From Hypericibacter terrae (GTDB lineage Bacteria > Pseudomonadota > Alphaproteobacteria > Dongiales > Dongiaceae), in the NCBI RefSeq assembly GCF_008728855.1, contig NZ_CP042906.1, positions 5,051,001 through 5,115,000 of the forward strand: a stretch of 64,000 nt of DNA, given 5' to 3'. The notes beneath the pieces were generated by a model that had not been told where the DNA came from, did no database searches, and worked only from the letters and a program-made list of their open reading frames with translations. The stretch's first letter is position 1. Every line of letters begins with the position of its first letter. Below are positions 1 through 64,000 of the stretch, in pieces. Position numbers and translations under genes: made by a program.

Positions 1-1
1 T

Positions 2-778
2 TACACCGCGCAGAATTATCGCCTGACCCGCACCTATTGGCGCGGCGTGCGCGGCGGGATGACGGGCTCGGGCTGGAGCTATGGCCTCAAGGCGCTGGGC
101 CTGTCGCTGCTGCTGCCCCTGACGCTGGGACTGGCGCGGCCCTGGGTCACCTCGAAGCTGATGAACTGGCGCGCCAATGCGAGCTGGTTCGGCAGCGAGC
201 GCCTGCAGCTCGATCTGCGCGCCGGGCCGCTCTACGCCGCCTTCTTCGTCAGCCTGGTGCTGACTCTCCTGCTCACCACGATCTTCGTCGGCGGGATCCT
301 CGGCATCGCCTATGGCGCCGGCTGGCTCGATATCCAGGGCCTCCAGGATTACATCCAGCAGCAGGAGATCTATAAGACCGAGCCGGACGAGGCGCAGATC
401 CAGCTCATCATCCGCCTCATCGTCGTCGGCTATCTCGCCGCCATCGCCGGCCTGGGCCTCTCCTACATCATCGGCTGGGCGTTCTATTTCGCCACCCTCT
501 ACCGGGCGACGGCCGCGGCCGCCCGGTTCGCCACGCTTCGCTTCGCCAGCGCCGCCACGACCGGCAGCCTGATCGGACTCTGGGTCGGCAATGCCGCGAT
601 CTATATCGTGACCCTGGGCTTCGGCTTCCCGATCCTGATCCAGCGCACGATGCATTTCATCGCCCGGAATCTCGAGATCCAGGGCGAGCTCGACGGGGCG
701 GCGCTGACCCAGTCGACCATCGCCCGGCCGCGCTTCGGCGAGGGGCTGTTGGAAGCCTTCGATCCAGGTATGTTCTAG
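2..778 (+). CDS. DUF898 (YjgN-type) membrane protein, 5' end outside window
   Basis: The reading frame is open from base 2, so the N-terminus lies upstream of the window; the first in-window GTG at 47 is internal to the conserved region and is not the start. The protein is a multi-pass inner-membrane protein with about five hydrophobic segments. The stretch reading LMNWRANASWFGS is typical of the DUF898/YjgN family, where a W-x-N-x-T-x-FG type signature precedes further membrane helices. No biochemical function is established for this family. The M48 peptidase gene follows 34 bases later in the same direction, an arrangement that suggests a shared transcript. The family call is firm, the role unknown. 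Confidence 0.85.
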   Translation, partial: YTAQNYRLTRTYWRGVRGGMTGSGWSYGLKALGLSLLLPLTLGLARPWVTSKLMNWRANASWFGSERLQLDLRAGPLYAAFFVSLVLTLLLTTIFVGGILGIAYGAGWLDIQGLQDYIQQQEIYKTEPDEAQIQLIIRLIVVGYLAAIAGLGLSYIIGWAFYFATLYRATAAAARFATLRFASAATTGSLIGLWVGNAAIYIVTLGFGFPILIQRTMHFIARNLEIQGELDGAALTQSTIARPRFGEGLLEAFDPGMF

Positions 779-812
779 TTCGATCGAATTCCGAGCAAGG
801 GCGGCAGGAACG

Positions 813-2129
813 GTGACGAACCAGGGCCCATCCGCATCCAAAGCCAAGGCCGGCGAAGCGCCCGACCGCTATTATGATGGGCGCAACGCGGTCGCCCACC
901 CGGTGCGCGTCAATGTCACCGGCAGCAAGCTGAAGATCGTCGGCGTCGGGGCCCAGCTCCTGGCGGAGTGGCCGCTGGCGCAGATCGCAACCGTCGACCG
1001 GCGCGCGAGCGACGGCGCCATGACTTTCACGCTGGCGAACGCCTTGCGGAAGGGCGACGGCGCCAGGCTGATCCTGGCCGACAGCGGCGCCCGCAATCTG
1101 TTGCTGACGATGCGTCCCGAACTGGCGCAATGGAAGCGGCAGGGAGGCTATCGCGGCTTGAAGCGGGCCGTGGTCTGGGGCGGCATCGTCGCGGGCCTGC
1201 TCGCCGGATTCTATTTCGGCTTTCCTTTCGCCGCCGCCGAGCTGGCGCAGACCATGCCGCGGCGCTGGGAGATGCCCTTCGGCCAGGCGATGCGCAACGC
1301 CTTCGTCTCGCTGGCGCCCACCTGCCATGGCGAGGCCGGCATCGCGGCGCTGGAAGGCCTTATCACCCGCCTGGCGCCCGACGAGATCGAGGACCCGCCA
1401 CTGACGCTCGACGTCATCGACGGCAAGATGGTCAACGCCTTCGCGCTCCCCGGCAATCACATCGTCGTGTTCCGCGGCCTGATCGACAAGGCGGGGTCGG
1501 GCGACGAGGTCGCGGGCGTGCTCGCCCATGAGCTGGCCCATCTCGATCTGCGCCATCCGATGCAGAACGCGATCCAGCAGGTTGGCGTCGGCGCCGTGCT
1601 CACCATGCTGCTGGGGGGCGGCGATATGAGCAGCGTCGGCCAGGTGCTGGTGGGCCTCACCTATACGCGGCAGATGGAGGCGGATGCCGACAGCCGCGGC
1701 GTCGCTCTGCTCGAAGCCGCGGGCCTGCGCGCCGACGGCCTCGCCGGATTTTTCCGCCGGCTGGGACCGGAGGAGAGCGAGGGGATTCTGCCGGATTGGC
1801 TCGCGAGCCATCCGGGCCTCGCCGACCGCATCGCCGCGACCGACCGGCCGTCCAGCGGCGACGACGCCTTCGACGCCCGGCAATGGGCGGCGGTCAAAGC
1901 CGTCTGCAGCAGCGCCGGCGCGGACAGCGAGAGCGTCGACAGCGCGACGGATAGCGCGGGCCCGGCCGACAGCGGCGCCGCGCCGGACAGCAACGCCGGA
2001 ACCGACAACGGGAGCGCCGGCAATACCACCGACGAGAGCGCCGGCACGGTGGCCGCACCCGGGGATGTCGGCGTCGGCGCCCCCGTCAGTGGCGCCCCTC
2101 GGATCAAGCCGTCGAAATCCCGTCCCTGA
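813..2129 (+). CDS. M48-family membrane metallopeptidase
   Basis: A zinc endopeptidase of the M48 (Ste24/HtpX/BepA-like) superfamily. An N-terminal domain of about 110 residues precedes one membrane helix (about residues 119-139). The peptidase domain carries the HELAH zinc motif at about residues 239-243 and the third zinc ligand Glu in RQMEADA at about 289, which fits a functional enzyme. The last 85 residues are a low-complexity tail rich in Ser, Asp, Ala and Gly, probably disordered. The start is GTG at 813, preceded by a GGCAGGAA ribosome site. It lies 34 bases after the DUF898 gene. Likely role: membrane or periplasmic protein quality control; the substrate is unknown. Confidence 0.9.
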   Translation: MTNQGPSASKAKAGEAPDRYYDGRNAVAHPVRVNVTGSKLKIVGVGAQLLAEWPLAQIATVDRRASDGAMTFTLANALRKGDGARLILADSGARNLLLTMRPELAQWKRQGGYRGLKRAVVWGGIVAGLLAGFYFGFPFAAAELAQTMPRRWEMPFGQAMRNAFVSLAPTCHGEAGIAALEGLITRLAPDEIEDPPLTLDVIDGKMVNAFALPGNHIVVFRGLIDKAGSGDEVAGVLAHELAHLDLRHPMQNAIQQVGVGAVLTMLLGGGDMSSVGQVLVGLTYTRQMEADADSRGVALLEAAGLRADGLAGFFRRLGPEESEGILPDWLASHPGLADRIAATDRPSSGDDAFDARQWAAVKAVCSSAGADSESVDSATDSAGPADSGAAPDSNAGTDNGSAGNTTDESAGTVAAPGDVGVGAPVSGAPRIKPSKSRP

Positions 2130-2431
2130 TCGCCCGCCGCCCCTTCCGACCTCGACAGGGCGATGCTGCAAGCGCACTATTGCGGTGCAATATCGCGGTT
2201 TTTCCCGGTCTCGATATCGACCTCGTCATATCGATTGTGACGCGTTTTGGCTATAAATCGCAATTATCAGTCCATTGCACGCCGTTCCCTGTAACTATCT
2301 TCACTTTTGTGCATTGCAAACGGAACCGCGAGCCAGTACATCCGTTTTGCGATCGCCGCGGCATCTATCGGGAAGCCAGCCCCAGACCGGGCCGGGGATG
2401 CCAGGCGGACCCATCGAAGGAGGGTGGTTTC
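2130..2431 (+). promoter_or_regulatory. ccr upstream region with TGC/GCA palindromes (candidate operators)
   Basis: This 302-base gap is visibly more AT-rich than its surroundings and holds the likely control region of ccr. Seen directly: a perfect palindrome TATTGCGGTGCAATA at 2178-2192; an inverted pair GCAAT / ATTGC around 2260-2278; and TTTTGTGCATTGCAAAC at 2305-2321, which contains an imperfect TTTGCA / TGCAcAAA dyad. Repeated TTGCA-type half-sites resemble those recognised by ScfR-family regulators (RamB, PccR) and the TGC-N3-GCA targets reported for PhaR. Which protein binds is inference. A strong Shine-Dalgarno AAGGAGGG at 2417-2424 marks the ccr start. Confidence 0.5.
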
Positions 2432-3718
2432 ATGAGCGAGCCAGCGAAGGTGGTGCCCCTGCGCGCCGAGCCCCAGCAACCGGTGAAGGATCTCTACGAG
2501 GTCGGCGAGATTCCGCCGCTGGGCCATGTCCCGGCGCGGATGTATGCCTGGGCGATCCGGCGCGAGCGCCATGGCGAGCCCGAGACCGCGATGAAAGTCG
2601 AGGCCGTCGCCACCCCCACCCTCGACAGCCATGACGTGCTGGTGATGGTGATGGCCGCGGGCGTCAACTACAACGGCGTCTGGGCGGCACTGGGCACACC
2701 CATCTCGCCCTTCGACGTGCACAAGGCCGAGTATCACATCGCCGGTTCCGATGCCGCCGGCATCGTCTGGGCCGTCGGCTCCAAGGTGAAGCGCTGGAAG
2801 GTCGGCGACGAGGTCGTGGTCCATTGCAACCAGGACGACGGCGACGACGAGGAATGCAATGGCGGCGACCCGATGTTCTCGCCATCGCAGCGCATCTGGG
2901 GCTATGAGACGCCGGACGGTTCCTTCGCGCAGTTCGCGCGCGTGCAGGACCGCCAGCTCATGCACCGCCCGAAGCATCTCACCTGGGAAGAGAGCGGCTG
3001 CTATGTGCTGACGCTCGCCACCGCCTATCGCATGCTGTTCGGCCATCGCCCGCATATCCTGCGGCCCGGCCACAATGTGCTGGTCTGGGGCGCCTCGGGC
3101 GGCTTGGGCTCGATGGCGGTGCAGTTGATCTCGACCGCGGGCGCCAATGCGATCGGCGTCATCTCCGACGACAGCAAGCGCGATTTCGTGATGCAGCTCG
3201 GCGCCAAGGGCGTCGTCAACCGCAACGATTTCAAATGCTGGGGCCAGCTGCCCAAGGTTAACGGGCCCGAGTTCAACGATTATATGAAGGAATGCCGCAA
3301 GTTCGGCGGCGCCATCTGGCAGATCACCGGCAAGGGCAACGACGTCGATTTCGTGTTCGAGCATCCGGGCGAGGCGACCTTCCCGGTCTCCTGCTTCGTG
3401 GTGAAGCGCGGCGGCATGGTGGTCTTCTGCGCCGGCACCACCGGCTACAACATCACCTTCGACGCGCGCTTCGTCTGGATGCGCCAGAAGCGCATCCAGG
3501 GCAGCCATTTCGCCAACCTGCTGCAGGCGGCCCAGGCCAACCAGCTCATGGTCGAGCGCCGCATCGACCCTTGCATGTCCGAGGTCTTCTCCTGGCACGA
3601 CATCCCGCGCGCCCACACCAAGATGTGGAAGAACCAGCACAAGCCCGGCAACATGGCCGTGCTGGTGCAAGCCAAGCGCCCGGGCCTGCGCACGCTCGAG
3701 GACGTGATCGAGGCGTAG
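2432..3718 (+). CDS. ccr: Crotonyl-CoA carboxylase/reductase
   Basis: The 428-residue length matches known Ccr enzymes. The protein belongs to the zinc-independent MDR superfamily and has the NADPH-binding loop VLVWGASGGLGSMA in mid-protein. Ccr reductively carboxylates crotonyl-CoA to (2S)-ethylmalonyl-CoA using NADPH and CO2, the key step of the ethylmalonyl-CoA pathway for acetate and C2 assimilation. The ATG at 2432 is chosen because AAGGAGGG lies 7 bases upstream and the product then begins MSEPAKVVPL; the frame is open further upstream but without a credible start. The next gene encodes methylsuccinyl-CoA dehydrogenase of the same pathway, which strongly supports the assignment. A REPIN separates the two. 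Confidence 0.95.
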   Translation: MSEPAKVVPLRAEPQQPVKDLYEVGEIPPLGHVPARMYAWAIRRERHGEPETAMKVEAVATPTLDSHDVLVMVMAAGVNYNGVWAALGTPISPFDVHKAEYHIAGSDAAGIVWAVGSKVKRWKVGDEVVVHCNQDDGDDEECNGGDPMFSPSQRIWGYETPDGSFAQFARVQDRQLMHRPKHLTWEESGCYVLTLATAYRMLFGHRPHILRPGHNVLVWGASGGLGSMAVQLISTAGANAIGVISDDSKRDFVMQLGAKGVVNRNDFKCWGQLPKVNGPEFNDYMKECRKFGGAIWQITGKGNDVDFVFEHPGEATFPVSCFVVKRGGMVVFCAGTTGYNITFDARFVWMRQKRIQGSHFANLLQAAQANQLMVERRIDPCMSEVFSWHDIPRAHTKMWKNQHKPGNMAVLVQAKRPGLRTLEDVIEA

Positions 3719-3784
3719 AAGAGCTAGCCGACGATTGCTTCTTTCGTCACTCTGCTCACTTATTGTCACCCCCGCACTCCCATC

Positions 3785-3865
3785 GTCACCCCCGCGAAAG
3801 CGGGGGCCCATGCCTGCCAAGATCTACGCTGCTGAATGATGGGTCCCCGCTTTCGCGGGGATGAC
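3785..3865. repeat. Type A REPIN (paired CCCGCGAAAGCGGG palindromes)
   Basis: Two inverted arms, GTCACCCCCGCGAAAGCGGG at the left and its near reverse complement ending GGGGATGAC at the right, are separated by a variable spacer of about 30 bases. Each arm is itself a hairpin. A truncated fragment of the left arm lies just upstream at about 3765. The same 80-base unit recurs at 17521 and three times from 36959, with a half unit at 37708. It lies between ccr and mcd. Confidence 0.9.
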
Positions 3866-3931
3866 AGCGGGGGTCGGGGCGACGAGATCGACGCGGGGCA
3901 ACACCGAATTTCCCTCGACGGAGTCCCTCCC

Positions 3932-5587
3932 TTGCTCCTTCCCGATCTCACCGAAACCTGCCGGCTGGCACTGGCGCCGGCCGAGCGTCTGGTGGAGGAG
4001 GCGCGCGCAGCGCTCGCCACCGAGCTGGCCCCGGAAGGCCGCGTCGACGGGGCGGCCCTCGACCGCGCGCAATATGCGGCTCATGGCTTCGCCTGGTATG
4101 CGACCTATGCCGAGGCGCTGCGCCAGGCGCTGGGCTGGGCCGAACGGCTCGAGGCGAGCGACCGGCTGGGCGAGCGCGAGGCGCTGATCCTGCAGATCGG
4201 CTTCGGCGAATATCTGGCGCAGATGGCGGGCGGCATCGCGATCTCGCAGGGCGAGATGGTGCGGCCGCAGGATCTGGGATTGCCCGACGCGGCGACGGCG
4301 CTGGCATCCGAGTTCGCCGTCGACAGCCTGATCCGCGCCAACAGGTCGGCTTTACGCGAGCGCCTCGCCGAACTCATCGCCGACGAGGATTTCGGCGACC
4401 CCGCGCTCGATGACGAGATCCTCGCCATGACGCGCGAGCAGTTCCGGCGCGTGGCCGAGGATCATCGCGAGGACGCGCATCGCTGGCATCTCGAGGACGA
4501 GCTGATTCCGCTGACCGTGGTCGAGGAGCTGGCGAAGCTCGGCGTGTTCGGCCTGACGATCCCCGAGGAATTCGGCGGCTCGGGCCTGGGCAAGCTCGCC
4601 ATGTGCATCGTGACCGAGGAGCTCAGCCGCGGCTATATCGGGCTGGGCTCGCTCGGCACCCGCTCCGAGATCGCGGCCGAGCTGATCCGTCTCGGCGGCA
4701 CCGAGGCGCAGAAGCGGAAATGGCTCCCCAAGCTGGCCTCGGGCGAGATCCTGCCCACCGCCGTCTTCACCGAGCCCAACACCGGCTCCGATCTGGGCGC
4801 GCTCAAGACGCGCGCGGTCAAGGCCAAGGGGCCCGACGGTACCGATCGCTATCTCGTCACCGGCAACAAGACCTGGATCACCCACGCCTCGCGCTCGGAC
4901 CTGATGACGCTGCTGGCGCGCACCGATCCCAACAGCGCCGACTGGCGCGGGCTCTCGATGTTCCTGGCCGAGAAGCCGCGCGGCAGCGAGCTCAAGCCCT
5001 TCCCCGCCGACGGCATGACCGGCGGCGAGATTCCGGTGCTGGGCTATCGCGGCATGAAGGAATATGAGCTCGCCTTCGACGGCTTCGCGGTCAAGGCCGA
5101 GAACCTGCTCGGCGGCGTCGAGGGCCAGGGCTTCAAGCAGCTCATGGCGACCTTCGAATCCGCCCGCGTCCAGACCGCAGCACGCGCGGTCGGCGTGGCG
5201 CAAGGGGCGATGGAGCTCGGGCTCGACTACGCCAGGAACCGCATACAGTTCGGCAAGCCGATCCTCGAATTCCCGCGCGTTGCCACCAAGCTCGCCTGGA
5301 TGGCGGTCGAGACCATGTTCGCGCGCCAGCTCACCTGGTATGCCGCGCGCCAGAAGGACAGCGACCGGCGCTGCGACATCGAGGCCGGCATGGCGAAGCT
5401 CCTGGCCGCGCGCGTCGCCTGGGGCAATGCCGACAACGCGCTGCAAATCCATGGCGGCAACGGCTATGCGCAGGAATATGCGATCAGCCGCGTGCTCTGC
5501 GACGCGCGCATCCTCAACATCTTCGAGGGTGCGGCCGAGATCCAGGCCCAGGTGATCGCGCGCGGGCTGCTCAGCGGACGGAACTGA
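3932..5587 (+). CDS. mcd: (2S)-methylsuccinyl-CoA dehydrogenase
   Basis: An acyl-CoA dehydrogenase family flavoprotein. With the TTG start at 3932 (GGAG 8 bases upstream) it has 551 residues, the size of Mcd, which carries an extra N-terminal domain of about 150 residues not found in ordinary 380-residue acyl-CoA dehydrogenases. The frame remains open into the upstream REPIN, which should not be translated. Family landmarks are FTEPNTGSDLGALKTRA, RIQFGKPILEFPR and the C-terminal IHGGNGYAQEY with IFEGAAEIQ. Mcd oxidises methylsuccinyl-CoA to mesaconyl-CoA in the ethylmalonyl-CoA pathway, passing electrons to ETF. Adjacency to ccr separates this call from generic acyl-CoA dehydrogenases. Confidence 0.87.
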   Translation: MLLPDLTETCRLALAPAERLVEEARAALATELAPEGRVDGAALDRAQYAAHGFAWYATYAEALRQALGWAERLEASDRLGEREALILQIGFGEYLAQMAGGIAISQGEMVRPQDLGLPDAATALASEFAVDSLIRANRSALRERLAELIADEDFGDPALDDEILAMTREQFRRVAEDHREDAHRWHLEDELIPLTVVEELAKLGVFGLTIPEEFGGSGLGKLAMCIVTEELSRGYIGLGSLGTRSEIAAELIRLGGTEAQKRKWLPKLASGEILPTAVFTEPNTGSDLGALKTRAVKAKGPDGTDRYLVTGNKTWITHASRSDLMTLLARTDPNSADWRGLSMFLAEKPRGSELKPFPADGMTGGEIPVLGYRGMKEYELAFDGFAVKAENLLGGVEGQGFKQLMATFESARVQTAARAVGVAQGAMELGLDYARNRIQFGKPILEFPRVATKLAWMAVETMFARQLTWYAARQKDSDRRCDIEAGMAKLLAARVAWGNADNALQIHGGNGYAQEYAISRVLCDARILNIFEGAAEIQAQVIARGLLSGRN

Positions 5588-5628
5588 GGCAGGCCCGCGC
5601 GACGAACACCCAATCGGCGCCCCGCCTC

Positions 5629-6024
5629 TCACCGCGACTTGGCACAGACCAACGCCGGCTCGGCCGCCAGGTCCGACTGACAGCGCTGGATCGTGCCCGT
5701 GGTCGTATCGATCACCCAGAGCTCGGCCAATTGCGGATCGCCGTCGATGTCGTGCGAGGCGATGCGGTAGCGCTGCTTGCCTTCCTCGCCCTTAACCCAC
5801 ATGTCGGCCTCGGTCTTGCAAGCGGCTTTCGTCGCCGTGCAGGCCGACACCGCGCCGCTGGTGGTATCGAGGCTCCAGAGGATGCTGTCCCTCGTCTTGG
5901 CGTTTGCGTCCGCAGCGCGCGCCCGATCCTCCACCACCTCGAAGCGTCCGAGCATGCCGGCCTGGGCCGGCATGGCCGCCAGAACGCCAAGCGCCATCAG
6001 CAAGGCCATCGAAATCCTGTTCAT
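5629..6024 (-). CDS. Small exported Cys-containing protein with internal duplication
   Basis: 131 residues with a clear signal peptide (hydrophobic core, AQA cleavage site near residue 22). The mature part shows a two-fold repeat: LWSLDTTSGAVSACTA followed by a second Cys in AACK, then LWVIDTTTGTIQRCQS followed by LVCAKS, so each half ends with two cysteines that could form a disulfide in the periplasm. I do not recognise a named family. The gene is convergent with mcd and divergent from the DsbA-fold gene at 6199; whether that neighbour acts on its disulfides is speculation. Confidence 0.7.
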   Translation of the reverse strand: MNRISMALLMALGVLAAMPAQAGMLGRFEVVEDRARAADANAKTRDSILWSLDTTSGAVSACTATKAACKTEADMWVKGEEGKQRYRIASHDIDGDPQLAELWVIDTTTGTIQRCQSDLAAEPALVCAKSR

Positions 6025-6198
6025 CGTCTGATACTCCTAAAGGTTGTATAATTGTATCAATAAACTATCATAAATCACCGACGGCGCAAGCCCCTCGCCG
6101 CAGGAGCGGCGCTGCCCCGATCGCGTCGATTGCCGTCGATAACGGGCCAGGGTAGGAATCGGGCCGCCCGGGATCGCCCCGGCTCAGGCAGGTTCGCG

Positions 6199-6813
6199 AT
6201 GCCCATCCCCATCGATTTCTACTTCTCCATCGACAGCCGCTATTCCTACCTGGCGGCGACGCAGATCCCGCTGATCGAGCGCGAGTTCGGCGCCGAGTTC
6301 CGCTGGCATCCGCTGGGGCTGGCGGCCCTGCTCGCGGCGCGCGGCGCCACGCCCTTCAGCAACGGCCTGCGCGTCTCCGGCCAGTATGAGCATGACTATC
6401 GCGACATCGACACCGGCCGGTGGGCATCGTTCTACGGCGTCAAGATCGTCACGCCGGATTGGAGCCAGGGCGACTGGACCCGCATCAATCGCGCCGCCGT
6501 GTCGGCGGCGGTCGCGGGATGCTGCCCCGCCTTCGTGACAGCGCTCTATGACGCGATCATGGTGCGCGGTGCCGTTCCCGCGGACGACGCCGCGATCGTC
6601 CACATCGCCGACGAGGCCGGCCTCGACGGCGCGCGCATCGCCGCCGGCATCGATGCGCCCGCGACCGACAGGCTCCACAGCGACACGATCGAAGCCGCGC
6701 GCCAGGCCGGCGTCTTCGGCGTGCCGAGCTTCGTCGTCGAGGGCCAGATGTTCTGGGGCAACGACCGGATCATTCTGCTGAAGCATTTCTTGAAGCAGCG
6801 GAAGCACAGCTAA
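6199..6813 (+). CDS. DsbA-fold 2-hydroxychromene-2-carboxylate isomerase family protein
   Basis: 204 residues with the thioredoxin/GST-kappa fold of the HCCA isomerase (NahD) family. The N-terminal motif FYFSIDSRYSYLA carries Ser rather than the CxxC of true DsbA, and the C-terminal GVFGVPSFVV plus QMFWGNDR are standard for this family. HCCA isomerases are glutathione-dependent in aromatic degradation, but many chromosomal members have no known substrate. The ATG at 6199 is used because the upstream in-frame extension has no conserved sequence. No aromatic-degradation genes adjoin it, so the physiological role is open. Confidence 0.8.
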   Translation: MPIPIDFYFSIDSRYSYLAATQIPLIEREFGAEFRWHPLGLAALLAARGATPFSNGLRVSGQYEHDYRDIDTGRWASFYGVKIVTPDWSQGDWTRINRAAVSAAVAGCCPAFVTALYDAIMVRGAVPADDAAIVHIADEAGLDGARIAAGIDAPATDRLHSDTIEAARQAGVFGVPSFVVEGQMFWGNDRIILLKHFLKQRKHS

Positions 6814-6834
6814 TTCTGCGCAGATCGAGCAGAA

Positions 6835-6942
6835 CCCCTCCCCCTACCCCCTCCCGCAAGGGAAGGGGGTGAGATCTATTCTGTTTCCTTCACCCCCTTC
6901 CCCGACGGCGAAGCCGGCGAGCGGGAGGGGGTAGGGGGAGGG
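6835..6942. repeat. Type B REP pair (CCCTCCCCC family)
   Basis: Two inverted GC-rich arms, CCCCTCCCCCTACCCCCTCC on the left and GAGGGGGTAGGGGGAGGG on the right, flank about 60 bases. The whole region can fold into a large cruciform or hairpin. Related pairs occur at 29314, 40717, 42630 and 51968, and flank the DUF559 gene at 10759/11147. Confidence 0.85.
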
Positions 6943-6963
6943 CCGGCCGCAAACTCGATTGAA

Positions 6964-7016
6964 GCTTGAAAGTAGAGCGAAGCGATCAGACAGAATCAGG
7001 GGGTAGGGGGAGGGGC
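6964..7016. repeat. Composite repeat ending in a type B half arm, copy 1
   Basis: The segment starting GCTTGAAAGTAGAGCGAAGC and ending AGGGGGTAGGGGGAGGGG is closely matched by bases 45837-45890, including the non-GC-rich first half. The shared unit is therefore larger than the GC-rich arm alone. It lies directly upstream of the HIG1-like gene. Confidence 0.7.
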
Positions 7017-7063
7017 CTTCGTTGCCCCTCGCTCTCCATTCGATCACACCCTATATTCCGCCC

Positions 7064-7261
7064 ATGCGCGGATTTCTCTTCGTCCTTCTCCTGATCGCGA
7101 TGTTCGGCACGCTGGCGGTGCTGTTCGTCGGGCTGTTCGCCATGGCGCGCGGCGGCGAGTTCAACAAGCGCCACGGCAACAAGCTCATGCGCCTGCGGGT
7201 GATGATGCAGGGTCTGGCGATCCTGATCTTCTTCGCCCTGATGATGGCAATGCGGGATTGA
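7064..7261 (+). CDS. HIG1-like twin transmembrane protein
   Basis: A 65-residue protein with two membrane helices (about residues 4-27 and 46-62) joined by a short basic loop GGEFNKRHGNKLMRLRV. This helix-loop-helix pattern matches the twin transmembrane / HIG1 domain proteins of alphaproteobacteria, related to respiratory supercomplex factors in mitochondria. The bacterial function is not established. The ATG at 7064 is favoured over an upstream in-frame start because the helix begins there and the upstream sequence is repeat-derived. The cobalamin adenosyltransferase follows 12 bases later, so the two are probably cotranscribed, a pairing common in this class. Confidence 0.75.
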   Translation: MRGFLFVLLLIAMFGTLAVLFVGLFAMARGGEFNKRHGNKLMRLRVMMQGLAILIFFALMMAMRD

Positions 7262-7273
7262 CGCCGGGGGACG

Positions 7274-7852
7274 ATGGTCAAACTCACGCGCATCTACACC
7301 AAGGGCGGCGACAAGGGCGAGACCTCGCTGGGCTCGGGCGCCCGCGTGCCCAAGCATGACCGGCGCGTCACGGCCTATGGCACGGTCGACGAGGCCAACG
7401 CCACGATCGGGCTGGCGCGGCTCCACACCAAGGGCAAGACCGACCAGATGCTGGCGCGGATCCAGAACGACCTGTTCGACCTGGGCGCCGATCTCTGCGT
7501 GCCGGAGGAAAAGCGCGCCGGGAAAGGCAAGAGCGGCGCCGGTGCGTTGCGCGTCGACGCGGCCCAGACCCTGCGGCTCGAGCGCGAGATCGACGCCATG
7601 AACTCCCATCTGGCCCCGCTCAACTCCTTCATCCTCCCGGGCGGAAGCGCCGCTTCCGCCTATCTCCATCTGGCCCGCACCGTGGTACGGCGGGCCGAGC
7701 GGGTCATCACGGCGCTGGCCGAGACCGAAGCCGTCAATCCCGAGGCGGTGCGTTATATCAACCGGCTCTCCGACCATCTCTTCGTGCTGGCCCGCTGGCT
7801 CAACCGCAAAGGCCGGGCCGACCGGCTCTGGGTCCCGGGCGCCAACCGCTAG
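7274..7852 (+). CDS. PduO-type ATP:cob(I)alamin adenosyltransferase
   Basis: A 192-residue protein beginning MVKLTRIYTKGGDKGET, the diagnostic N-terminus of PduO/MMAB-type adenosyltransferases, followed by the ATP-binding region VTAYGTVDEANA and a C-terminal helix with RYINRLSDHLFVLARW. The enzyme transfers the 5'-deoxyadenosyl group of ATP to cob(I)alamin, making coenzyme B12. The window has at least one direct consumer, the NrdJ reductase, and the ethylmalonyl-CoA pathway begun by ccr and mcd requires two B12-dependent mutases. It is probably cotranscribed with the HIG1-like gene. Confidence 0.93.
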   Translation: MVKLTRIYTKGGDKGETSLGSGARVPKHDRRVTAYGTVDEANATIGLARLHTKGKTDQMLARIQNDLFDLGADLCVPEEKRAGKGKSGAGALRVDAAQTLRLEREIDAMNSHLAPLNSFILPGGSAASAYLHLARTVVRRAERVITALAETEAVNPEAVRYINRLSDHLFVLARWLNRKGRADRLWVPGANR

Positions 7853-7940
7853 TCCGGCCCCCCGGAAAAGGTCTGAAAAAGCGAGCCCGGCGAGCCGTTT
7901 TGACGCGCCCGAAAGCGACAGAAAGTTGCGGGCGGGCGCG

Positions 7941-7969
7941 TTGACAGGCTCATACCCTGTCCTTATTGT
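7941..7969 (+). promoter_or_regulatory. Sigma70-type promoter with internal dyad, upstream of etfBA
   Basis: A perfect -35 TTGACA at 7941-7946 is separated by 17 bases from TATTGT (4 of 6 matches) at 7964-7969. Between and overlapping them is the inverted repeat GACAGG-N7-CCTGTC (7943-7961), placed where a repressor would block RNA polymerase. The etfB start is about 95 bases downstream. Transcription start and binding protein are inferred. Confidence 0.6.
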
Positions 7970-8065
7970 GCGCTGCGAAATAAAGCGGGGTCGGCCCTCG
8001 CGGGGCAGCTCGGGGGCGCCGCGGCCGGCCTTTTTCAACAGACAAATTCGGAGCCAGATCCAGAG

Positions 8066-8815
8066 ATGAAGGTACTGGTCGCGGTCAAACGCGTGATCGA
8101 CGCCAATGTGAAGGTGCGGGTGAAAGCCGACGGTACCGGTGTCGAAACGGCCAATGTGAAGATGGCCATGAACCCCTTCTGCGAGATCGCCGTCGAAGAG
8201 GCGGTGCGCATGAAGGAAGCCGGCACGGCGACCGAGGTGGTGGCCGTGGCCTGCGGTCCGGCGAGCTCCCAGGAGACGATCCGCACCGCGCTCGCCATGG
8301 GCGCCGACCGCGGCATCCATGTGCAGACCGATGTCGAGCTGCAGCCGCTGGCCGTCGCCAAGCTGCTCAAGGCCGTGATCGAGAAGGAGCAGCCGCGGAT
8401 CGTGATCCTCGGCAAACAGGCGATCGACGACGATTCCAACCAGACCGGCCAGATGCTGGCGGGCCTCTTGGGCTGGCCGCAGGGCACCTTCGCCTCGAAG
8501 CTGACGATCGAAGGCGACAAGCTGCGCGTGAAGCGCGAGGTCGATGGCGGCCTCGAGACCGAGATCGTCAATCTGCCGACGATCGTCACGACCGACCTGC
8601 GGCTCAACGAGCCGCGCTACGCCTCGCTGCCCAACATCATGAAGGCGAAGAAGAAGCCGATCGAGGCGCTGACGCCCGACGCGCTGGGCGTCGATCCCTC
8701 GCCCCGCCTGAAGGTCCTCAAGGTGGTCGAGCCGGCCAAGAGAAAATCCGGCGCCAAGGTGAAGTCCGTTGCGGAGCTGGTCGACAAGCTGCGCAACGAG
8801 GCCAAGGTCATCTGA
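8066..8815 (+). CDS. etfB: Electron transfer flavoprotein beta subunit
   Basis: A 249-residue EtfB beginning [20 protein letters not shown], with the AMP-binding and conserved loop region [12 protein letters not shown] and [24 protein letters not shown]. It pairs with EtfA encoded 16 bases downstream to form the soluble flavoprotein that carries electrons from acyl-CoA dehydrogenases to ETF:quinone oxidoreductase. In this neighbourhood Mcd is an obvious electron donor. The preceding gap carries a good promoter at 7941. Confidence 0.96.
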
Positions 8816-8831
8816 GGCGGGGGACAGGACA

Positions 8832-9767
8832 ATGACGATTCTGGTTCTGGCAGAGCATCACGACGGCGCCGTGCGCGACGGTTCGCTCCATGCCATCACC
8901 GCCGCGCAGAAGATCGGCGGCGACATCCATGTTCTGATCGCGGGTCAGAATGCGAAGGCGGCGGCGGACGCCGCGGCGAAGATCGCCGGCGTCGGCAAGG
9001 TGCTGCTGGCCGACGATGCGGTCTATGCCGCCATGCTGGCCGAGAACGTCGCCAAGCTGATCGTCGGCCTGGCGCCGAACTACAGCCATCTGCTGGCGAC
9101 CGCCACCAGCGTCGGCAAGAACATCATGCCGCGCGTGGCGGCCCTGCTCGACGTGGCGCAGGTCTCCGAGATCATCTCGGTCGAATCGCCCGACACCTTC
9201 GTGCGGCCGATCTATGCCGGCAACGCGCTGGCGACGGTCCAGGCCACCGACAAGATCAAGGTTATCACCGTGCGGGCCACCGGCTTCGACGCGGCCCCGG
9301 CCAGCGGCGGCAGCGCCGCGGTCGAGACCGTCGCCTCGGCCGGCGATGCCGGCCTCTCCACCTTCGTCGGCTCCGAGCTCTCCAAGTCCGAGCGCCCCGA
9401 GCTCACCTCGGCGCGCGTGATCGTCTCGGGCGGTCGCGGCATGCAGTCGGGCGACAATTTCAAGCTGCTCGAGGCGCTCGCCGACAAGCTCAACGCCGCC
9501 GTCGGCGCCAGCCGCGCCGCCGTCGACGCCGGTTATGTGCCCAACGACTACCAGGTCGGCCAGACCGGCAAGATCGTGGCGCCGGAACTCTATATCGCTG
9601 TCGGCATTTCGGGCGCGATCCAGCATCTCGCCGGCATGAAGGACAGCAAGGTCATCGTCGCCATCAACAAGGACGAGGACGCGCCGATCTTCCAGGTCGC
9701 GGATTACGGCCTGGTGGCGGACCTCTTCACGGCCGTGCCGGAGCTGACGGCAGAACTCAGCAAGTAA
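8832..9767 (+). CDS. etfA: Electron transfer flavoprotein alpha subunit
   Basis: 311 residues from ATG at 8832 (upstream GGGACAGGAC). The C-terminal FAD-binding domain is intact, with [51 protein letters not shown] and [19 protein letters not shown] spread through the last 170 residues (listed as separate blocks of one domain). It forms a heterodimer with EtfB. A longer reading frame runs back into etfB but the ETF family start is at MTILVLAEH. The same transcript likely continues into the 3-hydroxybutyryl-CoA dehydrogenase gene 72 bases on. Confidence 0.96.
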
Positions 9768-9839
9768 GCAACCGCGCCGGCGGCGCGGCCCGTCCGGGGC
9801 CGCCCAGGATGCCGGCGCCGGATGAAGGATGACTCAACG

Positions 9840-10724
9840 ATGATTCAGAAGATCGGCGTGATCGGCGCCGGGCAGATGGGCAATGGCATCGCCCATGTCT
9901 GCGCGCTCAACCGCTTCGAGGTCGTGCTGTCCGACATCGATCCGGTACAGCTCGAGAAGGCCATGAAGTCGATCGACAAGAATCTCGATCGCCAGGTCCA
10001 CTCGAAGCGCGAGGATATCCGGATCAGCGAGGCCGACAAGAAGGCGGCGCTGGCGCGGATCCATCCTTTCATCGGGATGGATCATTTCGGCGACTGCGAT
10101 CTGGTGATCGAGGCCGCAACCGAGAAGGAAGAGGTCAAGGTCCAGATTCTCAAGGCGCTCTGCCCGGTTCTCAAGGCCGACGCGATCATCGCCAGCAACA
10201 CCTCCTCGATCTCGATTACGCGGCTCGCCGCGGTGACCGACCGGCCGGCCAAGTTCATGGGCATGCATTTCATGAACCCGGTGCCGCTGATGCAGCTGGT
10301 CGAGCTGATCCGCGGGCTCGCCACCGACGAGGACACCTATCGTTCGATCAAGGAACTGACCGAGAAGCTCCACAAGACCGCGGCGCCGGCCGAGGACTTT
10401 CCCGCCTTCATCGTCAACCGCATCCTGCTGCCGATGATCAACGAGGCGGTCTATACGCTCTATGAGGGTGTCGGCACCGTCGAGGCGATCGACACCGCCA
10501 TGAAGCTCGGCGCCAACCATCCCATGGGCCCGCTCGAGCTCGCCGACTTCATCGGCCTCGACACCTGCCTCGCGGTCATGCAGGTGCTCTATGACGGCCT
10601 CGCCGACAGCAAATACCGCCCCTGCCCGCTGCTGGTGAAATATGTCGAAGCCGGCTGGATCGGCAAGAAGGCCGGCCGCGGCTTCTACGACTATAGCGGC
10701 GAGAAGCCGATCCCGACGCGGTGA
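9840..10724 (+). CDS. hbd: 3-hydroxybutyryl-CoA dehydrogenase
   Basis: 294 residues: an N-terminal Rossmann domain with GVIGAGQMGNGIAHVCA binding NAD(P), and a C-terminal helical dimerisation domain with GVFG-type ends (KAGRGFYDYSG). It interconverts (S)-3-hydroxybutyryl-CoA and acetoacetyl-CoA. The ATG at 9840 has AAGGAT 9 bases upstream. Position after etfBA is a common arrangement in alphaproteobacteria and links beta-oxidation-type C4 reactions to the ethylmalonyl-CoA genes. The stereochemistry differs from PhaB in the PHB cluster at 47 kb, which makes the (R) form. Confidence 0.92.
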   Translation: MIQKIGVIGAGQMGNGIAHVCALNRFEVVLSDIDPVQLEKAMKSIDKNLDRQVHSKREDIRISEADKKAALARIHPFIGMDHFGDCDLVIEAATEKEEVKVQILKALCPVLKADAIIASNTSSISITRLAAVTDRPAKFMGMHFMNPVPLMQLVELIRGLATDEDTYRSIKELTEKLHKTAAPAEDFPAFIVNRILLPMINEAVYTLYEGVGTVEAIDTAMKLGANHPMGPLELADFIGLDTCLAVMQVLYDGLADSKYRPCPLLVKYVEAGWIGKKAGRGFYDYSGEKPIPTR

Positions 10725-10758
10725 GCGGCCACCACTCGTCACCTCATTCCTTTCTTAG

Positions 10759-10794
10759 CCCCTCCCCCCTTGAGGGGGAGGTCAGGGTGGGGGG
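10759..10794. repeat. Left 36-bp inverted repeat arm flanking DUF559 gene (type B family)
   Basis: The 36-base arm is the reverse complement of bases 11147-11182 with a single mismatch. It comprises a hairpin (CCCCTCCCCCCTTGAGGGGG) followed by an AGGGTGGGGGG tail pointing inward. The stop codon and last few codons of the DUF559 gene lie inside it. Confidence 0.9.
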
Positions 10795-11123
10795 TGATCG
10801 TGAAGCGCGGTGAGAATCGTCCGGACGACCCCCTCCAGATTGGCCAACACGTCGTTGTTCCAGAATCGAATGACACGATAGCCGCGCGAGTTGAGCCAAG
10901 CCGTCCGCGCCGCGTCTTTCTCCCGCTCCGCGTCATGCTGCCCGCCATCGACCTCGACGATCAGCCGCGCCGACAGGCAGGCGAAGTCGGCGATAAAGTC
11001 ACCGATGGGAACTTGCCGGCGAAATTTGAAGCCATCGAGCTGCTGGCCGCTCAGCGCTGACCAGAGCTTCCGCTCGGCATCGGTCGCGTCTTTACGGAGG
11101 CGTCGGGCGTCTTTCACGGACAT
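10782..11123 (-). CDS. DUF559 (VSR/PD-(D/E)xK-like) endonuclease-domain protein
   Basis: A 113-residue protein of the DUF559 family, restriction-endonuclease-like fold. Visible landmarks are [19 protein letters not shown], the [16 protein letters not shown] strand with the likely catalytic Asp, then [11 protein letters not shown] giving the E-x-D/Q pair, and the conserved C-terminal [16 protein letters not shown] at 11123 begins [10 protein letters not shown]; an in-frame extension upstream would translate repeat DNA. The gene sits exactly between the arms of a 36-bp inverted repeat, and its C-terminus DHPPP plus stop are encoded by the left arm. DUF559 function is not established; a DNA nicking or cleavage role is inferred from the fold. 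Confidence 0.85.
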
Positions 11124-11146
11124 GTCGGGAGCGGCGTTTGCGGCTA

Positions 11147-11182
11147 CCCCCCACCCTAACCTCCCCCTCAAGGGGGGAGGGG
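11147..11182. repeat. Right 36-bp inverted repeat arm flanking DUF559 gene
   Basis: Reverse complement of 10759-10794 with one substitution. Hairpin outermost, tail inward, the same orientation as the arms of the gene-free type B pairs elsewhere in the window. It lies 24 bases upstream of the DUF559 start codon. Confidence 0.9.
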
Positions 11183-11218
11183 TTTAGGCGGTATGCGCGT
11201 CGTCGCCTTTCGCGGCCC

Positions 11219-11848
11219 TCACGTCGCGCTGGTGGTCGAGCCCGCCGGCTGCCCCGCGGGGGCGTCCTTTTCCAGGAAATAGTGCATCAGCGCCAGCGAC
11301 TCCGGACTGTCCCAGACGGCGGGGCCGACCATCGTTCCCACGATCTGTCCGGCGCGGTCGATGACGAGCGTCGTCGGCAGGGCCGGCACCTTAAGCGCCA
11401 TGGGCAGGGCGTTGGGCTGATCCAGATAGATGTCGAGATGCTGGATGCCGAGCTGCTGGTAGAAGTGACGCACCGGCGTGATCCCGCCCTCGTCGAGCGA
11501 GAGTGCCAGCACGGTGAAGTCGGCGCCGCCGAGCTGGGCCTGAAGCCGGTCGATCGACGGCATCTCCTCGCGGCAGGGGCCGCACCAGGTGGCCCAGAAA
11601 TTGAGCAGCACCACGCGGCCCTTGAACTGCTCCATCGTCACCGGCTGCTGGTTGGCGTCGAGGAAGCTCGCCTGCGGCACTGGCCGGGGCGGATCGATCA
11701 GGGTAAAGTCCGAAAGCGAACCGCCGAGCGGCGGGCCCGCATTCCCGCCCGCGGCGGCGCCCGGCAGCCCGAGCGCGGTCCCCAGCAGGATGAGGCCGCC
11801 CGCCGTTCCGGTCAGCAGCCGGCGCCGCTCTCGATCGATCATCTCCAC
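11219..11848 (-). CDS. tlpA: TlpA-like periplasmic thiol:disulfide oxidoreductase
   Basis: 209 residues. The N-terminus [14 protein letters not shown] followed by a hydrophobic stretch suggests a membrane anchor or Tat-like signal. The thioredoxin domain carries the active site [14 protein letters not shown] and the cis-Pro loop ALPTTLVID. TlpA proteins act in the periplasm as reductants, for example in cytochrome oxidase copper-site assembly. GTG at 11848 is chosen because GGAG lies 7 bases upstream; the ATG at 11842 has no usable spacing. Divergent from argH, the arrangement described for Bradyrhizobium tlpA, which supports orthology. Confidence 0.9.
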
Positions 11849-11860
11849 GCTTCAGCTCCG

Positions 11861-13327
11861 ATGACTGTGAAATCCAACCGCGACAATCCGGCCGCGTCCA
11901 GCGGCACCAGCAAGAAAAGCGGGGCGGACAGCCCCGCCGCGAGAAGCGGCTCCAATACGATGTGGGGCGGCCGCTTTGCCGGCGGCCCGGCCGAGATCAT
12001 GGAGCGCATCAACGCGTCCATCGATTTCGATCGCCGGCTCTATGCCGAGGACATCGAGGGCTCGCTGGCCCATGCCGCTATGCTGGTCCGCCAGGGCATC
12101 ATCCGTCAAGAAGACGGCGCCGCGATCGAGCGCGGGTTGCGGCAAATTCACCGCGAAATCGAGGCGGGGACCTTCGTCTTCTCGCGCGCGCTCGAGGACA
12201 TTCACATGAATGTCGAGGCGCGGCTCAAGGAGATCATCGGCGCCCCTGCGGGCCGGCTCCATACCGCGCGCTCGCGCAACGACCAGGTGGCCCTCGATTT
12301 CCGCCTCTGGGTGCGCCGCGCGGTCGAGGGGCTGGAAGTCGAGCTCAAGGACCTGACGGCGGCGCTGCTCGATCTGGCCGAGCCTCATGCCGGCACGATC
12401 ATGCCGGGCTATACCCATCTGCAGCCGGCCCAGCCCGTGACCTTCGGCCATCATCTGATGGCCTATGTCGAGATGATCCAGCGCGACCGCGGGCGCCTGG
12501 TCGATTGCCGCCGGCGCATGAACGAAAATCCATTGGGCGCGGCGGCGCTCGCCGGCACCTCCTTCCCGATCGATCGCGACCAGACCTCGAAGGCGCTGGG
12601 CTTCGACCGGCCGATGGCGAACTCGCTCGATGCCGTCTCCGACCGCGATTACGCGTTGGAATATCTGGCGGCGGGTTCGATCCTGGCGGTCCATCTCTCG
12701 CGCCTCGCCGAGGAGATCGTGCTCTGGACCTCGGACGGATTCCGCTTCGTGCGGCTGTCCGACGCCTTCTCCACCGGCAGCTCGATCATGCCGCAGAAGC
12801 GCAATCCCGACGCGGCCGAACTGGTGCGCGGCAAGACGGGCCGCATCATCGGCGCGCTCCAAGCGCTCCTCATCATGATGAAGGGCCTGCCGCTCACCTA
12901 TGGCAAGGACATGCAGGAGGACAAGGAGCCGACCTTCGAGGCGACCGACAGCCTCGCCTTGTGCGTGGCCGCGATGACCGGCATGGTGCGCGACATGACA
13001 CCCGATGCCGCCGCCATGGCCCGCGCCACCAGGAACGGCCACCTCACCGCGACCGATCTCGCGGACGGGCTGGTGCGCATGCTGGGCCTGCCCTTCCGCG
13101 AGGCGCATGAGATCACCGGGCGCATCGTGCGCCTGGCCGACGAGAAGGGGGCCGCCTTGTGGGACCTGCCTCTGTCGGCGCTTCAGAGCGTCGAGCCGCG
13201 CATCACGGCCGAGCTGCAGAACGTGCTGAGTGTCGAGAGTTCGGTCGCGAGCCGCACCAGCTTCGGCGGCACGGCACCCGAGACGGTGCGCCAGGCGATC
13301 GCGCGCGCGCGGGAGCGCTATCTATGA
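11861..13327 (+). CDS. argH: Argininosuccinate lyase
   Basis: The last enzyme of arginine synthesis, splitting argininosuccinate into arginine and fumarate. Fumarase/aspartase superfamily signature [12 protein letters not shown] is present, along with [13 protein letters not shown] and [16 protein letters not shown]. From ATG 11861 the protein has 488 residues with a low-complexity Ser/Lys/Ala N-terminal extension; the conserved region begins at [10 protein letters not shown], whose ATG at 11959 would give 455 residues, closer to the family norm. Only 12 bases separate 11861 from the divergent tlpA start, leaving no room for promoters, so the later start is a real possibility. lptM overlaps the stop by ATGA. 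Confidence 0.93.
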
Positions 13328-13473
13328 GCCGCGTTCGCCTGGCCCTGCTGCTGGCGCTGCTGATGGCGCTGGCCCTGCCGCTGGCCGCCTGCGGCAAGAA
13401 GGGCCCGCCGGGCCTGCCGCCCGGCCAGACCGATCAATATCCCCGCCAATATCCGAGCCCCAACGAGCCATGA
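13324..13473 (+). CDS. lptM: Small lipoprotein, LptM (YifL)-like
   Basis: Only 49 residues: a lipoprotein signal peptide with lipobox LAAC (Cys at residue 23) followed by [10 protein letters not shown] and a Pro/Gln-rich tail. The C-G-x-K-GP-L/P pattern immediately after the lipidated Cys is characteristic of LptM/YifL, which in E. coli assists maturation of the LptD LPS translocon. Its location between argH and lysA, overlapping both by four bases (ATGA at each junction), is the usual alphaproteobacterial position. The start at 13324 gives the full signal peptide; longer in-frame readings run through argH. Confidence 0.85.
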
Positions 13474-14783
13474 GCGTCTTTGCCTATCGCCAGGGCGAGC
13501 TCCACGCCGAGGCCCTGCCGCTCTCGCGCCTCGCGGCCGAGGTCGGCACGCCCTTCTTCTGCTATTCGCATGCCGCACTCGCCAGCGCCTATGACGAGTT
13601 CTCCGCCGCCGTCGCCGGATTGCCGTCGATGATCTGCTACGCCCTCAAGGCCAATTCCAATCTCGCGGTGATCGCGACCTTCGCGCAGCGCGGTGCGGGG
13701 GCCGACGTGGTCTCCGAGGGCGAGCTGCGACAGGCGCTGGCGGCGGGCGTGCCGGCGCAGAAGATCATCTTCTCCGGCGTCGGCAAGACCGCGGCCGAGA
13801 TGAAGTTCGCGCTCGAGACCGGCATCCGCCAGATCAATGTCGAATCGCTGCCGGAGCTGCGCCTGCTGGACCAGGTCGCGCGCGGGCTCGGGCGCAAGGC
13901 CATCGTCGCCCTGCGTATCAACCCCGACGTCGATGCCCGGACCCATGCCAAGATCTCGACCGGCAAGGCCGAGAACAAGTTCGGCATCGAGCTCGGCCAT
14001 GTGCAGGCGGCCTACCAGGAAGCCTCAGGGCTCGCCGGCATCGATGTGCGCGGGCTGGCCCTCCATATCGGCTCGCAGCTGACCGACCTCGAGCCCTATC
14101 GCGCCGCCTTCCGGCGCGTGGCCGAAATCACGGCCGAGCTGCGGGGGGTCGGGCTCACCGTCGACCGGCTCGATCTCGGCGGCGGGATTGGCATCGCCTA
14201 TCGCGGCGAGACGCCGCCCGCGATCGCGGATTATGTGCGCGTGGTGCGCGAGACGGTGGGATCGCTCAAGACCGAGCTCGCCTTCGAGCCGGGCCGCTGG
14301 CTGGTGGGCAATGCCGGCATTCTGGTGTCGCGGGTGCTGTTCGTGAAGCCCGGCGCCAGCCGCGACTTCGTCATCATCGACGCCGCCATGAACGACCTGA
14401 TCCGCCCGGCGCTCTATGACGCCTATCACGCGATCCTGCCGGTGAAGGAGGCCGCCTCCGACGCGCCGGTGAAGCGCTTCGACGTGGTGGGGCCGATCTG
14501 CGAGAGCGGCGACCGCTTCGCCGAACAGCGCCCGCTGCCCCCTCTCCAGGACGGCGATCTGGTCGCGATCTGCCAGGCCGGCGCCTACAGCGCGGTCATG
14601 GCGTCGGGCTACAACAGCCGCCTGGCTGCGCCCGAGATCCTGGTCCATGGCCACGCCTTTGACATCGTGCGGGCGCGGCCCGACTATCAATCTCTTCTGG
14701 CGCGCGACCAAATCCCGGACTGGCTCGGAGCCGGTTCCGGTCGGCCCGGCCAGGCGAAGGGCGCACGCGGCGCCGCGGAATAG
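13470..14783 (+). CDS. lysA: Diaminopimelate decarboxylase
   Basis: 437 residues of fold-type III PLP enzyme converting meso-diaminopimelate to L-lysine. The PLP-binding lysine lies in ICYALKANSN near residue 55; ALHIGSQLTDL and the glycine-rich GGGIGIAYRGE phosphate-binding loop follow; the C-terminal active-site motif VGPICESGDRFAE and the AYSAVMASGYNSR block complete the domain. The start overlaps the lptM stop (ATGA at 13470), suggesting translational coupling in an argH-lptM-lysA operon. Sequence after about residue 415 is an unconserved Gly/Arg/Ala tail. Confidence 0.95.
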   Translation: MSVFAYRQGELHAEALPLSRLAAEVGTPFFCYSHAALASAYDEFSAAVAGLPSMICYALKANSNLAVIATFAQRGAGADVVSEGELRQALAAGVPAQKIIFSGVGKTAAEMKFALETGIRQINVESLPELRLLDQVARGLGRKAIVALRINPDVDARTHAKISTGKAENKFGIELGHVQAAYQEASGLAGIDVRGLALHIGSQLTDLEPYRAAFRRVAEITAELRGVGLTVDRLDLGGGIGIAYRGETPPAIADYVRVVRETVGSLKTELAFEPGRWLVGNAGILVSRVLFVKPGASRDFVIIDAAMNDLIRPALYDAYHAILPVKEAASDAPVKRFDVVGPICESGDRFAEQRPLPPLQDGDLVAICQAGAYSAVMASGYNSRLAAPEILVHGHAFDIVRARPDYQSLLARDQIPDWLGAGSGRPGQAKGARGAAE

Positions 14784-14897
14784 CCTCAAAGGGCCACCAG
14801 CCTTGGAGCCTCAGGGGCTGGGCCGGGATCCCTCCTGAAGGGGCCAGCCTCCCGCGGAATGCCGGGCCCTTCCGACGATGCCAAGGAGACGGCGGCA

Positions 14898-17417
14898 ATG
14901 GCCGAGCAGGTTGGCTCGACCCCGATGGCAACGAAGGCGATCGAGCGGCGGCTCCGGGCGCGGCTCGGGCCCTGGCTGCTGCTGGCGCGGCTCGGCCTCT
15001 TCTGGGAGCGGCTCTGGCCGGCGATCTGGCCCGCGGTCGGCATCGCCGGCCTGTTCCTCGTTCTCGCTCTGCTCGACCTTCCGACCCGCCTGCCACCCTG
15101 GCTCCATGCCCTGTTGCTGGCGGCCTTCGCCGGCGCCATCGGCTTGGCCCTGTGGCGCGGCTTGCGGCGCTTCCCGGCGCCCAGCGACGCCGAGGCGCGC
15201 CGCCGGCTCGAGCTCGACAGCGACCTTCCCCATCGCCCTTTGACCCTGCTGGTCGAGCCGCTCGCGGCCGGCCTGGGCCATCCCGAGGCCGAGGCACTCT
15301 GGTCCCTGCACCGCACCCGGCTGCTGGCGGCGATCGGCCGGCTGCGGCTCAAGCTGCCGCGCCCCGGGCTCGCCGCGCGCGATCCCTGGGGCCTGCGGGC
15401 GGCGCTCGGCCTGTTCCTGGTGATCGGGCTGGTCGCGGCCGGCCCCGACAGCCTGGCCCGCATCAAGCAGGCCCTGATCCCGGGGCTGACGGCCGGTCCC
15501 CCGGCCGCACCGCCCAGCTATGACATCTGGATCACGCCGCCCGCTTATACCGGCCTGGCGCCGATCCTGCTCTCCTCCTCGACGCCGATGCCGGCCGAGA
15601 ATGCCGGCGCGCCGGCGACCGGCGGCGGCACGACCGCGACCGACAACGCTGGCGCGCCCAAGCCGCTCGCGATCGCCGAGAACAGCGTGGTGCTGGCCCA
15701 GGTCGAGAACAGCCCGCAGCAGCCGAGCCTGGCGCTGGGCGAGGAGACGCGCACGCTCGAGCCCCTGGCCCAGAAGAGCTGGCGGCTGGAGGACGGCCAT
15801 CTGGTCACCGGCGACCGGCTGGTGCTCAAGCTCGGCAATCGCGAGCTGGCGCAATGGCCGATCGCCATCATCCCCGACAAGCCGCCGACGGTCGCCTTCA
15901 CCGCGGACCCCGCCCAGACCGAGCGCGGCGTGCTCAAGCTCAGCTACACCGCGAGCGACGATTACGGCGTCGAGCATGTGACGGCGAAGATCACGCCGCT
16001 GGGCGATGCCGCCAGCGCCGCGCCGATCGAGCTCGACCTGCCGGTGCCGGGCAGCGGCCTGCGCCAGACGCGGGCCGAGAGCTATCACGACCTGACCGCC
16101 AACCCGCTGGCCGGCAGCCCGGTGATGCTGACGCTCGCCGCGCGCGACGCGACCGACCAGGTCGGCCATAGCGAGACCCGCAACATCACGCTGCCGGAGC
16201 GGCCGTTCCATCATCCGGTGGCGCGCGCCATCATCGCGCTGCGCAAGATCCTGGCGCTCCAGCCCGACAAGCGCAGGGCCCTGGTCTATGCCTTCGACAA
16301 GCTCGGCTCGGACACCGAGGCCTATAACAACGACGTGGTGGTGATGCTGGCGCTCTCCAGCGTCTCGGCGCGGTTGCGCTACGACCGCAATCTCGACAGA
16401 GCCCTGCCCGACCTGCTGCAGCTCTTGTGGGACACGGCGCTGCGGATCGAGGAAGGCGAGAGCGCGGTCGCGATGCAGCGCCTGCGCGACGCGCAGGACG
16501 CGCTGCAGCGCGCGCTCGATCAGGGCGCCAGCGACGAGGAGCTGGCGAAGCTGGTCGAGGAGCTGCGCCAGGCGATGAACCAGTTCCTCGACGCGCTCAT
16601 GGAGAAGATGAAGCGCGACCTGGCCGAGGGCAAGAACATGCAGCCGGTCGATCCCGACAAGATGTCGCTCGGCCGCGACGATCTGGAGCGCATGCTCGAT
16701 CAGGCGCAGCAGATGGCCGAGGCCGGGGCCAAGGATGCGGCGCGCAACATGCTCTCGAAGCTGCGCGAGATGCTGGAGAACCTCCAGGCCGATCCGTTCG
16801 CGGGCCAGCCGCAGGAGGGCGAGAACGAAGCCCTGCAGATGATGCAGAAGCTGCAGGGCCTGACGCAGAAGCAGCAGGAGCTGCTCGATCGCAGCTTCCG
16901 CGACCAGCAGCGCGTCGAGCAGGGCGGCTCGCCGCAGGAGATGCAGGGTGCGGCCAACGATCAGGAAGCCTTGCGCCAGGGTCTCGGCGAGGTGATGCGC
17001 AGCTTCGGTGACATGACCGGCAACATCCCCGGATCGCTCGGCAAGGCCGAGCGCGCGATGAAGGACGCGGTGGGCGCGCTCGACAATGGCGATCCCGGTG
17101 CGGCGAACCAGGCCCAGGCCGAGGCGATGAACCAGCTCATGGAAAGCCAGCAGCAGATGCTGAAGGCGCTGGCCGAGCGTTTCGGCAGCCGGCCGGGTGC
17201 GGCCCCCCGCGATCAGCTGCTGAGCCAGCAGCCCGATCCCGGCCAGCGCCAGCAGGAAGGTACCGGCATGATCGACACCGGCGACGTCAAGCTGCCCGAA
17301 GCCGCCGACCTCCAGCGCGCGCGCCAGATCCTCGACGAGCTGCGCCGCCGTTCGTCGGAGCAGTTCCGCCCCAAGGTGGAGCGCGATTATCTGCAGCGGC
17401 TGCTGGATCGGTTCTGA
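14898..17417 (+). CDS. TIGR02302/DUF4175 family large membrane protein
   Basis: About 839 residues. Hydrophobic helices occur near residues 45-60, 68-85 and 160-176; a central Pro-rich segment (PPSYDIWITPPAYTGLAP) resembles cell-surface Ig-like regions; the last 350 residues are Gln/Glu/Met-rich and predicted coiled coil (for example LQGLTQKQQELLDRSFRDQQ). This architecture matches TIGR02302, an alphaproteobacterial family of unknown function. ATG at 14898 is preferred over 14859 because AAGGAG lies 9 bases before it. It follows lysA by 114 bases. Role unknown; envelope location inferred. Confidence 0.85.
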   Translation: MAEQVGSTPMATKAIERRLRARLGPWLLLARLGLFWERLWPAIWPAVGIAGLFLVLALLDLPTRLPPWLHALLLAAFAGAIGLALWRGLRRFPAPSDAEARRRLELDSDLPHRPLTLLVEPLAAGLGHPEAEALWSLHRTRLLAAIGRLRLKLPRPGLAARDPWGLRAALGLFLVIGLVAAGPDSLARIKQALIPGLTAGPPAAPPSYDIWITPPAYTGLAPILLSSSTPMPAENAGAPATGGGTTATDNAGAPKPLAIAENSVVLAQVENSPQQPSLALGEETRTLEPLAQKSWRLEDGHLVTGDRLVLKLGNRELAQWPIAIIPDKPPTVAFTADPAQTERGVLKLSYTASDDYGVEHVTAKITPLGDAASAAPIELDLPVPGSGLRQTRAESYHDLTANPLAGSPVMLTLAARDATDQVGHSETRNITLPERPFHHPVARAIIALRKILALQPDKRRALVYAFDKLGSDTEAYNNDVVVMLALSSVSARLRYDRNLDRALPDLLQLLWDTALRIEEGESAVAMQRLRDAQDALQRALDQGASDEELAKLVEELRQAMNQFLDALMEKMKRDLAEGKNMQPVDPDKMSLGRDDLERMLDQAQQMAEAGAKDAARNMLSKLREMLENLQADPFAGQPQEGENEALQMMQKLQGLTQKQQELLDRSFRDQQRVEQGGSPQEMQGAANDQEALRQGLGEVMRSFGDMTGNIPGSLGKAERAMKDAVGALDNGDPGAANQAQAEAMNQLMESQQQMLKALAERFGSRPGAAPRDQLLSQQPDPGQRQQEGTGMIDTGDVKLPEAADLQRARQILDELRRRSSEQFRPKVERDYLQRLLDRF

Positions 17418-17520
17418 GAGCTCGCTCTAACTCTTTCCTCCCCCCTCCTGTCTTCAGTAGGGTGAGGGGGAGAGACCCCGCAGCGATGATGTTTCAGAGC
17501 GCGCGGGGGTCAACACTATC

Positions 17521-17600
17521 GTCACCCCCGCGAAAGCGGGGGCCCAACTCGATCCAGCGCCATGAGTTGAAAGATGGGTCCCCGCTTTCGCGGGGATGAC
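17521..17600. repeat. Type A REPIN
   Basis: An 80-base unit with inverted CCCGCGAAAGCGGG arms and internal spacer ACTCGATCCAGCGCCATGAG, in the gap between the TIGR02302 gene and the convergent cpdR. A degenerate C-rich/G-rich element (CTCCCCCCTCCTG then GGTGAGGGGGAGAG) precedes it at about 17441-17475. Confidence 0.9.
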
Positions 17601-17646
17601 AGTTTGAGCTGATGTCCGCGCCGATGAGAGATAGCGCGCGCCGCGC

Positions 17647-18039
17647 TTACGCCCAGCCGGCGGCCTGCGGCTGCGTCACGCTGCCGGTGAGGACGTCTCG
17701 GACGGCCGTGCGGAACTGATCGACGGTGAAGGGCTTGGTCAGGACGCGATGGACCAGCACGTCGAGATCATGCGCGCGCTGACGCTCATGGGCGTAGCCG
17801 GTCATCATCAGGATAGGCAGATTGGGTCGCGACTTACCGAGCTTGAGAGCGAGTGCGATGCCGTCGAGCCGCGGCATGACGATGTCCGTCAGCAGCAGGT
17901 CGAAATCTTCCATCTGCAATGCCTCGAGCGCGAAGGCGCCGTCCGTGACGGCCTGGACCTGATGGCCCATGGCCTGGATCACGCGCGTGACCAGCTCGCG
18001 TACCGAAGGATCGTCTTCTGCCACCAGAATACGGGCCAT
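17647..18039 (-). CDS. CpdR-like single-domain response regulator
   Basis: A 130-residue stand-alone receiver domain. Acidic pocket AEDD at 7-10, phospho-acceptor Asp52 in LLLTDIVMPRLDGIALA, Thr in MMTGYAHE and the conserved Lys in LTKPFTVDQF are all present, so it should be phosphorylatable. There is no output domain. The DIVMPGLDGIALA-type motif and length resemble Caulobacter CpdR, which delivers PdeA and McpA to ClpXP under control of the CckA-ChpT phosphorelay. Orthology is inferred; another CheY-like partner is possible. The upstream region holds a 10-bp inverted repeat at 18095-18131. Confidence 0.75.
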   Translation of the reverse strand: MARILVAEDDPSVRELVTRVIQAMGHQVQAVTDGAFALEALQMEDFDLLLTDIVMPRLDGIALALKLGKSRPNLPILMMTGYAHERQRAHDLDVLVHRVLTKPFTVDQFRTAVRDVLTGSVTQPQAAGWA

Positions 18040-18453
18040 CGTCTGCTTGTTCCGTTGTCGCCCTGAATAAGGTCCGGCATGTCGTCCGGGCTCGCTCTTG
18101 AATCTGGCGCCGGGTGACGTGGATTCAAGAGAATCACCCGAACCCCAAGAGCGAAACGCGAATGAATGCGCGACACCGAGACTGACGCTTTCGTACTTAA
18201 TATTGAGTTAAAGCTGAATCGGCCGCAGGCAGGATTCACGGATGCTCAATCTTAGGAAACGAAGCCGCCGGTCGCGTGGGGTCATGCACGATTCGATTTA
18301 TCGCTTTGATCGGCCATGAGGATTGCAAATCCGCCGGCGCGGATGCGACCGGCTGCCGCAGACCGCGGGGCAGACCGGCCCGGAATCGATCACAGCGGCG
18401 GGGCGTGCGTCGTCAATGAATCGGGGGCGTGCGGGAAGGCAACCGAATCGAGA
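18040..18453. other. 414-bp intergenic region with nested inverted repeats
   Basis: No credible coding sequence. It contains a perfect 10-bp inverted repeat CTCTTGAATC / GATTCAAGAG (18095-18104 and 18122-18131) interleaved with GGGTGA / TCACCC (18112-18117, 18134-18139), and an AT-rich tract around 18190-18215 (TACTTAATATTGAGTTAAAG). The most likely role is the promoter and operator region of cpdR, whose start codon is at 18039. Confidence 0.5.
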
Positions 18454-19215
18454 TCAGCTGCCGACCGGCTTCTCGGTGAAGGTCACCTCGAGCAGCTTCG
18501 CATCCTTCGGCGGATTCTTCGCGGTCGTGGTGAAGGTGACCGTCTCGCCCGGCGCCAGGCTGGTCTTCTCGATGGCGAAGATCCAGTCGAACAGCCATTG
18601 GCGCTTCTCCGTGCGCAGTGTCGCCAGGAGGTTCGGCATCGTCACCGTCGCCTGACCCTTGTTGAAGATCTCGCCATGCACCACCAGCACCGGCTGGCCG
18701 TCGATGGTCTGGTTCACGAAGGTGATGTTGCTGATCTCGAGATCCTTGCCGAGGACGGGCTGGGCGATGCCGAGCGCCTCATAGATCTCGCGCGCGTCGG
18801 GCCAGGAGGCGACCACCTGTTTCTGGAAGAAGTAACCGGCCGCGGCGGCCAGGCCGATGATCACGATCAGCAGAATCAAGATTCCGATCCCGGCGCTCAT
18901 GCCCTGGCGCGGAGCGGCGGCCCGCGGCCGCGGCGGGATCGCGACGCGCTCTTCGGAGGGACCGCCCAAGGCGCTCGGACCGCCCGAACTTGGGCCGGCG
19001 GACGCCGCTGTCATGGCCGCGGGAGCGGCGGCCGGCGGCGGCGCGGGGGAGGGCGCCGGTTCCGGCGCCAGATCCACCCTCTTCGGCATGTCGTCGGGCG
19101 GCGTCTGCTGCCAGACATGCTTGCATTTGGCACAACGCACGCGACGGCCTTCGGGCCCGAGCGACGTCGGGTCCATCGAATAGCGCGTCGAGCAGGCGGG
19201 GCAGGTGATGATCAT
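18454..19215 (-). CDS. Zinc-ribbon (MJ0042-type) and DUF3426 membrane protein
   Basis: 253 residues. The N-terminus MIITCPACSTRYSMDP with a second CxxC pair (VRCAKCKHVW) is the MJ0042 zinc-finger motif. A Pro/Ala-rich linker follows, then one membrane helix (about residues 105-127, IGILILLIVIIGLAAAAGY), then a C-terminal DUF3426-like domain containing VHGEIFNKG and VTFTTTAKNPP. Such proteins have a cytoplasmic zinc ribbon and a periplasmic domain. Divergent from ftsE, a conserved neighbour pair in alphaproteobacteria. Function unknown, association with the division or envelope machinery inferred from context. Confidence 0.85.
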   Translation of the reverse strand: MIITCPACSTRYSMDPTSLGPEGRRVRCAKCKHVWQQTPPDDMPKRVDLAPEPAPSPAPPPAAAPAAMTAASAGPSSGGPSALGGPSEERVAIPPRPRAAAPRQGMSAGIGILILLIVIIGLAAAAGYFFQKQVVASWPDAREIYEALGIAQPVLGKDLEISNITFVNQTIDGQPVLVVHGEIFNKGQATVTMPNLLATLRTEKRQWLFDWIFAIEKTSLAPGETVTFTTTAKNPPKDAKLLEVTFTEKPVGS

Positions 19216-19513
19216 GAAAGGCGGAGGTTGCGTCCCTCCTGCCTTATAGGTTTTTGCCGCCAGTTTGGAAAGTCCTGATGCGGCATGCGGAAAAGCCCTG
19301 CGGCACCGTCATCGCCGGCGGGGTCCGCGAAGCCCGACCGGATCTTCCCCGGTTCCGGCGGGCGGGGAATCCGCGGCGACTCGGGGGACCCCTCGCGACG
19401 CGACTCGGCATGGTGGCACCGGCATCGGGACCGGCCGGCCGCTCGGCTGGACGCAACACCGGACCCCATGCCATGGTCTCGCGTCATTCGCACCCGATGA
19501 GGACCGAGCGCCG

Positions 19514-20194
19514 TTGGTTTTGCTCGAACAAGTGGCCGTGCGTTACAGCGACGGCCCCGAAATCCTGCGCGACATCTCGTTCGCGCTGGCGCCGGGGACG
19601 CTGCATTTCCTGGTCGGCCCCAGCGGCGCCGGCAAGTCCACCTTGCTGCGCCTGTTGTCCCTCGCGCTCAAGCCCAGCGAGGGCCGTTTCAGCCTGTTCG
19701 GCCGCGATGTCGCCGGGCTCGAGCGGCGCGACCTGCCGGCCATGCGCCGGCGCATCGGCGTGGTGTTCCAGGAGTTCCGGCTGCTCGAGCATCTGACCGC
19801 CTTCGACAATGTGGCGCTGCCCCTGCGCCTCGCCAATGTGCGCGAGGCCGAGATCAAGAAGCATGTGGGCGAGCTGCTCGACTGGGTCGGACTGGGCGAC
19901 AAGCTCGAGGCCCTGCCGCCGACCCTCTCCGGCGGCCAGCAGCAGCGCGTCGCGATCGCGCGCGCGGTGATCGCCCGGCCCTCGCTGCTGCTGGCCGACG
20001 AGCCGACCGGCAATGTCGACGACCGCATCGCGCTCCGGCTCATGTATCTGTTCGAGGAGCTCTACAAGCTCGGCACCACGGTGCTGATCGCGACCCATAA
20101 CGAGAGCCTGGTCGCCCGCTTCCCGCATCATCAGCTCCATCTCGAGGGAGGCCGACTGGCGCCGCGCACGCGCCTGTCGGCGGCGCTGCCTTGA
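19514..20194 (+). CDS. ftsE: Cell division ATP-binding protein FtsE
   Basis: A 226-residue ABC ATPase: Walker [10 protein letters not shown] near residue 37, signature [14 protein letters not shown], Walker [13 protein letters not shown] and the switch His in LIATHNESL. FtsE works with FtsX at the septum to control peptidoglycan hydrolases. The TTG at 19514 is chosen because the family begins just before [12 protein letters not shown] and GAGGA lies about 10 bases upstream; the frame is open to 19265 but that part is not conserved. The stop overlaps the ftsX start. Confidence 0.93.
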
Positions 20195-21090
20195 AGTCGG
20201 CCGCCGCGATCCTGCGCAGCGACCTGCCGCTGGGCAAGGACGGCTCCTCCCGCTTCCTGCCCTGGATCGTCGGCGCGATGGTCTATCTGGCGGCCCTCAC
20301 CCTCGCCGGCGTGCTGGCGGCGGGCGAGCTCGTCTCCGGCTGGCGCGCCGAGCTCACGGGCGCCCTCACCATCGAGCTGCCCCAGCCGGTGGAGGCGACC
20401 GACGCCGATCGCCAGGCGCGGCTGCAGCGCGTGCTCGATGTGCTCACCGCCACGCCCGGCATCGCGCACGCCGAGGTGCTGGGACCCGACGCGATGGCCG
20501 AGCTGATCGGCCCCTGGCTCGGGCCCGATGCCGCGGCGGCCGACCTGCCCTTGCCCGACCTGGTCGCCGTCGAACTCAACAGCGACGCCACCGTCGACAG
20601 CGTGGCGCTGGCCCTGCGCCTGGCCGAGGCCGCACCCGAGGCGCGGCTCGACGATCATCGCGACTGGATGGAGCGCGCCGAGCGCCTTTCCTGGCTGGTC
20701 AGGCTGCTGGCGATGCTGGTGCTGGGCTTCGTCTCGGCCGCCGCTGCGCTTGCGGTGCTGTTCGTGACCCGGACCGGGCTCGACATCCATCGCGAGGTGA
20801 TCGAGCTGGTGCATCTGCTGGGCGCACCCGACCGTTACATCGCCCGCCAGTTCCAGACCCATGCGCTGATGCAGGGCTTCCTCGGCGGCGTGCTGGGGCT
20901 GGCGGCGGGTGCCGCCACTATCACCGCGATCGGCTGGCTGGCCGCCACGCTCGGCGGCGGGCTGGTGCCGCTGGCGCGGCTCGGCTGGATCGACTGGGCG
21001 ATCATCGCTTCGCTGCCGGTGGCGGCCGCCCTCGTCGCCATGCTGACGGCGCGCATCGCCGTGCTGCATTTCCTCGGGCGCAGCCTGTGA
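20191..21090 (+). CDS. ftsX: Cell division permease FtsX
   Basis: 299 residues, with an N-terminal membrane helix, a periplasmic domain of about 120 residues, and three C-terminal helices, the MacB/FtsX topology. The motif IELVHLLGAPDRYIARQF between helices is typical of FtsX. The TTG start at 20191 overlaps the ftsE stop (TTGA), implying translational coupling. Alphaproteobacterial FtsX is divergent but the FtsE partner makes the assignment secure. Confidence 0.92.
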   Translation: MKSAAAILRSDLPLGKDGSSRFLPWIVGAMVYLAALTLAGVLAAGELVSGWRAELTGALTIELPQPVEATDADRQARLQRVLDVLTATPGIAHAEVLGPDAMAELIGPWLGPDAAAADLPLPDLVAVELNSDATVDSVALALRLAEAAPEARLDDHRDWMERAERLSWLVRLLAMLVLGFVSAAAALAVLFVTRTGLDIHREVIELVHLLGAPDRYIARQFQTHALMQGFLGGVLGLAAGAATITAIGWLAATLGGGLVPLARLGWIDWAIIASLPVAAALVAMLTARIAVLHFLGRSL

Positions 21091-21767
21091 GACCCTCGAT
21101 GCGGCAGGCCCGTCGCAACGAGACCGAGCAGCGCCGCCGGCGGTGGGTCCGCCGCCTGGCCCTGCTGTTCCTGATGCTGGGCCTGGTCTGGGTGATCGGT
21201 CTGATCGCCTTCGTCACGCGCATTCCCCGCAGCGGCGACATCGACACCACGGCGACCGACGCCGCGGTGGTGCTGACCGGCGGCAGCGAGCGGCTGGAGG
21301 CGGGCCTCGAGCTGCTCGCCAACGGCCATGCCAAGAAACTCCTCATCAGCGGCGTCAACAAGGACATCGATCTCGCGACGCTCCTGGGCGCGCTCGAACC
21401 CGCGGAGATTCCCAAGCTCTCGCCCGAGACCATCGCCTGCTGCATCGCGCTCGGCTACAGTGCCGAGGACACGCGCGGCAATGCAGTCGAGACCGCCGAC
21501 TGGATGCGCCAGCAGAAATTCAAATCGATCCGCCTCATCACCGCGGCCTATCACATGCCGCGCAGCATGCTGGAGTTCCACCGCGCCATGCCGGGGGTGC
21601 AGGTACTGCCCTATCCGGTCTTCCCGCGCCAGGTGCGCCAGGAAGGCTGGTGGCGCTGGCCCGGCACCACCAATCTCCTGGTGCGCGAATACAACAAATA
21701 TCTGGTGGCGCTGTTGCGCGGGCTGGTGCTGCCGGGCGATGCCGGCCTCGCACCGGTCAGGCCTTAG
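21087..21767 (+). CDS. YdcF/DUF218 family membrane protein
   Basis: 226 residues. A basic N-terminus and one membrane helix (about 27-46) precede a DUF218 domain with AVVLTGGSERLEAGLELL, LLISGVNK, EDTRGNAVETADWM and ITAAYHMPRSMLEF. DUF218 includes E. coli YdcF, SanA and ElyC, linked to envelope polysaccharide or peptidoglycan homeostasis. GTG at 21087 overlaps the ftsX stop (GTGA); ATG at 21099 is an alternative. It is part of the ftsE-ftsX-ydcF-plsC run. Confidence 0.88.
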   Translation: MRPSMRQARRNETEQRRRRWVRRLALLFLMLGLVWVIGLIAFVTRIPRSGDIDTTATDAAVVLTGGSERLEAGLELLANGHAKKLLISGVNKDIDLATLLGALEPAEIPKLSPETIACCIALGYSAEDTRGNAVETADWMRQQKFKSIRLITAAYHMPRSMLEFHRAMPGVQVLPYPVFPRQVRQEGWWRWPGTTNLLVREYNKYLVALLRGLVLPGDAGLAPVRP

Positions 21768-21783
21768 GAGCGGGCCCCCGGCG

Positions 21784-22509
21784 ATGGCCCATTTGCGCGC
21801 GCTCCTCTTCAACCTGCTGTTTTATCTGTTGACGGCTCTGCTCGCGATCGTCGGCCTGCCGACGCTGCTTTTCGGCCCCGACGCGGTTTATGCGCTCTGC
21901 CGGCTCTGGGTCGGGATCACGCTCTGGCTGCTGCGGTCGTTGACGGGTCTCGATCACCGCATCCTCGGCCGCGAGCGCCTGCCGGCCGAGCCGGTGATCT
22001 TCGCGGTCAAACATCAGTCGAGCTGGGAGACGCTGGCCCTGGCGATGATCCTCGACCGGCCGATCTATGTGTTGAAACGCGAGTTGATCTGGATCCCGAT
22101 CTTCGGCCTCTATCTCCTGGGATCGGGTGCGCTCGCCGTCGATCGCGGGGCGGGCGCCAGGGCGCTGCGCCAGTTGATCCGCGGCGCCGAGCGCGCCGCC
22201 AGGAGCGGCCGGCCCTTCCTGATCTTCCCCGAGGGCACGCGCACGGCGCCGGGCGAGCATCGTCCCTATCAGCCCGGCATCGCCGCGCTCTATGACAAGC
22301 TCGACCGGCCGGTGGTGCCGGTGGCGCTCAATTCGGGGGTGTTCTGGGGCCGGCGCAGCTTCCTCAAGAAGCCCGGCCGGATCACGGTCGAGTTCCTCGA
22401 CCCGATTCCCGCCGGCCTCGACCGCCGGCGCTTCATGAAAGAGCTCGAGACCCGGATCGAGGGCGCCAGCCAGCGCCTGCTCGAAGCCCCGCCGGCACCC
22501 GCGGAATAG
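21784..22509 (+). CDS. plsC: 1-acyl-sn-glycerol-3-phosphate acyltransferase (PlsC family)
   Basis: 241 residues. An N-terminal membrane segment precedes the LPLAT domain, with the catalytic His motif as HQSSWE (an HX4E variant of the usual HX4D), then GSGALAVDRGAG and IFPEGTRTAPGE, the phosphate-binding FPEGTR block. It acylates lysophosphatidic acid in phospholipid synthesis at the inner membrane. ATG at 21784 is 16 bases after the ydcF-like stop. The HX4E form is seen in other alphaproteobacterial members, so activity is still likely. Confidence 0.88.
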   Translation: MAHLRALLFNLLFYLLTALLAIVGLPTLLFGPDAVYALCRLWVGITLWLLRSLTGLDHRILGRERLPAEPVIFAVKHQSSWETLALAMILDRPIYVLKRELIWIPIFGLYLLGSGALAVDRGAGARALRQLIRGAERAARSGRPFLIFPEGTRTAPGEHRPYQPGIAALYDKLDRPVVPVALNSGVFWGRRSFLKKPGRITVEFLDPIPAGLDRRRFMKELETRIEGASQRLLEAPPAPAE

Positions 22510-22547
22510 GCCGTCCCGGGGCCGTTTCTGCCCGCTTTTCCCACGAC

Positions 22548-22556
22548 TTATCCACA
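22548..22556 (+). promoter_or_regulatory. Consensus DnaA box upstream of nrdJ
   Basis: TTATCCACA matches the consensus DnaA 9-mer exactly. It sits 233 bases before the nrdJ start in an AT-rich gap. E. coli nrdAB is DnaA-regulated, so control of this reductase by DnaA is possible. A single 9-mer may be chance. Confidence 0.4.
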
Positions 22557-22624
22557 GAATTCCCGAAGCTTGCTCAGGCTTTCCCCGGGATGCTTTCCAG
22601 GTCCCTTGTGAATTGGGTTAATAC

Positions 22625-22653
22625 TTCCTACATAACTGAAATCGCTTTATAAT
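22625..22653 (+). promoter_or_regulatory. Putative nrdJ promoter
   Basis: A perfect -10 TATAAT at 22648-22653, with a weak -35 candidate TTCCTA 17 bases before it (22625-22630), in the most AT-rich part of the gap. The nrdJ start codon is 127 bases downstream, leaving a long leader with no recognised riboswitch. Confidence 0.45.
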
Positions 22654-22780
22654 TCTTCCACGATGCCAACAACCCCCTGGGAAAACATTTCCGGAACAGA
22701 TTGGGTTTGATTTGGCTATTCCGAGGCTCCTAGACTGGCGACCCTTTTGCCGCCGCCTCGTTTGAGAAAGAGTCTTTGCG

Positions 22781-25120
22781 ATGCCGCAAGTGACCGCCAT
22801 CTCCCAGCAGATCTGGGACATGAAATACCGCTTCAAGACGTCCGACGGGCGGCCCTTCGACCGCACGATCGAGGACAGCTGGCGGCGCGTGGCGGATGCG
22901 CTGGCCGCACCCGAGCCGGAGCGCGAGCGCTGGGCGGACGCGTTCTACCAGGCGCTGGAGGATTTCAAATTCCTGCCCGCGGGCCGCATCCTGGCGGGCG
23001 CCGGCACCGAGCGCACGGTCACGCTCTTCAACTGCTTCGTGATGGGCACGATCCCCGACGATATGGGCGGGATCTTCACCCATCTGCGCGAGGCCGCCCT
23101 CACCATGCAGCAGGGCGGCGGCATCGGTTACGACTTCTCCACGCTGCGCCCGCGCGGCGCGCCGGTGAAGGGTGTCGGCGCCGACGCCTCGGGCCCGCTC
23201 TCCTTCATGGATGTGTGGGACGCGATGTGCCGCACCATCATGAGCGCCGGCAGCCGCCGCGGCGCGATGATGGCGACGATGCGCTGCGACCATCCCGACA
23301 TCGAGGCCTTCATCGAGGCCAAGCGCGAGCCCGGGCGGCTCCGCATGTTCAATCTCTCGGTGCTCGCGACCGACGCCTTCATGGCGGCGATCAAGCAGGA
23401 CGCGCCCTGGGAACTGAAGTTCAACGGCACGACGTACAAGGTGCTGCAGGCGCGCGAGCTGTGGGACAAGATCATGCGCGCGACCTATGGCTATGCCGAG
23501 CCGGGCGTGATCTTCATCGACCGCATCAACCGGCGCAACAACCTCTATTACGCCGAGACCATCAGCGCGACCAACCCTTGCGGCGAGCAGCCCCTGCCGC
23601 CCTATGGCGCCTGCCTGCTGGGCTCGATCAATCTGGCGGCTTTGGTGAAATCGCCTTTCGAGGACGACGCCGCGCTCGATCTCGCGGAGCTCGACCGGCT
23701 GGTGCGCATCGCCGTCCGCTCGATGGACAATGTCGTCGATATCTCGCGCTTCCCCCTGCCGGAGCAGGCCGCGGAGGCCAAGGCCAAGCGGCGCATCGGG
23801 CTGGGTGTCACCGGTCTCGCCGACGCGCTCATCATGGTGCGCGCGCGCTATGGCTCGGGTCCGGCGGTGGCGCTGACCGAGCAGTGGATGAAGGCGATCC
23901 AGCGCGCGGCCTATCTGGCCTCGACCGAGCTCGCCGCCGAGAAGGGCGCCTTCCCGCTCTATGATGCCGGCGCCTATCTCGCGGGCGAGACCGTGCGCGA
24001 GCTGGACCCGGATGTGCAGGAGGCGATCGCCCAGCATGGCATCCGCAACTCGCTCCTGACCTCGATCGCGCCGACTGGCACCATCTCGCTCTTCGCCAAC
24101 AATGTGTCCTCGGGGCTGGAGCCGGTCTTCAGCTTCAAATACACCCGCAATGTGCTGATGCCCGACGGCACGCGCTCGCAGGAAGAGGTGACCGATTACG
24201 CCTACCGGCTGTTCCGGCGGCTGAAGGGCGAGCATGCGCCCCTGCCCGATTACTTCGTCGATGCCCAGACGCTGACGCCCGGCGATCACGTCATCATGCA
24301 GGCGGCGGTGCAAAAATACGTCGACAGCTCGATCTCGAAGACGATCAACGTGCCGGTCGATCTCTCCTTCGACGCCTTCAAGGATGTCTATGCCCAGGCC
24401 TACGAGCTGGGCTGCAAGGGCTGCACCACCTACCGGCCCAACGACATCACCGGCGCGGTGCTCGAGACCAAGCCCGCCGAGACCAAGGCGCAGGCCGAGT
24501 TGCCGCTCACGGTGCCGCAGCCCAGGCCCAGGGATCCGTTCGAGGCCGGCGGCGTCGTCTATATGACGCGCCCGCTCGACCGTCCCGAGGCGCTGCCCGG
24601 CCAGACCTACAAGCTGCGCTGGCCCGAGAGCGATCACGCGCTCTACATCACCATCAACGACGTGATCCAGGACGGCCGGCGCCGGCCCTTCGAGGTCTTC
24701 ATCAACTCGAAGAACATGGAGCATTACGCCTGGACCGTGGCGCTGACGCGCATGATCAGCGCCGTGTTCCGGCGCGGCGGCGACGTCTCCTTCGTGGTCG
24801 AGGAGCTCAAGGCCGTGTTCGATCCGCGCGGCGGCAGCTGGATGGACGGCAAATATGTGCCCTCGCTCCTGGCGGCGCTGGGCGACGTCATCGAGCGCCA
24901 TATGATCGAGATCGGCTTCATCGCCGGCCACCAGACGCCGGGGCTGGCGCTGGAGAGCCAGCGCAAGGTGGTCAATCTGCCGGCCGGCAACACCCAGAGC
25001 GCCTCGGACCCCGAGCGCCACAGCCTGCTGCCGCGCTGCCCCAAATGCAGCCAGCCCTCGCTGATCCGCCAGGAAGGCTGCGACCTCTGCACCTCCTGCG
25101 GCTATTCGAAATGTAGCTGA
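22781..25120 (+). CDS. nrdJ: Adenosylcobalamin-dependent class II ribonucleoside-diphosphate reductase
   Basis: 779 residues. The barrel core has FNCFVMGTIPDDMGGIF with the first active-site Cys, QQGGGIGYDFSTLRPRG, the radical-bearing NPCGEQPLPPYGACLLGS segment, and APTGTISLFANNVSSGLEP. A short C-terminal domain ends in a zinc-ribbon-like CPKC...CDLCTSCGYSKCS that can re-reduce the active site. It makes deoxyribonucleotides using a B12-generated radical and works with or without oxygen. No class I nrdAB is seen in the window. The cobalamin adenosyltransferase at 7274 could supply its cofactor. Confidence 0.95.
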   Translation: MPQVTAISQQIWDMKYRFKTSDGRPFDRTIEDSWRRVADALAAPEPERERWADAFYQALEDFKFLPAGRILAGAGTERTVTLFNCFVMGTIPDDMGGIFTHLREAALTMQQGGGIGYDFSTLRPRGAPVKGVGADASGPLSFMDVWDAMCRTIMSAGSRRGAMMATMRCDHPDIEAFIEAKREPGRLRMFNLSVLATDAFMAAIKQDAPWELKFNGTTYKVLQARELWDKIMRATYGYAEPGVIFIDRINRRNNLYYAETISATNPCGEQPLPPYGACLLGSINLAALVKSPFEDDAALDLAELDRLVRIAVRSMDNVVDISRFPLPEQAAEAKAKRRIGLGVTGLADALIMVRARYGSGPAVALTEQWMKAIQRAAYLASTELAAEKGAFPLYDAGAYLAGETVRELDPDVQEAIAQHGIRNSLLTSIAPTGTISLFANNVSSGLEPVFSFKYTRNVLMPDGTRSQEEVTDYAYRLFRRLKGEHAPLPDYFVDAQTLTPGDHVIMQAAVQKYVDSSISKTINVPVDLSFDAFKDVYAQAYELGCKGCTTYRPNDITGAVLETKPAETKAQAELPLTVPQPRPRDPFEAGGVVYMTRPLDRPEALPGQTYKLRWPESDHALYITINDVIQDGRRRPFEVFINSKNMEHYAWTVALTRMISAVFRRGGDVSFVVEELKAVFDPRGGSWMDGKYVPSLLAALGDVIERHMIEIGFIAGHQTPGLALESQRKVVNLPAGNTQSASDPERHSLLPRCPKCSQPSLIRQEGCDLCTSCGYSKCS

Positions 25121-25143
25121 GGCGGAAGGGCGCGCGCCGCAGG

Positions 25144-25368
25144 ATGGGGCGCCCCTGCCCGCATTGCGGCCAGCGCATCAGCCGCACCGTCGACGAGTGC
25201 CCCTATTGCGGCGCCAGGGTCCAGAGCCAGCGGCCCTGGTATGTCTGGCTCCTGGGCGGGCTGATGGTGCTGATCCTGTTTCTCTGGCTGGGCGATCTCT
25301 CGAGCCTCGCCCATTTCGCCGAGACGCTGTTCAATTTCGCACGCGGCGTCGGCAACCAGGCGCCTTAG
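25144..25368 (+). CDS. Small zinc-ribbon single-pass membrane protein
   Basis: 74 residues. An N-terminal double-CxxC zinc ribbon (CPHCGQRISRTVDECPYCGA) is followed by a short linker and one membrane helix (about 34-50, WLLGGLMVLILFLWLG). I do not recognise a functional family. It follows nrdJ by 23 bases and precedes the convergent chaC gene. Cysteine spacing and the clean membrane helix argue that it is a real gene. Confidence 0.7.
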   Translation: MGRPCPHCGQRISRTVDECPYCGARVQSQRPWYVWLLGGLMVLILFLWLGDLSSLAHFAETLFNFARGVGNQAP

Positions 25369-25377
25369 GCGACGCTG

Positions 25378-25971
25378 TCAGGACTTCGCCTTCTTGCGCG
25401 GCGCGTCCGGGTCGGCATCCGACAACAATCGATGCAGCGGGCCGTCGGCGATGCCGAGCTCGTCCAGATGGCGCACGGTGTTGCGCAGATAATCGAGATT
25501 ACTCCCGGCGCTGCCATGGCCGTCGCGGATGATACGGACGAGTCTCGCGGGCTCGAGCTTGCCGGCATATTGCGAATGATGCGGATCGGCGAGGAAGGTC
25601 GCGGCGCGCATCTTCTCGCCCGAGGCGAGCTCGACCGTGACGTAGCGCGGCTCATAGACGCCGGTTACCATCTCGCGCTCATGCAGGTAGTTCGCGACCT
25701 CGGCCTTGTCCTTCGGCGCCACCAGGAAAGCGCGGCCGCGGCAGGCGCCGCCGCGATCGAGCCCCAGCACCAGCCCCGGCTTCTCGACCGTGCCGCGGTA
25801 ATGCACCGACCAGACGCAGAAGGCGCGATGCCAGCCGCGCAACAGCGCCGCTTCCGCCTTCACATAGGGAAATTCCGGCTTCCACATCAGGGAGCCATAG
25901 CCGAACACCCAGAAGTCCCCCTCGGGCGGTGCCGTCAGCCGGCGGCTTTCGATCAGCGGCCCTTCGCTCAT
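25378..25971 (-). CDS. chaC: Gamma-glutamylcyclotransferase, ChaC family
   Basis: 197 residues with the N-terminal VFGYGSLMWKPEF motif that binds the gamma-glutamyl group, RAFCVWSVHYRGT, the catalytic Glu in YLHEREM, and YEPRYVTVEL. ChaC enzymes cleave glutathione to 5-oxoproline and Cys-Gly in the cytoplasm. The start codon overlaps the stop of the upstream DMT transporter gene (ATGA at 25968-25971), implying coupling. A much longer open frame continues upstream but is a shadow of the transporter. Confidence 0.9.
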   Translation of the reverse strand: MSEGPLIESRRLTAPPEGDFWVFGYGSLMWKPEFPYVKAEAALLRGWHRAFCVWSVHYRGTVEKPGLVLGLDRGGACRGRAFLVAPKDKAEVANYLHEREMVTGVYEPRYVTVELASGEKMRAATFLADPHHSQYAGKLEPARLVRIIRDGHGSAGSNLDYLRNTVRHLDELGIADGPLHRLLSDADPDAPRKKAKS

Positions 25972-26894
25972 GATCGGCCCCAGCGCCAGCGCACGGAACG
26001 GCGCATCACGAGCGCCACGCCGCAGGCCGTGAGCGCCATGCCGAAAAGGGCCACCGGTCCCAGGCTTTCGCCGAAGATGATCCAGCCCAACAGGGCCGCC
26101 ACCGGCGGCGTCAGATAGAACAAACTGGTCACGCGCGAGGCGGCCCCTTTGCGGATCAGCAGATAGAAGATCGAGACCGCGCCCAGCGACAGCACCAGCA
26201 CCAGCCAGGCCATGGCGAAGATCAGCTCGCCGGTCCATTCGACCGGCCCCCAGCCCAGCGCCAGGGCCAGTGGCAGGAGCACCAGGCTCGCGGCGCTGTA
26301 TTGGATCACGGCCCCGGTGCGGAGATCGACATGGCTGCAGAAGCGCTTCTGATAGAGCGTTCCCGCTGTGACGCTCAGAAGCCCGCCGAAGGCGAGCACC
26401 ACGCCCCAGCTCTGCGCAGCGTCGAAATGGAGCTTGTCGAGCAGCACCAGCGCCACGCCGGCAAGGCCGATCGCGAGGCCCAGCCATTGCAGCTTCGTCA
26501 CCCGCTCGCCGAGGAAGGGACCGACTACGGCCGCGGTCAGCAGGGGCTGCAGCCCGACGATGAGGGCGCTGATGCCCGAGGGGACGCCGGCGGCGATGGC
26601 GCAATAGACGCCGCCCAGATAGGCCGAATGCATCAGCAGCCCCACCACCGCCACATGGCCGCGCAGGCGCCAGCCTCGCGGCCAGGGCGCCCGGGTGACG
26701 AGGCTGATCGGCAGCACCACTGCCACCACGATCGCGAAGCGCAGGAACAGCAGCGTGAGCGGCGGCGCATAAGGCAGACCCAGCCGCGCGCCGGTGAAGC
26801 CCGTCGCCCACATGACAACGAAGACAGCCGGCACCGCCGCCTGGAGCAGCCGCGCGATCGGAGAGGCCGCGGAATCGGCAGCGGGGGCGCTCAT
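25968..26894 (-). CDS. EamA-family (DMT) transporter
   Basis: 308 residues with ten membrane helices in two EamA repeats: first VMWATGFTGARLGLPYAPPL, second beginning near SWGVVLAFGGLLSVTAG. The glutamate-containing LGERVTKLQWLGLAIGLAGV and FGESLGPVALFGMALTACGV are typical repeat ends. DMT family members export amino acids and other metabolites; the substrate here is unknown. ATG at 26894 begins MSAPAADSAAS; a farther upstream start is possible but not conserved. Overlap with chaC suggests a link to glutathione breakdown products, which is inference. Confidence 0.87.
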   Translation of the reverse strand: MSAPAADSAASPIARLLQAAVPAVFVVMWATGFTGARLGLPYAPPLTLLFLRFAIVVAVVLPISLVTRAPWPRGWRLRGHVAVVGLLMHSAYLGGVYCAIAAGVPSGISALIVGLQPLLTAAVVGPFLGERVTKLQWLGLAIGLAGVALVLLDKLHFDAAQSWGVVLAFGGLLSVTAGTLYQKRFCSHVDLRTGAVIQYSAASLVLLPLALALGWGPVEWTGELIFAMAWLVLVLSLGAVSIFYLLIRKGAASRVTSLFYLTPPVAALLGWIIFGESLGPVALFGMALTACGVALVMRRSVRWRWGRS

Positions 26895-27022
26895 GACAGG
26901 CCGGGAAAGAGGGAAGGGGAGATCAAGGGACTGAAAAATCTTGGGGTCCGCGTCCATCATAGCGACCGCGCCTGCGCCGGCAAGCGCGCCCGGCCGCCCG
27001 TAATCTGCTACATCTCCTGCCC

Positions 27023-28033
27023 ATGACACGGAAATCCCGGATCGCCGCCCTCCTCGCCGTTCTGGTCCTCGCCGGCCTCGCCGGGGGCTGGGCGGTCTGG
27101 TGGCATGTCGCCGCCGGGCGCTTCGCCACCTCGATCGATCTCTGGATCGCGGCCCGCCGCGCCGAGGGCTACAAGATCGAGGCGCAGCGCGACCCGATCG
27201 AAGGCTTTCCCTTCCGCCTGAAGACCCGTATCGCGGCGCCGAGTGCCGCCGCCGGCGACGGCTCCTGGACCTGGTCCGGCCCCGATCTCGCGATCGACGC
27301 GCCGGCCTGGTCGCCCTTGAGCATCGGCTTCGCCATGCCGGGCGCGCATCGGGTCCTGGCCCAGGGTCACCAATATGAGGTCGAGGCCAAGACGGCCGAG
27401 GGCCTGCTGTCGCTCGCAACGGATGGGCGGCTCGATCGCTTCAGGCTGACGGCCGGGGGCATCAGCGCGCAGGAGCCGGGCCGGGGCGCCGCCACGATCG
27501 ACAGCCTCTATGCGACCTTGGGCCAGCCCGCGCCGGATGCGTCCGCCGCGATCGCCGCCAGCCTCGCCTTCGATCTCGGCGCCGAAACCATCGCCCTGCC
27601 GCCGGACCCCCGCCTCGCGCTCGGCGCCACGATCGACCATGTCGCGGCCTCGGGCCGGCTCGAAGGGCCGCCGCCGCGCGGATTCGATGCGGTCTCGCTT
27701 GCGGCCTGGCGCGATGCCGGCGGCGCCGTCGATCTCAATCTCATGGGTCTGGCCTGGGGCCCGCTCAAGCTCAGCGGCAGCGGCACCTTCTCGCTCGACG
27801 ATCAATTGCGCCCGCTGGCGGCGGCCAACACCTCGGTCCAGGGTGCCACCGAAACGCTGCAGGCCGTGGCCGATGCCGGCCTGATGAAATCCGGCGACGC
27901 GCAGCTCGCGGCCCTGGGCCTGGCGCTGCTCGCCGACGGGCAAGGCCGCGTGAAGGTGCCCTTGACCGCCCAGGATGGCGAGCTCCGTAGCGGTCCTCTC
28001 AAGCTCGCTAAGCTGCAACCGATCGTTCGCTAG
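27023..28033 (+). CDS. DUF2125 family exported protein
   Basis: 336 residues. N-terminal membrane anchor or signal (residues 7-28), then the family-typical GYKIEAQRDPIEGFPFRLKT. The C-terminal third has repeated glycine-rich beta-strands. DUF2125 is an alphaproteobacterial family of unknown function, thought to be periplasmic. In other genomes it lies by chaC and tyrA; here chaC is close, but tyrA is separated by the protease and homospermidine synthase genes. It is divergent from the DMT transporter. Confidence 0.85.
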   Translation: MTRKSRIAALLAVLVLAGLAGGWAVWWHVAAGRFATSIDLWIAARRAEGYKIEAQRDPIEGFPFRLKTRIAAPSAAAGDGSWTWSGPDLAIDAPAWSPLSIGFAMPGAHRVLAQGHQYEVEAKTAEGLLSLATDGRLDRFRLTAGGISAQEPGRGAATIDSLYATLGQPAPDASAAIAASLAFDLGAETIALPPDPRLALGATIDHVAASGRLEGPPPRGFDAVSLAAWRDAGGAVDLNLMGLAWGPLKLSGSGTFSLDDQLRPLAAANTSVQGATETLQAVADAGLMKSGDAQLAALGLALLADGQGRVKVPLTAQDGELRSGPLKLAKLQPIVR

Positions 28034-28185
28034 GCCGCGACGGGCGCCCTTCCCGCCGCCGACAAGTTTCATGACGCCGCCGCGAACGGCGACTAGAATC
28101 TTGTCCTAGAGGTGCGGGAGCCCGCGCCTCGTCACGGGGAAGAGAGGCCCAGGTCCCGTGGATCGCTCATAAGAAGGGGAACGAC

Positions 28186-29280
28186 ATGAATCCACGCACC
28201 TGGAACAGCACCCTGCCGCGCCTGGACGCGGCCCTCAGGGCCGTCAGCAGTCCCGCCGGCGTCGTCGATTGGGGCGACATCAAGGTCGCTCATCTCGACA
28301 CCGGCTATACCGAGCATCCGGCCTTCGGCGACTGGAGCAAGGGCAAGGTGCCGCTGCTGGTGAACGAGGGCGTGAATTATCTCGAGCCCGGCAAGCCGCC
28401 GCTGGATCCGCTGAAAGGCACCGGGCTCATCCGCACGCCGGGCCACGGCACGCGCACCTCGAGCGTGCTCTGCGCGCCGGCGCAGACCATCACCGTCGAT
28501 GGCGTGAAATCGCCCTTCTCCGGCATGGCCCCCGGCGTTCCGGTCGTGCCCTATCGCGTGGTCGAGGATGTCGTGCTCGAGCCGCAGATGTTCAATCGCA
28601 GCATCTGGGTCAATCTCGCGGCGGCCGTCAACCACGCGGTCGAGATCCGGCATTGCAACCTGATCAGCATATCATTGGGCGGACCGGTGTTTCCGGGACC
28701 GGAACTGGGGGCCGCGATCGATCGCGCCTATGAGGCGGGGGTGATGGTGGTGGCCGCCGCCGGGCAATACACCGACAGCGTGACCTATCCCGGCAAATTC
28801 GATCGCGCGATCGGCGTGGGCGGCCTCAAATCGTCGGAGTCCTGGATCCGCATCTATAATCACTACAATGCCGGCCGCGACCGGGTCGATGTCTGGGGGC
28901 CGGCCGATCCGATCTTCCGTGCCGACAGCACGCTCACGAACAGCAAGGGCAAGACCGTCAAGAGTCCGATCTATGGCTGGGGTTATGGCGACGGCACGTC
29001 CTATGCCACGGTCCATGTGGTGGCGGCCGCCGCGATCTGGCGCAAGAAACAGGCGAAGGCGCTGCAGAACTACGATGGCTGGCAGCAGATCGAGGCCTTC
29101 CGCGTGGCGCTCGCCCAGGCCTATGGCACGCTGCCGCACGAGAACAGCCCCGTCCCCCGCGACCGCGCCGCCGACTACACCACCGGCACGCTCGACGCCT
29201 ACCGGCTGCTCTACGCGACGTTGCCCAAGCCCGAGCAGCTCACGAAGAACGAGCGGTTGGCGGAGAAGGAGCAGAATTAG
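28186..29280 (+). CDS. Subtilisin-like (S8) serine peptidase, atypical
   Basis: 364 residues with the S8 triad in order: Asp38 in AHLDTGYTEHP, His87 in GHGTRTSSV and Ser272 in GDGTSYATVHVVA. The oxyanion-hole position, normally Asn in AAGN, reads AAAGQYT (Gln194), an unusual substitution. There is no signal peptide and little sign of a propeptide, so the protein may be cytoplasmic. A good ribosome site AAGGGGA precedes ATG 28186. A type B REP pair and the convergent homospermidine synthase gene follow. Target unknown; proteolytic activity is uncertain given the oxyanion change. Confidence 0.85.
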   Translation: MNPRTWNSTLPRLDAALRAVSSPAGVVDWGDIKVAHLDTGYTEHPAFGDWSKGKVPLLVNEGVNYLEPGKPPLDPLKGTGLIRTPGHGTRTSSVLCAPAQTITVDGVKSPFSGMAPGVPVVPYRVVEDVVLEPQMFNRSIWVNLAAAVNHAVEIRHCNLISISLGGPVFPGPELGAAIDRAYEAGVMVVAAAGQYTDSVTYPGKFDRAIGVGGLKSSESWIRIYNHYNAGRDRVDVWGPADPIFRADSTLTNSKGKTVKSPIYGWGYGDGTSYATVHVVAAAAIWRKKQAKALQNYDGWQQIEAFRVALAQAYGTLPHENSPVPRDRAADYTTGTLDAYRLLYATLPKPEQLTKNERLAEKEQN

Positions 29281-29313
29281 AACGGAAGGGCCTTGCGGCC
29301 GTCGACTTGTTAT

Positions 29314-29406
29314 CCCCTCCCCCTTCAAGGGGGAGGGTTAGGGAGGGGGCCAACTCGGTGATCGAGACATCCCACTCCCTGACCCTCCCCCGCAAGCGGG
29401 AGAGGG
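29314..29406. repeat. Type B REP pair
   Basis: Left arm CCCCTCCCCCTTCAAGGGGG with inward GTTAGGGAGGGGG tail, spacer of about 24 bases, then the inverted right arm ending in GCAAGCGGGAGAGGG. It lies between the convergent protease and homospermidine synthase genes. This is the gene-free form of the structure that brackets the DUF559 gene. Confidence 0.85.
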
Positions 29407-29422
29407 AACAGAGTGGCGTAGG

Positions 29423-30844
29423 TCAACTCACCCTAAAATTCTGGAACTGCCAGGGATCCTTCCAGTCGAGCTGGGGTTCCTTGTAGAGCCGGTCGCGGCC
29501 CTGGAGCGGGTTCCAGTCGCTATGGACGCCGACCACGGGCCCGAGATAAGGCCGGCAGATGTCGAGCACATAGTCGTGGTCGAGATCTTCCGGTTCCAGC
29601 AGGCCCCGTGTCGGGTTCTCGATCATATACATGCAGCCGGCGAGGACCGGGGCCGCCACCTGGATCGAGGTGGCGTTGAACTCCGGCCCCATGAGCTGGC
29701 GCGCCTCGTCGATGCCGAGCTGCGAGCCGTACCAATAGGCGCCGAAATCGCCCATCAGCAGCACGCCCAGCTCGTCGATGCCCTGGGTGATCTCGGGGCC
29801 CAGGATGCGGTGCTTGTCCTGGATGTGGAAGCCGTTCATCTGCAGCTCGCGCACCGAGAGCACCGCGTCATTGCAGCAGTGATAGGAGTAATGGCAGGTC
29901 GGCCGGAACACCGGCTTGCCGTTGTCCCACACCGTGAAATAGTCCGAGGTGCTGATCGATTCGCCGTGGGTGATGAGGAAACCGATCAGCGGACCGCCGA
30001 TCGGCGTCCAGGAACGGACCTGCGTCACGCAACCGGGCTGGCCCAGATAGATCGCGCATTTCGGACCGACCGGATGCTCGTGGCCGTCCGCCGGCAGGCG
30101 CTTCTCATGCGTGCCCCAGCCCAGCTCCGCGGGCTGCAGCCCTTCGCCGACGAAGCCCGGCACGCTCCAGGTGTTCACGAACTCGCCCGGCTTTTTCGGG
30201 TCGTTCGAGATCTGGGTGTCATGCTCGGCGACGTGAACGACCTTGGTCCCGGTCTTCATCATCAACTGCGCCCATTCCGCCTTCGAGGTCGGCTTGGCGA
30301 CGGAGAGGCCGAGCTTCTTGGCGAGATCGAGCAGCGCCTGCTTCAGGAAATGCGAGACGAGGCCTGGATTGGCGCCATGCGTCAGCAACGCCGAGGGTGA
30401 GCCCTTCGGCCACTTCTTCGCATTCTCGAGGGCGGTGTAGCGCAGGAAGTAGTTGGAGCGCTCATGCGCCGGGATCGACACATTGTCGTAATATCCGGCC
30501 CAGGGCTCGATGCAGGTGTCGATATAGAGGGCGCCATGCGCCTGGCACCAGTTCATCAGCTCGATCGAGCTGACCTCGACCGACAGATTGATGAGCAGGT
30601 CGCCTTTGCCGAGATATTTCGAGAGGACCGCATCCAGATTGCCGCGGACGATCGGCGTGGTCTCGTATTTGAGACCGCGCGCGATGTAGGGCGCCAACGC
30701 CTTGCTGCGGTCGTCCGCCTCGACGATCGCCATGCGGCTCAAGGGCATGTCGAAATGCCGGTCGATCAAAGGCAGGGTGCAACGGCCCACCGAGCCGTAG
30801 CCCAGCATCAGGATGCGGCCTTTCAAGGGGAATTTTCTGGTCAT
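29423..30844 (-). CDS. hss: Homospermidine synthase
   Basis: 473 residues of the Saccharopine-dehydrogenase-like Hss family. Rossmann motif ILMLGYGSVGRCTLPLI at the N-terminus; conserved blocks LINLSVEVSSIELMNWC, YIDTCIEPWAGYY, LTHGANPGLVSHF and the C-terminal TRGLLEPEDLDH. The enzyme makes sym-homospermidine from putrescine (or spermidine plus putrescine) using NAD. Homospermidine is a major polyamine in many alphaproteobacteria. GGAGGTGA four bases before the ATG is a near-perfect ribosome site, consistent with strong expression. The agmatinase at 58.5 kb could supply putrescine. Confidence 0.95.
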   Translation of the reverse strand: MTRKFPLKGRILMLGYGSVGRCTLPLIDRHFDMPLSRMAIVEADDRSKALAPYIARGLKYETTPIVRGNLDAVLSKYLGKGDLLINLSVEVSSIELMNWCQAHGALYIDTCIEPWAGYYDNVSIPAHERSNYFLRYTALENAKKWPKGSPSALLTHGANPGLVSHFLKQALLDLAKKLGLSVAKPTSKAEWAQLMMKTGTKVVHVAEHDTQISNDPKKPGEFVNTWSVPGFVGEGLQPAELGWGTHEKRLPADGHEHPVGPKCAIYLGQPGCVTQVRSWTPIGGPLIGFLITHGESISTSDYFTVWDNGKPVFRPTCHYSYHCCNDAVLSVRELQMNGFHIQDKHRILGPEITQGIDELGVLLMGDFGAYWYGSQLGIDEARQLMGPEFNATSIQVAAPVLAGCMYMIENPTRGLLEPEDLDHDYVLDICRPYLGPVVGVHSDWNPLQGRDRLYKEPQLDWKDPWQFQNFRVS

Positions 30845-31159
30845 CTGGTCACCTCCGCTCGGTGTCGATCATACCGTCCGGAAGGAGCGCTCTGCTCGCA
30901 TCACCGGCCGGAAAGCTTCGACGGCTCCCTCTCGGGCCTCAGTGCCCGCTTTGCTCGCGAGGCACCGATCGATCCAAAAAGGACGCTTTCGGCCGTTGAC
31001 GGGCCCATCAAGGAGCCCGTTGCACGTGCGTGCGGCGTCTTCGGTTCGGGATATCCAGTAAATTTGCCGGCCGCGCAAGAAAAAAATCTACGGGCGCGCA
31101 GGACGGAATGCCTCACCCGGATGGCGGGCAAGGCCCTGGCGGGCGACGAAGCGGCGGTT
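30845..31159. other. 315-bp gap upstream of hss and downstream of tyrA
   Basis: No coding sequence is supported. It should hold the hss promoter (hss reads leftward from 30844). An A-run (AAGAAAAAAATCTACGGG) lies around 31078-31095; I see no clear sigma70 boxes, riboswitch or terminator hairpin. Confidence 0.4.
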
Positions 31160-32077
31160 TCAGGCCTGCTTGGCGTCGATGATCCCGCGCCGGATCGCGC
31201 GCGTGCGGGTGAAGAGGGCCTCGAGCTTGTCGCCCTCACCCCAGCGGATCGCGCGCTGGAGCGCAGTCAGATCCTCGGCGAAGCGGCCCAGCATCTCCAG
31301 CACCGCGTCGCGATTGTTGAGGAACACGTCGCGCCACATCACCGGATCGGATGCCGCGATGCGGGTGAAATCGCGAAAGCCCGAGGCCGAGAACTTGATG
31401 ACCTCGCTCTGGGTCGCGTCCTCGAGATCGGCGACGGTGCCGACGATGGTGTAGGCGATCAGATGCGGCAGATGCGAGGTGATGGCCAGCGTCTTGTCGT
31501 GATGGCCGGCCTCCATGACCTCGACCTGGCTGCCGCAGGCACGCCAGAACGCGATCATCTTGTCGGTGGCGGCGGCGTCGGTGCCGGGCGGCGGCGTCAG
31601 GATGCACCAGCGCCCGTCGAACAGGGTGGCAAAGCCCGATTCCGGGCCGGAATGCTCGGTGCCGGCGATCGGGTGGCCCGGTACGAAATGGACGCCATCG
31701 GGCACGTTGGGGCCGAGATCGCGGATCACCGCCTGCTTGACCGAGCCGACATCGCTCAGGATCGCGCCCGGCTTGAGGCTGCCGCGGATGGCCGCACCGA
31801 TCTCGGCATAGGTGCCGACAGGCGAGCAGATGATGACGAGATCGGCATCCTTCACGGCCGAGGCCGGATCGGCATGGATCGAATCCACCAGCCGGAGCTC
31901 GACGGCCTTGGCGCGGGTGCGCTCCGAGCGGGCATGGCCGGCGATATGCTTGGCGAGGCCGCCGCGGCGGATCGCATGCGACAGGGAGGAGCCGATCAGG
32001 CCGAGCCCGATCAGCGCCACGCGGTCGAACTGCGGGTTTGTGTTCGGGCTTTTCTGGGGGCTTTTCTGGGTGCTCAT
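31160..32077 (-). CDS. tyrA: Prephenate/arogenate dehydrogenase
   Basis: 305 residues. NAD-binding ALIGLGLIGSSLSHAIR begins the Rossmann domain; the catalytic His lies in HFVPGHPIAGTEHSGP; SHLPHLIAYTIVG and ASGFRDFTRIAASDP are family landmarks. It oxidatively decarboxylates prephenate (or arogenate) in tyrosine synthesis. ATG at 32077 gives MSTQKSPQKSP, overlapping the hisC stop by ATGA. The hisC-type aminotransferase and the chorismate mutase upstream form an aromatic amino acid operon. Confidence 0.93.
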   Translation of the reverse strand: MSTQKSPQKSPNTNPQFDRVALIGLGLIGSSLSHAIRRGGLAKHIAGHARSERTRAKAVELRLVDSIHADPASAVKDADLVIICSPVGTYAEIGAAIRGSLKPGAILSDVGSVKQAVIRDLGPNVPDGVHFVPGHPIAGTEHSGPESGFATLFDGRWCILTPPPGTDAAATDKMIAFWRACGSQVEVMEAGHHDKTLAITSHLPHLIAYTIVGTVADLEDATQSEVIKFSASGFRDFTRIAASDPVMWRDVFLNNRDAVLEMLGRFAEDLTALQRAIRWGEGDKLEALFTRTRAIRRGIIDAKQA

Positions 32078-33183
32078 CGCGAGCCTCCGGTTTCGGGCCG
32101 CCGGCCGGTGAATTCGCGCAATGCCGCCACGGTCGCCTCCATCTCCTCGGCCGTGCCGATGGTGAATCGCAGACAATCCGGCAGGCCATAGCCGGCCATC
32201 CGGCGCGGAATGACCCCGCGGCCGTTGAGGAAGGCCAGCGCCTTGTCGGCGCCGCCAGTCGCCTCGGGGAACTGCACCAGGACGAAATTGCAGAGGCTCG
32301 GATGGGGGATCAATCCTAGCGCCTCGACCTGCTTGCTGAACCAGGGCAGCCAGCGATCATTATGCGCCCGCGCCTTCTCGGTATGGGCGCGATCCTCGAG
32401 CGCCGCCACCGCTGCGGCCTGCGCCGCCGCGCCCGTGTTGAAGGGACCCCGCACCCGATTGAGCACGTCGGCGATGGCGGGCGGACAATAGGCCCAGCCG
32501 ATGCGGAGCGCCGCCAGGCCGTAGATCTTCGAGAAGGTGCGGACCATCACGACATTGTCGTGGCTCTCGACCATCCCGGCGCCGGCGTCGTAATCGGCAC
32601 GCGTCACATATTCCGCATAGGCCGCGTCCAGCACCAGCAGCACGTCGGGCGCCAGCCGGTCGCGCAGGCGCTTCACCTCGGCGCTCGGCAGGTAGCTGCC
32701 GGTCGGGTTGTTCGGGTTGGCCAGGAACAGGATGCGCGTGCGCGGCGTCACGCGCGCCAGCAGGGCGTCGACGTCGGCGGTCAGATCGCGTTCGGGCGCC
32801 GTCACCGGCGTGGCGCCGACGCTCTGCGCCGCGATCGGATACATGAGGAAACCGTGGCGGCTATAGAGCACCTCGTCGCCGGGCCCGGCATAGGCCCGGA
32901 CCAGCAGCCCGATCAGCTCGTCGGAACCTGCACCGCAGACGATGCGCGAGGGCTCGAGCGCGTGATGGCGCCCGAGCGCCGCGCGCAGGGCGACGGCACC
33001 GCCATCGGGATAGCGGTGCAGCTCGCTGGCCAGCGCCTTGTAGGCCTCGACCGCGCGGGGGCTCGGGCCCAGCGGCGATTCGTTCGAGGCCAGCTTGATG
33101 ATGCGGTTCTGGCCCGGCAGGCTCGATTCGCCGCCGACATAGGGCGCGATCGACATGATGCCGGGGCGCGGGGTCAGCGCCAT
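32074..33183 (-). CDS. hisC: Histidinol-phosphate / aromatic aminotransferase
   Basis: 369 residues, fold-type I PLP aminotransferase. Key parts: IIKLASNESPLGPSPRA, FLANPNNPTGSYLP, the PLP Asp/Tyr in LVLDAAYAEYV, the Schiff-base Lys in VRTFSKIYGLAALRIGW and the C-terminal Arg in CLRFTIGT. Sequence-wise HisC; its placement between chorismate mutase and tyrA suggests it also or mainly transaminates prephenate or phenylpyruvate-type substrates. The start at 33183 is 2 bases from the chorismate mutase stop, and its stop overlaps tyrA. Confidence 0.9.
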   Translation of the reverse strand: MALTPRPGIMSIAPYVGGESSLPGQNRIIKLASNESPLGPSPRAVEAYKALASELHRYPDGGAVALRAALGRHHALEPSRIVCGAGSDELIGLLVRAYAGPGDEVLYSRHGFLMYPIAAQSVGATPVTAPERDLTADVDALLARVTPRTRILFLANPNNPTGSYLPSAEVKRLRDRLAPDVLLVLDAAYAEYVTRADYDAGAGMVESHDNVVMVRTFSKIYGLAALRIGWAYCPPAIADVLNRVRGPFNTGAAAQAAAVAALEDRAHTEKARAHNDRWLPWFSKQVEALGLIPHPSLCNFVLVQFPEATGGADKALAFLNGRGVIPRRMAGYGLPDCLRFTIGTAEEMEATVAALREFTGRRPETGGSR

Positions 33184-33185
33184 GA

Positions 33186-34097
33186 TCAACGCCCTCCCTT
33201 GGGCTTGGCGGCGATCCCGAGCTCGGCGTCGGTCAAGGGCTCGGCATAGCAGCCGAGCGTCCAGACCTGCTGCAGAGCCGGCCCCAGCCCGCGCGCGAGG
33301 CGCGTCAGGCGGTTGTCGTCGGGGCTGAGGAAGCCCGGAACCTCGATCAGATGCAGATAGCCGCCGGTCTCGGCCGGGCCGACGCCGAAGACGCGGAAGC
33401 TGGGCTCGAGCGCCTCGGCCTTGAAGGCGGCGGCAAGCGCGCTGCGCGAGAGTTCGGCCGCCGTCTCGACGGCGATGAGGCTGCGGTCGAGGCCCGAGGC
33501 CTCGGGAACGATCGGCCCCACCACCAGCGCCTCGACCGGCGCGCCGCGCTCCGAGCCGCGGGCGCCGAAGGGCAGCCGCGCCACGATCCGCGGCGCCTTG
33601 GCGTCGCGGCTGAGGAGGAGACGCCACCAATGGTCGCCGTCGGTCGATTGCGGCATCGGCAGCACCGCGACCGAGGCCTCGCCGTCGAACACGGCACCCA
33701 GCGCCTGGCGCGCAGACTCGCGCGGCACGAGATGGGTCATGCTGCCGAAATAGTCGCGCGCCAGATCCCAGTAGCCGGCTTCCGCGGCCGAGGGCATGCA
33801 GACCGCGACCGAGAAGCTGCCTTCGAGCCGGAGCGAGGCGGACATCAGCTCGCACCACATGCGCACCAGGGTCGCCTTCGACAGCGGGCCGCGATGGCGC
33901 TCCACCAGCTTGCGCAGGATGATCGCCTCGCGCGCGGGACGCATATGGACCGCGCGCGCGCCGCCGCTGAGGCTGTTCTTGAGCGCGCCGACCTGCGTCA
34001 CCACTTCGGCGCGGCGCACGATCAGCTCTTGCAGCGTGATATCGATCTCGTCGATCTGGCGGCGCAGATCGTCGAGGGTGGGTTGGGCCTCGGCCAT
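33186..34097 (-). CDS. Chorismate mutase (AroQ type) with C-terminal extension
   Basis: 303 residues. Residues 1-90 are an AroQ chorismate mutase domain: LDDLRRQIDEIDITLQELIVRRAEVV with conserved Arg and Lys, and the LVERHRGPLSKATLVRMW helix. The remaining 200 residues resemble the prephenate dehydratase/ACT-like C-terminal half seen in alphaproteobacterial chorismate mutases, ending with a GGYLHLIEVPGFL ACT-like strand. The canonical catalytic TRF of prephenate dehydratase is not obvious, so dehydratase activity is doubtful. First gene of the leftward operon with hisC and tyrA. Confidence 0.85.
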   Translation of the reverse strand: MAEAQPTLDDLRRQIDEIDITLQELIVRRAEVVTQVGALKNSLSGGARAVHMRPAREAIILRKLVERHRGPLSKATLVRMWCELMSASLRLEGSFSVAVCMPSAAEAGYWDLARDYFGSMTHLVPRESARQALGAVFDGEASVAVLPMPQSTDGDHWWRLLLSRDAKAPRIVARLPFGARGSERGAPVEALVVGPIVPEASGLDRSLIAVETAAELSRSALAAAFKAEALEPSFRVFGVGPAETGGYLHLIEVPGFLSPDDNRLTRLARGLGPALQQVWTLGCYAEPLTDAELGIAAKPKGGR

Positions 34098-34160
34098 GCG
34101 TTGGGATCCAGCTCTTGGAAAGGCGGGTTAGTGATAGTCGGCCGGCGGCCTAAAATCAAA

Positions 34161-34211
34161 GAAAACGTTGACAGCGCGAGGGGCGCACCCCTAGCTAATC
34201 CGCTGGTTTTC
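34161..34211. promoter_or_regulatory. Structured element in the metX / chorismate mutase intergenic region
   Basis: Three nested complementary segments: GAAAAC (34161-34166) with GTTTTC (34206-34211); CAGCG (34172-34176) with CGCTG (34201-34205); AGGGG (34179-34183) with CCCCT (34188-34192) around a CGCA loop. Unpaired parts are GTTGA and AGCTAATC on opposite sides. It lies 41 bases before metX and 64 bases before the divergent chorismate mutase start. It could be a cis-acting RNA for either gene; no known riboswitch class was recognised. Confidence 0.5.
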
Positions 34212-34252
34212 CAGCCCTCTTCGGCCCTCCCCGCGAGACCTCCCCGAACCCG

Positions 34253-35422
34253 ATGGCCGGCCTGACGCGCAACTCACCCGAGGTCCGTGCCCGCCTTCCC
34301 GGCGAGCGCGTGGTGTTCGGTCGAAGCCAACCCATGCCGCTCGATTGCGGCGTGGCCCTGGGCCCCTTCACCGTCGCCTACCGGACTTACGGCCGGCTCA
34401 ACCCGGACAAGTCGAACGCGATCCTGGTCTGCCATGCCCTCACCGGCGACCAGTTCATGGCCGACACCCACCCCATCACCGGCAAATCCGGCTGGTGGAG
34501 CAACATGGTGGGGCCGGGCCTGCCGCTCGACACCGACCGCTATTTCGTCTTTTGCGCCAATGTCCTGGGCGGCTGCATGGGGACCACGGGGCCGAGCGAT
34601 CCCGATCCCGCGACGGGCAAGCCTTATGGCCTGAATTTCCCGGTCGTCACCATTGCCGACATGGTGCGCGCGCAGAAACTGCTGATCGACCATCTCGGCA
34701 TCGACAAGCTGTTCTGCGTCATCGGCGGTTCGATGGGTGGTATGCAGGTTTTGCAATGGGCCGCCACTTATCCCGAGCGCGTCTTCGCGGCGGTGCCGAT
34801 CGCCTGCGCCGCGCGCCATTCGGCGCAGAACATCGCGTTCCATGAGGTCGGCCGCCAGGCGATCATGGCCGATCCCGAATGGTGCGGCGGCGACTATCTG
34901 ACGCAAGGGCGCAATCCCTCGCGCGGGCTTTCGGTCGCGCGCATGGCGGCGCATATCACCTATCTCTCGGAAGCCGCGCTCCATCGCAAGTTCGGCCGCA
35001 GCCTGCAGGACCGCTCGCAGCTCACCTACGGCTTCGAGGCCGACTTCCAGGTCGAGAGCTATCTGCGCCATCAGGGCTCCACCTTCGTCGACCGCTTCGA
35101 CGCGAACGCCTATCTCTACATCACGCGCGCGATGGATTATTTCGATCTCGCGGCCGAGCATGGCGGCATCCTCGCCAATGCGTTTCGCGGGACGCCGGTC
35201 CGGTTCTGCGCCGTCTCCTTCACCGGCGACTGGCTGTTCCCGACCCGCGAGAGCCGTCTCATCGTCAATGCGCTGAACGCGGTCGCGGCCAATGTCAGCT
35301 TCGTCGAGATCGAGAGCGACGCGGGCCATGACGCCTTCCTGCTCGACGTGCCGGAGTTCTATCGCATGCTCGGCGGCTTCCTTTCCGGCTGCGCGGAACA
35401 TCGCGGCCTCGATCGCGGCTGA
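34253..35422 (+). CDS. metX: Homoserine O-acyltransferase
   Basis: 389 residues of alpha/beta hydrolase fold. The nucleophile Ser lies in [42 protein letters not shown] and the C-terminal Asp/His in [11 protein letters not shown] complete the active site. MetX activates homoserine (with acetyl- or succinyl-CoA) for direct methionine synthesis. MetX enzymes beside metW are often succinyltransferases despite their family name, so the acyl donor is left open. metW follows in the same direction after 16 bases. Confidence 0.94.
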
Positions 35423-35438
35423 GCGGGGAGAGATCCGG

Positions 35439-36071
35439 GTGGCGTCAGAGGCTTCGATCAACCAGGCCGGCATCCGCGTCGACCTGCAGCTCATCGCGGA
35501 CATGATCGCTCCCTCGACGCGCGTGCTCGATATCGGCTGCGGCGACGGCGCGCTGCTCGACTATCTGGTGCATTTCAAGCAGGTCGACGGGCGCGGCATG
35601 GAGCTGAGCCAGGCCGGCGTCAATGCCTGCGTGGCGCAGGGGCTCTCGGTGATCCAGGGCGACGCCGACACCGACCTCGCCAACTATCCCGACCACGCGT
35701 TCGACTATGCGGTGCTGAGCCAGACCCTGCAGGCCACGCATAACCCCTTGGCCGTGCTGCGCCAGCTCACGCGCATCGGCCGGCGCGCGGTCATCTCGTT
35801 CCCTAATTTCGGCCATTGGCGCGTGCGCTGGCATCTGGGGGCGATGGGCCGCATGCCGGTGACGCCGACCCTGCCGTCGAGCTGGTACGACACGCCCAAC
35901 ATCCATCTCTGCACGATCCGCGATTTCTTCGGGCTCTGCCGCGCGAGCGACATCGCGATCGAGCGCGCGATCGCGATTGACGCCAAGGGCCGCGCGCGCC
36001 CGATCCGCTCGCTGCAGCTCGCCAATCTCCTGGGCGAGCAGGGGCTGTTTCTGCTGAAGGGTCGGAATTAG
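35439..36071 (+). CDS. metW: Methionine biosynthesis protein MetW
   Basis: 210 residues with a class I methyltransferase fold (RVLDIGCGDGALLDYLV SAM-binding motif) and MetW signatures GRGMELSQAGVNACVAQGL, DYAVLSQTLQATHNP and ISFPNFGHWRVRW. MetW is required with MetX for homoserine activation in many proteobacteria. GTG at 35439 is preceded by GGGGAG; the frame extends upstream into metX, which is not coding for this protein. Translationally close to metX. Confidence 0.93.
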   Translation: MASEASINQAGIRVDLQLIADMIAPSTRVLDIGCGDGALLDYLVHFKQVDGRGMELSQAGVNACVAQGLSVIQGDADTDLANYPDHAFDYAVLSQTLQATHNPLAVLRQLTRIGRRAVISFPNFGHWRVRWHLGAMGRMPVTPTLPSSWYDTPNIHLCTIRDFFGLCRASDIAIERAIAIDAKGRARPIRSLQLANLLGEQGLFLLKGRN

Positions 36072-36103
36072 GCGGCGCTCTTGCCGAAGTTCCCCGCGCG
36101 AGA

Positions 36104-36874
36104 TCAGGTCTCGCCGGGATCCTTGGACAGGCTGCCGCGGCGCGTCTCGCGTCCCGCGATCTGCGGGAAGGCGATGACGGCAGCCTGTCGGCGGCCGCGG
36201 GGCGGCCTGACCGAGGCCACGCCATAGAGCTGCTTGCCGGCCTCGATCATCACCACGCCGGCGAAGCGCGAAAACCAGCGGGCGCCGATGCGCTCCCAGG
36301 CGGGCGCGGTCTTGAGCATCCAGCTGGTGCGGATCGGCGGCAGGAACAGCGCCTCGCCGTTCTGCGTCGGCATGAACATGTTGTCGCGCATCAGGCGCGA
36401 GAGCTGCGAGGGCGAGAAGGTCTGGCCCTGGCCGAAGGGCGTGCGGTCGCTGCGCGCCCAGATGCCGCGCCGGTTGGGCACGACCGCGAGGAGCCGGCCG
36501 TCATCGGCCATGACGCGCCACACTTCGCGCAGCAGGTCGCGCAGATGCTCGGCGCATTCGAGCCCGTGCACCAGCAGCACGCGATCGATCGAACGGTCGG
36601 GAATCGGCAGGTCGGTCTCGTCCACCAGGGCCGCGAGGCCGCGCTCGCCCGGCGGCCAATGGAGGATGCCCTGCCCCGCCGGCATCAGCGCCAGCACCCG
36701 CTCGGCCTCGGGCTTGAACTGGCGCAAGTAAGGCGTGGCATAGCCCAGCCCCAGCACCGACTGCCCGGTCACATCCGGCCAGATCTGCCGCAACCGCCGC
36801 CGCAGCAGATGACGCGCCATCTGCCCCAGGGGCGAAGCGTAGAAATCTCGCAGATCGACGGCGTCGTTCCACAT
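36104..36874 (-). CDS. SAM-dependent methyltransferase family protein
   Basis: 256 residues. Class I methyltransferase fold with VLGLGYATPYLRQF in place of the usual GxGxG and IDRVLLVHGLECAEHLRDLL-type core (given as two adjoining motifs). The C-terminal FMPTQNGEALFLPPIRTSWML is conserved in an alphaproteobacterial family commonly placed next to gloB. The glycine motif is weak, so SAM binding is plausible, not certain. Substrate unknown. It is convergent with metW. Confidence 0.75.
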   Translation of the reverse strand: MWNDAVDLRDFYASPLGQMARHLLRRRLRQIWPDVTGQSVLGLGYATPYLRQFKPEAERVLALMPAGQGILHWPPGERGLAALVDETDLPIPDRSIDRVLLVHGLECAEHLRDLLREVWRVMADDGRLLAVVPNRRGIWARSDRTPFGQGQTFSPSQLSRLMRDNMFMPTQNGEALFLPPIRTSWMLKTAPAWERIGARWFSRFAGVVMIEAGKQLYGVASVRPPRGRRQAAVIAFPQIAGRETRRGSLSKDPGET

Positions 36875-36958
36875 GGGCCGAATTTATACCACGGAAGTTG
36901 CCGGACGATAAATTGGGGTGGGAGGCAAGGTTTTACAGGCCCGTGCCCCGTCCCTACC

Positions 36959-37372
36959 GTCACCCCCGCGAAAGCGGGGGCCCGTGCCGATCCAGCGGTG
37001 TCCGTCGAAAGTTGGGTCCCCGCTTTCGCGGGGATGACCATGGGAGCAAGTTGCGCAAGATCGCGCGGCCGCAGGGCTGCCGACACCTTGCCGCATTTGT
37101 GGGGATCATCGCACCCGCCTCTACCGTCACCCCCGCGAAAGCGGGGGCTCATGCCGATCCAGCGGTGTCCGTCGAAAGTTGGGTCCCCGCTTTCGCGGGG
37201 ATGACCATGGGAGCAAGTTGCGCAAGATCGCGCGGCCGCAGGGCTACCGACACCTTGCCGCATTTGTGGGGATCATCGCACCCGCCTCTACCGTCACCCC
37301 CGCGAAAGCGGGGGCTCATGCCGATCCAGCGGTGTCGGTAAAAAGTTGGGTCCCCGCTTTCGCGGAGATGAC
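36959..37372. repeat. 167-bp tandem array of type A REPINs
   Basis: Three 80-base REPINs begin at 36959, 37126 and 37293, exactly 167 bases apart. The intervening 87 bases (starting CATGGGAGCAAGTTGCGC and containing CCGCATTTGTGGGGATCATC) are also repeated almost unchanged between copies one and two and two and three. The third copy has diverged (GGTAAAAAG and GCGGAGATG changes). The unit shows no unique spacers and is not a CRISPR. The array ends 34 bases before the GIY-YIG gene. Together these fill the 531-base gap 36875-37405. Confidence 0.92.
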
Positions 37373-37405
37373 TATGAGGGCGGAATGACGCAGGCAACGC
37401 CGTTA

Positions 37406-37693
37406 CTACGCGACCAGTCCCGGCGCGAGATCATGCCAATCGGGGTTGTGCTTCTCGATCAGCTCGATCTTCCAGCGGCGATACCAGTTCTTGATGTGCT
37501 TCTCGCGCAGGATCGCGCCTTCGGGATTGTCGCAGGTTTCGAAGTAAACGAGCCGGTTCACGCCATAGCGCTTCGTGAACCCGGGAACCTTGGCGCCCTT
37601 ATGCTCTGCGACACGGCGAATGAGATTGTTGGTGACGCCCACATAAAGCGTTCCATTTCGATCCGAAGCGAGGATGTAAACGTAGAAGGACAT
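37406..37693 (-). CDS. GIY-YIG family nuclease (UPF0213/URI-like)
   Basis: 95 residues. The variant GIY-YIG motif reads YVYILAS ... TLYVGVTNN, followed by the catalytic Arg in LIRRVAEHK, then RLVYFETCDNPEGAILREK with the metal-binding Glu, and the KNWYRRWKIELIEKHNPDW tail typical of small stand-alone members. A nuclease role is inferred from the fold. The ATG at 37693 is preferred; the frame extends to a GTG at 37705. The gene lies between a tandem REPIN array and a single type A half arm at 37708, mirroring the DUF559 gene inside type B arms. Confidence 0.9.
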   Translation of the reverse strand: MSFYVYILASDRNGTLYVGVTNNLIRRVAEHKGAKVPGFTKRYGVNRLVYFETCDNPEGAILREKHIKNWYRRWKIELIEKHNPDWHDLAPGLVA

Positions 37694-37707
37694 CGCTTGC
37701 GACACAC

Positions 37708-37734
37708 TTGGGTCCCCGCTTTCGCGGGGAGGAC
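37708..37734. repeat. Type A REP half arm
   Basis: TTGGGTCCCCGCTTTCGCGG followed by GGAGGAC is the right-hand arm of the type A REPIN without its inverted partner. It begins 15 bases upstream of the GIY-YIG start codon. With the array on the other side, the gene is bracketed by type A arms. Confidence 0.85.
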
Positions 37735-37742
37735 GTTTTAGT

Positions 37743-37765
37743 TGTATTATTTAATGTAATATACA
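37743..37765. promoter_or_regulatory. AT-rich imperfect palindrome upstream of gloB
   Basis: TGTATTATTTAATGTAATAT plus ACA, with TGTAT/ATACA ends, in an AT-rich patch of about 45 bases that stands out in this GC-rich window. It could carry the gloB or GIY-YIG promoter or an operator. The role is inferred. Confidence 0.3.
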
Positions 37766-37860
37766 CGCCATTTTACTACGAGGTTCGTGGATAGCAGCTC
37801 TTGGGCGCCTGCGGCGGCGCTGCTAGAGTTGGGACCTGCTGCACCAACACTGCACCACCC

Positions 37861-38631
37861 ATGACCCCGCTCGAGATCGCGCTCGTTCCGCTGCTGAAAG
37901 ACAATTACGGCTACCTGCTGCATGAGCCGAATAGCGGGCTGACGGCGGTTCTCGATCCGTCTGAAGCCGAGCCGGTGCTGGAGGCGGCCGCCGCGCGCGG
38001 CTGGCGGCTGAGCCATATCCTCAACACCCATCACCATGGCGATCATTGCGGCGGCAATGTCGAGCTCAAGGCGGCAACGGGCGCGCGCGTGGTGGGGCCC
38101 GCCTATGACCGCGCGCGCATCCCGGCGATCGACGAGGCCGTGGACGAGGCCTCGGGTTTCCAAATGGGCGACGCCCGTGCCCGCGTGCTCTTCATCCCGG
38201 GCCATACCCGCGGCCATATCGCCTTCTGGTTCGAGGGCTCCAAGGCGCTCTTTTGTGGCGACACGCTGTTCTCGCTCGGCTGCGGGCGCATGTTCGAAGG
38301 CGATCCGGTCATGATGTGGGGCTCGCTCTTGAAGCTCCGCGCGCTGCCCGGCGAAACCCGGATCTATTGCGGTCATGAATATACCGAAGCCAATGCGCGC
38401 TTCGCGCTGACCGTCGACCCCGACAACAAGGCGCTGCAGGCGCGCAGCGCGGCGGTCAAGTCCTTACGTGCCGAGAACAAGCCGACGATCCCGTCGACCT
38501 TGGCCGAGGAGCGCGCCGCCAATCCTTTCCTGCGCGCCGACGACGCCGCGATGGCGCAGCGCCTCGGCCTCGCCGGCAGGCCTGCCCACGAGGTGTTCGG
38601 CGAGATCCGCCGGCGCAAGGACCAGTTCTGA
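37861..38631 (+). CDS. gloB: Hydroxyacylglutathione hydrolase (glyoxalase II)
   Basis: 256 residues of metallo-beta-lactamase fold. The binuclear metal motif THHHGDHCGGN, then IPGHTRGHIAFW, LFCGDTLFSLGCGRMFEG and YCGHEYTEANARFAL are all present, with C-terminal glutathione-binding RAENKPTIPSTLAEER. It hydrolyses S-lactoylglutathione to lactate and glutathione in methylglyoxal detoxification. ATG at 37861 begins MTPLEIALVPLLKDNYGY. The GST gene follows in the same direction, giving a small glutathione-related cluster. Confidence 0.95.
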   Translation: MTPLEIALVPLLKDNYGYLLHEPNSGLTAVLDPSEAEPVLEAAAARGWRLSHILNTHHHGDHCGGNVELKAATGARVVGPAYDRARIPAIDEAVDEASGFQMGDARARVLFIPGHTRGHIAFWFEGSKALFCGDTLFSLGCGRMFEGDPVMMWGSLLKLRALPGETRIYCGHEYTEANARFALTVDPDNKALQARSAAVKSLRAENKPTIPSTLAEERAANPFLRADDAAMAQRLGLAGRPAHEVFGEIRRRKDQF

Positions 38632-38675
38632 GATCGCGCGCCTCCGCGCTCCCCTCTCTCACGGAGATTCCCATC

Positions 38676-39290
38676 ATGACCCAGCTCGCCCTTCGCTATT
38701 CGCCCACCAGCCCCTATGTGCGCAAGGTCCTGGTCGCGGCCATCGAGATGGGCCTCGACGACCGGATCCAGCGCATCCCGACCGCGCCCTGGGATCCCAA
38801 GACCGACCTGCCCAAGGACAACCCGCTGTGCAAGGTGCCGGCACTCCAGACCCCGGAGGGCTGGCTCTATGATTCGCTGGTGATCTGCGAATATCTCGAC
38901 AGCCTGCATGCGGGCGCCAAGCTGTTTCCGCCGCCGGGCCCCGCGCGCTGGCAGGCGCTGCGTCATCACGCGCTGGCCGACGGCGCGATGGATGCCGCGA
39001 TCCTCCGCCGGCTCGAATCGCAGCGCCCCGACGGCCAGCGCTCGCAAGCCTGGATGGACCGGCAGAAGGCCGCCGTCGAGCGGGCGCTCGATTCGCTCGA
39101 GGGCGACGCCAAGGCGCTGGTCGATCTGTCGGACATCGGCGCCATCGCCATCGCGGTGATGCTGGGCTATCTCGATTTGCGCTTCGCCGCCGACGAATGG
39201 CGTCGCAACCGTCCGGCCCTCGCCGCCTGGTATGGACGCGTCAGCCAGGACGAATCGATGAAGGCGACCGTGCCCAAGGATCCGGCGTGA
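38676..39290 (+). CDS. Glutathione S-transferase family protein
   Basis: 204 residues. N-terminal thioredoxin-like domain beginning LALRYSPTSPYVRKVLVAAIEMG with the active-site Ser/Tyr region, then LCKVPALQTPEGWLYDSLVICEYLD binding glutathione; C-terminal helical domain with DLSDIGAIAIAVMLGYLDLR. The pattern resembles YibF-type GSTs. Substrate unknown. It follows gloB by 44 bases and overlaps the cupin gene by four. Confidence 0.88.
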   Translation: MTQLALRYSPTSPYVRKVLVAAIEMGLDDRIQRIPTAPWDPKTDLPKDNPLCKVPALQTPEGWLYDSLVICEYLDSLHAGAKLFPPPGPARWQALRHHALADGAMDAAILRRLESQRPDGQRSQAWMDRQKAAVERALDSLEGDAKALVDLSDIGAIAIAVMLGYLDLRFAADEWRRNRPALAAWYGRVSQDESMKATVPKDPA

Positions 39291-39805
39291 GCCAGCCGCT
39301 CTCCGACACCGCGCCGGGATTGATCGAGCAGCTCGGGCTCGAGCGCCATCCCGAGGGCGGCTGGTATCGCGAGACCTACCGGCACAAGACGGCCTCGGGC
39401 GGCCGCGGCCATGCGACCGCAATCTATTATCTGCTCGAGGCGGGCGACGTCTCGCGCTGGCATCGCGTCGGCGATGCCGACGAGCTCTGGCTCTACCACA
39501 CCGGCGGCGCGCTCGAGCTGACGCTCTCGCCCGACGGCGAGCGGCGCGACGAGCATCGGCTGGGGCTCGACATGGCGGCGGGCGAACGGCCGCAGCTTCT
39601 GGTGCCGGCAGGCTGCTGGCAGACCGCGCGGTCCTTGAGTCTGTTCACGCTGGTGACCTGCGTAGTGGCACCGGCCTTCGTCTTCGAGAGTTTCGAGATG
39701 GCGCCGCAGGGCTGGCAGCCCTCGGTCGCGCCGTCGCGCGCACCCCTCAGCGCGACCTCCTGGCAAAGAGGCCTCCGGCCGCGAGTGCCGCGCCGCCGAC
39801 GATGA
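39287..39805 (+). CDS. Cupin DUF985 protein
   Basis: 172 residues with the DUF985/RmlC-like pattern: LIEQLGLERHPEGGWYRETYR, AIYYLLEAGDVSRWHRV, DELWLYHTGGALEL and VPAGCWQTARS. These cupins are small beta-barrel proteins with no settled function, possibly sugar-related. GTG at 39287 overlaps the GST stop. The 3' end runs 59 bases into the convergent transporter gene; the last 25 Arg/Ser-rich residues are probably non-conserved read-through into that overlap. Confidence 0.82.
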   Translation: MSQPLSDTAPGLIEQLGLERHPEGGWYRETYRHKTASGGRGHATAIYYLLEAGDVSRWHRVGDADELWLYHTGGALELTLSPDGERRDEHRLGLDMAAGERPQLLVPAGCWQTARSLSLFTLVTCVVAPAFVFESFEMAPQGWQPSVAPSRAPLSATSWQRGLRPRVPRRRR

Positions 39806-40649
39806 GAAGGGCACCCGCCGCCAGCACCCAGCTCGGCGCGGCACGGCCCGCCAGGATCAGCAACAGCGTCGAGATCAAGGGCGAGGCATAGGCGAGGCTG
39901 CCCAGCGCCTGGATGTCGCCGCGCTTGACGCCATGGTCCCAGACGAAGAAGGCGGCCCCCACCGGCCCGATCCCCAGGAGCAGGATCGCGGCCGCATTGC
40001 CGATCGTGGGCGTCACCCAGGTCTCGAAGATCAGGTGACAGGCGAGACCCAGCAGCGCGGTCACGCCGCAATAGACCCCGACCGCATCGCTGGGTACGGC
40101 GGCCATCCGCCGATTGAGCAAGGAATAGATCGACCAGGTGAAGGCGCAGGCGAGCGCTGCCAGATAACCCAGCGCATAGGCGGGCTCGAAGCCGAAGCCC
40201 TGGCCTTTGGTCACCAGCAGGCCGGCGCCCGCAAGCCCGCAAAGCCCGCCCAGGATATGAACCGGCTTGAGGCGTTCGCCCGGCAGGAAGGCCGAGAACA
40301 GCACGATCAGCAACGGCCAGAGATAGCAGATCAGGCTGGCCTCGACCGCCGGGGCGCGGGCGAGCGCGTTGAAGTAGAAGACGTGATAGAGGAAGAGCCC
40401 GCCCACGCCGGTGACCCAGGCCCGGACCGGCAGCCGGAAGCGACTCGCGACCGAGGTCCCGCCACGCGCCGCCTCGACGACCCATTTGCCCAGGACCAGC
40501 AGGAAGGCGACGGCGAAGGTCATGGCCACCAGCTCGAACGCCGGCAGTGGCTGCGCATAGGTCGTGAGCAGCGCCAAGGCCGCCCAGAGCAGGGGCGCGA
40601 CGGCGCCGATGAAGGTGGCCCTGAGCCGGGCGCTCCGCTCGCCGGTCAT
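39747..40649 (-). CDS. EamA-family (DMT) transporter, YddG-like
   Basis: 300 residues with ten predicted membrane helices in two repeats. Landmarks are LTTYAQPLPAFELVAMTF, FYFNALARAPAVEASLICYLWP and FSAFLPGERLKP, a pattern close to YddG-type aromatic amino acid exporters. The substrate is not proven. It is divergent from an AraC-type regulator whose start is 332 bases away, so local regulation is likely. Confidence 0.83.
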   Translation of the reverse strand: MTGERSARLRATFIGAVAPLLWAALALLTTYAQPLPAFELVAMTFAVAFLLVLGKWVVEAARGGTSVASRFRLPVRAWVTGVGGLFLYHVFYFNALARAPAVEASLICYLWPLLIVLFSAFLPGERLKPVHILGGLCGLAGAGLLVTKGQGFGFEPAYALGYLAALACAFTWSIYSLLNRRMAAVPSDAVGVYCGVTALLGLACHLIFETWVTPTIGNAAAILLLGIGPVGAAFFVWDHGVKRGDIQALGSLAYASPLISTLLLILAGRAAPSWVLAAGALLIVGGAALAAGGLFARRSR

Positions 40650-40716
40650 GGACGCCTCCGTTCCAAGGCAGTCCGGTTGAGGGCTCCCAAGAAGAAGCTC
40701 GTTGCCCCGTCTTCTT

Positions 40717-40843
40717 CCCCTGCCCCAACTTTTGGGGGAGGGCAGGGAGGGGGATGACTCGGTCCACGATCTCGTCGGGATTCAAAGGGGCCGATACCGA
40801 GCAGCCCCCTCCTCAACCCTCCCCCAAAAGTTGGGGCAGGGGA
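40717..40843. repeat. Type B-related REP pair (variant stem)
   Basis: Left arm CCCCTGCCCCAACTTTTGGG and right arm ending CAAAAGTTGGGGCAGGGG are inverted, about 50 bases apart. The loop AACTTTTG differs from other type B copies but the GGGAGGGGG tail is shared. It fills the middle of the 332-base gap between the divergent transporter and AraC genes; nothing else is evident there. Confidence 0.85.
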
Positions 40844-40981
40844 TGAGATGGAGCGGCGGCTGGCGCAGAGAGCGATGGGATGGCCGTACCTCCGCTGCCG
40901 CGGCCCCGCCGGCGGGTGACGGCGGAGCGCCGTCATGGCAGCATGGGGCGATCCCCGCTTCCGACCCGGCCGGACCGTCCC

Positions 40982-41749
40982 ATGCGCGTCACCGATCTTT
41001 CCCTGCGCTCCTACCGCGATACCGCCCTCACCCACAGTCATGATCATCATCAGATCGTGCTGGCGCTGGCGGGCGCGCTCGAAATGGAGGTCTCGGGCCG
41101 GCCCGGCCGCGCCGAGGCGACCTCGATGGTGGCGGTGGCGCCGGGCCGTCCGCACAGCTTCCGTGCCAGCGGCACCAACCGCTTCCTGGTGATCGACTGG
41201 CAGGCCGGGCCCAATGAGAGCGACGCCGCTCAGCGCCTGATGTCCGCCTGCGACCGCGAGCCCTTCCTGCGCCTGGATCAGCGCCTGCTGCCGCTGCTGC
41301 GCTTCCTCGAAGACGCCTGCACCGATGGCAGCATCGAGGACGCGGAACGCGAGGAATGGGGTCGCCTGCTGCTGGGCCGGCTGGGCGCCGGGCTCGACCG
41401 ACGCTCCTTCGTCGTCGCGCGACGGCTCGACCGCGCGCTTGCCTTCATGGAAGCCGGCAAATCTCGCGCCCTCACCATGGCCGAGATTGCGGCCGCCGCC
41501 CATACCAGCGCCGGCCATCTCCACGCCCTGTTCCAGCGCGATCTGGGGCGCACGCCGATGCAGCATCTGGCGGAGATCAGGCTCGACCACGCGATGAAGC
41601 TCCTGGGCGACAGCGATATCTCGATCGCGGCGGTGGCCGCGGCCTCGGGCTATGGCGATCAGAGCGCGCTGACGCGCGCGCTCAAGCGCCGGCGCGGCAT
41701 TACACCCGCGCGCTACCGCCAAGGCCAGCGCCGCAACCGCCGGACCTGA
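40982..41749 (+). CDS. AraC-family transcriptional regulator
   Basis: 255 residues. An N-terminal cupin-like sensing domain begins SLRSYRDTALTHSHDHHQIVL, and the C-terminal AraC DNA-binding domain (about residues 160-250) has two helix-turn-helix units: MAEIAAAAHTSAGHLHALFQ and ISIAAVAAASGYGDQSALTR. ATG 40982 begins MRVTDLSLRS. Divergence from the DMT exporter gene suggests it controls that exporter. Ligand unknown. Confidence 0.9.
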   Translation: MRVTDLSLRSYRDTALTHSHDHHQIVLALAGALEMEVSGRPGRAEATSMVAVAPGRPHSFRASGTNRFLVIDWQAGPNESDAAQRLMSACDREPFLRLDQRLLPLLRFLEDACTDGSIEDAEREEWGRLLLGRLGAGLDRRSFVVARRLDRALAFMEAGKSRALTMAEIAAAAHTSAGHLHALFQRDLGRTPMQHLAEIRLDHAMKLLGDSDISIAAVAAASGYGDQSALTRALKRRRGITPARYRQGQRRNRRT

Positions 41750-41864
41750 GTCCCGGTCAAAGAGAGCGGAGACGCAGTCAAGACCGGCGGACGCGGATGC
41801 GCCCATCATCTGGCTTCGCCAGGGCCCGTCGCGGATTCTCGGCCGACCTCAGGGAGACGCCGCC

Positions 41865-42587
41865 ATGCGAATCACCGATTTCGACGTTCTGACCTTCGAT
41901 TGCTACGGCACATTGATCGATTGGGAGAGCGGCATCCTCGCGGCCCTGGCGCCCTGGCGCAAACGCGCGGGCGTCACGCTCGGCGACGAGGCGCTGCTGA
42001 CGCTCTTCAGCGAAGTCGAATCCAAGATCGAGGCCGAGCGCCCGGCGCTGCTCTATTCCGACCTGTTGACGGCGACGCTGCGGGAGATGGGCGGGCGCAG
42101 CGGCCACGCGGCGACACCGGCTGAGGCCGCGGCCTTCGGGCAGTCGGTCAAGGACTGGCCGGCCTTTCCCGACAGCGCCGAAGCGCTCAGCTATCTCAAG
42201 CAGCACTACAAGCTGGCGATCCTCTCGAACGTCGACCGCGCCTCCTTCGCGCACAGCGCACGCAGGCTGGGGCAGAACTTCGATCTGGTCGTCACGGCGC
42301 AGGATGTCGGTTCCTACAAGCCGGCGCTCGCGCATTTCGAGGTGGCGCTGGCGAGGCTCGCCGCCATGGGCATCCCCAAGCAGAAGGTGCTGCATACGGC
42401 GCAGAGCCTGTTCCACGACCATGTACCGGCAAAGAAGATGGGACTCGCCAGCTTCTGGATCGACCGGCGCGCCGGCAAGACCGGCACCGGCGCCACCAAG
42501 CCCCCGCCCGAGCCCGTGAAACCGGACTGGACCGCGCCGAGCATGGCCGCGATGGTCGAGATGCATAAGCGCGAGAAGGCACGCTGA
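41865..42587 (+). CDS. HAD-superfamily hydrolase, 2-haloacid dehalogenase-like
   Basis: 240 residues. HAD motif I TFDCYGTLIDWE with nucleophile Asp, motif II ILSNVDRASF, the Lys of motif III in SYKPALAHFEVAL, and a motif IV region LFHDHVPAKKMG. The pattern matches type II haloacid dehalogenase-like proteins, many of which are general phosphatases. The metal-binding acidic pair near motif IV looks like HDH, as in dehalogenases. A perfect palindrome CTGACTCCGAGTCAG follows at 42596-42610. Substrate unknown. Confidence 0.85.
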   Translation: MRITDFDVLTFDCYGTLIDWESGILAALAPWRKRAGVTLGDEALLTLFSEVESKIEAERPALLYSDLLTATLREMGGRSGHAATPAEAAAFGQSVKDWPAFPDSAEALSYLKQHYKLAILSNVDRASFAHSARRLGQNFDLVVTAQDVGSYKPALAHFEVALARLAAMGIPKQKVLHTAQSLFHDHVPAKKMGLASFWIDRRAGKTGTGATKPPPEPVKPDWTAPSMAAMVEMHKREKAR

Positions 42588-42629
42588 AAGCGAATCTGAC
42601 TCCGAGTCAGATGACGCAGATCGCGCACA

Positions 42630-42764
42630 CCCCTCCCCCTACCCCCTCCCACAAGGGGAGGGGGCTAGAACTAACAACAATCGTGTTCTCTCCTAATCGT
42701 AGATCCGGCGAAGGAAAGAAAAATCCACGCCCCCTCCCCTTGCGGGAGGGGGTAGGGGGAGGGG
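42630..42764. repeat. Type B REP pair
   Basis: Left arm CCCCTCCCCCTACCCCCTCC and right arm GAGGGGGTAGGGGGAGGGG, with about 70 bases between. It is the same subtype as the copy at 6835, with the extra TACCCCC segment. It lies between convergent HAD and isochorismatase-like genes. Confidence 0.85.
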
Positions 42765-42815
42765 AGACGCGCATCTGACGCAGAACGGCAGAAGCGGGAT
42801 TCGGGCGAAGCGAGC

Positions 42816-43502
42816 TTAAGGAAGCGACGAGAACCCTGCGATCACGTCCTTCGCCTTGGCGACGACGCCGAACAGGCCGCCCTCGATCGTGGTCATATAG
42901 ACGGCGGCCTCATGCGCATAGGCATCGCCGCTGGCGCAGCCATCCTCCACCAGCAGGCATTGATAGTTGCGATCGTTCGCCTCGCGCAGCGTCGTATGCA
43001 CGCAGACATCGGTGGTGCAGCCGGTGAAGAGCAGATGGGTAATGCCCCGCGCGCGCAGCACATGGTCGAGATCGGTGGCACAGAAGGCGCCGTTCGCGGT
43101 CTTGTCGATGATGATGTCTTCGGGCGCCGGCGTGAGCTCGGGGATGATCTGGAAGCCGGGCTCGCCGCGGACCAGCAGCCGTCCGGTCGGGCTCGGCTCG
43201 CCCACCGGCAGGCCCGCATGTTTGTGGCGCCATTGCTCATAGGGCGTGCGGTCGGCGAGATCGGCGCGATAGCCCTGGCGGGTGTAGACGATGGGACAGC
43301 CGGCGCGGCGCGCGGCCGCGATCAGGTCGCGCACCGCCGGGATGATCGCGCGCAAGGCCGAAGCGTCGTAACCCTGCCGCGCGAAATAGCCCTGCTCGGA
43401 GAGGAAATCGACCTGCAGATCGATCACCAAGAGGGCGGTCGCCGCCGGCTTGAGCTTGCCGTCATAGGGATAGTCGAAGGGTCGCGCCTTGATCATGGTC
43501 AT
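42816..43502 (-). CDS. Isochorismatase-like cysteine hydrolase
   Basis: 228 residues. The catalytic Asp in LLVIDLQVDFL, the conserved Lys in IIDKTANGAFCATDLD and the nucleophile Cys in LLFTGCTTDVCVHTTLRE form the isochorismatase-family triad. Sequence resembles ureidoacrylate/biuret hydrolase-type amidases (RutB/BiuH). The substrate cannot be fixed from sequence. ATG at 43502 has AAGGAG 5 bases upstream. Divergent from the AhpD-like gene. Confidence 0.86.
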   Translation of the reverse strand: MTMIKARPFDYPYDGKLKPAATALLVIDLQVDFLSEQGYFARQGYDASALRAIIPAVRDLIAAARRAGCPIVYTRQGYRADLADRTPYEQWRHKHAGLPVGEPSPTGRLLVRGEPGFQIIPELTPAPEDIIIDKTANGAFCATDLDHVLRARGITHLLFTGCTTDVCVHTTLREANDRNYQCLLVEDGCASGDAYAHEAAVYMTTIEGGLFGVVAKAKDVIAGFSSLP

Positions 43503-43595
43503 CTCTGCTCCTTGCGCGCGGCTTTGCCCCCTGGCCGACGCGCGGGGATCGTGCCAGCATCGAACCAAGCTTGGCAATCATCCAGGAGAGATCCC

Positions 43596-44006
43596 ATGGC
43601 GCTGGTGAAGCTGATCGAATATGCGGAAGCCGGACCCGAGGTGCGCGCGGTCTATGACGACATCATGAAGACGCGCAATGTCGACTGGATCAATAATTTC
43701 TGGAAGGCGATCGCCCACGACCCCAAGACGCTGAAACGCACCTGGGAAAGCGTGAAGGAAGTGATGGCGCCGGGCGCCCTCGATGCGCGCACCAAGGAGC
43801 TGCTCTATCTCGCCGTCAGCGTCACCAACAACTGCGAATATTGCATCGTCAGCCACATGGCCGGCGCCCGCAAGGCCGGGGCCAACGACGCGATGCTGGC
43901 CGAGCTGATGGCCGTGGTCGGCATGGCCAACGAGACCAACCGCCTGGTCAATGGCTGGCGCGTCGAGGTGGACGAGAAGCTGCAAAAGGCGGCGAGGGGC
44001 GGGTGA
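43596..44006 (+). CDS. AhpD-like carboxymuconolactone decarboxylase family protein
   Basis: 136 residues. It has the AhpD-type redox motif NNCEYCIVSHMAGARKAG (C-x-x-C followed by His), set in the CMD fold with VMAPGALDARTKELLYLAVS before it. Such proteins reduce peroxides or act as thiol antioxidants; they are not true decarboxylases when the CxxC is present. ATG 43596 begins MALVKLIEYAEAG with GGAGAG upstream. Divergent from the amidohydrolase-type gene. Confidence 0.88.
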   Translation: MALVKLIEYAEAGPEVRAVYDDIMKTRNVDWINNFWKAIAHDPKTLKRTWESVKEVMAPGALDARTKELLYLAVSVTNNCEYCIVSHMAGARKAGANDAMLAELMAVVGMANETNRLVNGWRVEVDEKLQKAARGG

Positions 44007-44059
44007 GACGTCTCGAACGAAGCCAACCTGCAGCCTCTTGATGGCCTTGGAGGTTATCT

Positions 44060-44257
44060 ATGGTTGAAGACTCGCCGAAACCCAACCAGACTGTACCTGA
44101 CTTGCGGCGAGACCTCTTTAAAATCGAGGAGATCAAGCGCGGTCTCGCAGAGGCCGATGCAGGCGAATTCGCCTCGGATGCCGAAGTTGTCGCCCTGTTC
44201 GAGAAATGGCGCCACTTAGGCCGCGGAGGCTCGTTTGGGAGCCCCACTTCATCCTAG
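44060..44257 (+). CDS. Small antitoxin-like protein, no toxin partner seen
   Basis: 65 residues, strongly charged. The stretch IKRGLAEADAGEFASDAEV plus VALFEKWR resembles the C-terminal half of prevent-host-death or RHH-type antitoxins that normally precede a RelE/ParE toxin gene. GGAGG six bases upstream of ATG 44060 is a good ribosome site. The following 152 bases contain no toxin gene. It may be an orphan antitoxin or unrelated; the call is tentative. Confidence 0.5.
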   Translation: MVEDSPKPNQTVPDLRRDLFKIEEIKRGLAEADAGEFASDAEVVALFEKWRHLGRGGSFGSPTSS

Positions 44258-44409
44258 CAGGCCCTTCCCCCGCGACCCGCGCTTTCGCATAATCTGTATC
44301 CCTGATCGGGATCCGCCCATCCGGCACCCGAGATCTCGCCCACGGCCTTGCATCGCGCCGATCGACGATTCCGCCGGTCCGTGCACGCCCCTTGCCTCGA
44401 GGAGTTTCC

Positions 44410-45789
44410 ATGACCGCCATTCGCGCCAATTACGATGCCGCCCGGTTGCGCCGCCTCGATGCCGCGCACCATATCCACCCCTTCTCCAACGCCACCCAGG
44501 TGGTGGCCGAGGGGGGCGGGCGGCTCTTCGCCCATGCCGACGGCATCTACATCTATGACGTCGACAACAAGCGCTATCTCGACGGCATGGCCGGGCTCTG
44601 GTGCGTCAATGTCGGCTATGGCCGCGAGGAGCTGGTCGAGGCCGCCGCGCGGCAGATGCGCGAATTTCCCTATTATTCGAGCTTCTTCGGCGGGACCACG
44701 CCGCCCACGGTCGAGCTCGCGGCCAAGCTGGTCGAACTCCTCGGCCATGGCCTCAACCACATCCTGTTCGCCAATTCCGGCTCCGAGGCGAACGACACGG
44801 TGGTGCGCCTCGTGCGCCATTTCTGGAATCTCGAGGGCAAGCCCAAGAAGAAGGCCTTCATCTCGCGCCGCTTCGCCTATCACGGCTCGACCATGGCGTC
44901 GGCCAGCCTCGGCAATTGGGGCACGATGCATGAGCAGGCCGACCTGCCGCTGCCGGGCTTCCATCATGTCGGCGCGCCCTACTGGTACGCCGAGGGCGGC
45001 GACCGCGATCCCGAGGCCTTCGGCATCGCCTGCGCCCAGGCGATCGAGGCGAAGATCCTGGAGCTGGGGGCGGAGAATGTCGCGGCGGTGATCGGCGAGC
45101 CGGTCCAGGGGGCGGGCGGCGTCATCGTCCCGCCCAAGAGCTATTGGCCCGCGGTCGAGAAGATCTGCCGCAAGCATGACGTGCTGCTGGTGGCCGACGA
45201 GGTGATCTGCGGCTTCGGGCGCACCGGGAACTGGTTCGGCTTCGAGACCCTGGGCTTTACGCCCGACATCGTCACCATGGCGAAGGGATTGTCCTCGGGC
45301 TATCAGCCGATCTCGGCCGTGGCGGTCAACGACCGCGTCGCCAAGCCGCTGCTCGCGGCCGGCTACTGGCTTCATGGCTTCACCTATTCGGGCCACCCGG
45401 TGGCCGCCGCCGTGGCGCTCAAGAACATCGAGATCATCGAACGCGAGAACCTGGTGGGCAAGGTCGCCAAGGAGACCGGCCCCTATTTCGCGCAGCGCCT
45501 CAAGACCCTGGAGCAGAATCCGATCGTGGGCGAGGTGCGCACGCTGGGGCTGCTCGGCGGCATCGAGCTCGTTGCCGACAAGAAGACCCGCCGGCGCTTC
45601 GATCCCCTGGGCCATGCCGGCAATGTCTGCCGCGAGCGCTGCCTCGCCAACGGCCTCATCATGCGCGCGAGCTTCGAGACCATGGTGCTCTCGCCGCCGC
45701 TTACCATCACCAAGGCCCAGATCGACGAGCTGGTGACGCTGGCGGGGCGGGCGCTGGATGAGACGGCAGCGGAGTTGCTGAAGCGCTAG
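44410..45789 (+). CDS. Class III omega-aminotransferase
   Basis: 459 residues. PLP-binding Lys in TMAKGLSSGYQPISA, the Asp in LLVADEVICGFGRTG, the Gly-rich ANSGSEANDTVVRL phosphate-binding loop, and N-terminal HHIHPFSN are typical of (putrescine/taurine/beta-alanine):pyruvate aminotransferases. The substrate is unresolved; a polyamine or omega-amino acid donor is likely. GAGGAG seven bases upstream supports ATG 44410. No clear operon partner. Confidence 0.92.
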   Translation: MTAIRANYDAARLRRLDAAHHIHPFSNATQVVAEGGGRLFAHADGIYIYDVDNKRYLDGMAGLWCVNVGYGREELVEAAARQMREFPYYSSFFGGTTPPTVELAAKLVELLGHGLNHILFANSGSEANDTVVRLVRHFWNLEGKPKKKAFISRRFAYHGSTMASASLGNWGTMHEQADLPLPGFHHVGAPYWYAEGGDRDPEAFGIACAQAIEAKILELGAENVAAVIGEPVQGAGGVIVPPKSYWPAVEKICRKHDVLLVADEVICGFGRTGNWFGFETLGFTPDIVTMAKGLSSGYQPISAVAVNDRVAKPLLAAGYWLHGFTYSGHPVAAAVALKNIEIIERENLVGKVAKETGPYFAQRLKTLEQNPIVGEVRTLGLLGGIELVADKKTRRRFDPLGHAGNVCRERCLANGLIMRASFETMVLSPPLTITKAQIDELVTLAGRALDETAAELLKR

Positions 45790-46152
45790 GGCTTGCGCGT
45801 CACCGAGCGTCGGCGCCCACTACGAGCGTGATCAAAGCTTAAAAGTAGAGCAGAGCGATCACATCAATTTAGGGGGTAGGGGGAGGGGCATGGTTCAAGA
45901 AAAAAACCTGTCCTGCCACCATCAAACTCACTCGAAGCATTGAAGCAGAGCGGCGATGAAGCCGGCCCCGTCGGCCGCAAGTGGGACCTCTCGCCGAGGT
46001 TGCAGTCGTGTCGCTCGGATGCGGGATCTCAGTCTTTTTAGTTGTTCCATTTCTCGACTGTATCCCCGTTCGTGCAACCACCGGCGGCATCTTGGCGCAG
46101 TGCGCTCGCGCGCGTCGGGCTGATATTCCTGACGGCGCGGGGGGACCACGCC
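45790..46152. other. 363-bp gap with composite repeat copy
   Basis: Its first third holds the composite repeat at 45837-45890. The remainder (to the ELM1-like gene) is mixed sequence with a T-rich patch at about 46032-46052 (CTTTTTAGTTGTTCCATTTC), probably the promoter area. Weak overlapping reading frames here look like shadows and are not called. Confidence 0.4.
45837..45890. repeat. Composite repeat ending in type B half arm, copy 2
   Basis: GCTTAAAAGTAGAGCAGAGC, then GATCAC, then AGGGGGTAGGGGGAGGGG, matching 6964-7016 over about 53 bases with a handful of differences. Flanking GTGATC/GATCAC (45828-45862) adds an inverted pair absent from copy 1. Confidence 0.65.
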
Positions 46153-47316
46153 ATGACCATTCAATCTCGACATGGGGCCGCCGGTTCGGCAAGCCAGGCC
46201 GGCGAGACACGTGAACGCCAGACGCCGCGCGTCTGGACACTCATACACAAGCGATGCGGCGACAATGAGCAGACGCTAGCCTTGGCCGAGGCGTTGCGCT
46301 GGCCGTTCACCGCCATCGAGCTCGACACGCCTAAAGCCAATGGGCGCCGGCTCGGCGAATGGCGCCGAGCATGGCATGGGGTGGGCAGCGCGCCTGGATC
46401 GCGACTGGAGCGCCCGGATCTCGTCATCTGCTGCGGCTGCGATGCGGAAGACTTTGCGCGATCGATCCGGAAGGCAGCTGGCGTCGGAAATACGCATCTG
46501 GTCTATATCGGCCGACCGCGGGCGCGATTTGCAGAGTTCTCCCTGGTCATATCGACGCCGCAATATGCCCTGCCAGCGAGGCCCAATGTCGTCGAGCTGG
46601 ATCTGCCGCTGCACCGGGCGCGCCCCGATCGGATCGCGGCGGCCCTGAAGATCTGGACCCCGCGTTTCGCGCATCTTCCGCACCCGCGCATCGCGCTGCT
46701 GATCGGCGGAAGCACGGGGCCATTCGCGCTGGACGCCCCGGCGGCCGCAAGGCTCGCCCGTCGCGCCAGTGCGCGCGCCCGCGCGACGGGGGGTTCCCTG
46801 CTCGTCACCACGAGCCATCGCACGCAATCCTGGGCGATCACGGCCTTGCTCGACACGCTCGACGCGCCGGCGCACATCCATCGCTGGTCGCGCCATGTCG
46901 CGGAGAACCCCTATCTGGCCTATCTCGGGCTTGCCGACGAGATCATCGTCACGGGCGATAGCATGTCGATGATCGCCGAGGCCGCCGCCACAGGAAAGCC
47001 GCTTCATCTGTTCGATCTGGGCGAAGGCGCCTATGCGATGCGTGAGGATGCGCCGATCGGCCGCCAATTATGGCTTCGGCCGCAGCTTCTGGCGCGCATG
47101 CTGCATTTCAAGATGGTTGAGGCGCTGATGCCGCCGGATCGCCGGCGCGACATCCGCCGCATCCTCGGCAACGTCGTCGCCTCGGGGCGCGCGGCATGGC
47201 TCGGCGACCCGCTGCCCGCCGACCCTCTGCTCACATCCCGCCACGGTCTCGATGAGGTGATACGGCGCATCCAGAGCTGGTTCGAGCCGGCACCGGATTC
47301 GGCCGAAGCCCGCTGA
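46153..47316 (+). CDS. ELM1 (DUF1022) family protein
   Basis: 387 residues. Motifs WTLIHKRCGDNEQTLALAEAL, VGNTHLVYIGRPRA, ALLIGGSTGPFALDAPAA, LVTTSHRTQSW and VTGDSMSMIAEAAATGKPLH are shared with the mitochondrial fission ELM1-like family, which has a glycosyltransferase-B-like fold. The bacterial function is unknown, probably nucleotide-sugar related. ATG 46153 is chosen; an upstream TTG would add unconserved residues. Convergent with phaB. Confidence 0.85.
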   Translation: MTIQSRHGAAGSASQAGETRERQTPRVWTLIHKRCGDNEQTLALAEALRWPFTAIELDTPKANGRRLGEWRRAWHGVGSAPGSRLERPDLVICCGCDAEDFARSIRKAAGVGNTHLVYIGRPRARFAEFSLVISTPQYALPARPNVVELDLPLHRARPDRIAAALKIWTPRFAHLPHPRIALLIGGSTGPFALDAPAAARLARRASARARATGGSLLVTTSHRTQSWAITALLDTLDAPAHIHRWSRHVAENPYLAYLGLADEIIVTGDSMSMIAEAAATGKPLHLFDLGEGAYAMREDAPIGRQLWLRPQLLARMLHFKMVEALMPPDRRRDIRRILGNVVASGRAAWLGDPLPADPLLTSRHGLDEVIRRIQSWFEPAPDSAEAR

Positions 47317-47339
47317 ATCCGTACCCGCTCTGCCGAAGC

Positions 47340-48062
47340 TCAGAGCATATATTGCCCACCATTGATGGTGAGCTGCGAGCCGGTGATGAAGCCGGCTTCG
47401 TCGGCGGCGAGGAAAGTGACGCAGCGCGCGATCTCCTCGGGCTCGCCGAGGCGGCCGACCGGGATCTTGGCGACGATCTTCGCCAGCACCGGCTCCGGCA
47501 CGGCGCGGACCATGTCGGTGTTGATATAGCCGGGGCAGATGGTGTTGACAGTGATGCCCTTGGCGGCCGATTCCAGTGCCAGCGCCTTGCTGAAACCGTG
47601 CATGGCGGCCTTGGCGGCGGCATAGTTCGACTGGCCGAACTGGCCCGACTGGCCGTTGATCGAGCCGATATTGATGATCCGCCCGAAGCCCCGCTCGCGC
47701 ATCGATTCGATCACCAGCCGCGAGAGGTTGAAGCAGCTGGTGATGTTGGTGCGGAGCACCTCGTCCCAGATCTGCGGGGTCATCTTGTGCAGCGTCGTAT
47801 CGCGGGTGATGCCGGCATTGTTGACCAGGATCTCGATCGGCCCATGCTCGGCGGTGATCTTCTTGATCGCGGCCTCGCAGGCCGCAAAGTCGCCGACATC
47901 GAACTTCATCGCCGGGATGCCCGTCTCGGCGGTGAACTCCCGCGCGGCCGCGTCGTTGCCCGAGTAGTTCGCGACCACGCGGTAGTGGGCCTTCTTCAGG
48001 GCCTCCGCGATGGCGCGGCCGATGCCGCGCGTTCCGCCCGTCACGAGCGCGAGCCTGGTCAT
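47340..48062 (-). CDS. phaB: Acetoacetyl-CoA reductase
   Basis: 240 residues of the short-chain dehydrogenase fold. NADPH-binding VTGGTRGIGRAIAEAL, the NNAGITRD motif, and the catalytic Ser-Tyr-Lys with NYAAAKAAMHGFSKALA. PhaB reduces acetoacetyl-CoA to (R)-3-hydroxybutyryl-CoA, the PHB monomer. Downstream end of the leftward phaE-phaC-phaA-phaB group. The phaA gene is 93 bases upstream. Confidence 0.94.
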   Translation of the reverse strand: MTRLALVTGGTRGIGRAIAEALKKAHYRVVANYSGNDAAAREFTAETGIPAMKFDVGDFAACEAAIKKITAEHGPIEILVNNAGITRDTTLHKMTPQIWDEVLRTNITSCFNLSRLVIESMRERGFGRIINIGSINGQSGQFGQSNYAAAKAAMHGFSKALALESAAKGITVNTICPGYINTDMVRAVPEPVLAKIVAKIPVGRLGEPEEIARCVTFLAADEAGFITGSQLTINGGQYML

Positions 48063-48155
48063 GATGTTCTCTCCCTATCCCTGCCGGCCTGTTGTCCAGG
48101 CTTCTCGATCTGTTCAACCAAGACGAAACGCGTCAGCGTTCCACGCACCCCAGCG

Positions 48156-49331
48156 TCAACGCTCCACGCACATGGCGATGCCCATGCCGCCGCCGATGCA
48201 GAGCGTGGCAAGGCCCTTCTTCGAGTTCCGCTTCTGCATCTCGTGCAGCAGCGTCACCAGTACGCGCGCACCCGAGGCGCCGATCGGATGGCCGATCGCG
48301 ATGGCGCCGCCATTGACATTGACCTTGCTCGCGTCCCAGCCGAGCTCCTTGTTGACGGCACAGGCCTGCGCGGCGAACGCCTCGTTGGCTTCGATCAGGT
48401 CGAGATCGCCGATCTTCCAATTGGCCTTCGACAGCGCCGCGCGGCTGGCCGGAATCGGCCCCGAGCCCATGATCGCCGGATCCACGCCGGCCGTGGCCCA
48501 GGAGACGATGCGCGCGAGCGGCGTCAGCCCGCGGCGCTTGGCTTCCTCGGCCGTCATCAGCACCACGGCGGCCGCGCCGTCATTGATGCCCGAGGCATTG
48601 CCAGCCGTGACCGTGCCGTTCTCCTTGATGAAAGCGGGGCGCAGTTTCGCCAGGGTCTCGACCGTGGTGCCGGCGCGCGGATATTCGTCGGTATCGACGG
48701 TGATGTCGCCCTTGCGGTCCTTGATCGTGACCGGCGCGATCTCGTCCTTGAACTTGCCGGCCTGCTGCGCCGCCACGGCCTTTTGCTGCGAGCCCGCCGC
48801 GAATTCGTCCTGCTGGGCGCGTGTGATCTGCCATTTCTGCGCGACGTTCTCGGCGGTGTTGCCCATGTGATAGCCGTTGAAGGCGTCCCACAGCCCGTCC
48901 TTGATCATGGTGTCGACCATCTCGGCCGGTCCCATCTTCACGCCATTGCGCAGATGCATCGCATGCGGCGCCTGGCTCATGCTCTCCTGGCCGCCGGCCA
49001 CCACGATCTTGCTGTCGCCGCCGCGGATCGCCTGGAAGCCCAGCGCCACCGCGCGCAGGCCCGAGCCGCAGAGCTGGTTGATGTTGTAGGCTGTCTTCTC
49101 ATAGGGGATGCCCGCGCCGACCGCCGCCTGGCGCGCCGGATTCTGTCCTTCGGCCGCGGTCAGGATCTGGCCGAGCACGACCTCGTCGACCTCGCCGGGC
49201 TCGACCTTGGCGCGCGCTATGGCGGCCCTGATCGCGACCTCGCCCAGCTTATGCGCCGGCAGGCTCGACAAGGATCCGTTGAAGGATCCGACCGGCGTGC
49301 GCGCCGCACCGACAATGACGATCTCGGACAT
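48156..49331 (-). CDS. phaA: Acetyl-CoA acetyltransferase (beta-ketothiolase)
   Basis: 391 residues. Active-site Cys in [16 protein letters not shown], His in [20 protein letters not shown] and the second Cys in [13 protein letters not shown] are all intact. PhaA condenses two acetyl-CoA to acetoacetyl-CoA, the first step of PHB synthesis and the entry step of the ethylmalonyl-CoA pathway. The last codons and stop are duplicated in the DNA just downstream (48132-48148 and 48155-48171). Confidence 0.96.
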
Positions 49332-49573
49332 GGGACGGAACTCCTTGCTGCTCCTCGGACGATTGCGAACATCCGCGAGGAAAATGGGGAAGGCCGCTTT
49401 CGGGCTCTTCTGGGGGAGCCCGGACGGCTCGTCTCATCCGACCTTAACCGGGCGGGGCCGGGCCCCGCAAGCCGAGGTCCCTGTCGTGGGAAAGCCCGTG
49501 ATGTCGCAGGGCTTTGTCGCTGCTCGTCATGACACGCAAATGCAACGAAGCCCCCATGCCGGTGACTTGCCGT

Positions 49574-50695
49574 TCAGTTGCCGCGCCGCGCCATCCACGC
49601 CGCCAGGGGATGCCAGAGTTTCAGCTTGGCGCTGCCGCCCACCACCATCCCGATATGGCCGGCGGCGGGGGTCAGGCGTTCGGCCCCCGGCAGCGCCTTG
49701 GCCAGCGCCAGCGCCGAGGCCGGCGGCACGATGCGGTCCTGGTCGGGGATGACCACCAGCGACGGCAGATGGACCTTCGCCGGATCGACGATCTCGCCCG
49801 CGACCACCCAGCGCAGGGTCGCGGGGCTGTTCTCGCCATACCAGCCCGTCATGCATTCGCGCGCGACGGGTGCCGCCAGCGGCACGCCGTCATTGAGCCA
49901 GTCCTCGAGGGCCACGAACAGCTTCGCCTTGTCGCTCTCCGGATCGAGCTCGGCGAAGGCGAGGAACTTGCGGACGATCTGGAACGGATCGACGCCGGCG
50001 AAGAGTGCCTGCAGCGCATCGACCGGCATCTCACCCAGTTGCGCCAAAGTCGGCTCCAGCGCGGCCGCCATGGCGCCGATGAGCTTGCCCTGCTCGGGAT
50101 GCTCGGCGTGGAAATCCCAGGGCGTGGCCATCAGCACCAGTCCCGCCAGATCGCGCTGGCGGGTCTGCGCCGCCGCCAGCGCCAGCAGCCCGCCCATGCA
50201 ATAACCGAGCATCACGATGGGACGATCCGGCTCGCGCTCGGCCACGGCATCGAGCGCGCGCGAGAGACGGCCGGCGATATAGTCGGTGAGGTCGAAGCGG
50301 CGCTCGGCCGGACCCGGCGCATCCCAATCGAGCAGATAGGCCGTGAAGCCTTCGCCCGCGAGAAACCGCATCAGGCTGCGATCCTCGTCGAGATCGAGCA
50401 CATAGGCGCGATTGATCAGCGACGGCACGACGAGAAGCGCCGGCCGGTGCACGGCGCCTTCGCCGGATTTCGCCTTGTCCTTCGCCGCAGCGAATTTCAG
50501 CAGCCGCGTCGTGCCTTCGCGCCAGGCGACCGGCGGCTCGGCGACCTGGCGCCGGGCGGGAAAGGTCCGATAGGCGACGATGCCGGCGGCGAGGCGGTCG
50601 AGCCGAGCGACGGTCTCGCGCTCCAGCGCCGCGGCGAAATCGTCAGGATCGAGCTTTGCGAGATCGAGGCCGAGCGGCGCGAGATTTTCCGGCAA
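49574..50695 (-). CDS. phaC: Poly(3-hydroxyalkanoate) synthase, class III-like PhaC
   Basis: 373 residues from a TTG at 50695 with GAGG six bases upstream. Catalytic Cys near residue 166 in MLGYCMGGLLALA (the lipase-box-like GxCxGG), Asp in VVIPDQDRIVPP and His in PAAGHIGMVVGG. The length, about 370, matches class III synthases that need a small PhaE partner, not the 560-600 residues of class I. The gene overlaps phaE by 53 bases. A longer in-frame start upstream would run through phaE and is unlikely. It polymerises 3-hydroxybutyryl-CoA on the PHB granule. Confidence 0.9.
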   Translation of the reverse strand: MPENLAPLGLDLAKLDPDDFAAALERETVARLDRLAAGIVAYRTFPARRQVAEPPVAWREGTTRLLKFAAAKDKAKSGEGAVHRPALLVVPSLINRAYVLDLDEDRSLMRFLAGEGFTAYLLDWDAPGPAERRFDLTDYIAGRLSRALDAVAEREPDRPIVMLGYCMGGLLALAAAQTRQRDLAGLVLMATPWDFHAEHPEQGKLIGAMAAALEPTLAQLGEMPVDALQALFAGVDPFQIVRKFLAFAELDPESDKAKLFVALEDWLNDGVPLAAPVARECMTGWYGENSPATLRWVVAGEIVDPAKVHLPSLVVIPDQDRIVPPASALALAKALPGAERLTPAAGHIGMVVGGSAKLKLWHPLAAWMARRGN

Positions 50696-51074
50696 GGGCG
50701 GCCTCGATGCCGGCGACGCGGCGCTCCAGATCCGCCAGCTGGCGAGCGAGCTGGTCCAGCCGAGCATTGCCGTCAGGAGATGCTGCGGCAGCGGCCGGGG
50801 GCCGAGCCGTGGCGGCGGCGTCCTGCTTGCGGCTGCGGCTTCGGCCATGACCGTCCTCGTTCTTTCCCGGGGCCTCGTTCTTTCCCGGGGCCTCGTTTTT
50901 TCCCGGGGCCTCGCTCACGCCGCCGCTGGCCGCGACCAGAGTGGCGCCCATGGCCGCGACCGTGCGAGCCACCTGATCGAGCAGCGCCGGATTGCTGCCG
51001 AACGCCGTGAGCTGGCTCTCCCACAGATCGAGATAGCGCTTGGCCAGTTGGGCGAGGTCGGGCGGCTCGGCCAT
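50643..51074 (-). CDS. phaE: PhaE-like synthase subunit with EAPGKN repeats
   Basis: 143 residues. The N-terminus LAQLAKRYLDLWESQLTAF and the C-terminal leucine-zipper-like DQLARQLADLERRVAGIEAAL resemble PhaE subunits of class III synthases, though much shorter than the 350-residue PhaE of Allochromatium. Between them is a low-complexity linker with three exact EAPGKN repeats encoded by an 18-bp minisatellite. Overlap with phaC supports a functional pair. The short length means the family name is by context. Confidence 0.7.
   Translation of the reverse strand: MAEPPDLAQLAKRYLDLWESQLTAFGSNPALLDQVARTVAAMGATLVAASGGVSEAPGKNEAPGKNEAPGKNEDGHGRSRSRKQDAAATARPPAAAAASPDGNARLDQLARQLADLERRVAGIEAALAGKSRAARPRSRKARS
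50855..50908. repeat. 18-bp tandem repeat (x3) inside phaE
   Basis: Three copies of CCTCGTTCTTTCCCGGGG in a row (the third with TTTTTT), in frame with phaE, encoding EAPGKN three times. A unit of 18 bases keeps the frame under slippage. Confidence 0.92.
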
Positions 51075-51192
51075 GACGTCTGGGCCTCTGGTTCGGAGGC
51101 CCGACTATAGCCAAGCCCTTGGCCTGTTTCCACTTGCTGCGGCGCGGGGCGAGAATCCTCGCGTTGCACAACCGGGCCGGAATCCTGCTATG

Positions 51193-51203
51193 CTGCGCCG
51201 CAA
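51193..51203 (+). promoter_or_regulatory. TGC-N3-GCA site before phaR (candidate PhaR operator)
   Basis: CTGCGCCGCAA contains the dyad TGC-GCC-GCA, 25 bases before the phaR start. PhaR repressors are known to bind TGC-rich palindromes of this type and to repress their own gene. The assignment is inferred from position and pattern only. Confidence 0.4.
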
Positions 51204-51227
51204 CGGGTGACGACAGAGGTGACGCGC

Positions 51228-51953
51228 ATGGAGGAAAAGACCGAGGAAAAATCGGGGGCCAAGGCGCCGATCACCATCAAGAAATATGCCAACCGGCGTC
51301 TCTACAACACGGCCACCAGCAGCTATGTGACGCTCGACCATCTCTGCCAGATGGTGAAGGACGGCGTCGAATTCGTGGTCTATGACGCCAAGAGCGGCGA
51401 GGACATCACCCGGTCGGTCCTGACCCAGATCATCGTCGAGGAGGAATCGAAGGGCGGGCAGAATCTGCTTCCCCTCAACTTCCTGCGCCAGCTCATCAGC
51501 TTCTATGGCGACAATCTGCAGTTCCTGGTCCCGCGCTATCTCGAGCAATCGATGGAATCCTTCGCGCGCAACCAGGAGCAGATGCGCCGCTACATGCATG
51601 ACAGCCTCGGCGGCATGTTCCCGTTCGGCCGCTTCGAGGAAATGAGCAAGCAGAATCTGGTCTTCTTCGAGCGCGCGATGCGGATGTTCAATCCGTTCCA
51701 GGCCGGCATGCCGCCGCAGGCCGGCGGCGCCCCGGGCGCGACGCCCCGCCCGAGCGAAGGGCCGCCGCGCGCCAATGCGACGCCGCCGGCGGGTTCGCCG
51801 CCGCAGAGCGAGGATCAGATCGAGGAATTGCGTTCCCGGCTGGAAGCGATCCAGCGCGAGATCTCGTCGCTGGTCGGCAAGGCGCGCGAGGAACAGAAGT
51901 CCGAGGCCAAGCCGCCCAAGACGCCCGATAAAGGCGCGACCGACAAGAGCTGA
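51228..51953 (+). CDS. phaR: PHB synthesis repressor PhaR
   Basis: 241 residues. The N-terminal PHB/PHA accumulation regulator DNA-binding domain reads ITIKKYANRRLYNTATSSYV and LDHLCQMVKDGVEFVVYDAK; the PHB-binding middle domain includes LPLNFLRQLISFYGDNLQFLVP; the tail is Pro/Gly-rich then a coiled coil. PhaR senses PHB and represses phasin and pha genes. ATG 51228 with GAGGTGA upstream is preferred to the GTG at 51207. Divergent from phaE. Confidence 0.94.
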   Translation: MEEKTEEKSGAKAPITIKKYANRRLYNTATSSYVTLDHLCQMVKDGVEFVVYDAKSGEDITRSVLTQIIVEEESKGGQNLLPLNFLRQLISFYGDNLQFLVPRYLEQSMESFARNQEQMRRYMHDSLGGMFPFGRFEEMSKQNLVFFERAMRMFNPFQAGMPPQAGGAPGATPRPSEGPPRANATPPAGSPPQSEDQIEELRSRLEAIQREISSLVGKAREEQKSEAKPPKTPDKGATDKS

Positions 51954-51967
51954 GCAAACCAGGTTAT

Positions 51968-52067
51968 CCCCTCCCCCGCTTCGCGGGGGAAGGGTTAGGG
52001 AGGGGGATCACGCGACATCGATCGCGTTTGCCCCCTCCCTAGCCCTCCCCCAAAAGAAGGGGGAGGG
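51968..52067. repeat. Type B REP pair
   Basis: Left arm CCCCTCCCCCGCTTCGCGGG with GTTAGGGAGGGGG tail and inverted right arm ending AGAAGGGGGAGGG; the two hairpin loops differ (CTTCG versus AAAAG). It lies between convergent phaR and the c-di-GMP gene. Confidence 0.85.
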
Positions 52068-52083
52068 AACAAGAAAAATCAGA

Positions 52084-53829
52084 TCACGCAGCCCCGGCCT
52101 TCTTCGCGCCGCTCTTGAGTGCGGGCAGGGTCGCGACCGGCTGGCTGCCGGCGAGCCAGGGCCGCTCGAGGCTCGGGCGGCCGAAATAATAGCCCTGCAG
52201 ATAATGAACACCCTCATTGGCGAGGAAGCCCGCATCCTCGCCGGTCTCGACGCATTCGGCGACCGTCTTGAGGCCGAAGGCATCGGCCATGCCCAGAAGG
52301 TTGCGCACGAAGAGCTGATGCTCGGGGTTGTCGCGCAGATTGCGGATGAAGCTGCCGTCGATCTTGACGATGTCGAAGTTGAGCGCCTGAAGATGGCGGA
52401 AGCTGGTATAGCCGGCGCCGAAATCGTCGAGCGACAGCCGGCAGCCGAGGTCCTTCAGCTGCTGGATGAAGCGCGCCGTCTCTTCGACATCCTGCAGCGC
52501 CGTCGTCTCGGTGATCTCGAAGATCAGCCGGCGGGCCATTTCCGGGCGATCCTGCAACAGCAGCTTCAGCGCGCGGAACCAGGTCGGATCGGCAGCGGTC
52601 AGGCCCGAGAGATTGACCGCCAGCTCGACCGTGGGGTGGATCGCCAGCTCCGCCGCGGCCAGCTCGAGCACGTGGCGGTCCATCTGGCGCACGAGCCCCA
52701 GCTGTTCGACCACCGGCACGAAGGCAGCCGCGGGCACCAGCTCGCCGCTCGCGCTCTTGAGGCGGATCAGGCATTCATAGGAAACCGGCTGATGCGTGAC
52801 GGCATCGACCACGGGCTGGAAGGCGAAGCAGAGCCGGTTTTCGGCGATCGCGCGCTCCACCTCGGTGACGATGGTCTGGCTGCGGCGATGCAGCAGGTTC
52901 TGCTGCTGCGAGGCCTGATAGAGCGTGAAGCGGTCGCGCCCGTCGCGCTTGGCCTGGCGCAGCGCGGTCTCGGCGCGGGTGACGATGTCCTCGGCCGTCA
53001 TATGCTCCGGATTCGGGAACACCAGGCCGCCGATCGAAACCGTCACATGGACGCGCGCCGGGTCGACGGGGATCGACATCTCGCGCACCGCCTGCAGGAT
53101 GCGCTCGGCCGCGCGGTTCATCTGGATATCGGAGCAGCGCGGCAGCAGCACGCCGAAACGGTCGGCACCGATGCGGCCGACCGTGTCGGAGGAACGCAGG
53201 ATGTGATCGAGATGCTGGCCGATCGCGATCAGCACCTGGTCGCCCGCCTGGTAGCCGAACGCGTTGTTGACCTTGCTCAGATTGTCGACGCCGATCACCA
53301 GGAAGGCGCTGGTGACGTTGGCCTCGTAACTTTCCTTGAGGCAGAGGTCGATCGAATCGCGCAGGCGCAGCTTGTTGAAATGGCCGGTGAGGTCGTCGAA
53401 GCTCGCCAGCCGCTCGAGCCGCGCTTCGTGCTGCTTGCGCGCATTGATCATGCGCAGCGTGCCGATCAGCCGCTCGGGATCGCCGCCTTCCCCGAGCTTC
53501 ACCGCGCCGCGATCATGCACCCAGCATTCCTCGCCGCTCTGCAGGCGCAGGCGGTATTCGCAGTCGTAAGGCGCATGCTGGTTGAAATGCTCGGTCAACG
53601 CCTTGAGGCGCTGCGGCAGGTCCTCGGGATGGATGTGACTGGCCAGCATGCGACCGGAGTCCGGCACCAGCTCATCGCCCGTGCCGAAGAAACCGCTCGC
53701 CAACCCGACCCACTCGATCCGGTCTGCGGTCAGATCCCAGTCATAGACAAGATCGCCGGAAGCCTCGATGGCGTCCCGAACCCAATCCTTGGAATCGGGG
53801 GCCGTCTGCGGCCAAGACCGCGCCGTCAT
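52084..53829 (-). CDS. PAS-GGDEF-EAL protein, degenerate GGDEF and intact EAL
   Basis: 581 residues: an N-terminal PAS domain (about 10-130), a GGDEF domain (about 135-295) and a C-terminal EAL domain (about 310-570). The GGDEF signature reads GADRF, so cyclase activity is unlikely. The EAL domain keeps its catalytic residues: YECLIRL (as ExL), NLSGLT, FEITET, LDDFGAGYTSF, VKIDGSFIR and AECVET, so it should hydrolyse c-di-GMP. No signal peptide or membrane helix is seen. ATG 53829 has AGGAGG nine bases upstream. The degenerate GGDEF may be a GTP-sensing regulator. Confidence 0.9.
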   Translation of the reverse strand: MTARSWPQTAPDSKDWVRDAIEASGDLVYDWDLTADRIEWVGLASGFFGTGDELVPDSGRMLASHIHPEDLPQRLKALTEHFNQHAPYDCEYRLRLQSGEECWVHDRGAVKLGEGGDPERLIGTLRMINARKQHEARLERLASFDDLTGHFNKLRLRDSIDLCLKESYEANVTSAFLVIGVDNLSKVNNAFGYQAGDQVLIAIGQHLDHILRSSDTVGRIGADRFGVLLPRCSDIQMNRAAERILQAVREMSIPVDPARVHVTVSIGGLVFPNPEHMTAEDIVTRAETALRQAKRDGRDRFTLYQASQQQNLLHRRSQTIVTEVERAIAENRLCFAFQPVVDAVTHQPVSYECLIRLKSASGELVPAAAFVPVVEQLGLVRQMDRHVLELAAAELAIHPTVELAVNLSGLTAADPTWFRALKLLLQDRPEMARRLIFEITETTALQDVEETARFIQQLKDLGCRLSLDDFGAGYTSFRHLQALNFDIVKIDGSFIRNLRDNPEHQLFVRNLLGMADAFGLKTVAECVETGEDAGFLANEGVHYLQGYYFGRPSLERPWLAGSQPVATLPALKSGAKKAGAA

Positions 53830-54140
53830 GGGCAACAACCTCCTACCTGAAGGCATTCGGCCGGCGGCAACCAGGAAACCAGATGCCCTAACCTGGATCC
53901 CTCGCCGGCTTCCCGGACGATAGGGGCCGCGGCTTTAAGAATCTATGAAACCAGATGGTTGCCGCGGGACCGCTCGATCTTGCGCTAAATCCGGCGGGTT
54001 TCAGCGGATTTGCCTCGAATTTGAAGTTAACTGGCTAATATCATTTTAACCATGTTTGTTAGCGATCTCGGCTTGTCCCCCGGGCGTTTGCCTCAATAAT
54101 CGGATTGAGAGGCCGGCCTACGGCCCTGGAGGACAAAAGA
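53830..54140. other. 311-bp gap with hairpin and AT-rich tract
   Basis: Contains an inverted repeat AAATCCG / CGGATTT (53987-53993, 54005-54011), an AT-rich region around 54018-54055 (GAAGTTAACTGGCTAATATC), and a weak promoter-like TTGAAG-17-TTTTAA. No coding sequence is supported. Promoters for the divergent PAS-EAL and 54141 genes probably lie here. Confidence 0.4.
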
Positions 54141-54482
54141 ATGCCGCTCGATATCGTGACGCCACCGATATCGTCATCGATTACCAGACAGGATCGCTGG
54201 CAAGCCGCCCTGCCGCGGGCCGACAGGCCTGCGGCGGCGAGCTCGGCCGATCTGTTTGCGGCATCGGCGGCGCCGGAAATTTCGCGCGCCCAGACCCCGC
54301 CGGCGGGCAGCAGCGCCGCCTTCCTGGCCCAGACCCTCGCGCAGGCCGAGACCGTCAGGCCGCGTGCCAGCGCGCCCCTGCCGCCCGCCAAGGCCACGCT
54401 GGTGGCGCAGCGCTATGAACTGGCCGAGAGCCGCGATGCCATCCTGCGCGGCGAGCCCATCCTGTTTCGCGTTCGCGCCTGA
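54141..54482 (+). CDS. Hypothetical protein, Ala/Pro-rich
   Basis: 113 residues beginning MPLDIVTPPISSSITRQ, rich in Ala, Pro and Ser, with a more ordered C-terminal segment TLVAQRYELAESRDAILRGE then PILFRV. No signal peptide or membrane helix. GGAGGA seven bases upstream of ATG 54141 is a good ribosome site, supporting a real gene. I recognise no family. Confidence 0.55.
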   Translation: MPLDIVTPPISSSITRQDRWQAALPRADRPAAASSADLFAASAAPEISRAQTPPAGSSAAFLAQTLAQAETVRPRASAPLPPAKATLVAQRYELAESRDAILRGEPILFRVRA

Positions 54483-54611
54483 ACACCGCCTGACGGCGCG
54501 CCAGCCGTTCGATAGCAGAACCGCAGAGCCATCGACGCCTGGCCATCGCCGGCCTTATGCTGGCGCCCGCTTGCCCGAAGACCCGTCAGCGGAATTGCGG
54601 TCGAAACCCTC

Positions 54612-55364
54612 ATGCGCATTCTCGTCTTCCAACATATCGCCTGCGAGCATCCCGGCATCTTTCGCGAATTCCTGCAGAGCGACGGGATCGCCTGGGACGC
54701 GATCGAGCTCGACGAGGGACAACCGATCCCGGCGCTCGATCGCTATGACGCGCTCTGGGTCATGGGCGGGCCCATGGATGTCTGGCAGACCGAGCAGCAT
54801 CCCTGGCTGATCCCGGAGAAGGCCGCCATCCGCCAGGCCGTGCTCGGCCGGCGCATGCCTTATCTGGGAATGTGCCTGGGCCATCAGCTCCTGGCCGATG
54901 CGCTGGGCGGCGAGTGCAAGCTCATGGCCAAGCCCGAGATCGGCGTGCTGGGCGTCGAGCTGACCAAGGAAGCGCATCGCGACGTCCTGTTTCGTGGGCT
55001 GCCGACCAAGGCGAAGGCACTGCAATGGCATTCGGTGGAGGTGACCAGGCTGCCGCCGCAGGCGACGGTGCTGGCGCGCTCGCCCGATTGCGCGGTCGAG
55101 GCCATGCGGGTCGGCGAGCGGGCCTGGGGCATCCAGTATCATGTCGAGATCACGGGCGAGACCGTGCCGCAATGGGGCTGCGTGCCGGAATATGCCAAGG
55201 CGCTGGCCGACCGGCTCGGCGCCGACGCCCTTCCCCAGATCGAGGCCGCGGCCAAGCAGGAGCTGGCCTCGATGACGCTGGCGGCGCGCCGGCTTTATGA
55301 CAATTTCCTCGGCGTCGCGCGCGCCCACAAGGCCGCGCGCGGATCAGGCCGCGCCGCGCAATAA
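54612..55364 (+). CDS. Class I glutamine amidotransferase-like protein
   Basis: 250 residues. The catalytic Cys lies in YLGMCLGHQLLADALGG, with the His-Glu pair in GIQYHVEITGE; an N-terminal DALWVMGGPMDVWQ loop is typical of GMP-synthase-like stand-alone GATases. Members include enzymes acting on gamma-glutamyl compounds. The substrate is unknown. No synthase domain partner gene is adjacent. Confidence 0.87.
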   Translation: MRILVFQHIACEHPGIFREFLQSDGIAWDAIELDEGQPIPALDRYDALWVMGGPMDVWQTEQHPWLIPEKAAIRQAVLGRRMPYLGMCLGHQLLADALGGECKLMAKPEIGVLGVELTKEAHRDVLFRGLPTKAKALQWHSVEVTRLPPQATVLARSPDCAVEAMRVGERAWGIQYHVEITGETVPQWGCVPEYAKALADRLGADALPQIEAAAKQELASMTLAARRLYDNFLGVARAHKAARGSGRAAQ

Positions 55365-55458
55365 CGCAGGCGAGACTCGCTCGGCCCTCGCGGCTCAGGG
55401 TTACGCCGGCGGTTCACATCTTTGCTCTCCGCGACGAAGCAACCGAAGAGAGGCGGTG

Positions 55459-55965
55459 ATGGTCGGGAAAAGTGCGCTCGCGGCAATTGTCGCGGTGGGT
55501 TGGCTGGTGACGGGCACGCTGTTCTTCGCTGACGGGGCTGCCAAGGCCGATGCACCCGAGGAATTCGACTTCGTCCAGACGGCGACGTCGGGGAGCTTCA
55601 AGGACGGCATCCTGACACTCCATGGCATCGGCAAGGCGACGACCTTTTTCGGCGAGCGCCCCAACCGCGACGTCGGCGAGATACCCTACGATGAGTTCGT
55701 GGCGTCTTGGGATGCCGCAAAGGAGAGCTTTGCCGCCGATCCGCCCAATGCCAGCCTCGTCTTCCACAATGGCGGGCAGGCCGGCATCGCCATCGTCGAG
55801 CTGAGCGAACCCGCGCTCGCCGGAGACGCGATCCGCTACCATGTCAAGTTTCTCGGCGGAGATCTGCCGGAAACCATCGGGCCGGCATCGCTGTTCATCG
55901 ATCCGGGCTTCATCGCCGGTGCAATGTTCAAATTCCATCAGCACAAACAAAATCCCCAAAACTGA
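55459..55965 (+). CDS. Exported hypothetical protein
   Basis: 168 residues with a signal peptide (cleavage near residue 30, AAKA/DAPE). The mature domain begins FDFVQTATSGSFKDGILTLHGIGKAT and continues FFGERPNRDVGEIPYDEFV and LVFHNGGQAGIAIVELSEPALAG, a pattern I associate with an uncharacterised exported family in proteobacteria. Function unknown. ATG 55459 is used because the signal peptide begins there. Confidence 0.7.
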   Translation: MVGKSALAAIVAVGWLVTGTLFFADGAAKADAPEEFDFVQTATSGSFKDGILTLHGIGKATTFFGERPNRDVGEIPYDEFVASWDAAKESFAADPPNASLVFHNGGQAGIAIVELSEPALAGDAIRYHVKFLGGDLPETIGPASLFIDPGFIAGAMFKFHQHKQNPQN

Positions 55966-56014
55966 CGGAAGTCGCGCGTCAATCCTGATCGGGGTTTAAG
56001 TCGGCGAGACCCGT

Positions 56015-56908
56015 TCAGATCTCGCGGCGCAGGGCCACGCCCGCAACGACGAGGCCGATGCCGAGCAGCTCCGTCAGGCTCGGCACCTGCTGCAGCACGA
56101 CGAACCCGATCAGGCTCGCCATCGCCGGCAGCACCGACAGCAGCAGCGCGAAATGCGCGCGGGGCAACCGCGCCATGGCGAGCTGGTCGCAGATATAGGG
56201 CAGGACCGACGAGGCGATGCCCACACCGGCGCCCGCCAGTAGCAGCCAGGGATCGCCGAAGGCAGGCCAGGCGGCGCCGATCCCGAAGGGCGTGATGGCG
56301 AGGAGCGCCACGCCCATCGCCGCGCCCAGCCGCTCGATACCGGCGGCACCGCCCGACGCAGCGATGCGATGGCCGAGCAGGATATAGAGCAGGAACAGCC
56401 CCGCATTGGCGAAGGCGAAGAGATAGCCCAGCGGCTCGCCCGCCAGCCGGATGTCGGTCAGGATCGCGACGCCGGCGACCGCCAGGCCCAGCGCCAACAG
56501 ATTGCGCGCCGTTCGCATGCCGATGGCGGCGAGCGCGATCGGGCCGATGAACTCGATGGCGCCGACCGTGCCGAGCGGCAGCCGGTCGATCGCCAGATAG
56601 AAGGTTGCGTTCATCGCCGCCAGCACCAGACCCAGCGCCAGCACGGTCAGGCGCTGGGTCTGCGTGGCCCGAAGCCAGAAGCGCCAGGCGCGGCGCGACA
56701 GGCCGAAGATCAGAGCCGCGGTCGCGATGCGCAGCCAGGCGACACCCAGCACCTCGATCTTCGCGAACAGCAGCACCGCGAAGGACGGTCCCAGATAATG
56801 GAAGACCGCGCTGGCCATGAAATAGCCCAGCGGCGGAATGCGCCCGGCCCTCGCGCCGAGCGGGACTGGCGAGGCTGGCCGCGTCTGCGACGATGGCGAA
56901 GAATCCAT
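56015..56908 (-). CDS. EamA-family transporter, RhtA-like
   Basis: 297 residues with about ten membrane helices. YFMASAVFHYLGPSFAVLLF, YLAIDRLPLGTVGAIEFIGPI and LPYICDQLAMARLPRAHFALLL resemble the threonine/homoserine exporter RhtA. Substrate unproven. ATG 56908 gives MDSSPSSQT; the longer open frame runs through the divergent Lrp gene promoter. The adjacent divergent Lrp regulator suggests amino acid export under Lrp-type control. Confidence 0.83.
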   Translation of the reverse strand: MDSSPSSQTRPASPVPLGARAGRIPPLGYFMASAVFHYLGPSFAVLLFAKIEVLGVAWLRIATAALIFGLSRRAWRFWLRATQTQRLTVLALGLVLAAMNATFYLAIDRLPLGTVGAIEFIGPIALAAIGMRTARNLLALGLAVAGVAILTDIRLAGEPLGYLFAFANAGLFLLYILLGHRIAASGGAAGIERLGAAMGVALLAITPFGIGAAWPAFGDPWLLLAGAGVGIASSVLPYICDQLAMARLPRAHFALLLSVLPAMASLIGFVVLQQVPSLTELLGIGLVVAGVALRREI

Positions 56909-56979
56909 GACCGCCCTATGATCGGACGACGGATGCAGACGCTTCCATATCGAGACGAAAGAGATCCGGATATTCTTCG

Positions 56980-57474
56980 ATGAAATCGAAAGCGAAACGG
57001 CCAATCGGCCTTCAATTGTCGAAGTTGCTCCAGGATCCCCGCAATCTCGACCTCCTCCGCCATTTGCGCGCGGATCCGCGCATCGCCATCTCCGCCCTGG
57101 CGCGCAAGGTGAAGATGTCAGCGCCGGCGGTGAAGGAACGCGTCCAGCGCCTCGAGGAGGCCGGTATCATCCAGGGCTATCGCCTCGAGCTCGATCCGGC
57201 CGCGCTTGGTCTGCCGATCGCGGCGATCGTCCGCATCCGTCCGATGCCGGGCCAGCTGCCGAAGATCGCGAAGCTCGCCCAGTCGCTGCCGCAGGTGGCC
57301 GAATGTCATCGCATCACCGGCGAGGATTGCTTCCTGATGAAGATCCATCTGGAATCGCTCGACGCGCTCGATCCCCTGCTCGACCGCTTCCTCGTCTTCG
57401 GCCAGACCACGACCTCGATCCTGCAGTCGAGCCCCGTGCCCTCGCGCGCGCCGCCGCTGCCCGACGAACGGTGA
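56980..57474 (+). CDS. Lrp/AsnC-family transcriptional regulator
   Basis: 164 residues. Winged-helix DNA-binding domain (about 20-75) with LLRHLRADPRIAISALARKV plus MSAPAVKERVQRLEEAGII, then the RAM/AsnC ligand domain with GYRLELDPAALGLPIAAIV and HRITGEDCFLMKIH. It senses an amino acid or similar ligand. Divergent from the RhtA-like exporter with 71 bases between starts, so it likely controls that exporter. Confidence 0.9.
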   Translation: MKSKAKRPIGLQLSKLLQDPRNLDLLRHLRADPRIAISALARKVKMSAPAVKERVQRLEEAGIIQGYRLELDPAALGLPIAAIVRIRPMPGQLPKIAKLAQSLPQVAECHRITGEDCFLMKIHLESLDALDPLLDRFLVFGQTTTSILQSSPVPSRAPPLPDER

Positions 57475-58065
57475 CGGCCGAAGATTCGCACTGGGAGGGC
57501 CGGAAAGGTTTCGGTCCCGCCCGCGTGAGTTGAAGTCCGAGGAGAGAGGCGCTCGAACCCTCGCCACGCGGGCGGAAACCGGCAGGCCCCTGTCGTCGCG
57601 AGGGCCCGAACCACCGGTCGACTGCTGGGCAAACAAGGGGAGAGCCAAGTTTCGCCCAACCGGTCCCGCGACCGGCGGATCCCGATGGAAGTCCTTGCCG
57701 GGTTTGAGCCCGGGAATCTGGCGTCTAGTCCGTCAGAGCAGGCCCCCACCTGCCCTGGATCCCCGAGCCTCGTTGCGGCCATGCCACCCACCGAAATCCC
57801 GATCCTGCAGGCTCGTGACCATGGCCGTTCGGACTGTCGCACTGTCATGGACGCCACGTTCCGAACCGGTCGCGATGCCAATCCCTGCCAGCACCAAAAG
57901 CACCAAGAAAATCAGAGATTTGACGATGAACTTGGTGCGCTGGGTCAGGGTCGTCATGGCGGTGTATAAAATGCAATTAAGAACCATTTGCAAATATATC
58001 TAAGGCCCCCGACGAGGCCTGTCAAGCGTTGTCGCGAATGATTCGCAAAAAGGAGGAAGGACCGC
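57475..58065. other. 591-bp region with no confident gene
   Basis: Holds the doubtful small ORF at 57733-57957. Also visible: palindrome ATTTGCAAAT (57986-57995) in an AT-rich patch, and GCGAATGATTCGC (58035-58047). The first 250 bases are GC-rich without a codon-usage-consistent frame. It may be decayed coding sequence. Confidence 0.4.
57733..57957 (-). pseudogene. Possible remnant: N-terminal membrane segment of a larger protein
   Basis: From ATG 57957 the frame gives 74 residues starting MTTLTQRTKFIVKSLIFLVL, a clear membrane helix, then SATVRTAMVTSLQDRDFGG before degrading into Gly/Arg-rich sequence and a stop. The start resembles the first helix of a methyl-accepting chemotaxis protein or sensor kinase. 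There is no ribosome site. It may be a truncated gene; a real small membrane protein is an alternative. Confidence 0.3.
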
Positions 58066-58455
58066 CTAGCCGGGCTTCTTCTCGGCCGCGAGGAAGCGCG
58101 CGAGGTCGACCACAGCGCGCTGATGGCGCCCGCGCATGACGACGCGCTCGCCCTGGCGCGCCTCGACCTGGAAATCCACGCGTCGCCCCTGGACCGCGAC
58201 GACCTCGGCCGTGGCCTCGATCGCCTGCCCCAGCGGAGCGGCCGCCAGGTGCTCGATATCGACCCTGGTGCCGACGCTGACTTCACCGGCTTCGTAGCAG
58301 CCGAGGATCGCGCGATGGCTTGCATCCTCGAGGAAGCCGATCAGGGCGGGGGTCGAAACCACATGCACGCCCGCATTGCCGATCGCCGATGCCGTGTGCG
58401 ACGGGCTCGGCTCGATGCGATAAACCCCGCGCGCGCCGATCGCGATCGGCTTCAT
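58066..58455 (-). CDS. FlK-like thioesterase family protein
   Basis: 129 residues, hot-dog fold. Beginning MKPIAIGARGVYRIEPSPSH, with TPALIGFLEDASHRAIL and the conserved C-terminal GRHQRAVVDLARF, it matches the fluoroacetyl-CoA-thioesterase-like family. Acyl-CoA substrates are likely; the specific one is unknown. The start codon overlaps the agmatinase stop by ATGA, so the two are coupled. Confidence 0.8.
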   Translation of the reverse strand: MKPIAIGARGVYRIEPSPSHTASAIGNAGVHVVSTPALIGFLEDASHRAILGCYEAGEVSVGTRVDIEHLAAAPLGQAIEATAEVVAVQGRRVDFQVEARQGERVVMRGRHQRAVVDLARFLAAEKKPG

Positions 58456-59426
58456 GCGGAGACCCGGCGCTCATGGCGCGCCTGGAAGATGAAGCCCAGG
58501 AAGTTCATCAGGATCTGCGCCGCGAGGAAGCAGGTGATGCCGGTAGGATCGTAATGCGGCGCCACCTCGACCAGATCGATTCCCACCACATCGCCCTGGC
58601 GCGCCAACCCCTGCAGGATCTCCAGCACCTCGTAATAGAGGAAGCCGCCATGGCTCGGCGTGCCGGTGCCCGGAGCGATCGAAGGATCGAAGCCATCGAT
58701 GTCGATGGTGACATAGTAGCGCTTGCCCGCCGGAATCTTCGCGAGCGTGCCGGCCGTGCCGAGCCGTCGCACGTCGCGCACCGACAGGATCGCGGATCCC
58801 GCCCGGCGCGCCGCCTCGTAGTCTTCGCGGTTCGACGAGGAGACGTTGCGGATGCCGAGCTGCGTCATGCCCTGCACATGCGCCATCTCCGACGCGCGGC
58901 GCAGCGGGTTGCCATGGCCGTAGCGCACGCCATGCCGCTCGTCGACGAAATCGAGATGCGCGTCGAAATGGACGATATGGACCGGCTTCTCCTCGGAGAA
59001 TGCCGCGATGACCGGCGCGTGGATCGCGTGATCGCCGCCGAGACAGAGCGGCATCGCGCCTGCCTTCAGGATCTGGCGCACCGCCGCCTCGGTGTTGCGA
59101 TGGCAGGTCATGGTGTCGGTATGGACCATGTCCACATCGCCGGCATCGACCATGCGGACCTTCTCGGTCGGCAGATAGACGACGTCATCCTCATGGTCGT
59201 AGGCGCCGGCATGGCCGAAACAGAACAAAGTCGATGCCTCGCGAATGCCACGGGGCCCGAACCGCGCCCCGGCGCGATACTGCGTCCCCATGTCGAACGG
59301 CACCCCCAGCACCGCCACGTCCGCATCGATCTTCGCAAGATCGGTGCAGATCGGCTGCTTGGCGAAAGTGCAATGCCCGACGAAGGGCAAATTGAGTCGG
59401 CCGGTGTCATAGCCATGCTGGGCCAT
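58452..59426 (-). CDS. speB: Agmatinase / ureohydrolase
   Basis: 324 residues. The binuclear Mn-binding ureohydrolase motifs are present: LGGDHAIHAPV, VHFDAHLDFVDE and TIDIDGFDPSIAPGTGTP, with the C-terminal GIDLVEVAPHYDPTGIT. The sequence fits agmatinases, which release urea from agmatine to give putrescine. Guanidinobutyrase or other guanidino substrates are possible. It reads into a thioesterase gene, an odd pairing. Putrescine could feed the homospermidine synthase at 29.4 kb. Confidence 0.88.
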   Translation of the reverse strand: MAQHGYDTGRLNLPFVGHCTFAKQPICTDLAKIDADVAVLGVPFDMGTQYRAGARFGPRGIREASTLFCFGHAGAYDHEDDVVYLPTEKVRMVDAGDVDMVHTDTMTCHRNTEAAVRQILKAGAMPLCLGGDHAIHAPVIAAFSEEKPVHIVHFDAHLDFVDERHGVRYGHGNPLRRASEMAHVQGMTQLGIRNVSSSNREDYEAARRAGSAILSVRDVRRLGTAGTLAKIPAGKRYYVTIDIDGFDPSIAPGTGTPSHGGFLYYEVLEILQGLARQGDVVGIDLVEVAPHYDPTGITCFLAAQILMNFLGFIFQARHERRVSA

Positions 59427-59752
59427 CGGGTTCCACGCTCCTGGTCGTTTCGGCCGTACGCATTTCGTTCGGCGTCGCGCATCGGCGGCTCACACGGTAG
59501 AACGCCGCCTCCGGGCCGCCAAGCGCGCCGTGGCGGCGATGCCTGCAGAAATCCGCGACGGAGATCGAGGATTCGCAGCGGATAGCGATACCACGCCGGT
59601 CGATCAAGGGTTGACAGGCCCCGCCTTTGTCGTTTGGTTAGGGCGTCCCCGAAACGCCCTGCCCCGCGGTGCATCCCGAATCATCCGTGATCGGAGGTCA
59701 CTGCGGCATTTCCCGTTCACCCCTGGCAGAAGGAATTGCCGCGATTCGGCCG
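59427..59752. other. 326-bp divergent intergenic region (speB / otsB)
   Basis: Should hold divergent promoters. A GTTGACAGGCC (about 59610) and TTTGTCGTTTGG (about 59628) are weak -35/-10-like matches. No RNA structure recognised. Confidence 0.35.
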
Positions 59753-60574
59753 ATGCAGCAGGCTTTGCCCCCGTTGGAATTGCAGCCCGGCTCGCCGGCG
59801 ATGCGCCTGAATCGCCTGGAGCCGGACGAGCTTCGCCGTCGCTTGGCGCTGTTCCTCGATATCGACGGCACTTTGATCGACCTCGCCGCGACGCCGCAAT
59901 CGGTGGTGGTCCCCGACACGCTTATGATTGTGCTGAGAACGCTCGAGTTGCAGCTCGACGGCGCGCTGGCGCTCGTCACCGGCCGCAGCCTCACCGACGT
60001 GGACCGCCTGTTCTCGACACACCGTTTTGTCGTAGGCGCTCAGCATGGCGGCGAGATGCGGGGACCCGCCCGCCAGCCGCGCCAGGAACTGATTTTCGTG
60101 GCCGCGCTGAACCGGCTGCGGCCACGCGTCGAGACGATCCTGCCGAGCTGGAAGGGGCTGCTGCTCGAAGACAAGGGCCGTTCGATCGCAATTCACTATC
60201 GTCAGAATCCTGGTGTCGCCTATGAGCTCAAAACGACGCTCCACCGACTCATAGCCACCGAAGCAGACGCGCTGGAACTGCTGGAAGGAAAATTCGTTTT
60301 TGAGATCAAGCCGAAGAACTTCGACAAGGGAGATGTGGTGCGGGCGCTGATGATGGTGGCCCCATTCAAAGAGCGTGTGCCGATCTTCATCGGCGACGAT
60401 GAAACCGATCGTGCCGGGATGGCCGCCTCGCGCGCCCATTCGGGCTGCGCCATTCGCGTGGGCGATAAGCGCGATCTCCTGGCCGACGGCTTCCTGCCTT
60501 CGCCGGCCGCGACGCGGGCCTGGCTGCGCGAGCTCTCCATCCGGTTCGATCGCGGGGTGACCGCCGCGCAGTGA
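59753..60574 (+). CDS. otsB: Trehalose-6-phosphate phosphatase
   Basis: 273 residues from ATG 59753; a GTG at 59669 or the ATG at 59801 are alternatives since none has a strong ribosome site. HAD motif I LFLDIDGTLIDLAATP, motif II LVTGRSLTDVD, GAQHGGEMRG, motif III Lys in EIKPKNFDKGDVV and motif IV FIGDDETDRAGM are intact. It dephosphorylates trehalose-6-phosphate to trehalose. First gene of an otsB-GH15-otsA operon. Confidence 0.92.
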   Translation: MQQALPPLELQPGSPAMRLNRLEPDELRRRLALFLDIDGTLIDLAATPQSVVVPDTLMIVLRTLELQLDGALALVTGRSLTDVDRLFSTHRFVVGAQHGGEMRGPARQPRQELIFVAALNRLRPRVETILPSWKGLLLEDKGRSIAIHYRQNPGVAYELKTTLHRLIATEADALELLEGKFVFEIKPKNFDKGDVVRALMMVAPFKERVPIFIGDDETDRAGMAASRAHSGCAIRVGDKRDLLADGFLPSPAATRAWLRELSIRFDRGVTAAQ

Positions 60575-60598
60575 GATCATTGCCATGAAATTTGCTTC

Positions 60599-62413
60599 AT
60601 GAAGCCCGCTTCCCCGCCTCAAGCCAATCTCGATCTGGCGGCGATCGGCAATTGCATCGTGGCTTCGCTGATCGACCGCCGCGGCCGCCATGTCTGGCAC
60701 TGCCATCCCCGTCTCGATGCCGATCCCGTCTTCAGCGCGTTGCTCAATGGCGAGGATCCCGAGGCCGGCTTCTGGGACGTCGAGCTGCGCGGCACGGTCG
60801 AGAGCCGGCAGAGCTATGTCGGCAATGCCGCGATCCTGGTGACGCATCTGAGCAGCGCTGAAGGCGACGAGATCCGCATCACCGATTTCGCGCCACGCTT
60901 CAAGCATTACGGCCGTATTTTCCGTCCCGCACAGCTGGTCCGCCGGATCGAGCCGGTGCGCGGCCACCCCGTGATCCGAGTCCGCACCCGACCGCATTTC
61001 CGTTATGGGGCGGTGCCGCCGCAGAAGATGTCCGGCAGCAACAGCATCCGCTATATCGGCCCTGATTTCGTGCTGCGGCTGACGACGGATGCGCCGCTCG
61101 CCTATCTCGCCGACGAATCGCCTTTTGTCCTGCAAACCCCGGTGACAATGACCCTGGGAGGCGACGAGGTGATCGCCGATTCGCTTCCCAGCCTGGCGCG
61201 ACACTATTACGAGGAGACACTCAGTTACTGGCAGGACTGGGCACGCTACCTCAACGTGCCGTTCGAATGGCAGTCCGCGGTGCTGCGCGCCGCCCTTGCC
61301 TTGAAGCTCTGCTCTTACGAGGAGACCGGCGCCGTGGTCGCGGCGCTCACCACCTCGATTCCCGAATCCGCCAATAGCGGGCGCAACTGGGACTACCGCT
61401 TCTGCTGGCTGCGCGACGCCTATTTCGTGGTGCGCGCCTTCAATCGCCTGGGCGCGACGCGCACCATGGAAGACTTCATCCGCTATATCACCAATCTCCT
61501 CGCGATCGAGCCCGCGCCCTCGCTCAAGCCGCTCTATCCGATCGTGCCTTCGACTTCGGCCGAGGAGACCACGGCTCCGCACCTGGCGGGTTACCGCAGC
61601 ATGGGGCCAGTACGCGTCGGCAATGCTGCGGCGCTGCAGACCCAGAACGATTCCTATGGCAGCGTGATCATGGCGGCGGCGCAGATGTTCTTCGACGAGC
61701 GCCTGCCCAAGCGCGGCGATGCCGCCTTGTTCGAGCGCCTCGAGCAGGTGGGCAACGCGGCGGCCACCTTGGGCGTGCAGCCGGATGCGGGCCCCTGGGA
61801 GTTTCGCGGCCACCAGGCGATCCACAGCTATTCGGCGGTCACCAGCTGGGCCGGCTGTCATCATCTGTCTCAGATCGCCGCGCGGCTTGGATTCGCCGAC
61901 AAGGCCCATCATTGGAAACATACGGCCGAGAGCTTGCGAACTGAAATCCTGGAGCGAGCCTGGAATCCGAAACTCAAATGCTTCGTCAGCGCCTTCGACG
62001 GCACCGAGATCGATGCGAGCCTGTTGCTCTGGCCCGAACTGGGCTTTATTCCGCCCAGGGATCCGCGCTTCCTCTCGACCTTCGACGTGATCGAGAAGCA
62101 GCTCCGGCGGGGCACGCATATGATGCGCTATATCGCGCCGGACGATTTCGGTTCGCCCGAGAGCGCCTTTACCGTCTGCAGCTTCTGGTATGTGAATTCG
62201 CTCGCGCGCGTCGGCCGCCCGGAAGAGGCGCGCGAGATCCTGGAGTCGCTGCTGGCCAGCCGGAATTCCTCGGGCTTCCTGTCCGAGGATGTGGCGCCCG
62301 CCACCGGCGAGCTCTGGGGGAACATGCCGCAGACCTACTCGATGGTCGGTCTGATCGGCGCCTGCATGCGGCTCAGCAAGAGCTGGGAGGAGGGGTTTTG
62401 GAACGGCTCGTAA
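60599..62413 (+). CDS. GH15-family glycosidase (glucoamylase/trehalase-like)
   Basis: 604 residues. N-terminal beta-sandwich domain (about 1-220) beginning LAAIGNCIVASLIDRRGRHVW, then the alpha/alpha barrel with NSGRNWDYRFCWLRDAYFVV, the sequence typical of bacterial GH15. The C-terminal FLSEDVAPATGELWGNMPQTYS includes a catalytic acidic region. No signal peptide, so cytosolic. GH15 enzymes between otsB and otsA are found elsewhere and may be trehalases or maltooligosaccharide hydrolases. The 3' end overlaps otsA by 16 bases. Confidence 0.92.
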   Translation: MKPASPPQANLDLAAIGNCIVASLIDRRGRHVWHCHPRLDADPVFSALLNGEDPEAGFWDVELRGTVESRQSYVGNAAILVTHLSSAEGDEIRITDFAPRFKHYGRIFRPAQLVRRIEPVRGHPVIRVRTRPHFRYGAVPPQKMSGSNSIRYIGPDFVLRLTTDAPLAYLADESPFVLQTPVTMTLGGDEVIADSLPSLARHYYEETLSYWQDWARYLNVPFEWQSAVLRAALALKLCSYEETGAVVAALTTSIPESANSGRNWDYRFCWLRDAYFVVRAFNRLGATRTMEDFIRYITNLLAIEPAPSLKPLYPIVPSTSAEETTAPHLAGYRSMGPVRVGNAAALQTQNDSYGSVIMAAAQMFFDERLPKRGDAALFERLEQVGNAAATLGVQPDAGPWEFRGHQAIHSYSAVTSWAGCHHLSQIAARLGFADKAHHWKHTAESLRTEILERAWNPKLKCFVSAFDGTEIDASLLLWPELGFIPPRDPRFLSTFDVIEKQLRRGTHMMRYIAPDDFGSPESAFTVCSFWYVNSLARVGRPEEAREILESLLASRNSSGFLSEDVAPATGELWGNMPQTYSMVGLIGACMRLSKSWEEGFWNGS

Positions 62414-63807
62414 TCGTTTCGAACCGGGTCCCCCTGCCGCGACAGCGCGGGACCCAGGCGGGCGGCCTCGCCGTGGCGCTCCGCGACGTGTTCGGAAAGG
62501 CCGAAGGGCTCTGGTTCGGATGGAGCGGCGAAGTCACCGACCAGACCAGCGGCGAACTGCGTTTCACGCGCGCGGGCCGAATGACCTACGCGGTCATGGA
62601 TCTCGGACGTGAAGACTATGAGCGCTTCTATAACGGCTTCTCCAATGCCTGCCTCTGGCCGCTGCTGCATTACCGGCTTGGACTCTTGGATTTCCATCGG
62701 GAAGATTATCACGGCTATATGGCGGTCAATCGCGCGATGGCGGCGGCACTGAAGCCATTGCTGCGGCCATGGGATCGCATCTGGGTCCATGACTATCATC
62801 TGATTCCGTTGGGACAGGAGTTGCGAAAGCTCGGCGTCGAGAATCCGATCGGCTTTTTCCTGCACACGCCCTTCCCGCCGGCCGATCTGTTCGAGTCACT
62901 GCCGGCGCATGAGAGCCTGGGTGAATGCTTCGCGAGCTACGATCTCGTCGGTCTGCAGACCGAGCGCGATCGGCGCTGCTTCCACGGCTTCGTGGTTCGC
63001 AGCCTGGGGGGCGAAGTTCGAGCCGACGGAAAGTTCGAGGTGTTTGGCCGGCACAGCCGAATGGGTGCTTTCGGCGTTGGGATCGACGCGGCCGCCTTTG
63101 CCGAACTCGCGGCGGAATCCGGAAGCGGCGACGAGACGGTCCGCCTCAAGGAAAGCCTGGCCGGCCGGCAGCTCGCGATCGGCGTCGATCGGCTCGATTT
63201 CAGCAAGGGCCTGCCGAGCCGATTTCGCGCCTATGGCCAATTGCTCGAGCGCTGGCCCGAGCACAGGTCGAAAGTCACCTATCTTCAGATCGCGCCGCAT
63301 TCGCGCGGCGAGATAGCGGCCTACCGGACGCTGCGCCGCGAGCTCGAGCAGATCGCGGGCCGCATCAACGGCAAGCACGCCGAGTTCGACTGGCAGCCGC
63401 TGCGCTATCTCAACAAGGCGCTGACGCGGCCCGTGCTGGCGGGGTTCTATCGCCTGAGCCGGATCGGGCTGGTGACGCCGCTGCGCGACGGCATGAACCT
63501 GGTGGCCAAGGAATATGTCGCGGCCCAGCCGCCCCAGGATCCCGGCGTGCTGATCCTGTCGCGCTTCGCGGGCGCCGCCGAGAGCCTGACAGCGGCGCTG
63601 CTGGTCAACCCGTTCGACGCGGATTCCATGGCGGATGCGATGCATGCCGCCCTCGTCATGCCGTTCGAGGAGCGGCACGCGCGCTGGCAGGCGATGATGC
63701 AGCAGCTCAAGGCCGACGGGGCCGCCTGGTGGGCCCACCGCTTCCTGGCGACGCTCGACGCCGCGAGCCGCGACGCGCATCCCCTGTCGCCGACCGGCAC
63801 CCAGTAG
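62398..63807 (+). CDS. otsA: Trehalose-6-phosphate synthase
   Basis: 469 residues, GT20 family. N-terminal LVIVSNRVPLPRQRGTQAGG binds UDP-glucose and glucose-6-phosphate; the VNRAMAAALKPLLRPWDRIWVHDYHL region, GFFLHTPFPPADLFE, IGVDRLDFSKGLPSRFRAY, and VTPLRDGMNLVAKEYVAAQ are all present. Start is TTG 62398 after GGAGGAGG, an unusually strong ribosome site, and lies inside the GH15 coding end. It makes trehalose-6-phosphate. Operon: otsB, GH15, otsA. Confidence 0.94.
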   Translation: MERLVIVSNRVPLPRQRGTQAGGLAVALRDVFGKAEGLWFGWSGEVTDQTSGELRFTRAGRMTYAVMDLGREDYERFYNGFSNACLWPLLHYRLGLLDFHREDYHGYMAVNRAMAAALKPLLRPWDRIWVHDYHLIPLGQELRKLGVENPIGFFLHTPFPPADLFESLPAHESLGECFASYDLVGLQTERDRRCFHGFVVRSLGGEVRADGKFEVFGRHSRMGAFGVGIDAAAFAELAAESGSGDETVRLKESLAGRQLAIGVDRLDFSKGLPSRFRAYGQLLERWPEHRSKVTYLQIAPHSRGEIAAYRTLRRELEQIAGRINGKHAEFDWQPLRYLNKALTRPVLAGFYRLSRIGLVTPLRDGMNLVAKEYVAAQPPQDPGVLILSRFAGAAESLTAALLVNPFDADSMADAMHAALVMPFEERHARWQAMMQQLKADGAAWWAHRFLATLDAASRDAHPLSPTGTQ

Positions 63808-63831
63808 CGCCCGCGAAGCCGGCGCCTTCGT

Positions 63832-64000
63832 CTAGGCCGGGACCCTCATGCCGCGCTGGAGGGCCGGCCGCGCCGCCATCGCTGCCGCCCAACGTTTCAG
63901 GTTCGGCAGCTTGCCACCCTCATGCAGCAGCGGCGCCCGGTAATTGTAGGTCGGATAGAGCGCGAAATCCGCGATCGAGACCTCGCCCGCCAGATAATCG
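63832..64000 (-). CDS. Glutathione S-transferase, C-terminal fragment
   Basis: The reverse strand reads DYLAGEVSIADFALYPTYNY, then LPNLKRWAAAMAARPALQRG, ending in a TAG at 63832. These are the typical GST C-terminal domain motifs (G-E-x-S-I-A-D). The 5' part lies beyond the window end, so this is the last 55 residues of a larger gene. Convergent with otsA with 24 bases between. Confidence 0.85.
   Translation of the reverse strand, partial: DYLAGEVSIADFALYPTYNYRAPLLHEGGKLPNLKRWAAAMAARPALQRGMRVPA

What the first reader, a model, noticed from the sequence alone, without database searches (positions are those of the whole stretch)
10759..11182. DUF559 nuclease gene inside a 36-bp near-perfect inverted repeat
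The DUF559 gene (10782-11123) lies between arms 10759-10794 and 11147-11182, which are reverse complements with one mismatch. The arms belong to the type B REP family seen gene-free elsewhere, with the same orientation as the paired arms (hairpin outermost, tail inward). The gene's last codons and stop are made of repeat DNA. This looks like a REP pair whose spacer has been replaced by a nuclease gene, a possible self-contained unit in which a non-RAYT nuclease moves or maintains the repeats. RAYT transposases are the only REP-associated enzymes I know of, so a DUF559 counterpart would be new.
Basis: partly seen in the sequence, partly recalled or inferred. Interest (0 to 1): 0.72.

Follow-up and report, generated by a model that had tools for sequence, protein, structure and literature searches.

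The report
DUF559 nuclease gene inside REP-like element
A tiny gene for a likely DNA-cutting enzyme sits between two copies of a hairpin repeat that is scattered through the genome, and the same arrangement recurs in many bacteria, which suggests that this enzyme family is the missing partner that spreads or maintains such repeats.

Summary
A DUF559 (Vsr-like) nuclease gene lies between 42-nt inverted hairpin arms. All 4 DUF559 genes of this genome are flanked so, with three arm subtypes. In 115 alphaproteobacterial genomes 45 of 58 tested DUF559 genes are flanked, against 0 of 23 true Vsr genes and 28 of 5,560 background windows. The repeats co-occur with DUF559 (28 of 30 genomes, 12 of 85 others, p=4e-15) but not with Y1/RAYT-type transposases (p=0.13); this genome has none. 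Units in unrelated flanks share homology that stops near the arm edges (4 of 13 pairs cleanly); arm and protein similarity covary. Best reading: a REPtron-like unit with a Vsr/homing-type nuclease instead of an HUH transposase. Cutting of arms and spreading are inferred. GIY-YIG genes, meant as a control, show a parallel link to CGTC-like repeats (19 of 43). No paper in the searched listings reports either link. Against: 13 of 58 genes lack a clear arm pair, subtype and gene do not always coincide, no insertion junction was resolved.

The parts
10754..10795 (+). left arm: 8-bp stem, loop CTTGA, G-rich tail facing the gene
   Evidence: IR; model R2, 48.2 bits at 10760-10795; hairpin as centroid structure; not more stable than shuffles, z -0.31
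10782..11123 (-). DUF559 (PF04480) Vsr-like nuclease gene, 113 aa; last codons and TGA stop lie in the left arm
   Evidence: E 9.3e-44; alignment; model; 3hrl, I-Bth0305I, Vsr folds
11146..11187 (-). right arm, inverted copy, tail facing the gene
   Evidence: (50.7 bits at 11146-11181)
10754..11187 (.). whole unit arm-gene-arm; homology to the paralogue L001 of the same genome covers about this stretch and stops
   Evidence: 428-430 columns, 82-83% identity, flanks without homology
9822..10724 (+). left neighbour, 3-hydroxybutyryl-CoA dehydrogenase-like gene (name recalled, from no call)
   Evidence: ORF; used for synteny
11219..11848 (-). right neighbour, TlpA/thioredoxin-like gene (name recalled, from no call)
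   Evidence: ORF
29315..29406 (.). gene-free tail-inward repeat pair of a related subtype
   Evidence: 44.8 and 33.9 bits
51969..52067 (.). gene-free tail-inward repeat pair of a related subtype
   Evidence: 31.2 and 37.3 bits
42629..42765 (.). gene-free tail-outward pair; no counterpart at the orthologous site of G014
40718..40841 (.). gene-free tail-inward pair, weak model matches
   Evidence: 20.6 and 22.7 bits

Best explanation
The stretch is a one-gene, repeat-bounded element that works like a REPtron but with a different enzyme. A small Vsr-like nuclease (DUF559) is encoded between two inverted copies of a REP-like arm (hairpin plus G-rich tail). I think the nuclease recognises its cognate arms, nicks or cuts at them, and repair or strand transfer then copies the arm-bounded segment, either the full unit or a short gene-free pair, into other intergenic places. 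So one or two gene copies per subtype would serve in trans a population of about 100 mostly gene-free repeats. Shown: the anatomy, its recurrence, the statistical link to DUF559 and not to Y1 transposases, unit ends at or near the arms in several pairs, arm/protein covariation, purifying selection. Inferred: binding and cutting of arms, the copying step, service in trans.
For: All 4 DUF559 genes of the genome flanked, three arm subtypes. Class survey 45 of 58 against 0 of 23 Vsr genes and 28 of 5,560 windows; G028 has 8 strong DUF559 matches and all 8 are flanked. Repeat model R2 found in 28 of 30 DUF559 genomes and 12 of 85 others, p 4e-15; genomes of 2.5 Mb or more 23 of 24 against 8 of 32, p 6e-8; Y1_Tnp p 0.13. 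Homology L001/L003 ends at or near the outer arm edges; likewise L042/L134 (one genome; their arms score 28, below my threshold), L303/L324 and L324/L342 (Nitrospinota): 4 of 13 pairs examined. Mantel: 0 of 2,000 permutations reach the observed value. Among 21 tail-inward type B neighbour pairs within 1.5 kb in G000 three are wider than 200 bp: 2 DUF559 units and one gene-free pair split by an IS-like gene. In 400 kb each of two genomes, 17 close tail-inward pairs were found by my pattern, 16 with spacers of 17-134 bp and one wider, holding DUF559. 12 of 14 parsed gene-free pairs have an end resembling a unit end (shuffle p<0.04, not corrected for two ends). dN/dS 0.07-0.17 in 9 of 9 pairs. 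Fold nearest to NGO0050, then homing endonuclease I-Bth0305I.
Against: 13 of 58 class genes lack a clear pair of arms, though several have one repeat beside them. In 9 of 13 unit pairs the homology does not end cleanly at both arms. G057 has 43 repeat matches and no DUF559, and exact subtype E hairpins number 18 in G004, where none of the 3 DUF559 genes has such arms. Many Sphingomonadales copies stay at one syntenic site, so movement is rare there. No target duplication or exact insertion junction could be read. The DUF559 protein VsrA of Caulobacter is linked to mismatch repair (PMC12907096, passages).
Confidence: 0.6

Rival explanations
1. Maintenance rather than movement: DUF559 is a domesticated nuclease that cuts hairpins or cruciforms formed by its arms during replication, or drives gene conversion that keeps the arms alike; the repeats spread by other means.
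For: L001 and L003 share an arm core that reads identical over at least 35 bases (by eye) while their genes differ at 46% of synonymous sites; purifying selection; stable syntenic inheritance in Sphingomonadales.
Against: Units of one genome sit in unrelated flanks with homology ending at or near the arms, so the units themselves have moved or been copied; sites differ between two species of the genus.
Confidence: 0.2
2. Homing: DUF559 is a free-standing homing endonuclease whose target is the gene-free repeat pair; cutting a gene-free pair and repairing it from a gene-bearing copy inserts the gene between existing arms.
For: Second fold match is the homing endonuclease I-Bth0305I; GIY-YIG, also a homing family (PMC6083498 abstract), shows the same habit with other repeats.
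Against: Only 1-2 genes per subtype against about 98 type B repeats in G000, where homing would be expected to convert many; relatives have an empty site or another subtype at this place, not a gene-free type B pair.
Confidence: 0.12
3. Hitch-hiking: DUF559 is a Vsr-like mismatch-repair or other nuclease that merely landed between repeats in gene-poor intergenic places.
For: Caulobacter DUF559 protein VsrA is tied genetically to a cytosine methyltransferase (PMC12907096, passages); 13 of 58 class loci lack a clear pair.
Against: Double dissociation: 42 of 45 flanked DUF559 loci have C/G-stem arms; 0 of 19 flanked GIY-YIG loci do and 17 of 19 match a GTCA/TCATCC pattern (this loose pattern also matches 7 of the 45 DUF559 loci); 0 of 23 Vsr genes are flanked. 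Arms covary with protein; the same pattern in records labelled as distant phyla (metagenome bins, so labels may err).
Confidence: 0.06
4. The arms are bidirectional transcription terminators around a small gene.
For: Hairpins on both sides of a short gene.
Against: No T-run after the stem (by eye); the same sequence is dispersed in about 98 copies and bounds homologous units in unrelated flanks; the lone arm hairpin is no more stable than shuffles.
Confidence: 0.02

Closest known systems
REPtron / RAYT (TnpA-REP) with GTAG REPs and REPINs
   Same: Single small gene between inverted hairpin repeats; many gene-free inverted pairs; few genes per repeat subtype; tendency to cognate pairing
   Different: Enzyme is a Vsr-like nuclease, not a Y1 HUH transposase; no Y1_Tnp match in this genome; the window's arms have no GTAG tag (by eye some other subtypes, L002 and L004, contain the letters GTAG where stem meets tail)
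CGTC-tagged REPs (Di Nocera 2013, PMC3733652; passages and the second part of the Discussion seen)
   Same: Short palindromes, often in dimers, mainly alphaproteobacteria, reported to lack a dedicated transposase
   Different: DUF559 arms are C/G stems with a G-rich tail, no CGTC tag at the window's arms; CGTC-like arms flank GIY-YIG genes instead
Vsr, and DUF559 protein VsrA of Caulobacter (PMC12907096, passages seen)
   Same: Domain and fold family
   Different: That work proposes very-short-patch repair; in its main text 'inverted repeat' and 'palindrom' occur 0 times
Homing endonuclease I-Bth0305I (3r3p)
   Same: Fold (TMq 0.67); enzyme of a mobile gene
   Different: Named a mobile intron protein; no inverted-repeat ends or gene-free derivatives known to me (recalled)
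3hrl, NGO0050 of Neisseria gonorrhoeae
   Same: Nearest solved relative, E 1.7e-36
   Different: Titled only 'putative endonuclease-like protein'

Membership tests
REPtron (RAYT element) | Y1/HUH tyrosine transposase gene between REPs | tested here: not met
   Gene is PF04480; no PF01797 match in the genome
REPtron (RAYT element) | GTAG tag at one end of the hairpin | tested here: not met
   Window arms run GGAGG-TTAGGG / GGAGG-TCAGGG. By eye, L002 and L004 arms contain GTAG where stem meets tail, most others do not
REPtron (RAYT element) | Inverted REPs flank the gene, and gene-free copies are dispersed | tested here: met
CGTC REP | CGTC tag and CCA tail | tested here: not met
   Window arms read; pattern classes
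Vsr mismatch-repair endonuclease | Vsr-like fold with acidic residues and His | tested here: met
   Foldseek 1cw0 and 1vsr E 0.05 (weak), 3hrl E 4e-8; E17, D46, E57, D59, H63 invariant in 39 sequences
Vsr mismatch-repair endonuclease | Vsr family by sequence (PF03852) | tested here: not met
   Pfam hits at E<=0.001 are DUF559 and MTES_1575 only
Vsr mismatch-repair endonuclease | T:G mismatch nicking at a methylated motif | not testable with these tools
   Needs biochemistry
Free-standing homing endonuclease | Homing-type nuclease domain | tested here: met
   I-Bth0305I fold match
Free-standing homing endonuclease | Allelic empty target converted by the gene-bearing allele | tested here: inconclusive
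   Empty or differently occupied sites seen, no junction resolved
Insertion sequence / MITE | Terminal inverted repeats and short non-autonomous derivatives | tested here: met
   (descent of gene-free pairs from the unit is suggested, not proved)
Insertion sequence / MITE | Known transposase (DDE, HUH, serine or tyrosine recombinase) | tested here: not met
   Between the arms the only Pfam-tested ORF is DUF559
Insertion sequence / MITE | Target-site duplication | tested here: inconclusive
   Relative only about 85% identical; junctions unreadable

The most novel reading that the evidence does not exclude
Bacterial REP-type repeats are served by at least two enzyme systems besides RAYTs: DUF559 (Vsr-like) nucleases drive the C/G-stem repeats of Proteobacteria and some other phyla, and GIY-YIG nucleases drive the CGTC-like repeats that were thought to lack an enzyme. 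Homing-endonuclease folds would thus have been taken into repeat-bounded, one-gene mobile elements with gene-free derivatives served in trans.
Probability: 0.5. Interest if true: 0.92.

Novelty: new variant of a known kind. Interest (0 to 1): 0.82.

Why it matters
REP and REPIN repeats are among the commonest dispersed DNA in bacteria, yet RAYT transposases are the enzymes tied to them in the papers seen here, and the CGTC repeats, mostly of alphaproteobacteria, were said to have none (PMC3733652). A widespread nuclease family of unknown function gets a testable role and a named substrate, the repeats get a candidate enzyme, and the GIY-YIG parallel makes the idea general. If cutting is shown, it would be a small, one-protein, sequence-paired DNA-mobility or gene-conversion system. 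It also bears on the proposal that DUF559 proteins are mismatch-repair enzymes (PMC12907096).

Tried and rejected
GIY-YIG as neutral control: failed as a control because it proved to have its own repeat arms (13 of 23; 19 of 43 after more loci); against those 13 of 23 the DUF559 rate is not significantly higher (p 0.099). Replaced by Vsr.

First covariance model R1 got a wrong structure from RNAalifold and was not used. R2 was built with the stem given by hand. Nine of R2's 12 arms come from the class loci tested, and eight class genomes gave model arms; without those eight the co-occurrence gives p 1.6e-11 and, for ten or more matches, 8.7e-8.

Strict one-to-one between gene and repeat subtype: tested for subtype E hairpins and not met. 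Subtype counts in 400 kb of G000 and G014 were too small to tell. One search was flawed (masked N counted as matches) and repeated. One search timed out and printed nothing. In one search the row for L016 was placed at wrong coordinates; it was set right.

Insertion junctions and target duplications: sought by comparing 400 kb of G000 with G014; about 85% identity was too low. Plasmid search for polymorphic sites: the 4 of 8 Azospirillum records looked at have no arms and share one site.

Of the 80 named loci, 55 are flanked, but many are one syntenic Sphingomonadales site; I do not count them as independent. Rfam: no match. PADLOC: only two weak partial hits to long models. NCBIfam: one hit below its cut-off.

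Rows dropped: of 61 class matches with E up to 1.5e-25, 58 were tested; three were left out (contig end, in-frame stop, partial); weaker matches, mostly partial, were not tested. Loci too short were skipped: 7 of 30 GIY-YIG, 6 of 29 Vsr. L329 was not counted as flanked (run of N). In one search one of 15 gene-free pairs did not parse; five other fetched repeat stretches were not put in.

Hit tables, genome sizes and copy positions used were typed in.

Full report
WHAT IS THERE. The window holds a 42-nt inverted repeat, 10754-10795 and 11146-11187, 93% complementary. Between the arms, on the minus strand, is a 113-residue DUF559 gene, 10782-11123 (PF04480, E 9.3e-44). Each arm is a hairpin (CCTCCCCC-CTTGA-GGGGGAGG) on the outside and a G-rich tail (TTAGGGTGGGGGG or TCAGGGTGGGGGG) on the inside. 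The stop codon and the last codons lie in the left tail. The arm core occurs 98 times with up to 3 mismatches in this 5.89-Mb chromosome; the reversed control pattern gives 0.

PAIRS IN THE GENOME. Of neighbouring type B copies within 1.5 kb, 21 pairs face tail-inward and 3 tail-outward (distances are core start to core start). Eighteen inward pairs lie 77-162 bp apart, half of them 115-117. The pairs 400 and 406 bp apart are two of the genome's four DUF559 genes. One pair 1,364 bp apart is a gene-free pair into which an IS-like gene has gone (the IS type is recalled). Eleven gene-free pairs aligned show conserved inner ends. In 12 of 14 parsed gene-free pairs at least one end resembles an end of the gene units (shuffle p<0.04, not corrected for two ends; three of the 14 belong to one longer repeat). 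They may be short derivatives of the unit, as REPINs or MITEs are.

ALL FOUR GENES. The other three DUF559 genes of the genome are flanked too: one by the same subtype, one by CCCTCCCCCAACTTTTGGGGGAGGG-type arms (87% complementary over 45 nt), one by CCCCCTCCCCTTGCGGGAGGGGG-type arms (41 nt, 100%). In the family (17 genomes) 13 of 26 distinct genes correctly placed score 36 or more; both halves of one broken gene in G014 also lie between arms.

SURVEY AND CONTROLS. The test: best local alignment between 300 bp upstream and the reverse complement of 300 bp downstream; positive at score 36 or more with arms within 200 bp. Class sample (115 genomes): 45 of 58 near-full DUF559 genes positive (loci). 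All 120 loci in hand then, other classes and picked multi-copy genomes included: 77. First phylum batch: 12 of 25 at score 36 or more, no distance limit. Background windows in the 120 loci: 28 of 5,560. True Vsr genes, same fold family, in the same 115 genomes: 0 of 23, with a wider range of 500 bp. G028 has 8 strong DUF559 matches, all 8 flanked. Model R2 matches at least once in 47 of 58 DUF559 loci (counted by me from the listing) and in 3 of 59 GIY-YIG and Vsr loci; nine of its 12 training arms come from those 58 loci. Where my parser resolved the tail, it faced the gene in 54 arms and away in 3; 33 of 90 were unresolved.

CO-OCCURRENCE. R2 over the same 115 genomes (at most 60 candidates scored per genome): repeats in 28 of 30 genomes with a strong DUF559 match (E at or below 1e-20) and 12 of 85 others (p 4e-15). 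Ten or more matches: 20 of 30 against 3 of 85 (p 3e-12). Without the eight genomes that gave model arms: p 1.6e-11 and 8.7e-8. Genomes of 2.5 Mb or more only: 23 of 24 against 8 of 32 (p 6e-8). Some R2 matches are the DUF559 arms themselves, so genomes with few matches say little. Y1_Tnp shows no clear link (11 of 22 against 29 of 93, p 0.13; ten or more matches p 1.0), and 22 of the 28 genomes with both DUF559 and repeats have no Y1_Tnp match. Exceptions without DUF559: G057 (43 matches), G019 (17), G032 (16).

THE UNIT AS THE THING THAT MOVES. L001 and L003, two genes of this genome with 86% protein identity, share 428-430 columns from arm to arm; the flanks show no homology. I looked at 13 pairs of similar genes: clean ends on both sides in 4 (L001/L003; L042/L134 in one genome, whose arms score only 28; L303/L324 and L324/L342 of Nitrospinota), ends within about 40 bp of the arms in L049/L133 and L274/L314, the other 7 not clean on both sides or with homologous flanks. 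L024 in G014 has only a truncated left arm. At the window's site the same-genus genome G014 has a different unit: other arms, protein 52% identical, while the neighbours are 91-92% identical. In G001 and G016 the aligned parts of the two neighbour genes lie 58 and 46 bp apart, with no DUF559 and no arms between. Other sites in 400 kb are empty in G014, or hold another subtype, or hold CGTC-like repeats (read by eye). In contrast, many Sphingomonadales copies share one syntenic site.

PAIRING AND SELECTION. Arm similarity follows protein identity: rho 0.31 between genomes, 0.56 within genomes, 0 of 2,000 permutations as high in either case. This is moderate and does not remove shared ancestry. 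Subtype E shows that pairing is not strict: 4 exact hairpins in G014 and 3 in G001, which have such a gene, but 18 in G004 and 7 in G006, where no gene with such arms was seen. dN/dS in nine pairs is 0.07-0.17. E17, D46, E57, D59 and H63 are invariant in 39 sequences; the loci were fetched with peptide seeds, so some invariance (YRVIRFWN) is by selection.

STRUCTURE. AlphaFold2 model, mean pLDDT 83.9. Foldseek: 3hrl (E 4e-8), homing endonuclease I-Bth0305I (E 1e-4), Vsr (E 0.05). Profile search agrees: 3hrl 1.7e-36, 3r3p 8e-4.

A PARALLEL. GIY-YIG genes of the same genomes are flanked in 19 of 43 loci tested; 17 of the 19 match a GTCA/TCATCC pattern and none the DUF559 stem pattern; background 4 of 1,008. 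The loose GTCA/TCATCC pattern also matches 7 of 45 DUF559 loci, of which 6 match the DUF559 stem too. The GIY-YIG arms look like the CGTC REPs, of which Di Nocera et al. 2013 wrote that they 'apparently lack a dedicated transposase' (PMC3733652; passages, second part of the Discussion).

PRINT. Searches of the held library (PMC, open licences only): DUF559+palindromic, DUF559+REP, REP/RAYT/Sphingomonas/endonuclease, REPIN/nuclease/palindromic/Alphaproteobacteria/RAYT, GIY-YIG+repetitive extragenic palindromic (0 papers), DUF559+inverted repeat (0 papers), GIY-YIG/REPIN/palindromic repeat/extragenic palindrom (20 of 125 listed). From the listings, from passages of PMC12907096, PMC3733652 and PMC8266576, and from term counts of 0 for DUF559 and GIY-YIG in PMC12306157 and PMC6006769, I saw no report of either link. 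Subscription papers and preprints are not covered.

MECHANISM. Shown: anatomy, recurrence, association, unit ends at or near the arms in several pairs, selection. Inferred: the nuclease recognises cognate arms, cuts, and repair copies the unit or its gene-free form. I put 0.6 on this, 0.2 on arm maintenance without movement, 0.12 on homing into gene-free pairs.

ORGANISM. Unnamed.

Noticed in passing
window 37292-37735 (gene match 37466-37687, minus strand): A GIY-YIG nuclease gene lies between CGTC-type hairpin repeats (CGTCACCCCCGCGAAAGCGGGG, with an inverted partner downstream). In this locus (L185) the arm score is 34, just below the threshold; over 43 GIY-YIG loci of the class sample 19 are flanked, 17 with GTCA/TCATCC-type arms.
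   Followed up: partly
L352 (G000 chromosome 1873250-1874900): A gene-free type B pair is split by an inserted IS-like transposase gene (named by eye).
   Followed up: yes
L033/L034 (G014): A broken DUF559 gene still sits between arms of the L004 subtype, so units can decay in place.
   Followed up: no
G057: 43 repeat-model matches and no DUF559 match in a genome rated 100% complete; it has a Vsr gene.
   Followed up: no
L347-L350 (Azospirillum large plasmids): DUF559 genes at one syntenic site without arms: possibly a domesticated, repeat-free branch.
   Followed up: partly
G000/G014 orthologous sites near G000 4970310 and 5152369: The same intergenic site holds a DUF559-type repeat pair in one species and a CGTC-like pair in the other (by eye).
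   Followed up: partly
L063, L064, L068: These gene-free type B pairs share sequence well beyond the arms, so they belong to a longer repeated segment (by eye).
   Followed up: no
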